Below, one piece after another: positions 1 to 9,788 of a stretch of DNA of 9,788 nucleotides. Positions within the stretch are counted from its first letter, which is position 1; every line of letters starts with the position of its first letter. The position numbers and the translations under genes were made by a program. The DNA comes from a bacterium (GTDB lineage Bacteria > SM23-31 > JAUVVT01): assembly GCA_030616165.1 (NCBI GenBank), contig JAUWXV010000137.1, positions 1 to 9,788 on the forward strand, given 5' to 3'. A model generated the notes under the pieces. It did not search any database. It saw nothing but the letters and a program-made list of their open reading frames with translations, and was not told the DNA's origin.

Positions 1-4
1 ATTA

Positions 5-10
5 TACAAT
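5..10 (+). promoter_or_regulatory. Candidate -10 element upstream of the pilin gene
   Basis: TACAAT matches the sigma-70 -10 consensus at five of six positions. It would start a transcript near base 17 with a leader of roughly 58 bases before the pilin start. Any matching -35 box lies outside the window, and such AT-rich hexamers occur by chance in this DNA, so the call is weak. Bases 11-63 hold no ORF and no convincing hairpin. Confidence 0.2.
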
Positions 11-63
11 AGACAATTGGAGATATTTAACTTTTATCAACATTTTGTCTAAATTAAAAAAAT

Positions 64-69
64 AGGAGG
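64..69 (+). promoter_or_regulatory. Strong ribosome binding site of the pilin gene
   Basis: AGGAGG, a perfect Shine-Dalgarno core, ends five bases before the ATG at 75. It is the best site in the window, as expected for an abundant structural subunit, and it fixes the start that gives a leader of only Met-Gly. Confidence 0.85.
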
Positions 70-74
70 GCATT

Positions 75-476
75 ATGGGACAACAGCAACTTTTATTAAT
101 TGTCTTAGGAGTAATTATTGTTGGTATAGCGGTAGCAGTTGGTATTTCAATGTTAGGTTCACAAGCAGCCCAAGCCAACTTTGACGCAGTGGTAGCGGAT
201 GTGCAAAGAATATCTGCTGATTCTCAGGGTTGGTACAGAAAGCCAACCTCTTTAGGTGGGGGAGGAAGATCTTTCGCAGATATTACTTTATCCTCAATTG
301 GAGCCCCGAGTGCTAATGTTAATGGTTCCTATTCAATAACTGGTACACCATCTGTGAACACCTTTACTGTACAAGGTCTTGGTGTTGAAGATGGCGATGA
401 TGACGGCACTAATGTAACTGTTTCTTTAGCGGTTTATGCTGATTCGGTAGGTACGTTAACTGTAAACAGCAGATAA
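75..476 (+). CDS. Type IV pilin-like protein, probable major pilin subunit
   Basis: A 133-residue protein with a pilin-like layout: a two-residue leader (Met-Gly), a hydrophobic helix at residues about 6-28, an amphipathic continuation (about 29-55) and a small Ser/Thr/Gly-rich C-terminal domain with alternating beta-like stretches. Prepilin peptidase would be expected to cut after Gly2, leaving a mature protein starting Gln-Gln-Gln. The Glu normally found at mature position 5 is absent (Leu). There is no cysteine, so no disulfide-bounded D-region. Residues 106-111 (DGDDDG) fit the DxDxDG pattern of calcium-binding loops. Seen: helix, leader, very strong RBS, own terminator and place at the head of a pilus operon. 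Inferred: major pilin. It could instead be a pseudopilin, but size, expression signals and position favour the main subunit. The C-terminal domain is not one I recognise. Confidence 0.75.
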   Translation: MGQQQLLLIVLGVIIVGIAVAVGISMLGSQAAQANFDAVVADVQRISADSQGWYRKPTSLGGGGRSFADITLSSIGAPSANVNGSYSITGTPSVNTFTVQGLGVEDGDDDGTNVTVSLAVYADSVGTLTVNSR

Positions 477-489
477 GTAGTTAATTTGT

Positions 490-522
490 AAGAGGGATAG
501 AGAGGTTTCTATCCCTCTTTTT
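490..522 (+). terminator. Intrinsic terminator between the pilin and the assembly genes
   Basis: AAGAGGGATAG (490-500) pairs perfectly with CTATCCCTCTT (509-519), with one more A-T pair (501/508) closing a six-base loop. Five T's (518-522) overlap the stem base and follow it. This is a textbook Rho-independent terminator, 14 bases after the pilin stop codon. The next gene starts only 18 bases after the T-run, so downstream expression probably depends on read-through. Confidence 0.88.
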
Positions 523-540
523 AATTTCGTCGGTGAGATT

Positions 541-1884
541 ATGGCAGATTTTAGATATACGACTGTGAGTTTAGAAAATAAAACGGTTCGGGGTATAATA
601 TCTGATAAAAGTTTAAAGAATGCCAAAAGAATTATAGACGGAATCTGCAGAAGGAATAATTTAAGACTTCTCAAAATTGAAAAAAAAGTTACATATCTGT
701 ATTCAGTTCAGAAACGAAATGAGAAACCTTCAAAAGGAGAACAAAAAGCATATTCTAAAGATGAAATAACCAGTGCTCTTCAAAAGATGGGGTTTAGAGT
801 TCTTAAAGTACAAAAGAAATTGTTTGATTTCCGCTTTCCACCTCCATCTAAAGATATTGTGATGTTCATTAGAATTACCGCTGATTTGCTCAAAGAAAAA
901 CTCTCTTATAATGAAATTCTGACGCTATTGTTGAGCGATATGGAGAATAAAACATTAAAAGAGACAATCAGAGAAATAAATCAAGATTTAAAGGATGGTA
1001 AAGAAGGTAGAGAGGTATTTGGGAAACAACAAGGTGTTTTAGGTAAGTTTCCCTCTTACATGTTGGGTGTGGCTTCTACTAGCGGCGATATGGCAACTAT
1101 CTATGAAAGCACTGCAAAATTTTTAGAAAGAAATGAAGAATTTAAAAAAAATCTCAGGCAAGCTCTTGTAATGCCGGTCGTCATACTGTTTTTTCTTTTC
1201 CTGGCAATTATGTTTTATGTTGCTTATATTTTCCCTAAAACAGCCGAGATGTTTCTCAAGTTCAACATTCCACTTCCCCCTTTAACGAGTGCTACGTTAG
1301 GATTAAGCGAATTTCTAAAGAATAATATTATCTGGATTTTACTTGGTGTAGGTGTGATAATTTGGTTTGTGATTAAATTTGTTAAGTCTCAAAAAGGAAG
1401 ACTTCTTATAGATAAATCTATGCATAAAATTCCAGTCGTAGGACCACTTATGCATAAGACGAGCATTGAAATATTTTCAAGGGTTTTTTATGCACTTTAT
1501 TCTGGTTCGGGAGAGAATATTACTGTGTTGAAAATAGCAGCAGAAGCATGCAGAAATACTTACATGGAAAAACGAATTAAAGAGATAGCAATCCCTATGA
1601 TGATAAAAGAAGGGAAAGGATTGGTAGAATCATTAGAAAAGACGGGAGTTTTTACGAAAAATGCTTTATCCAGATTTCGGTCAGGAGCTGAATCTGGTAC
1701 ACTTAAAATAGCCGCATACCAATTATCTAATTATTATGAAAAAGAAACAACATATAAATTAAAAAATATTATAGATTTAATAAATATCTCAATTTCTATG
1801 TTCATTATGGTAGTTATGATACTTTTAACTCTTATTTCATCAGAAACAGCATTAATTAAACCCGAAAGTCCTCTATCACGTTAA
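541..1884 (+). CDS. pilC: Type IV pilus inner-membrane platform protein, PilC/GspF family
   Basis: A 447-residue polytopic membrane protein, of usual PilC/GspF size. It forms the platform on which the assembly and retraction ATPases act. Two T2SSF repeats are visible at about 105-230 and 308-430, each with the family signature near its middle (STSGDM at 179-184; GAESGTL at 382-388). Membrane segments lie at about 209-231 (followed by the typical FPKTAEMF), 261-281 and 412-433. The N-terminal cytoplasmic part opens with the family's F-x-Y start, but its second half appears doubled: residues about 22-50 and 72-93 both end in similar strands (LRLLKIEKK and FRVLKVQKK). The start is supported by GGTGAG at 532-537. 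The T4P name is preferred over T2SS gspF because PilT- and PilM-type genes lie in the same cluster. Confidence 0.92.
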   Translation: MADFRYTTVSLENKTVRGIISDKSLKNAKRIIDGICRRNNLRLLKIEKKVTYLYSVQKRNEKPSKGEQKAYSKDEITSALQKMGFRVLKVQKKLFDFRFPPPSKDIVMFIRITADLLKEKLSYNEILTLLLSDMENKTLKETIREINQDLKDGKEGREVFGKQQGVLGKFPSYMLGVASTSGDMATIYESTAKFLERNEEFKKNLRQALVMPVVILFFLFLAIMFYVAYIFPKTAEMFLKFNIPLPPLTSATLGLSEFLKNNIIWILLGVGVIIWFVIKFVKSQKGRLLIDKSMHKIPVVGPLMHKTSIEIFSRVFYALYSGSGENITVLKIAAEACRNTYMEKRIKEIAIPMMIKEGKGLVESLEKTGVFTKNALSRFRSGAESGTLKIAAYQLSNYYEKETTYKLKNIIDLINISISMFIMVVMILLTLISSETALIKPESPLSR

Positions 1885-1886
1885 AA

Positions 1887-1890
1887 AGGA
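1887..1890 (+). promoter_or_regulatory. Ribosome binding site that supports the TTG start of pilB
   Basis: AGGA lies nine bases before the TTG at 1900. The GTG at 1893 is followed directly by a stop, and the first in-frame ATG comes at codon 85, inside the N-terminal domain. The TTG is therefore the reasonable start. Confidence 0.6.
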
Positions 1891-1899
1891 TAGTGTAAA

Positions 1900-3681
1900 T
1901 TGGCTGCAAAGATTAAAACACTTATTGGTGAAAACCTTGTAAAAAAAGGGGTGGTGGATAACGAGACTTTAATTAAAGCTCTTGAAGTTCAAAACAGAGA
2001 ACCTATATCTGCTCGTAGAAAAGTAGGAGATATACTTATAGATGAGTTTGGCGTTGACAGACATAGAATTTATAAAGAAATTGCCAAAATTTATGGATTC
2101 AAAGAGATAGTTTTGGATGGATATCAACTGGAAAAAGAACAAACAGAATTTATGAAATCAATAATTGAAAAGATTGATAGAAAAGATAGAGAGTATATTA
2201 TAAAAAAAAGGATGCTCCCCTTTAAAATTAGCGATAAGAAGAAGGATGTTTTAATTGTTCTTGCAGCTGACCCTACCGATAAACATATTCCGGATGTGGT
2301 TATTCATTTTGGTTTTAATAAATACGAAATTGCTTATGCGCGTATGGAATGTATCGATGATTTGATTGGTAAAATTGCTCCGCTTAAAAATGAGTTTCTC
2401 CAGATTCTTGAAGAAATGACAGGTGAAGTAGAAACGCCATCTGAAGAAGAAGAAGGAATTGATGAAGATGCATTAGATGCAGAAATTCATCAAAGCAAGT
2501 TAACAAGTTTGGTTGAAGCAAGTTTAATTGAAGCTGTTCGTCAGAAAGCCAGTGATGTTCATATTATTCCGCAAGAAGGAAATAAGGTTGACTTTAATTT
2601 CAGAGTCGATGGAAGGTTAAAAGTATGGCATACTCAGGAGAAGACCAAACCAGAAGCAATGTCCGCAGTATTTAAAGACAGAACTAAAAATGTAGATAGA
2701 TTTGAACGTGAATCCGCACAGGATGGATTTATTCAGAGAAAAGTTGATGATTATATCATAAGATATCGGGTATCTATTTTACCAATGGTAGGAGCTGAAT
2801 TCGAGAGAAAATTGGAATCGATAGTAGTACGTGTCCTGGATGATAGAAAAGTAATTACAGATTTAGAAAAGCTGGGTTTACAAAAAAAGGCAAAAGAAGA
2901 TTTTGTTAAGGCTGTATCAAAACCACAGGGAATCGTAATTTTAACCGGTCCTACAGGAAGTGGTAAAAGTACTACACTTATAGCAGCATTGCATTATGTT
3001 ATTGATCCTTCATTGTGCGTTTTAACTGTTGAAGATCCTGTAGAATATTTGATTAGAGGTGCACGGCAGCTTAAAATTGGTCCCAAAATGGATTTTGATC
3101 AGGCATTGAGGTCAATATTAAGACATGACCCTGATATCGTGATGCTTGGAGAGATGAGAGATGCTAAAACAGCCGACATTGCTATAAAGCTTGCCAATAC
3201 AGGACACTTAACTTTTTCTACTTTACATACAAATGATGCTCCAAGTGCTATTTCCAGGTTGTTTAAAATGGGTGTTGAACCGTTTCTAATTGCTAATGCT
3301 ATAAATATAGTTGTTGCACAGAGATTAATAAGGACCCTTTGTCCTAAATGTAAAAAAGAAATCAAAAATATTAATAAAAATATTCCAATAGCAATTGGAT
3401 TCACAGAAGAAGAAATTGATAATACAACATTTTATGAACTTGTAGGTTGCGATGAATGCAATAGAGGATATAAGGGTAGAGCGGCAATTCATGAAGCGCT
3501 TCTTTTTACAAAAGAAATTAAAAAAATAATTTTTGATGCAAGAGAAAATATTAATGAAGAGGCGATTCGTCAACAGGGTTTAAAACATGGAATGTTAACA
3601 CTAAGAATGTCGGGAAGGGAAAGAATTAAACAGGGTATTACAACATGTGAAGAAGTTGCCTTTGCGACTGCAGAGGATTAA
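1900..3681 (+). CDS. pilB: Type IV pilus assembly ATPase, PilB/GspE family
   Basis: A 593-residue hexameric motor ATPase expected to power pilin polymerisation from the cytoplasmic face. An N-terminal MshEN/T2SSE_N-like domain (about 5-160) contains two helical half-motifs (7-31 and 40-66). A very acidic linker (about 171-195, with EEEE at 182-185) leads to the N2 domain (about 200-325), beginning with the typical ASDVHI. The C-terminal ATPase core has Walker A GPTGSGKST (350-358), Asp box VEDPVEY (377-383), Walker B with HDPDIVMLGEMRD (409-421, Glu418 the likely catalytic base) and His box TGHLTFSTLHT (434-444). The zinc-binding tetracysteine CPKC (481-484) and CDEC (517-520), typical of assembly rather than retraction ATPases, is intact. 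All catalytic motifs look functional. The start codon is TTG, 15 bases after pilC. Confidence 0.95.
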   Translation: MAAKIKTLIGENLVKKGVVDNETLIKALEVQNREPISARRKVGDILIDEFGVDRHRIYKEIAKIYGFKEIVLDGYQLEKEQTEFMKSIIEKIDRKDREYIIKKRMLPFKISDKKKDVLIVLAADPTDKHIPDVVIHFGFNKYEIAYARMECIDDLIGKIAPLKNEFLQILEEMTGEVETPSEEEEGIDEDALDAEIHQSKLTSLVEASLIEAVRQKASDVHIIPQEGNKVDFNFRVDGRLKVWHTQEKTKPEAMSAVFKDRTKNVDRFERESAQDGFIQRKVDDYIIRYRVSILPMVGAEFERKLESIVVRVLDDRKVITDLEKLGLQKKAKEDFVKAVSKPQGIVILTGPTGSGKSTTLIAALHYVIDPSLCVLTVEDPVEYLIRGARQLKIGPKMDFDQALRSILRHDPDIVMLGEMRDAKTADIAIKLANTGHLTFSTLHTNDAPSAISRLFKMGVEPFLIANAINIVVAQRLIRTLCPKCKKEIKNINKNIPIAIGFTEEEIDNTTFYELVGCDECNRGYKGRAAIHEALLFTKEIKKIIFDARENINEEAIRQQGLKHGMLTLRMSGRERIKQGITTCEEVAFATAED

Positions 3682-3696
3682 AGCAAAAAGAAGTAA

Positions 3697-4173
3697 ATGG
3701 TTGAAAATCCCGAAAATTTAATAGTAAACAAAAAAATAAAATTGTTGGATGGACTTTCAATTGAAGAGAAAATGGAGTTCTTATCATTTGGGTCTGTCAG
3801 GGAATATTATCTGCACGATAAAATTATTATTGAAAACCAGGATGATATGAACATATATCTGGTAATGGATGGCGAAGTTTCTGTATGGCGAAAGAATATT
3901 CCAATTTTCGAATTAAAAAAAGGAGACGTATTTAACGAGACAAAAATATTTTCACCAAAGCCAAATTCTATCACTGTAGTGGCAGAAAAACAAACGACAA
4001 TAATGAAAATTGGACGGAAGGAAGTTTTGAATTATTTTAGTTTGAAACCAGAACGGCTATTTAAAATTTTTGTTTTAAATATCGTTTCAATATTATCAAA
4101 AAAACTTGAAAATTACGAAGAAAAATTGGTGAGTCATTATTATCAAGCTATCTCATTATTAAAAGGTGAATAG
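3697..4173 (+). CDS. CRP-like cyclic-nucleotide-binding-fold protein without DNA-binding domain
   Basis: A 158-residue soluble protein. Residues about 15-120 follow the cyclic-nucleotide-binding beta-barrel pattern: a leading helix, strands, YLVMDGEVSVW (54-64), then LKKGDVFNET (73-82) and SITVVA (92-97). No helix-turn-helix follows; the tail (about 120-158) is a single helical stretch. In true cAMP/cGMP binders the phosphate-binding cassette reads G-E-x(n)-R-[AST]-A. Here the Gly is Asn80, the Glu is kept (Glu81), and Asn occupies the place of the key Arg, so classical nucleotide binding is doubtful. It sits 15 bases after pilB and three bases before the first minor pilin, so it is surely co-transcribed. 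Inferred role: a signal-sensing or scaffolding partner of the pilus motor. I know no established T4P component of this type. Confidence 0.75.
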   Translation: MVENPENLIVNKKIKLLDGLSIEEKMEFLSFGSVREYYLHDKIIIENQDDMNIYLVMDGEVSVWRKNIPIFELKKGDVFNETKIFSPKPNSITVVAEKQTTIMKIGRKEVLNYFSLKPERLFKIFVLNIVSILSKKLENYEEKLVSHYYQAISLLKGE

Positions 4174-4176
4174 ATA

Positions 4177-4665
4177 ATGAATCTGGGAGAAACATTATTG
4201 GTTTTGGGTGCGCTGGTAATATTTTCAATGGCAGCACTTTACTTAAATGATTCAAAGTTTGATAATGACATGACACTTATGGAAACCGAATTTAGAACAA
4301 CAGCTATTGGTATTGCTCAATCTTTTATTGAAGAGGCACAGTCTTTGAAATTTGATGAGATTTTAGACGATAGTACTTATACGGCAGGATTGCCTGATAA
4401 TTTTACAGATATTGCTTCGTTAGGTCCTGATGCTGGTGAATCTTATCTAAATTTTGATGATGTGGATGACTTCAATGGCTATTCAGCAAATATAAATACG
4501 CCCAGAGCAAATTATGATGTGGATATAATTGTTAGTTATGCTGATTCAGTAAATGTTAATCCTGGGTACTTAAATAAATCTTTTTTAAAGATTATGGCTG
4601 TGAAGATAACGAGTATTTTCTTCAGTGATAGTATAAAGTTAGATTATTTATATAGCTATCGTTAG
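4177..4665 (+). CDS. Minor pilin-like protein, PilV/GspI-like
   Basis: A 162-residue pilin-like protein with a short leader ending in Gly4, a hydrophobic helix (about 5-23) and a C-terminal domain rich in Asp, Tyr and Phe. The N-terminus after Gly4 begins Glu-Thr-Leu-Leu; the usual Glu5 is absent and a Glu stands at position +1 instead. The stretch DDFNGYS (97-103) followed by alternating strands and ending in LDYLYSYR resembles the C-terminal part of PilV/GspI-type minor pilins. There is no cysteine. AAAAGGTGA at 4161-4169 is a good ribosome binding site, and only three bases separate the start from the preceding stop. Expected role: part of the minor-pilin complex that starts pilus assembly. 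The PilV-like label rests on size, place and general pattern, not a strong signature. Confidence 0.65.
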   Translation: MNLGETLLVLGALVIFSMAALYLNDSKFDNDMTLMETEFRTTAIGIAQSFIEEAQSLKFDEILDDSTYTAGLPDNFTDIASLGPDAGESYLNFDDVDDFNGYSANINTPRANYDVDIIVSYADSVNVNPGYLNKSFLKIMAVKITSIFFSDSIKLDYLYSYR

Positions 4666-4677
4666 GGGATATTACTG

Positions 4678-5235
4678 ATGAATGTATATCTTGATATAGT
4701 TTTTTCGATAATTATAGGGTCTATGCTTCTATTGATGATACTTGCATATAATTTTGATATGATTGAGACAAGTAGTATAAATAATATGTATTTTACAACT
4801 CAAAAAAATGGTTTTGACCTTCAAGAAATATTAAGGTATGATTTTAGAAAAATTGGTTTGGGAGTTCCGGATACTTCCGCTGTATTGTCGATTGCTGATT
4901 CAACTCAAATAAAATTTAAAACCGATCTTGATTTAGATGGCAGCATAAATGAAATACATTATTATCTTGGAGATTCGAGTTCAGCAGATTTCACCGAAAA
5001 TCCCAACGATAGACTTCTATATCGTAAAGTCGATAGTAATCCACCAGAAACATATCCAATTGGTTTAATAAATTTTAATTTTACCTATTATGATGAAAAT
5101 GGAGGTTCTACAATTATTTTAGATGATATAGAACAGTTAGAGTATAATTATTATTTAGAAAGCACCTTTGGATATAATGGAGAATACCCGGGAATGTTTA
5201 TCAGAGGGAGAATAAACCTAAAAAATATAGATTAA
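4678..5235 (+). CDS. Minor pilin-like protein, PilW/GspJ-like
   Basis: A 185-residue protein with one N-terminal membrane helix (about 6-24) and a beta-rich extracytoplasmic domain. FRKIGLG (56-62) corresponds to the 'D-x-R-x-A-G' region after the helix in PilW proteins. The DLDLDG stretch (83-88) followed by INEIHYYL and then LLYRKV is the familiar PilW pattern of an Asp-rich turn, a Tyr strand and an 'L-x-R' strand. No glycine precedes the hydrophobic helix, so no prepilin peptidase site is visible, and no alternative start would add one because an in-frame TAG lies 15 bases upstream. AGGGG at 4664-4668 is a likely ribosome binding site. There are no cysteines. It probably joins its neighbours in the pilus-priming or tip complex. 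Confidence 0.65.
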   Translation: MNVYLDIVFSIIIGSMLLLMILAYNFDMIETSSINNMYFTTQKNGFDLQEILRYDFRKIGLGVPDTSAVLSIADSTQIKFKTDLDLDGSINEIHYYLGDSSSADFTENPNDRLLYRKVDSNPPETYPIGLINFNFTYYDENGGSTIILDDIEQLEYNYYLESTFGYNGEYPGMFIRGRINLKNID

Positions 5236-5236
5236 T

Positions 5237-6331
5237 ATGGGTAAATCAGTTTTAATTGTTTTAATGGGATTTCTTATTATTTTTAATATTATTGCAATTA
5301 ATATGAACAAAACAGGTACAGAGGCTGAGGTTACTCTTTATGACTCTTACAGTAGCGTGATGGCAAAGGATATTGCTGAAAGCGGTGTAAATGCTATATT
5401 ATCAAAATTAGTATATAACTCGTACTGGCGTGGAGAAAAGTCGAGCATTGCACTTGCTGGTGGGAGTTTTACTGCTGGAGCCGTAAGTGATACTTCTTTG
5501 GGTCCATTCGGTATAAAAGTGTATTCATACAGCAATTTCAATAGTATTTTAGATACTGTTTTTGTATATTTGACAATCGAGTTATCCTTCCCTATTGGAG
5601 TGCGTGCCGGTGTAACAGCAAACTCAGATATATCAACAAGTGGTGGTTTAACAATAGACGGAAGAAATCACGATGAGAATGGAAATGTAATTGACACAAC
5701 AGGAACTTATGGAATATCCACCACATCTACTTTTATTCCACTACCGAACTGTTATGTGGGAGGTACCGTCAATAGTAATGATTATACACCATTGAGACCG
5801 GGTCATCCAAAATACGATCCAATCGTTGTTGAAGAAGGAGTCACATGGGAAGGCGGGTTTCCTGACACACCTGATAAAGTAATGGGAGGTGAAGCTGCCG
5901 GCTACCCGGAAGGGACATTGAAAAGTATAGCTCAAAGTGGATTTAATGGCAGTCAATATGTCACTTATCCCCCATCTGAACCGTCATATCCGCTTAGTGG
6001 CGTGACGTATATAGAATTGACCGTGGGTGAATATAACCCTCCAGATTTTACTAATAGTAGTGGAATATTGGTGATTCACAATTCGAGTTCGACTGCTGCA
6101 ATAAAAAATTTAAATACTGGTACTTTTAAGGGATTAATTATTGCTGATGATATTGATAAAATTAAGTGCGAGGTAATTGGCGCCGTGGTTGGTTTAACAA
6201 CAACACCCTCGGGCAATCTTATCGGAAATGGAGACGGGATTATAAAATACAGCTCAACACTTGTTAGCCAGACTACAACTGGTTTACCTGGTGTAAAATG
6301 TGATTTAAACATAGTAAAATGGATTTATTAG
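5237..6331 (+). CDS. PilX-like minor pilin with large C-terminal domain
   Basis: A 364-residue protein starting Met-Gly, then a hydrophobic helix (about 4-23) and an amphipathic region (about 30-60, with AKDIAESGVNAILSKL resembling the 'A-E-S-G' helix of PilX/GspK proteins). A large extracellular region follows. The segment around ISTSGGLTIDGRNHDENG and the C-terminal stretch 256-345 (GVLVI-like strand, KGLIIADDI, EVIGAVVGL, GDGIIKYSS) match a repeat-strand domain often found at the end of pilus-assembly PilX-type proteins. Three cysteines occur (172, 311, 355). The start overlaps nothing but lies one base after the previous stop and has no nearby Shine-Dalgarno, which suggests translational coupling. 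Likely role: the biggest member of the minor-pilin complex, possibly exposed at the pilus tip and contacting surfaces. The adhesive role is inference only. Confidence 0.68.
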   Translation: MGKSVLIVLMGFLIIFNIIAINMNKTGTEAEVTLYDSYSSVMAKDIAESGVNAILSKLVYNSYWRGEKSSIALAGGSFTAGAVSDTSLGPFGIKVYSYSNFNSILDTVFVYLTIELSFPIGVRAGVTANSDISTSGGLTIDGRNHDENGNVIDTTGTYGISTTSTFIPLPNCYVGGTVNSNDYTPLRPGHPKYDPIVVEEGVTWEGGFPDTPDKVMGGEAAGYPEGTLKSIAQSGFNGSQYVTYPPSEPSYPLSGVTYIELTVGEYNPPDFTNSSGILVIHNSSSTAAIKNLNTGTFKGLIIADDIDKIKCEVIGAVVGLTTTPSGNLIGNGDGIIKYSSTLVSQTTTGLPGVKCDLNIVKWIY

Positions 6332-6390
6332 TATAATGTATTTAATTATAGATACCACAAACTTTATTATCAGGGTTCATATAATTTAAT

Positions 6391-6420
6391 TTGATAAATT
6401 AATAAAACAAAAACTAATAA
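6391..6420 (+). promoter_or_regulatory. Candidate promoter before the pilT-like gene
   Basis: The gap 6332-6439 is 108 bases, while the genes on both sides are packed within 1-15 bases. TTGATA (6391-6396, five of six to the -35 consensus) lies 18 bases before TAATAA (6415-6420, weak -10). A TATAAT hexamer also occurs at 6332-6337, right after the pilX-like stop, but without a good -35. One of them may start a second transcription unit; neither is strong. Confidence 0.27.
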
Positions 6421-6439
6421 ATATTTTTGTAACATATCT

Positions 6440-7651
6440 ATGGAAAAAGAAATAATTAAAAAGGTTATATCTGAAATTCCTGATAATCTTACAGGGGTGG
6501 ATAGACAAAGGGTGATTGGGGAAAAGGTAAATAATTTTTCTCTTGAAGAACGAACTGCTTTAAGAAAATTCTTGGAAAGCGCTATGACAAAGATGAAAGA
6601 AAACGATGCTTCTGATATAGATTTAGGTGGATATGGATGCACAGGATTTATCTGGTATCGTATTCATGGAATAAAGAAATCTGATGAGTCATTTGGAAAT
6701 TTCGCTCCACTGGAAACAGATGTTTTGTGTCAGAATCTTTTAACTCAAACTCAAATGAATTACCTATATGAAAACAGGAATTTAGATTTTTCCTATAAGA
6801 TTGAAAAGGATGGAAAACTATTTCGATACAGAGCAGACATGTATTTTGATTTAGATCATCTTGCATTGAATTGTCGATTTATTTCCAATATAATCAGACC
6901 TTTTAAGAATTTGAATCTGCATCCTAATGTAGTTAAGGCATTAAGCTTAAAAACAGACAAATATGGTTTAACGTTGATTACTGGCATTACCGGGTCGGGA
7001 AAAAGTTCGACACTTGACAGTATAATTGATGCAAATAATAAAACTATAGAAGCTCACATTGTTATAATTGCATCTCCAATTGAAACAGTGCACACGTCGA
7101 ATAAATGTATAATAAGACACAGGGAAGTCGGTAGAGATGTCCGTTCATTTAAAGCAGGGGCAATTCAGGCTTTAAGACAGGACCCAGATATAATTGTAAT
7201 TGGCGAGATGAGAGACCCCGATACTATAATTACTTCTCTTGAAATAACAGACAGCGGGCATAAAGTGTATTCAACATTACATACTGCTTCAGCAGTAGAA
7301 AGCATCGATAGAATCATAGGTGAATGCCCATCAGAAGAACAGGAAAGAGTCAGAATGAGATTGGCAGACACATTAAGATGTGTCATGTCTCAGAAGTTAG
7401 TTTCAACTGTAGATGGAAAAAGAATCCTGACAAAAGAAATTATGTTAATGACCCCCTCTATAATGGCAGCAATAAAGAATAATAACACCGGTGAAATTTA
7501 TCAGATGATAAATGAAGGGAAAGCAAATGGAATGACTACTATGGAGCAAGATTTGTTAAGGTTGGTTAATGAGGGGAAAATAACAGAACCTGAAGCAGAA
7601 AACTTTGCAAATAATAAAAAACGTATGAGAGAACTATTGGGAATAGCTTAA
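6440..7651 (+). CDS. pilT: PilT-family retraction ATPase with altered Asp box
   Basis: A 403-residue motor ATPase of the PilT family, which depolymerises pili. It is longer than typical PilT, mostly through an N-terminal addition of about 55 residues before the first domain (from ASDIDL at 57-62). The core has Walker A GITGSGKSS (182-190; the usual Pro is Ile), Walker B with QDPDIIVIGEMRD (247-259, Glu256 the likely catalytic base) and His box DSGHKVYSTLHT (271-282). It lacks the tetracysteine of PilB. The Asp box, normally E-D-P-I-E, reads ASPIE (211-215): both first acidic residues are lost while the rest is kept. The PilT C-terminal AIRNLIRE region is only partly kept (AIKNNNTGE, 344-352), followed by a normal GMTTMEQDLL. 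No Shine-Dalgarno precedes the ATG. It could work more weakly than, or differently from, classical PilT (for example PilU-like). Confidence 0.85.
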   Translation: MEKEIIKKVISEIPDNLTGVDRQRVIGEKVNNFSLEERTALRKFLESAMTKMKENDASDIDLGGYGCTGFIWYRIHGIKKSDESFGNFAPLETDVLCQNLLTQTQMNYLYENRNLDFSYKIEKDGKLFRYRADMYFDLDHLALNCRFISNIIRPFKNLNLHPNVVKALSLKTDKYGLTLITGITGSGKSSTLDSIIDANNKTIEAHIVIIASPIETVHTSNKCIIRHREVGRDVRSFKAGAIQALRQDPDIIVIGEMRDPDTIITSLEITDSGHKVYSTLHTASAVESIDRIIGECPSEEQERVRMRLADTLRCVMSQKLVSTVDGKRILTKEIMLMTPSIMAAIKNNNTGEIYQMINEGKANGMTTMEQDLLRLVNEGKITEPEAENFANNKKRMRELLGIA

Positions 7652-7657
7652 AAGGAG
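7651..7657 (+). promoter_or_regulatory. Ribosome binding site that supports the GTG start of the PilMN fusion gene
   Basis: AAAGGAG overlaps the last base of the preceding stop codon and ends nine bases before the GTG at 7667. The GTG gives a protein that begins directly with the first actin-like strand, so it is the right start. Confidence 0.75.
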
Positions 7658-7666
7658 AAAAAAATA

Positions 7667-9178
7667 GTGGAAGCCCTTGGCATCTGTGTAGATGGTAATG
7701 AATTAAAATTTGCACATCTAGGAAAGAGGAAAAAAAGTATTGAGATAATTGGTTTGGATAAAGTTTTTATTAAAAAAACTGGTAAGGGAAAAGTATCTCA
7801 AAAAGAAACCGAAGAGGGTTATGAGGATGTATTGGGTTTAGAAGGTTCAGAAGAGGCGGCTGTCCAGGAGGAGGTTAGTCCTGAATTAGAGAGCAATATG
7901 CTATTTAATACATTTTCTAAGTATTCAAAGAAAAGTCTTAAAGCCGGAATGAATATTTTGCAATCAGATGTGTCATTTACTAATATTTTTACAGGCATTG
8001 GTTCAAAAGAAAAGAATATTAAAAAGAGAATTAGGGAGGAATTGGAAAAGATTTCGAGTGATATAAATGATGAAAACTTTGATTTTATCACAAAAAGCAG
8101 AAATGAATATATAGCCTTTTATCATAATAATAGATTAGACTTATTGAACCAGATTTTGAATTTAAAATCCGCTGTAAAAAGTGATATAAAAATCACACTT
8201 ATAGATATCAATGAGGTATCTTTGATAAATCTCTTTATGAACATGATTGAAACTGATGAGGAAGTAAATATTTTGGTGTATGTTGGAAATGAGTTCAGCA
8301 GAAGTATATTTTTTCAAGGGGAAAAAATAATTGATTTTTCTCAATTGATTAACGAAGGATATCGTTCTGATGGATTGCTTACAGATCTGTATGGTAAGAT
8401 TATTTTCGTGATTGATACGTTGGGATTTGAAGAGATAAATAATATATTTATCACTGGCGATGGAAATCTTTCTCAATATGAAGAATTTTTTAAAGAAAAA
8501 TTCCCTGAAAGTGTAGTCTCAAAATTACCTTTTAAAAATTTTTTCAATGTCATAGATGAATCCAAAAAAGTAGAAGTCGATAGCTTTGCCATTCCAATTT
8601 CTCTTGCGTGGAAAATATTAGAGGGAAAAGAAAAATCTTTTATAGATACCAACTTTTTACCTATAAGCATTCGGAAACAGCAAAAGGCGTTAAATATTGC
8701 ATGGCATGGATTCATTATTATTATTTTGATTATTTTATCAATTGCTTTTTCTTACAGGGAAAATGAAAACATTGATAATGAAATAAAAAATATGAAGTCG
8801 GGAATAAGTTTATTGAATATAAAAATCGATAATATAACCCCTGTGGCTCAAGCAGTTGATAGTATCGCAAATGAGATAGCCAAGATTAAACCTAATATAG
8901 TATTGGTGGATAAATTAAAACCTGAAAATATGTTACATTCTGATTTATTGAGGTATTTGTCAAATAATATAAGAAATTTAAACTCAATATGGGTGAATGA
9001 ATTTTTGGCTTCGGGTAAAACTTTTTCTTTTTCAGGAAATTCTTTATATAGAACCAGAATTCATAAATTGGCAAGTGCTTTTGAACAATCAAGAATAAAT
9101 AATGTAGATTCTAAACAGATTATGGATAAAGATATTTTTGATTATTACATTTCAGGAGAAATTCCTGGTAAAAAATAG
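7667..9178 (+). CDS. pilMN: PilM-PilN fusion: actin-like domain joined to a membrane-anchored PilN domain
   Basis: A 503-residue protein that joins two alignment-complex subunits. Residues 1-320 are PilM-like: first phosphate motif GICVDGNELKF (5-15), second phosphate-type region NILVYVGNEF (201-210) and adenosine-type motif IFITGDGNL (260-268). A poorly conserved, charged stretch (about 36-125) is inserted after the first strands. Residues 326-332 (IDTNFLP) match the short peptide by which free PilN docks into PilM. A membrane helix (347-363), a coiled-coil-like stretch (about 364-408) and a PilN-type periplasmic domain (about 420-490, with the IWVNEFLASGKTFSFSG pattern) follow. The layout copies that of GspL in type II secretion. 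There is no frameshift or stop between the halves, and the DNA reads cleanly through. Expected role: linking the cytoplasmic motor to PilO and the periplasmic complex. Confidence 0.85.
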   Translation: MEALGICVDGNELKFAHLGKRKKSIEIIGLDKVFIKKTGKGKVSQKETEEGYEDVLGLEGSEEAAVQEEVSPELESNMLFNTFSKYSKKSLKAGMNILQSDVSFTNIFTGIGSKEKNIKKRIREELEKISSDINDENFDFITKSRNEYIAFYHNNRLDLLNQILNLKSAVKSDIKITLIDINEVSLINLFMNMIETDEEVNILVYVGNEFSRSIFFQGEKIIDFSQLINEGYRSDGLLTDLYGKIIFVIDTLGFEEINNIFITGDGNLSQYEEFFKEKFPESVVSKLPFKNFFNVIDESKKVEVDSFAIPISLAWKILEGKEKSFIDTNFLPISIRKQQKALNIAWHGFIIIILIILSIAFSYRENENIDNEIKNMKSGISLLNIKIDNITPVAQAVDSIANEIAKIKPNIVLVDKLKPENMLHSDLLRYLSNNIRNLNSIWVNEFLASGKTFSFSGNSLYRTRIHKLASAFEQSRINNVDSKQIMDKDIFDYYISGEIPGKK

Positions 9179-9182
9179 AAGG
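9177..9182 (+). promoter_or_regulatory. Ribosome binding site of the pilO-like gene
   Basis: AGAAGG overlaps the stop codon of the PilMN gene and ends six bases before the ATG at 9189, which implies tight co-expression of the two alignment-complex partners. Confidence 0.65.
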
Positions 9183-9188
9183 CATTAT

Positions 9189-9788
9189 ATGTCGAACACT
9201 ATAAAAAACAGCATAATACTTGGTTTGGTCTTTTTATTAATATCTGGGTTTAGCTATTATTGGTTAAAAATCTATAAGGGGGAAGATTTAGAAGGGCTTA
9301 CTGCAGTGAGATTTGAAAAACAAACAGAATTTGAGCAATTAAAACAACTTGCAGATAAATACGATGTTTTACTTGATACATTAAAAGACTTAAATGAAGC
9401 GTTTTACAATAAGGATAAAATACTGCCATCTTATGAAGATTCAAAGGTAAGTCTTGAATATTTTAATGCCTTAGCCTCTATGGGGGACAGTTATATTAAT
9501 TTTACGTTTAGGACTGGAAGCAAACAAGAATTTGATGATTATTTGACTACGAGCTATGAACTTAATGGAGAGGCTTCATTTTATAACCTTTATAATTTTA
9601 TCTGGAGACTGGAAAATTATAAAAGATTGTATAATATCCAATCACTAAACCTTCAAGAGGTTAAAAAAGTCGATAGTCCTGATGAAGAACCGAGAAGTTA
9701 TGTAAAATTCAGCATGGTAATAACGGGATTTTCTTCTAAGGAGAAACTTAGTACAAGTGAAGAAATAATAGACAGAAGGATGAGCGAA
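9189..9788 (+). CDS. pilO: PilO-like alignment protein (N-terminal 200 residues; runs off the window)
   Basis: The reading frame stays open for 200 codons to the last base, so the gene is cut by the window edge. The protein has a short cytoplasmic end, one membrane helix (about 8-25), a coiled-coil-like stretch (about 40-75) containing EFEQLKQLADKYDVL, then a periplasmic domain. A PilO signature is visible: KILPSYED (about 78-85), and later YELNGEASFYNLYNFIWRLE followed by LYNIQSLNL, matching 'G-x-Y-x-x-L-x-x-F-l-x-x-L-E-...-R-l-v-x-v-x-x-l-x-L'. PilO pairs with PilN through the coiled coil and periplasmic domain, so its place right after the PilMN fusion is as expected. PilP and secretin genes probably follow outside the window. 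The identity is supported by pattern and position. Confidence 0.82.
   Translation, partial: MSNTIKNSIILGLVFLLISGFSYYWLKIYKGEDLEGLTAVRFEKQTEFEQLKQLADKYDVLLDTLKDLNEAFYNKDKILPSYEDSKVSLEYFNALASMGDSYINFTFRTGSKQEFDDYLTTSYELNGEASFYNLYNFIWRLENYKRLYNIQSLNLQEVKKVDSPDEEPRSYVKFSMVITGFSSKEKLSTSEEIIDRRMSE

Follow-up and report, generated by a model that had tools for sequence, protein, structure and literature searches.

A CRP-type cyclic-nucleotide-binding-fold protein encoded next to pilB is probably an accessory regulator of the pilus motor

Introduction

Most of what is known about how pilus extension is controlled comes from Proteobacteria, Myxococcus, and cyanobacteria, where control has been traced to PilZ/FimX, MshE-type binding of c-di-GMP, polarity proteins, and Hfq. 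In Xanthomonas citri, the PilZ-FimX pair docks on the N-terminal domain of the extension ATPase PilB, and FimX increases ATPase activity (PMC8389850). In Synechocystis, PilB1 is bound by Hfq (PMC7690835). A third precedent comes from Bdellovibrio, where the CRP-like sensor dimer of Bd1971 governs an output that does not involve DNA (PMC6717892). Together, these precedents make plausible a mechanism in which a small sensor docks on the pilus motor, and none of them belongs to the family that we describe here.

We analyzed a 9,788-nucleotide stretch of a bacterial genome (GenBank assembly GCA_030616165.1, contig JAUWXV010000137.1), the whole of which we call the window. In it, a pilus operon encodes a stand-alone protein with a CRP-type cyclic-nucleotide-binding fold (CNBD). 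Judging from its gene neighborhood, the CNBD protein probably serves the pilus motor as an accessory regulator that has not been described before. If its family acts on the motor, then T4aP in a large and little-studied range of phyla would have a signaling part of their own, and there would be a direct cAMP-type or two-component route to pili that does not pass through transcription.

Results

The gene for the CNBD protein occupies positions 3697..4173 of the forward strand, starts with ATG, ends with TAG, and encodes 158 amino acids. It is separated by a 15-base gap from the end of pilB at 3681 and by a 3-base gap from the next ORF, which begins at 4177. The translation belongs to the CNBD superfamily, matching the Pfam model cNMP_binding (PF00027) with an E value of 8.6e-10 and a score of 38.9 bits, where the cut-off is 27.5. 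An AlphaFold2 (AF2) model built from 12 sequences (mean pLDDT 89.8, pTM 0.80) has a beta-roll closed by a single 37-residue C-helix, which DSSP places at residues 119-155 (4051..4161, forward strand). A fold search with this model returned GlxR and CRP proteins as the closest solved structures (Z 16-18.5, ~130-146 residues aligned). In the model, the C-helix is where a dimer of the CRP type would form. The ORF, the Pfam match, and the modeled fold thus uphold the description in an earlier note, drawn from the bare letters, of a stand-alone CNBD fold set between pilB and the minor pilins.

That note had also argued that the protein is not a CRP-type transcription factor, and we agree. No HTH family matched in a Pfam search of the 158-aa translation, the chain stops at the C-helix, and the two CRP/FNR-type paralogues in the same genome, whose cassettes are intact, carry HTH_Crp_2, so a CRP/FNR transcription factor is ruled out. 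Because Pfam found no receiver domain in the 158 aa either, the protein is also not a REC-CNBD response regulator, and it has the CRP fold in place of a PilZ or EAL fold. No NCBIfam model has a cut-off that is reached by the protein or by five of its relatives.

The surrounding genes, all on the forward strand, form a pilus operon in which family matches back PilB, PilC, PilT, and PilO, while the other neighbors are named from their place and from homologues in the same order. The first gene of the conserved operon (75..476) encodes a pilin-like protein that has no Pfam match and whose 36-60% identical homologues hold the same place in homologous operons. It is followed by PilC (541..1884) of the T2SSF family (Pfam T2SSF, 9.7e-26), whose 50-67% identical homologues adjoin CNBD family members elsewhere, and by PilB (1900..3681; T2SSE, 5.3e-102), directly upstream of the CNBD gene, whose best NCBIfam match is type_IV_pilB with a score under the cut-off of that model. 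Downstream of the CNBD gene are two minor pilin-like proteins (4177..4665 and 4678..5235) and a PilX-like protein named by its place (5237..6331; no Pfam match), all three with homologues in related operons; in most Calditrichota/Balneolota relatives the gene for the first minor pilin-like protein lies between pilB and the CNBD gene. The retraction ATPase PilT (6440..7651; pilT_fam, 1e-93, just under its cut-off) comes next, then a 503-aa protein that is assigned to the PilM/PilN place by position only (7667..9178; homologues in related operons, no Pfam match), and finally a PilO-like protein that is open at the contig end (9138..9788; Pfam PilO, 1e-4, just above the cut-off). As listed, the PilO-like ORF begins 41 bases before the end of the 503-aa ORF, and an internal ATG further downstream is the likelier start. 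There are no terminator-like sites between the operon genes of the window.

Two observations concern PilB itself. At its N-terminus (1900-2150), the first MshEN-like repeat is without the leading Arg of its relatives (TLIGENL, compared with TRSGELL in the relative L023), so it is doubtful whether this PilB binds c-di-GMP. The protein clusters with the PilBs of its own phylum (97/97), which makes contamination of the assembly unlikely.

The family signature at the start of the C-helix, at residues 114-128 (FSLKPERLFKIFVLN; 4036..4080, forward strand; 18-row alignment), was the basis of a pattern for a genome-wide scan of contigs. The scan found 11 loci, each with pilB adjoining, in records titled Calditrichota, Latescibacterota, LCP-89, Balneolota, Bacteroidota, and others. 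These loci, and those of the phylum of genome G012, lie in pilC-pilB-...-pilT operons, as the gene in the window does, or directly next to pilB. In the phylum of genome G427, a sample of 394 genomes held 42 carriers, every one of them with the gene no more than ~1 kb from PilB on the same contig and every one with a single-domain protein in an open frame of 167-187 codons. When both queries were used across the G427 and G012 phyla, PilB was present in all carriers (49/49), and there were no carriers among the 292 genomes without PilB at threshold. The neighborhood search across phyla that the earlier note proposed thus came out in its favor, and the scan loci and phylum samples rule out a gene peculiar to this one genome. 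The link with the pilus is strong.

The same samples show how often a pilus operon is found without the gene, which is absent from 87 of the 129 PilB-bearing genomes of the G427 phylum and from 5 of the 12 in the G012 phylum (present in 7). Within the phylum of the window, one type of PilB is shared by all six genomes, and the gene occurs only in the genome of the window, the other five being incomplete assemblies. In many related operons the order is pilB-minor pilins-pilT, or simply pilB-pilT, without any intervening gene. Since so many pilB operons are without the CNBD gene, it must be optional, and a pilus is possible without it. Of the earlier claim that the protein belongs to the operon of the pilus machine, the linkage therefore holds across phyla, but the standing of a core component does not. 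Many PilB columns, at residues 110-225, are candidates for splitting carriers from non-carriers, and they are confounded by descent.

A family profile was built from 15 relatives, with the window and G012 proteins among its rows; these two score 174 and 170 bits as rows of their own model. The 40 members outside the rows score 126-159 bits, against 75 bits for the best non-member in 386 sampled genomes, so the border of the subfamily is clear; a second copy in G012, fused to a receiver, scores 73 bits. In a CNBD tree with three outgroups, the family clade has support of 97/93. The protein of the window sits on a long branch (1.23), and its placement is blurred by long branches. We found no specific Pfam or NCBIfam model for the subfamily, and a word-match search of open-access papers returned no work on a pilB-tied CNBD or receiver-CNBD gene, or on the gene in Calditrichota/Balneolota. 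The pilB-linked CNBD subfamily is real, conserved, and, as far as our searches reach, undescribed; the earlier note had called the protein the best candidate in the window for an undescribed T4P regulator or adaptor.

Four residues before or at the start of the C-helix, F114, E119, F122, and N128, are invariant in the 18 rows of <70% identity, the window included. Purifying selection on the family is strong, with dN/dS of 0.006-0.036 in those homologue pairs that have an estimable dS, synonymous change being saturated in many pairs. Conservation peaks in the C-helix motif and not in the ligand cassette. That the protein is maintained while a phosphate-binding residue is dispensable argues for a function in protein contact, at least in the branches that lack the Arg. 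The conserved C-helix residues could also serve the dimer or the fold.

The phosphate-binding cassette of the window, at residues 79-96 (FNETKIFSPKPNSITVVA; 3931..3984, forward strand; 45-sequence alignment), is degenerate: Gly80 and Arg90 are both replaced by Asn and Glu81 is retained, so the canonical cNMP-binding Gly-Glu plus Arg is missing. The earlier note had seen the Arg replacement, and not that of the Gly, and was right about this copy, but the degradation does not extend to the family, where the 45-sequence alignment retains Arg in 40, Glu in 43, and Gly in 44 sequences (13, 16, and 17, respectively, in the 18 rows of <70% identity). The Gly is missing in the window alone, and the Arg is absent in separate branches, namely the window, L011, L015/L018/L033, and L147/L148. 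By the alignment, then, the degraded cassette is genuine but local, with the copy in the window as an outlier. The residue two after the cassette Glu is small in CRP and PKA; in the 18-row alignment of the family it is often Phe, Asn, or Lys. Class III cyclases were matched in 19 of the 20 genomes checked, with four matches in the genome of the window. With the cassette mostly intact in relatives and cyclases so widespread, nucleotide binding elsewhere in the family is quite possible, and a cyclic nucleotide may still be the ligand of relatives whose cassette is intact. Our best reading includes a probable loss of nucleotide sensing in the copy of the window.

The family also comes in a second form. 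Several genomes of the G012 phylum, together with L026, encode the CNBD behind a receiver domain that is intact, matches Pfam Response_reg down to 4.4e-31, and has the conserved acidic pair (DD), D52, and K102; the receiver is present in L023, L025, L026, and L033. A model of full-length REC-CNBD has a good receiver and a long helix that joins it to the CNBD, and its CNBD part, from only four sequences, is weak. Both forms occur in genome G012, where one operon encodes the single domain and a second pilB is followed by the receiver-fused copy. This second pilB, with the receiver-CNBD gene and a secretin-like protein, lies at 13135-17113 of L012, apart from the main pil operon. The record of L026 is titled Gaiellales (Actinomycetota); its PilB and REC-CNBD cluster with a Calditrichota record, so the title or the binning is probably wrong.

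Mapped on the PilB tree, the presence of the gene needs four changes, and the gene in the window may be either an ancestral retention or a transfer. Loss can be seen directly in genome G761 (L139), where the 475 bases between pilB (4603-6387) and pilT (2904-4127) hold a decayed CNBD remnant with stop codons. The remnant matches the L148 protein with 63.5 bits, whereas the best of 200 shuffles reached 21.9, and the pilB and pilT frames beside it are full-length. The CNBD gene has thus been lost in place at least once.

Discussion

On balance, we lean toward the CNBD protein being a dedicated, optional cytoplasmic accessory of T4aP, in which a C-helix dimer docks on the motor and alters its activity or placement upon an input. 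The protein would dimerize through its C-helix, and the dimer would dock on a cytoplasmic part of the motor, probably via the region of F114, E119, F122, and N128. The most likely partner would be PilB, whose gene is directly upstream in many relatives, with PilT, PilC, and the protein at the PilM/PilN place as alternatives. In relatives whose cassette is intact, the input to which the docked dimer would respond is probably a cyclic nucleotide; in the receiver-fused forms it is probably phosphorylation. Lacking both a receiver and a normal cassette, the copy in the window would most likely act by protein contact alone or sense a different ligand.

Could the family instead be a true cyclic-nucleotide switch that binds cAMP or cGMP and signals to PilB, with the odd cassette of the window still binding nucleotide in an altered mode? 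The cassette counts of the 45-sequence alignment, the class III cyclases in nearly every genome checked, and the similarity of the fold to cAMP-bound CRP and GlxR all point this way. We nevertheless think it rather unlikely, because the Arg is missing in several separate branches that conserve the rest of the protein, the residue two after the Glu is often Phe, Asn, or Lys, and the window lacks both the Gly and the Arg. Strict operon linkage and strong purifying selection would also fit a part of the pilus base with a structural or assembly role, expressed with the rest because correct build-up requires it. Such a part, though, should not be missing from many close relatives of the operon that are complete in other respects, nor decayed in G761 next to full-length pilB and pilT frames, and the receiver fusions point to signaling; we regard a structural role as improbable.

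A different proposal concerns the genome of the window only: the family would be a pilus regulator and this copy a decaying, non-functional leftover. Its long branch, the loss of both Gly and Arg, the lack of the gene in the rest of its phylum (five genomes), and the real decayed copy in G761 are what one would expect of a relic, but the open frame is intact, the gene spacing is tight, all invariant C-helix residues are retained, and the AF2 fold is confident and compact, so that we consider a leftover very unlikely. The reading of a motor-docking accessory can also be widened to a class of motor regulators across Bacteroidota, Calditrichota, and Latescibacterota, in which a CRP-type sensor has moved from DNA to the pilus motor and exists in phosphorylation, cyclic-nucleotide, and ligand-free versions; we put this forward tentatively.

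Among described proteins, the CRP/FNR factors (CRP, GlxR, Vfr) are closest in fold, sharing the beta-roll and the long C-helix (Z up to 18.5), but the CNBD protein has no HTH, lies in a pilus operon, and has a degraded cassette and a C-helix motif of its own. Two structural-genomics proteins, 3gyd (Mfla_1926) and 3mdp (Gmet_1532), are likewise CNBDs of similar size without an HTH, a comparison made by structure only. Sycrp1 and Sycrp2 of Synechocystis are of the CRP type and tied to T4P and motility; however, they are cAMP-type transcription factors (PMC7690835), whereas the CNBD protein has no DNA-binding domain. Bd1971, a cNMP-EAL protein, resembles it, on our reading, as a CRP-like sensor dimer whose output does not involve DNA, but binds cAMP and cGMP and has its own enzyme domain (PMC6717892), while the chain of the CNBD protein includes no output domain. 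PilZ-FimX offers an analogy only, that of small cytoplasmic proteins of the second-messenger type acting on the T4aP extension ATPase (PMC8389850): the folds are unrelated, and the CNBD protein is of the CRP type, is encoded in the pilB operon, and may contact PilB.
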